Assembly: GCA_023381035.1 (NCBI GenBank)
Contig: JAMCTK010000026.1
Span: 1-6,123 of the forward strand
Direction of reading: 5' to 3'
From: Patescibacteria group bacterium
GTDB lineage: Bacteria > Patescibacteria > Microgenomatia > Levybacterales > UBA12049
DNA length: 6,123 nt
A model generated the notes under the pieces. It had not been told where the DNA came from and made no database searches. It saw only the letters and a list, made by a program, of their open reading frames with translations. Both the position numbers and the translations under genes were made by a program. Positions 1 through 6,123 of this stretch are shown here, one piece after another. How positions within the stretch are numbered: position 1 is the first letter of the stretch; every line of letters begins with the position of its first letter.

Positions 1-17
1 AGAAAAAGAAATCTAAT

Positions 18-680
18 ATGAAATACAAAATTATCCCAGCAATTTTAGAAAAAGATCAGGAAAAATTAGAAGAAAAATTAAAAAAAGTAATTCCTTTCTC
101 CAGATTTATTCAAGTAGACATTGCCGATCAGAATTTTTCTAAAGAAATTGTTCTACCTAGCCCTGAAATTTTTGAAAAATACTCCAAAGATACCAATCTC
201 GAGCTTCATATCATGACCGAAAATCCAATCGTTTTCTTTAACAACTTCAGACACGTTGGTTTTAAAAGGTTTATTGGTCAGGTCGAGCTTATGCCAAACC
301 GTGAAGAATTTTTAGAAGAGGTCACAAAACACGGCGGTAAAGCTTTTCTTGGTGTGGACATAGATACGGAGTTAGACGGTATTCTTAATAAAAAACTTTT
401 AAGACACGGATTAAAAGGAGTAACAATTCTGACTGTTAAAGCCGGCATGTCGGGTCAGGAATTTCAGGAAAATGCTGCGCCTAAAATCGAACAATTAAGA
501 AGTTTCTTTAAAGACCTAATCGAAATTGAGGTAGATGGCGGAATTAACACCCGCACCATTAGCTACGCTAGAGATAGGGGGGCAGATGATTTCTGCGTTA
601 ACAGTTATATTTTTAAATCTGAAGATCCATTTCTTTCCTACAAGATCCTTGAAAAAAAAGTAAATAATCCAGAAAATTAG
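18..680 (+). CDS. Ribulose-phosphate 3-epimerase-like TIM-barrel protein
   Basis: This 220-residue protein has the length and motif order of ribulose-phosphate 3-epimerase, the pentose phosphate enzyme that interconverts ribulose 5-phosphate and xylulose 5-phosphate. Visible landmarks are PAIL near residue 7, QVDIAD at 32-37, ELHIM at 62-66, the phosphate-loop-like VKAGMSGQEF at 140-149 and VDGGI at 172-176. Compared with the family, D34, H64 and D173 (two metal/catalytic Asp and one His ligand) are kept. The first metal His is Gln32, the early active-site Ser is Ala8, the Pro of the usual PGFGGQ loop is Ala142, and the late G-S-x-I-F motif reads NSYIF (195-199). It may therefore be a divergent epimerase or a relative with another sugar-phosphate substrate. 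The start is the first ATG; only 17 upstream bases are visible and no Shine-Dalgarno is seen. Four bases separate its stop from the next gene, so the two are probably co-transcribed. Confidence 0.8.
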   Translation: MKYKIIPAILEKDQEKLEEKLKKVIPFSRFIQVDIADQNFSKEIVLPSPEIFEKYSKDTNLELHIMTENPIVFFNNFRHVGFKRFIGQVELMPNREEFLEEVTKHGGKAFLGVDIDTELDGILNKKLLRHGLKGVTILTVKAGMSGQEFQENAAPKIEQLRSFFKDLIEIEVDGGINTRTISYARDRGADDFCVNSYIFKSEDPFLSYKILEKKVNNPEN

Positions 681-684
681 TTTT

Positions 685-1101
685 ATGAAGAGTCCAAGTT
701 ATTCCCGCATTTTTAACGCACAATTACCGAAAAAGTTATTAGAAAAACTTATTAAGATCAATTCAAAGTTTAAAACTTATTGGCTCGGAGCAAGTAAAAC
801 CCTCAAATTTATCTTTCTTTTTAACACTTTGGCTTTAACCATCATTCTTTCCTATGTTTCTTATCAATCATATAAAATTTATGAAGAAACAAGGGAAAAA
901 AGAGTAGAGAAGCTAAAAGAGTTATCCTATTGGCAAGATATCCTTAACAAACACCCAAATTACCCAGACGCTTATCTCAAACAGGCTGAAAATTATTACG
1001 TTTTAGGAGATAAAGCTAAAGCAGTTGAATTATTAAACAAAGCTTTATTGATTGATCCAAATTTTAAAGCGGCTTCTGATCTTTTAAATCAACTTAAATG
1101 A
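685..1101 (+). CDS. Single-pass membrane protein with a TPR repeat
   Basis: A 138-residue protein with three parts. The N-terminus is short and basic (residues 1-38, rich in Lys). A hydrophobic stretch at about 40-60 should form one membrane helix. A soluble part follows, where residues 94-127 make one clear 34-residue tetratricopeptide repeat, with the A-x-x-x-x-L-G-x-x-x-x-A pattern ending in DPN. TPR repeats bind other proteins, so an anchored protein-interaction or scaffold role is a reasonable inference, but no partner can be named. The topology is probably N-terminus inside, judging from the positive charges before the helix. It starts four bases after the epimerase-like gene and has no visible Shine-Dalgarno, which suggests translation following on from that gene. 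Its TGA stop lies one base from the end of the convergent bL25 gene. Use of TGA as stop is evidence for the standard bacterial code. Confidence 0.75.
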   Translation: MKSPSYSRIFNAQLPKKLLEKLIKINSKFKTYWLGASKTLKFIFLFNTLALTIILSYVSYQSYKIYEETREKRVEKLKELSYWQDILNKHPNYPDAYLKQAENYYVLGDKAKAVELLNKALLIDPNFKAASDLLNQLK

Positions 1102-1122
1102 TTTAAGCCTCTTGAGGTTTTT
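1092..1122 (+). terminator. Possible terminator hairpins between convergent genes
   Basis: Two small dyads sit at the meeting point of the TPR gene and the bL25 gene. The first is CTTAAA-TGA-TTTAAG at 1092-1106, which contains both stop codons. The second is AAGCCT-CTTG-AGGTTT at 1105-1120, followed by further T residues (TTTTT at 1118-1122), which is the shape of a weak intrinsic terminator for the plus-strand unit. It overlaps the last codons of the bL25 gene. The stems are short and AT-rich, so this is a candidate only. Confidence 0.3.
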
Positions 1123-1828
1123 CTTCAGGTTGTTCTTCTTTCTTTTCTTCAGCACCAATCTCTTCAGCTGGTTTTTCTTCACCTTCAACTGCTTCGCCCG
1201 CCTCAGCTGCAGCTTCAGCCGCTGCTTCTTCTGCTGCCGCTTCCTCAGCCGCTGCCAATTCTTCTGTCTCTTTTGTTACTAATTCGCCAATCTTAAAGAC
1301 AACTTCAGATGGCTCAGTTAGAATAGTTACGCCAGCCGGTACTTTAATTTGTTCCACTGCGATTTGATCGTCAATAGCCTTTAATCCTTCAACGTTTACC
1401 TCAATTTTCTCCGGTAAGTCTGTTGGAAGTGCTTCAACTTCAATTTCTGCCAATGGATGAAGCAGAATTCCCACCTTTTCCGTTACTGCTGCAGGTTCAC
1501 CAACTGGAATAACTGGAATATTGGCAGCAATTTTCTCTTTAAGATTTACTTTAAAAAAATCAGCGTGTACAGGCTCGTCTGTTTTTGGGTTAAATTGCAC
1601 ATTGTGGATAAGAACCGGAAGCGTTTTTCCGTCTAATTGAAGGTCAACCAGTCCTGTCTCGTGAGCTTTTTTAAAAACTTCGATAAATTCTTTCATCGGA
1701 AGCTGGGTTGCTTCTGATTTAAGCTCTTTTCCATACACATTTGTTGGAAGCAAGCCCTCTCTTCTTAATTTCTTAACTTTCTTCCCAACAATTGTCCTTT
1801 TTTCAACCTTTAATTTCTCTCTTTGCAT
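1103..1828 (-). CDS. rplY: Ribosomal protein bL25 (Ctc type) with acidic Ala/Glu tail
   Basis: The 241-residue product matches the Ctc-type bL25 family, which binds 5S rRNA in the large ribosomal subunit. Residues 1-95 form the L25 domain: KKLRREGLLPTNVYG (19-33) corresponds to the family's LRxxGxxPAVxYG signature, and VQFNPKTDEPVHADFF carries the usual Q-x-x-P...H-x-D-F pattern. Residues about 98-182 form the second beta-rich TL5/Ctc domain, with VPVGEP-like, LPEKIEVNV and IKVPAGV segments. Residues 183-241 are a low-complexity tail of Ala, Glu, Lys and Pro, probably disordered. The start MQREKLKVEKR fits the family, as the domain begins a few residues later. A promoter lies directly upstream with its predicted transcription start within a few bases of the ATG, and no Shine-Dalgarno is present. 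It lies 45 bp after the helix-turn-helix gene on the same strand but appears to have its own promoter. Confidence 0.93.
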   Translation of the reverse strand: MQREKLKVEKRTIVGKKVKKLRREGLLPTNVYGKELKSEATQLPMKEFIEVFKKAHETGLVDLQLDGKTLPVLIHNVQFNPKTDEPVHADFFKVNLKEKIAANIPVIPVGEPAAVTEKVGILLHPLAEIEVEALPTDLPEKIEVNVEGLKAIDDQIAVEQIKVPAGVTILTEPSEVVFKIGELVTKETEELAAAEEAAAEEAAAEAAAEAGEAVEGEEKPAEEIGAEEKKEEQPEEKPQEA

Positions 1829-1836
1829 AGTAATAT

Positions 1837-1865
1837 ATTTTACTAGATTAGCACTTAAAAAACAA
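1837..1865 (-). promoter_or_regulatory. Sigma-70-type promoter of the bL25 gene
   Basis: Read on the minus strand, TTGTTT (1865-1860) and TAAAAT (1842-1837) are separated by exactly 17 bases. The ATG is at 1828, leaving eight bases between the -10 box and the start codon. Transcription would begin at or within a base or two of the ATG, giving a leaderless or nearly leaderless mRNA. The -35 box matches the consensus at four of six positions. Confidence 0.55.
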
Positions 1866-1873
1866 GTTTACAA

Positions 1874-2554
1874 CTAATTAGCATTTATTTTTAATCCTTC
1901 GATCATCCCACATATTTTTCTTAAAAAGTCAGTACTTTTACGTACCTTTACTCTCAAAACGCCAAAATAATTTTCAGGATTTTCATAAATTTTCTCCCAT
2001 TTTACCTTCTGATAAAAAGGCTTTTGAAAATGATTTTCCGGTATCATTATTGTTCTAGACCAGTAATTTTGTATATCTTGAATTCGATAATTATGGCTTA
2101 TATTAACTGTAACTCTTACGCTTAAATCCTGAATTTTATAATTAAAGCAATCTCTGAGCCATTTAATAAAAAGCTTAATCATTTCTGGGTTAGAGCTTGC
2201 AAACCCTACTTGACTATCTTTTTTAAAGCCTTCCGCCCAGTAAAGAGAAACGCCTACTAAAAATAACTCCCTTTTTGAAAGCTTACCAATCGCCCTTATT
2301 CCAGCATTTTTCAAAGTTTTAATTTTTATATTTCTTTCTCTTTGTTGTTTAAGGCTGTATTCTAGTCTTTTTCCATAATTTGGGTCACGAGAGTGTTGCT
2401 CCAAGATTTTTATTTGTTTAGGGGTAAGTTTTACATCTCTACACCAAATACTAACCGTACTCGATGATACTTTAAGTGTTTTAGCAATGGATTTAATACT
2501 TTGACCCTCTTTTCTTAATTTTCTTGCCTCTAGTTTCTCTTTAGATTTTGCCAT
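1874..2554 (-). CDS. Helix-turn-helix protein with CPR-type YWAEG C-terminal domain
   Basis: The 226-residue product has an N-terminal helix-turn-helix of the resolvase/homeodomain-like kind at about residues 11-40 (RKLRKEGQSIKSIAKTLKVS, then SSTVSIW). A basic linker follows, then a C-terminal domain from about residue 92. That domain contains LFLVGVSLYWAEGFKK (97-112), SSNPEMIKLFIKWLRDCF (120-137), a YWSR segment (164-167) and VRKSTDFLRKI (204-214). I recall this arrangement as a recurrent, mostly uncharacterised family in CPR genomes. The Y-x-G/A-E-G plus S-N-x-P-x-x-I pattern resembles the LAGLIDADG-like fold seen in some homing endonucleases and in WhiA, but that is inference. It probably binds DNA; regulator and endonuclease-derived roles are both open. 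Its promoter ends nine bases before the ATG. The gene lies immediately upstream of, and divergent from, the intron-containing tRNA gene. Confidence 0.8.
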   Translation of the reverse strand: MAKSKEKLEARKLRKEGQSIKSIAKTLKVSSSTVSIWCRDVKLTPKQIKILEQHSRDPNYGKRLEYSLKQQRERNIKIKTLKNAGIRAIGKLSKRELFLVGVSLYWAEGFKKDSQVGFASSNPEMIKLFIKWLRDCFNYKIQDLSVRVTVNISHNYRIQDIQNYWSRTIMIPENHFQKPFYQKVKWEKIYENPENYFGVLRVKVRKSTDFLRKICGMIEGLKINAN

Positions 2555-2563
2555 TCAAGATAT

Positions 2564-2591
2564 ATTATACTAATGACACAGGTTCTTTCAA
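2564..2591 (-). promoter_or_regulatory. Promoter of the helix-turn-helix gene
   Basis: On the minus strand, TTGAAA (2591-2586) is followed after 16 bases by a perfect TATAAT (2569-2564). Only nine bases separate the -10 box from the ATG at 2554, so the transcript should have a leader of about zero to three bases. Its -35 box ends two bases from the -35 box of the divergent tRNA promoter, so the two polymerase sites nearly touch and may compete. Confidence 0.6.
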
Positions 2592-2593
2592 GA

Positions 2594-2622
2594 TTGACAA
2601 TAGTTCTTTTTCCGCCTATAAT
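2594..2622 (+). promoter_or_regulatory. Consensus promoter of the split initiator tRNA
   Basis: TTGACA at 2594-2599 and TATAAT at 2617-2622 are separated by exactly 17 bases, a perfect sigma-70 consensus. Transcription should start near 2629, leaving a 5' leader of roughly 16 bases before the tRNA at 2646, which RNase P would remove. This strong promoter argues that the tRNA gene downstream is expressed rather than a relic. Confidence 0.8.
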
Positions 2623-2676
2623 TATGGTGTTATTTGAAAAACAGACGCGGGGTAGTGTACAGCTGCACACGAGGCT

Positions 2677-2870
2677 CAAAAATTGGGCTCACTTGATGGT
2701 AACATTAAGATGATAATTCAGCTATATCGGTAAAATCCAACTCATCTGGACAATACCGAGGGAAGTCCGCCAGCTGGCGGATCCCGTAGAGACTATACGC
2801 TGAACCACGTTTAACAATTAAACGTAGATGATATAGTCCGGCACTCCAAGTAATTGGAGATTACAGTTAG
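2677..2870 (+). ncRNA. Group I self-splicing intron (IC3-like), 194 nt, no ORF
   Basis: A full group I core can be drawn. P1 pairs the exon end GAGGCT (2671-2676) with GGGCTC (2685-2690), with U-G at the splice site and one G-G mismatch. P2 is CTTGATG-GTAA-CATTAAG (2692-2709). P3 is TTCAGC (2717-2722) with GCTGAA (2799-2804). P4 is TCGGTA (2727-2732) with TACCGA (2754-2759). P5 is TCCA/TGGA inside P4. P6 is GGGA (2760-2763) with TCCC (2782-2785), capped by P6a CCGCC-AGCT-GGCGG-type pairing. P7 is GACTAT (2791-2796) with ATAGTC (2833-2838). P8 is ACGTTTAA-CAA-TTAAACGT (2807-2825). P9 is CTCCAA-GTAA-TTGGAG (2844-2859). The intron follows U33 and ends with the terminal G at 2870. Size and core resemble the small tRNA introns of Azoarcus and cyanobacteria. 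P10 is weak (about two pairs). It should excise by two transesterifications started by a guanosine cofactor. Confidence 0.93.
2766..2781. repeat. GC-rich perfect palindrome forming intron P6a
   Basis: TCCGCCAGCTGGCGGA is a perfect 16-bp palindrome in otherwise AT-rich sequence, and in RNA it makes the six-pair P6a stem with an AGCU loop. Its CCGCC...GGCGG core recurs as the shorter palindrome at 6012-6021. From memory, palindromes of this type are dispersed in CPR genomes, so this peripheral intron stem may derive from such an element. Confidence 0.6.
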
Positions 2871-2965
2871 CATAATCTTGTAGATCAGGTGCGACTCCTG
2901 GCCCCGCAACAAGCATTTCTGTTGTAAATTCCCGTTTTAATCATTGTTTAGATTCCCTCAAGATA

Positions 2966-2974
2966 TGATACAAT
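2966..2974 (+). promoter_or_regulatory. Extended -10 promoter of the 555-residue gene
   Basis: TG-A-TACAAT is an extended -10 element with TACAAT at 2969-2974. No good -35 box lies at the usual distance; TTTAGA, 16 bases before it, is the closest. The ATG at 2981 follows the -10 hexamer by only six bases, so transcription should begin at or next to the start codon and the mRNA would be leaderless. Confidence 0.5.
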
Positions 2975-2980
2975 AAACTA

Positions 2981-4648
2981 ATGGAGAGTTTTCCAGAGTT
3001 TGAATTACCTTCAAATATTCTGCACACTAGAGAAGCTTACGACGAAGCCAAACAATTTGCTTTATCTGAAAAACAAGCCCATTCACTTATAAATCTAGTT
3101 ATCGATAATCCTTGGTTAAAAGACGAGGAAAAGGATGAATTCCGAGATTGGAGTAATTATTTTTTCTCTAACAATAAAGAGGAAGGAGAATACGTGATGG
3201 GTAAAGGGAAGTATATCTTAAGGCCAGGAAAAGATGGAATTGTTGACCTTCTGCGTATGCATCCCAATTCAATCAATCCTCAAAATGGGGAAAGTCCTCA
3301 TTTTTCAAGTAAAAGAGAAGCCATTAGAGAAAGTATAGACGAACGAGTAAATGAAGAGCCATTTTTTAAACGTGCTCGAACTGACAGATTTGCAACTCCT
3401 CGCCATCATTCCATAGACGCTGACGGCGCTATAGATAGAGTTATGAAAAATACAAATTTCACCATTATGGGCAAAGAGATTTTCGATAATCCAGAAAAAG
3501 CACCATTAGAATTTCAATACGCCGCGGGCCTCGCTGGTGAAGAAACTTTACTCGCCATTAAAGATCGTTTAGAAAAGGGAGATAAACTTGCCTTTATGCA
3601 GGTTAAAAAGCTCACCCCAGAAACGCATAAAGCACTTCAAACAGTCATTGAAGCAGCAAACGGCTCTGTTTCTGAGGCTATCGCCTACATTCTTAGTGGA
3701 AACAGAGAGCCTCTTTCTTATCTTTCGGCTGAAAGACAAGTTGAGGTTGGAAAAACTGCAGAAATTGCTCGCGAAGGAGCAAGAATGCTTATCCATTTTA
3801 AAATCCTTACTAACAATCCAGGTGACGAGGAAATAGAAAAATTTGAAGAAAAAATAAATAGCATCATAGATGCAAATATTGATGTACCATATGCTTATTG
3901 GAGATATACAGTTGATGGGTTTAAGGAAGACGTTCAGGTAGCAGCCGCTTCCTTAGGGTTTGGCGCAGCCGTTGCAGCTGGGCTTTCAGCCATCGGTTTC
4001 GGATCAGAAGCAAAAACAGCTCAACAAATAATCAAAGAAGGTATAAAAGAGGGAGTGCCAGCTCTCGTGGCCGATGCAACAATGAATTTTGCCACAGGAT
4101 TTGCCGAAAGCCAAAAAGGCAAGAAGAAATCAGAAAGGATAAAGGAAACAGCCGGAATTTTGGCTGATAAATACAAACTTGCTGTAGGCGTCGGAATTCT
4201 TTCCTCAGTTGGTCTCGGCATTTTATCAAAAGAAGTTGAAATGCAAAGTGGAAGCCAGCTTCTTGCCTCAATCCCCCTTGCGCTCACCGCAGTTATACCA
4301 ACAAAAGTAACACAAATGGTTACTGAAAGGTTAAAAAGAGCAAAATCAAGAAATAGTCAGGAAAAAGATACTCATCCTATCCATGATTCGCTTATGGTTG
4401 GAAGTAAAGCTAGTGCCGCAGCAACTTTAGGAATAGGAGCGCTTAATCTTATAGATAACGCATTGGCTGTAACCGGCGCAACCGAATTAGTTGAGCCAGT
4501 GGTTATTGTTGCAAGGGCTGTTAAGATCTTGCAAAACAGTAAGAAAAAATATATCGAAGAAATTTCCCTAAATCCTCAAAAAACCTATACAAGGGCAATG
4601 AAAAACCCAAAAATACCTGAAGTTCAAATGGTAGAAGTTGGGAAGTAA
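2981..4648 (+). CDS. Unrecognised 555-residue protein with hydrophobic Ala/Gly-rich C-terminal half
   Basis: I do not recognise this protein. Residues 1 to about 315 are soluble, charged and probably mostly helical. They include a basic patch with FFKRARTDRFATPRHHS (roughly 125-141) and several Glu/Lys-rich helices. The C-terminal half carries four hydrophobic, Ala/Gly-rich segments: about 318-342 (AAASLGFGAAVAAGLSAIGF), 400-415 (LAVGVGILSSVGLGIL), 427-441 (LLASIPLALTAVIPT) and about 477-515. These are separated by Lys-rich loops. Glycine-rich helices of this sort may insert in the membrane or pack as helical hairpins. There is no signal peptide, enzyme motif, cysteine cluster or nucleotide-binding loop. 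The start is supported by an extended -10 box six bases upstream and the lack of an earlier in-frame ATG. Reading frame and codon use are consistent throughout, so it is a real gene. Membrane-associated protein is the most that can be said. Confidence 0.8.
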   Translation: MESFPEFELPSNILHTREAYDEAKQFALSEKQAHSLINLVIDNPWLKDEEKDEFRDWSNYFFSNNKEEGEYVMGKGKYILRPGKDGIVDLLRMHPNSINPQNGESPHFSSKREAIRESIDERVNEEPFFKRARTDRFATPRHHSIDADGAIDRVMKNTNFTIMGKEIFDNPEKAPLEFQYAAGLAGEETLLAIKDRLEKGDKLAFMQVKKLTPETHKALQTVIEAANGSVSEAIAYILSGNREPLSYLSAERQVEVGKTAEIAREGARMLIHFKILTNNPGDEEIEKFEEKINSIIDANIDVPYAYWRYTVDGFKEDVQVAAASLGFGAAVAAGLSAIGFGSEAKTAQQIIKEGIKEGVPALVADATMNFATGFAESQKGKKKSERIKETAGILADKYKLAVGVGILSSVGLGILSKEVEMQSGSQLLASIPLALTAVIPTKVTQMVTERLKRAKSRNSQEKDTHPIHDSLMVGSKASAAATLGIGALNLIDNALAVTGATELVEPVVIVARAVKILQNSKKKYIEEISLNPQKTYTRAMKNPKIPEVQMVEVGK

Positions 4649-4681
4649 TAAAGCGTGCTCAATTCACTGTTTATTTAAGGC

Positions 4682-5014
4682 TTAAAAGAACAAATTCCAC
4701 CATTTTTTGAAGTTTGGAATCTCAGTTTTTACAATTTCTTCGCTGGTTTTTTTAGGTTCTGCACCTATTACAACCCGCTCTCCTGCTTTAACCATTCCAA
4801 GTTTTTCTCTTGCTTCCTCTTCAACAAAGCTATTTCCTTTAACATAATTAAGCTTTTGCTGCAAAAATTCGTTTTCGCGCTTACTTTCCTCAAGCTGTTT
4901 GTCAAGGTTTGAGGTAATTTTTGCATTCCCCGAAAGTTCAATAATAGAGGATGCAATGTTTTTTATGGCAATTAGTAGAAAAAGAATTATTATAAGAGGG
5001 ATTAGCTTTTTCAT
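4682..5014 (-). CDS. FtsB/DivIC-like septum formation initiator
   Basis: The 110-residue product has the FtsB/DivIC layout. A short cytoplasmic start MKK is followed by one membrane helix at about 4-20, a coiled coil at about 33-58 (NLDKQLEESKRENEFLQQKL), and the family signature FVEEEAREKLGMVKAGERVV at 63-82, close to the usual E-x-x-A-R-E-K-L-G-x-x-x-x-G-E. A 25-residue tail ends in WWNLFF. Such proteins form part of the trimeric FtsQ-FtsL-FtsB (DivIB-FtsL-DivIC) complex, which activates septal peptidoglycan synthesis. The ATG at 5014 is chosen because it puts MKK directly before the membrane helix. An in-frame ATG at 5098 would add 28 residues, overlap the recombinase gene and spoil the N-terminus. 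Residues 21-32 (ASSIIELSGNAK) are encoded by one arm of a 36-bp inverted repeat whose other arm lies in the divergent recombinase gene. FtsB and DivIC cannot be told apart here. Confidence 0.85.
   Translation of the reverse strand: MKKLIPLIIILFLLIAIKNIASSIIELSGNAKITSNLDKQLEESKRENEFLQQKLNYVKGNSFVEEEAREKLGMVKAGERVVIGAEPKKTSEEIVKTEIPNFKKWWNLFF
4919..4954 (-). repeat. Inverted repeat arm 1, inside the FtsB/DivIC-like gene
   Basis: Read on the minus strand, this 36-base segment begins GCATCC and matches 5130-5165 on the plus strand at 33 of 36 positions. The last 25 bases, starting TATTGAACTTTCGGGG, are identical. It is exactly twelve codons (residues 21-32, ASSIIELSGNAK). The core holds an imperfect dyad, TTGCATT and AGTTCAA around CCCCGAA, which resembles the half-site and spacer layout of tyrosine recombinase sites. 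Confidence 0.9.
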
Positions 5015-5017
5015 ATA

Positions 5018-5047
5018 TTGACAAAGCAAGTTTATATTGATATTATA
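5018..5047. promoter_or_regulatory. Divergent promoter region for recombinase and division gene
   Basis: On the plus strand TTGACA (5018-5023) and TATTAT (5041-5046) are 17 bases apart, giving a leader of about seven bases before the recombinase ATG at 5061. On the minus strand TATAAT (5047-5042) covers nearly the same bases and could serve the division gene with a leader of about 20 bases, though its -35 box is poor. The two -10 boxes overlap, so the two directions cannot be occupied at once. The region is centred between the inverted repeat arms. Confidence 0.55.
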
Positions 5048-5060
5048 GGCTTCTAGTATT

Positions 5061-5924
5061 ATGAATAATCCAGTAAAACTTCGCGAAGCACACAACAAGT
5101 TTCACGAGTTTTTAAAATCAAATAAAAGAGCATCTGCTACTATTGAACTTTCGGGGAATGCAAAAGACCAGCTAATTTCCTTTCTTGAGGAATTAAAAAG
5201 AGAGCATATAACAGAGGTGACATCCGTTGATATTCAAGCTTTTCTCACGACACTTCAGGGAAAGGGATACACTGCAAAATCACTTTCAAGAAAGCTTAAT
5301 TCAACCAGAACATTCTATAGATTTCTCAAAGTTAGCGAGTATATCACCGATGACCCATCTCTTATGGTTCAGCACCCAAAATATGAATTAAATCCGCCTC
5401 GCATTCTTACTCCTCTTGAATATAGAGCTCTAAGGGATGCTGCTTCAGTTGACCCAAGAATTTATGCTATTATCGAAGTCTTACTTCAAACCGGTATAAG
5501 AATTGGAGAGCTTTACAATCTTAGAGTGGATGATATTAGAGAAAACTCTTTGTATATCAGACCACAAGAAGGACACGATGCCCGTGAAGTTCCATTAAAT
5601 AGACGTGCTAAAGAAGCCTTAAGAAAATACTTAGAGATTAGACCAAAAACAGATCTTGATTACGTCTTTGTTACCAAAACAGGCAAATCTTTTCTTGTTA
5701 GAAATATCAGAGATTCAGTTGAAAGATACTTCAAAAAAGCAGGCATTGAGAATGCAAAGATTAACGATCTTCGCCATACTTTTGTTGCTCATCACTTAAA
5801 ACATGGCGTTTCAATCGTTGTTTTATCAAAAATACTGGGTCACAAAAGGCTTTCTTCAACCGAACGCTATCTTGAGTACGTAAAGGAAAAAGAAGGTAAC
5901 GGCACCACTCTTGTGGAATTATAA
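5061..5924 (+). CDS. Tyrosine recombinase (XerC/XerD-like integrase family)
   Basis: The 287-residue product has the usual size and two-domain plan. An N-terminal SAM-like DNA-binding domain spans about residues 5-95, and the catalytic domain about 112-278. The catalytic Arg I is R147 in TGIRIGEL. The second motif is NDLRHTF, giving R238. The next His is H261 in LGHKRLSS, and the nucleophile is Y270 in STERYLEY. Two positions differ from XerC/D. The HxxR His is Asn235. The Lys expected in the turn before REVPL (around 173) is Asp in EGHDAREVPLN. Cleavage may still occur, since R, R, H and Y are present. It could resolve chromosome dimers or move an element; its partner site is not shown by homology alone. 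Residues 24-35 (ASATIELSGNAK) are encoded by one arm of an inverted repeat shared with the neighbouring FtsB/DivIC-like gene. A TTGACA-17-TATTAT promoter precedes it, without a Shine-Dalgarno. Confidence 0.93.
   Translation: MNNPVKLREAHNKFHEFLKSNKRASATIELSGNAKDQLISFLEELKREHITEVTSVDIQAFLTTLQGKGYTAKSLSRKLNSTRTFYRFLKVSEYITDDPSLMVQHPKYELNPPRILTPLEYRALRDAASVDPRIYAIIEVLLQTGIRIGELYNLRVDDIRENSLYIRPQEGHDAREVPLNRRAKEALRKYLEIRPKTDLDYVFVTKTGKSFLVRNIRDSVERYFKKAGIENAKINDLRHTFVAHHLKHGVSIVVLSKILGHKRLSSTERYLEYVKEKEGNGTTLVEL
5130..5165 (+). repeat. Inverted repeat arm 2, inside the recombinase gene
   Basis: This arm begins GCATCT and encodes exactly twelve codons, residues 24-35 of the recombinase (ASATIELSGNAK). 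The match to the reverse complement of 4919-4954 is 33 of 36, with all three differences in the first eleven bases and the following 25 bases exact. The 175 bp between the arms contain both start codons and the divergent promoters. Confidence 0.9.
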
Positions 5925-6010
5925 ATTTTAAATTTCAAATTCAAAATCAATTTTTAGTTAAATAATTTTAGAAATTCATTAAAAATTAAAAATTAACTTT
6001 TGTAAACCAC
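5925..6010. other. AT-rich intergenic filler
   Basis: After the recombinase stop the sequence is very AT-rich and built from short related words such as AATTTCAAATTC and AAAAATTAAAAATTAA. I see no ORF, tRNA or strong terminator hairpin in it. Filler of this style is common between genes in CPR genomes, as I recall, and may include degraded mobile or repeat sequence. Confidence 0.5.
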
Positions 6011-6011
6011 G

Positions 6012-6021
6012 CCGCCGGCGG
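6012..6021. repeat. GC-rich palindrome CCGCCGGCGG
   Basis: A perfect 10-bp palindrome made only of G and C, set in AT-rich filler. It shares the CCGCC/GGCGG arms with the 16-bp palindrome inside the group I intron at 2766-2781, but lacks the central AGCT. It is too short to act as a clear terminator, and no T-run follows on either side. Confidence 0.5.
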
Positions 6022-6033
6022 AAAATTCAAATT

Positions 6034-6123
6034 TCATTTTGCGAACATTCCTTTCCTTACTTTGTGAGCAAAACACCTGGAGTCTCTAGTAAATGCGAAG
6101 CATGCGCTAAGAGTTACAGGTAT
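6034..6123 (-). other. Foldable segment with a short open frame running off the window
   Basis: The last 90 bases are less AT-rich than the filler before them. On the plus strand they can fold: ACCTG (6075-6079) pairs with CAGGT (6117-6121), CTCT (6084-6087) with AGAG (6110-6113), and ATGC-GAA-GCAT closes the tip (6093-6103). On the minus strand a 29-codon frame runs from the edge to a TGA at 6036-6034, reading like LSACFAFTRDSRCFAHKVRK. It has no recognised domain. It could be the end of a gene, but a dispersed repeat or structured RNA is at least as likely. Confidence 0.25.

Follow-up and report, generated by a model that had tools for sequence, protein, structure and literature searches.

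A short tract of a DivIC/FtsB-like gene, probably copied by template switching, in the divergent Xer-like recombinase gene of a Levybacteria-type bacterium

Inverted repeats near a tyrosine recombinase gene are familiar from the FimB/FimE and Mpi systems, where they flank an invertible promoter. A second and quite different setting is the copying of one arm of a repeat into the other. For quasipalindromes of Escherichia coli, the one-step change from an imperfect to a perfect inverted repeat is described, in the sections of the source used here, as an outcome of template switching (PMC7202029). In coding genes of Saccharomyces cerevisiae, the corresponding sections of a second study report homogenisation of inverted-repeat arms, which in one gene altered as many as five adjacent residues (PMC8604942). 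A literature search combining template switching, multinucleotide mutations, bacterial genomes and inverted repeats returned only work on SARS-CoV-2. The locus described here lies in a stretch of 6,123 nt from a Patescibacteria contig, the whole of which is referred to as the window.

The locus consists of two divergent genes. A DivIC/FtsB-like septum gene (4682–5014, minus strand, 110 aa) is recognised by PF04977 at 4e-10, and the gene facing away from it (5061–5924, plus strand, 287 aa) encodes an Xer-like tyrosine recombinase with matches to PF00589 (4.2e-29) and PF02899 (2.3e-10). Each coding region contains one arm of an inverted repeat, located by repeat finding and a count of matches. 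The arms (4919–4954, minus strand, and 5130–5165, plus strand) share 33 of their 36 positions, among them an exact core of 25 nt (4919–4943 against 5141–5165), and both encode A-S-x-x-I-E-L-S-G-N-A-K in the same frame of their respective genes, just as the initial annotation had described. The repeat finder lengthens the inverted match to 46 nt at 85% (39/46). A chance origin is rejected: base composition predicts about 1e-7 exact inverted pairs of 25 nt within the window, and none of 200 shuffled sequences had two matches to a 24-nt core at three or fewer mismatches.

The recipient of this sequence is the recombinase. A sister protein, P0002, shares 281 of 287 residues with the window recombinase (P0001); the six that differ, residues 29, 30, 31, 33, 34 and 35, lie without exception in the shared tract. 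With random placement, the probability that six differences would all fall inside residues 29–35 is about 2e-9. The tract is 21 nt long (5145–5165, codons 29–35) and puts ELSGNAK in place of LAYGKDI, an equal length of recombinase sequence; in this protein-level comparison, all six of the differing residues lie in sequence that matches the reverse complement of the division-gene core exactly. Since the sister protein differs nowhere else, the event looks recent. A protein search with the recombinase gave 7498 matches, and among the best 120, which include the window's own protein, LAY-x-KD occupies the ELSGNAK site in 119 of the 119 others. It is also present in 7 of 7 further proteins from a search with residues 11–56. 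The residues to the left of the tract, ASATI, are common to the sister and nearly all listed homologues.

Genomes of the same order show the same state. The relative set comprised the 82 genomes of the order of a Levyibacteriota MAG, L001, of which 66 gave recombinase matches (E 1e-60 or better), at 67 places in all; 66 places in 65 genomes were examined (G025 gave two, and a contig-end fragment in G021 was left out). Also left out of the locus comparison were L001, a duplicate of L002, and L003 and L004, which gave other recombinases. All 66 relative loci carry T-[IV]-[LVI]-A-Y-x-K-D. None of these 66 departs from A30, Y31, K33 and D34, four residues that have all been exchanged for others in the window. 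Viral contigs searched for the two flanks of the tract, with any 21 nt between them, gave no matches.

The division gene, in turn, appears to be the home of the tract. P0121, the sister of the division protein, is 99% identical to it and also reads IELSGNAK. The search with this protein found no relative besides P0121, whose cluster has a second member, so the evidence for the donor state comes from P0121 and the window. The DivIC-like protein of L001 has IVASIISLRQNSQIV at the place that matches the window's IASSIIELSGNAKIT (aligned by eye). Because ELSGNAK is found in P0121 but in no other listed recombinase, the transfer ran from the division gene to the recombinase gene, and the reverse direction is rejected on the same evidence. 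By these comparisons the division gene is the native setting of the motif, which is alien to the recombinase. Gene conversion had been offered in the initial annotation as a simpler fallback, and a non-reciprocal copy is indeed what the two sister proteins indicate.

The recombinase itself has the Xer-type architecture, an N-terminal SAM-like domain (PF02899) with a catalytic domain (PF00589). The NCBIfam XerC, XerA and XerD models give it 146–149 bits, all under their curated cut-offs (XerC 148.5 bits against a cut-off of 335.15, with the sister likewise below at 163.8), while two models of tyrosine-type DNA invertases give 22.7 and 20.2 bits (cut-offs 221 and 222). By these scores the recombinase is Xer-like and not of the FimB/Mpi kind, and its gene belongs to the core genes of Levybacteria-type bacteria. 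Residues R147, R238, H261 and Y270, which we take to fill the roles of the R..R..H..Y motif, are present in all relatives with letters there (63–64), and the catalytic residues are untouched in the converted protein. Box II (5763–5774) reads N-D-L-R; in tyrosine recombinases it is usually H-x-x-R. Asn occupies this site in 63 of the 63 relative loci with letters there, which suggests that an Asn variant of box II is in use in this order. No papers on XerC and the dif site of Patescibacteria were found in a literature search.

In an alignment with E. coli XerD, the tract falls in an N-terminal region whose counterpart is TLNAYRRDLSMMVEWL, in a helix that presumably faces the DNA in this family. 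Since the tract replaces four residues that are invariant in all 66 relative loci, the recombinase is probably impaired in this helix. Against the XerC model the window protein scores 15 bits lower than its sister. AlphaFold predicts a single helix at residues 26–44 in the sister and a helix broken at 30–33 in the window allele. This comparison is weak support, with mean pLDDT values of 75.2 and 76.4, a modest confidence, and a method not made for judging small changes.

The pattern probably reflects one recent event of template switching, in which about 21 nt were copied, in one direction, from the DivIC/FtsB-like gene into the divergent recombinase gene. During synthesis, the growing strand would have paired with a poorly matching inverted sequence some 175–205 nt away (GCATC..CTA.TATT, 12/15). 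The polymerase would then have copied the opposite arm before resuming its own template in register, with the result that ELSGNAK took the place of LAYGKDI and the inverted repeat, poor until then, became near-perfect. Within the recipient arm, the leftmost 15 nt (5130–5144, plus strand) match the donor at 12 positions and encode residues shared with the sister; this part presumably predates the event and may have been the point of annealing, and an imperfect inverted repeat would have existed beforehand. Beyond the right end of the tract the match is slight, which offers little for an in-register return. The in-frame outcome may be due to chance or to survival. That the mechanism was template switching, and that it acted in living cells, is what we infer from these features.

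An origin in vitro or during assembly is possible because the allele occurs on one contig, compared with two for the sister that has the ancestral motif. The tract could then stem from a template switch in amplification or library preparation, or from a chimeric path through a low-coverage assembly, and the loss of four residues invariant in a conserved gene would fit such an artefact. MDA, according to the sections of the source used here, yields mainly inverted chimeras, with more than 70% of junctions primed at 2–21 nt of complementarity (PMC1855051). However, a simple inverted chimera has one junction, and here the recombinase sequence resumes about 21 nt later with register and frame both kept. 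With an exact core of 25 nt, an assembly with longer k-mers would, moreover, need a read that spans both junctions. Nor do the other 20 inverted pairs listed for the window resemble it, at 16–31 nt and just 70–88% complementarity. An artefact is judged unlikely, though it deserves serious consideration.

RecA-type gene conversion, or recombination between the arms, would lead to the identical end product as polymerase template switching: sequence of the DivIC-like gene would pass into the recombinase gene, with nothing passing back. The homology probably available before the event was, however, very short, 12 of 15 positions on one side and little on the other. Very short homology is poor for strand invasion, and this route is considered very improbable.

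The initial annotation had also raised an invertible promoter switch, and several features of the locus do invite this reading. The inverted, same-frame arms adjoin a tyrosine recombinase gene and enclose, as had been stated, 175 nt (4955–5129) with both start codons, the ATG of the DivIC-like gene at 5014 and that of the recombinase at 5061. Read mechanically from the sequence, inversion between the arms would exchange the two N-termini in frame. The accompanying claim that both promoters lie in this spacer is half shown: a strong promoter-like match, TTGACA-17-TATTAT (11/12, 5018–5046, plus strand), is oriented toward the recombinase, but the sole minus-strand match is weak (9/12). Promoter-like matches numbered four, against a shuffle mean of 1.2.

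Comparison with the relatives points away from a switch. A divergent DivIC-like gene is found upstream of the recombinase in 63 of the 66 loci, the other three being cut by contig ends, and this pairing (4682–5924 in the window) may hint that division and chromosome resolution are regulated together. For the repeat, 300 nt upstream of each recombinase were compared with its first 200 nt, leaving out L018, L040 and L053, three contig-end loci whose upstream DNA is too short. All 63 relatives with both genes lack the repeat; their longest exact inverted match is 7–12 nt, against 25 nt in the window, and the 25-nt core meets their sequences with 8–11 mismatches, no better than a shuffled core (7–12). 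Recombinase matches in the relatives begin at query residue 1–6, and their DivIC-like genes keep their own hydrophobic start (by eye), so the orientation seen in the window is the ancestral one, shared by 63 of 63. An old inversion, also mentioned in the initial annotation, is accordingly unsupported for an event that looks recent. No fused or inverted protein form is among the matches listed in the searches with the recombinase, the division protein or residues 11–56. In a fusion of the division-gene start to the recombinase body, about 250 residues would be those of the window protein, which should place it near the top of the list, where the recombinase matches after P0002 are 82–83% identical (as 90% clusters, the members inside the clusters being outside view).

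Against this background, it is highly doubtful that the newly made repeat now inverts at some rate in the population and exchanges N-termini, as a nascent switch born of a copying error. Hardly credible, and rejected here, is a programmed or selected switch in which the recombinase inverts the 175-nt promoter segment and fuses both proteins: the repeat and its core are unconserved in relatives of ancestral orientation, no fused form is listed, the recombinase is Xer-like, and it has itself lost invariant residues to the tract.

At lower coordinates, the window contains further features. A 555-aa protein (2981–4648), encoded between a tRNA and the division gene, has alanine- and glycine-rich hydrophobic stretches (by eye) and gave no match in Pfam or NCBIfam; L001 lacks a counterpart of its gene between L25 and the division gene. 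Rfam detects a group I intron (RF00028, 70.6 bits, match at 2667–2860) in the region 2647–2908, apparently splitting a tRNA(CAU) in its anticodon loop. ARAGORN reports no tRNA in the window, and its own intron mode also misses the one at 2647–2908, but once the putative intron (2677–2870) is removed it reads a tRNA-Met(cat) of 68 nt with a 3-bp D stem. Adjoining the intron is an ORF of 226 aa (1874–2554, minus strand) with an N-terminal helix-turn-helix and weak matches to HTH_23 and HTH_7. It also has weak matches, far under cut-off, to IS630 and IS21 transposases, and its GVSLYWAEGFK resembles LAGLIDADG endonucleases (by eye). This ORF is a candidate for an intron-associated homing endonuclease.

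If the allele is real in cells, it represents a clean natural example, from an uncultured Levybacteria-type lineage, in which one step rewrote six residues of a conserved protein with the text of a neighbouring gene. One-step changes of this kind can mimic strong selection in ordinary substitution tests. The locus would also illustrate that what resembles a switch, an inverted repeat read in frame next to a recombinase gene, can in fact be a scar. With the FimB/FimE and Mpi types it shares inverted repeats around a promoter near a tyrosine recombinase gene; unlike them, it has an unconserved repeat that lies inside both coding regions, a single orientation as far as seen, and an Xer-like recombinase. 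Also comparable are the thyA hotspot and lacZ reporters of E. coli, interpreted by the Ripley model, in which a repeat is likewise perfected by copying of the other arm (PMC7202029). In the sections used here, those reporters involve an 18-bp quasipalindrome and a 4-bp frameshift, whereas the arms in the window lie in two genes, 175 nt apart, and the outcome is a replacement of 21 nt. The S. cerevisiae cases of Abraham and Hazkani-Covo (2021) resemble the window in that a multinucleotide change affecting several residues of a coding gene is explained by the other arm (PMC8604942). As far as the sections used here describe them, their arms measure 7–16 bp, with spacers searched up to 70 bp; the window has a 25-nt core, a longer spacer, six changed residues and a donor in the neighbouring gene, in one uncultured bacterium. 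Set beside these systems, the tract is an unusually large and clear case of a known mechanism.
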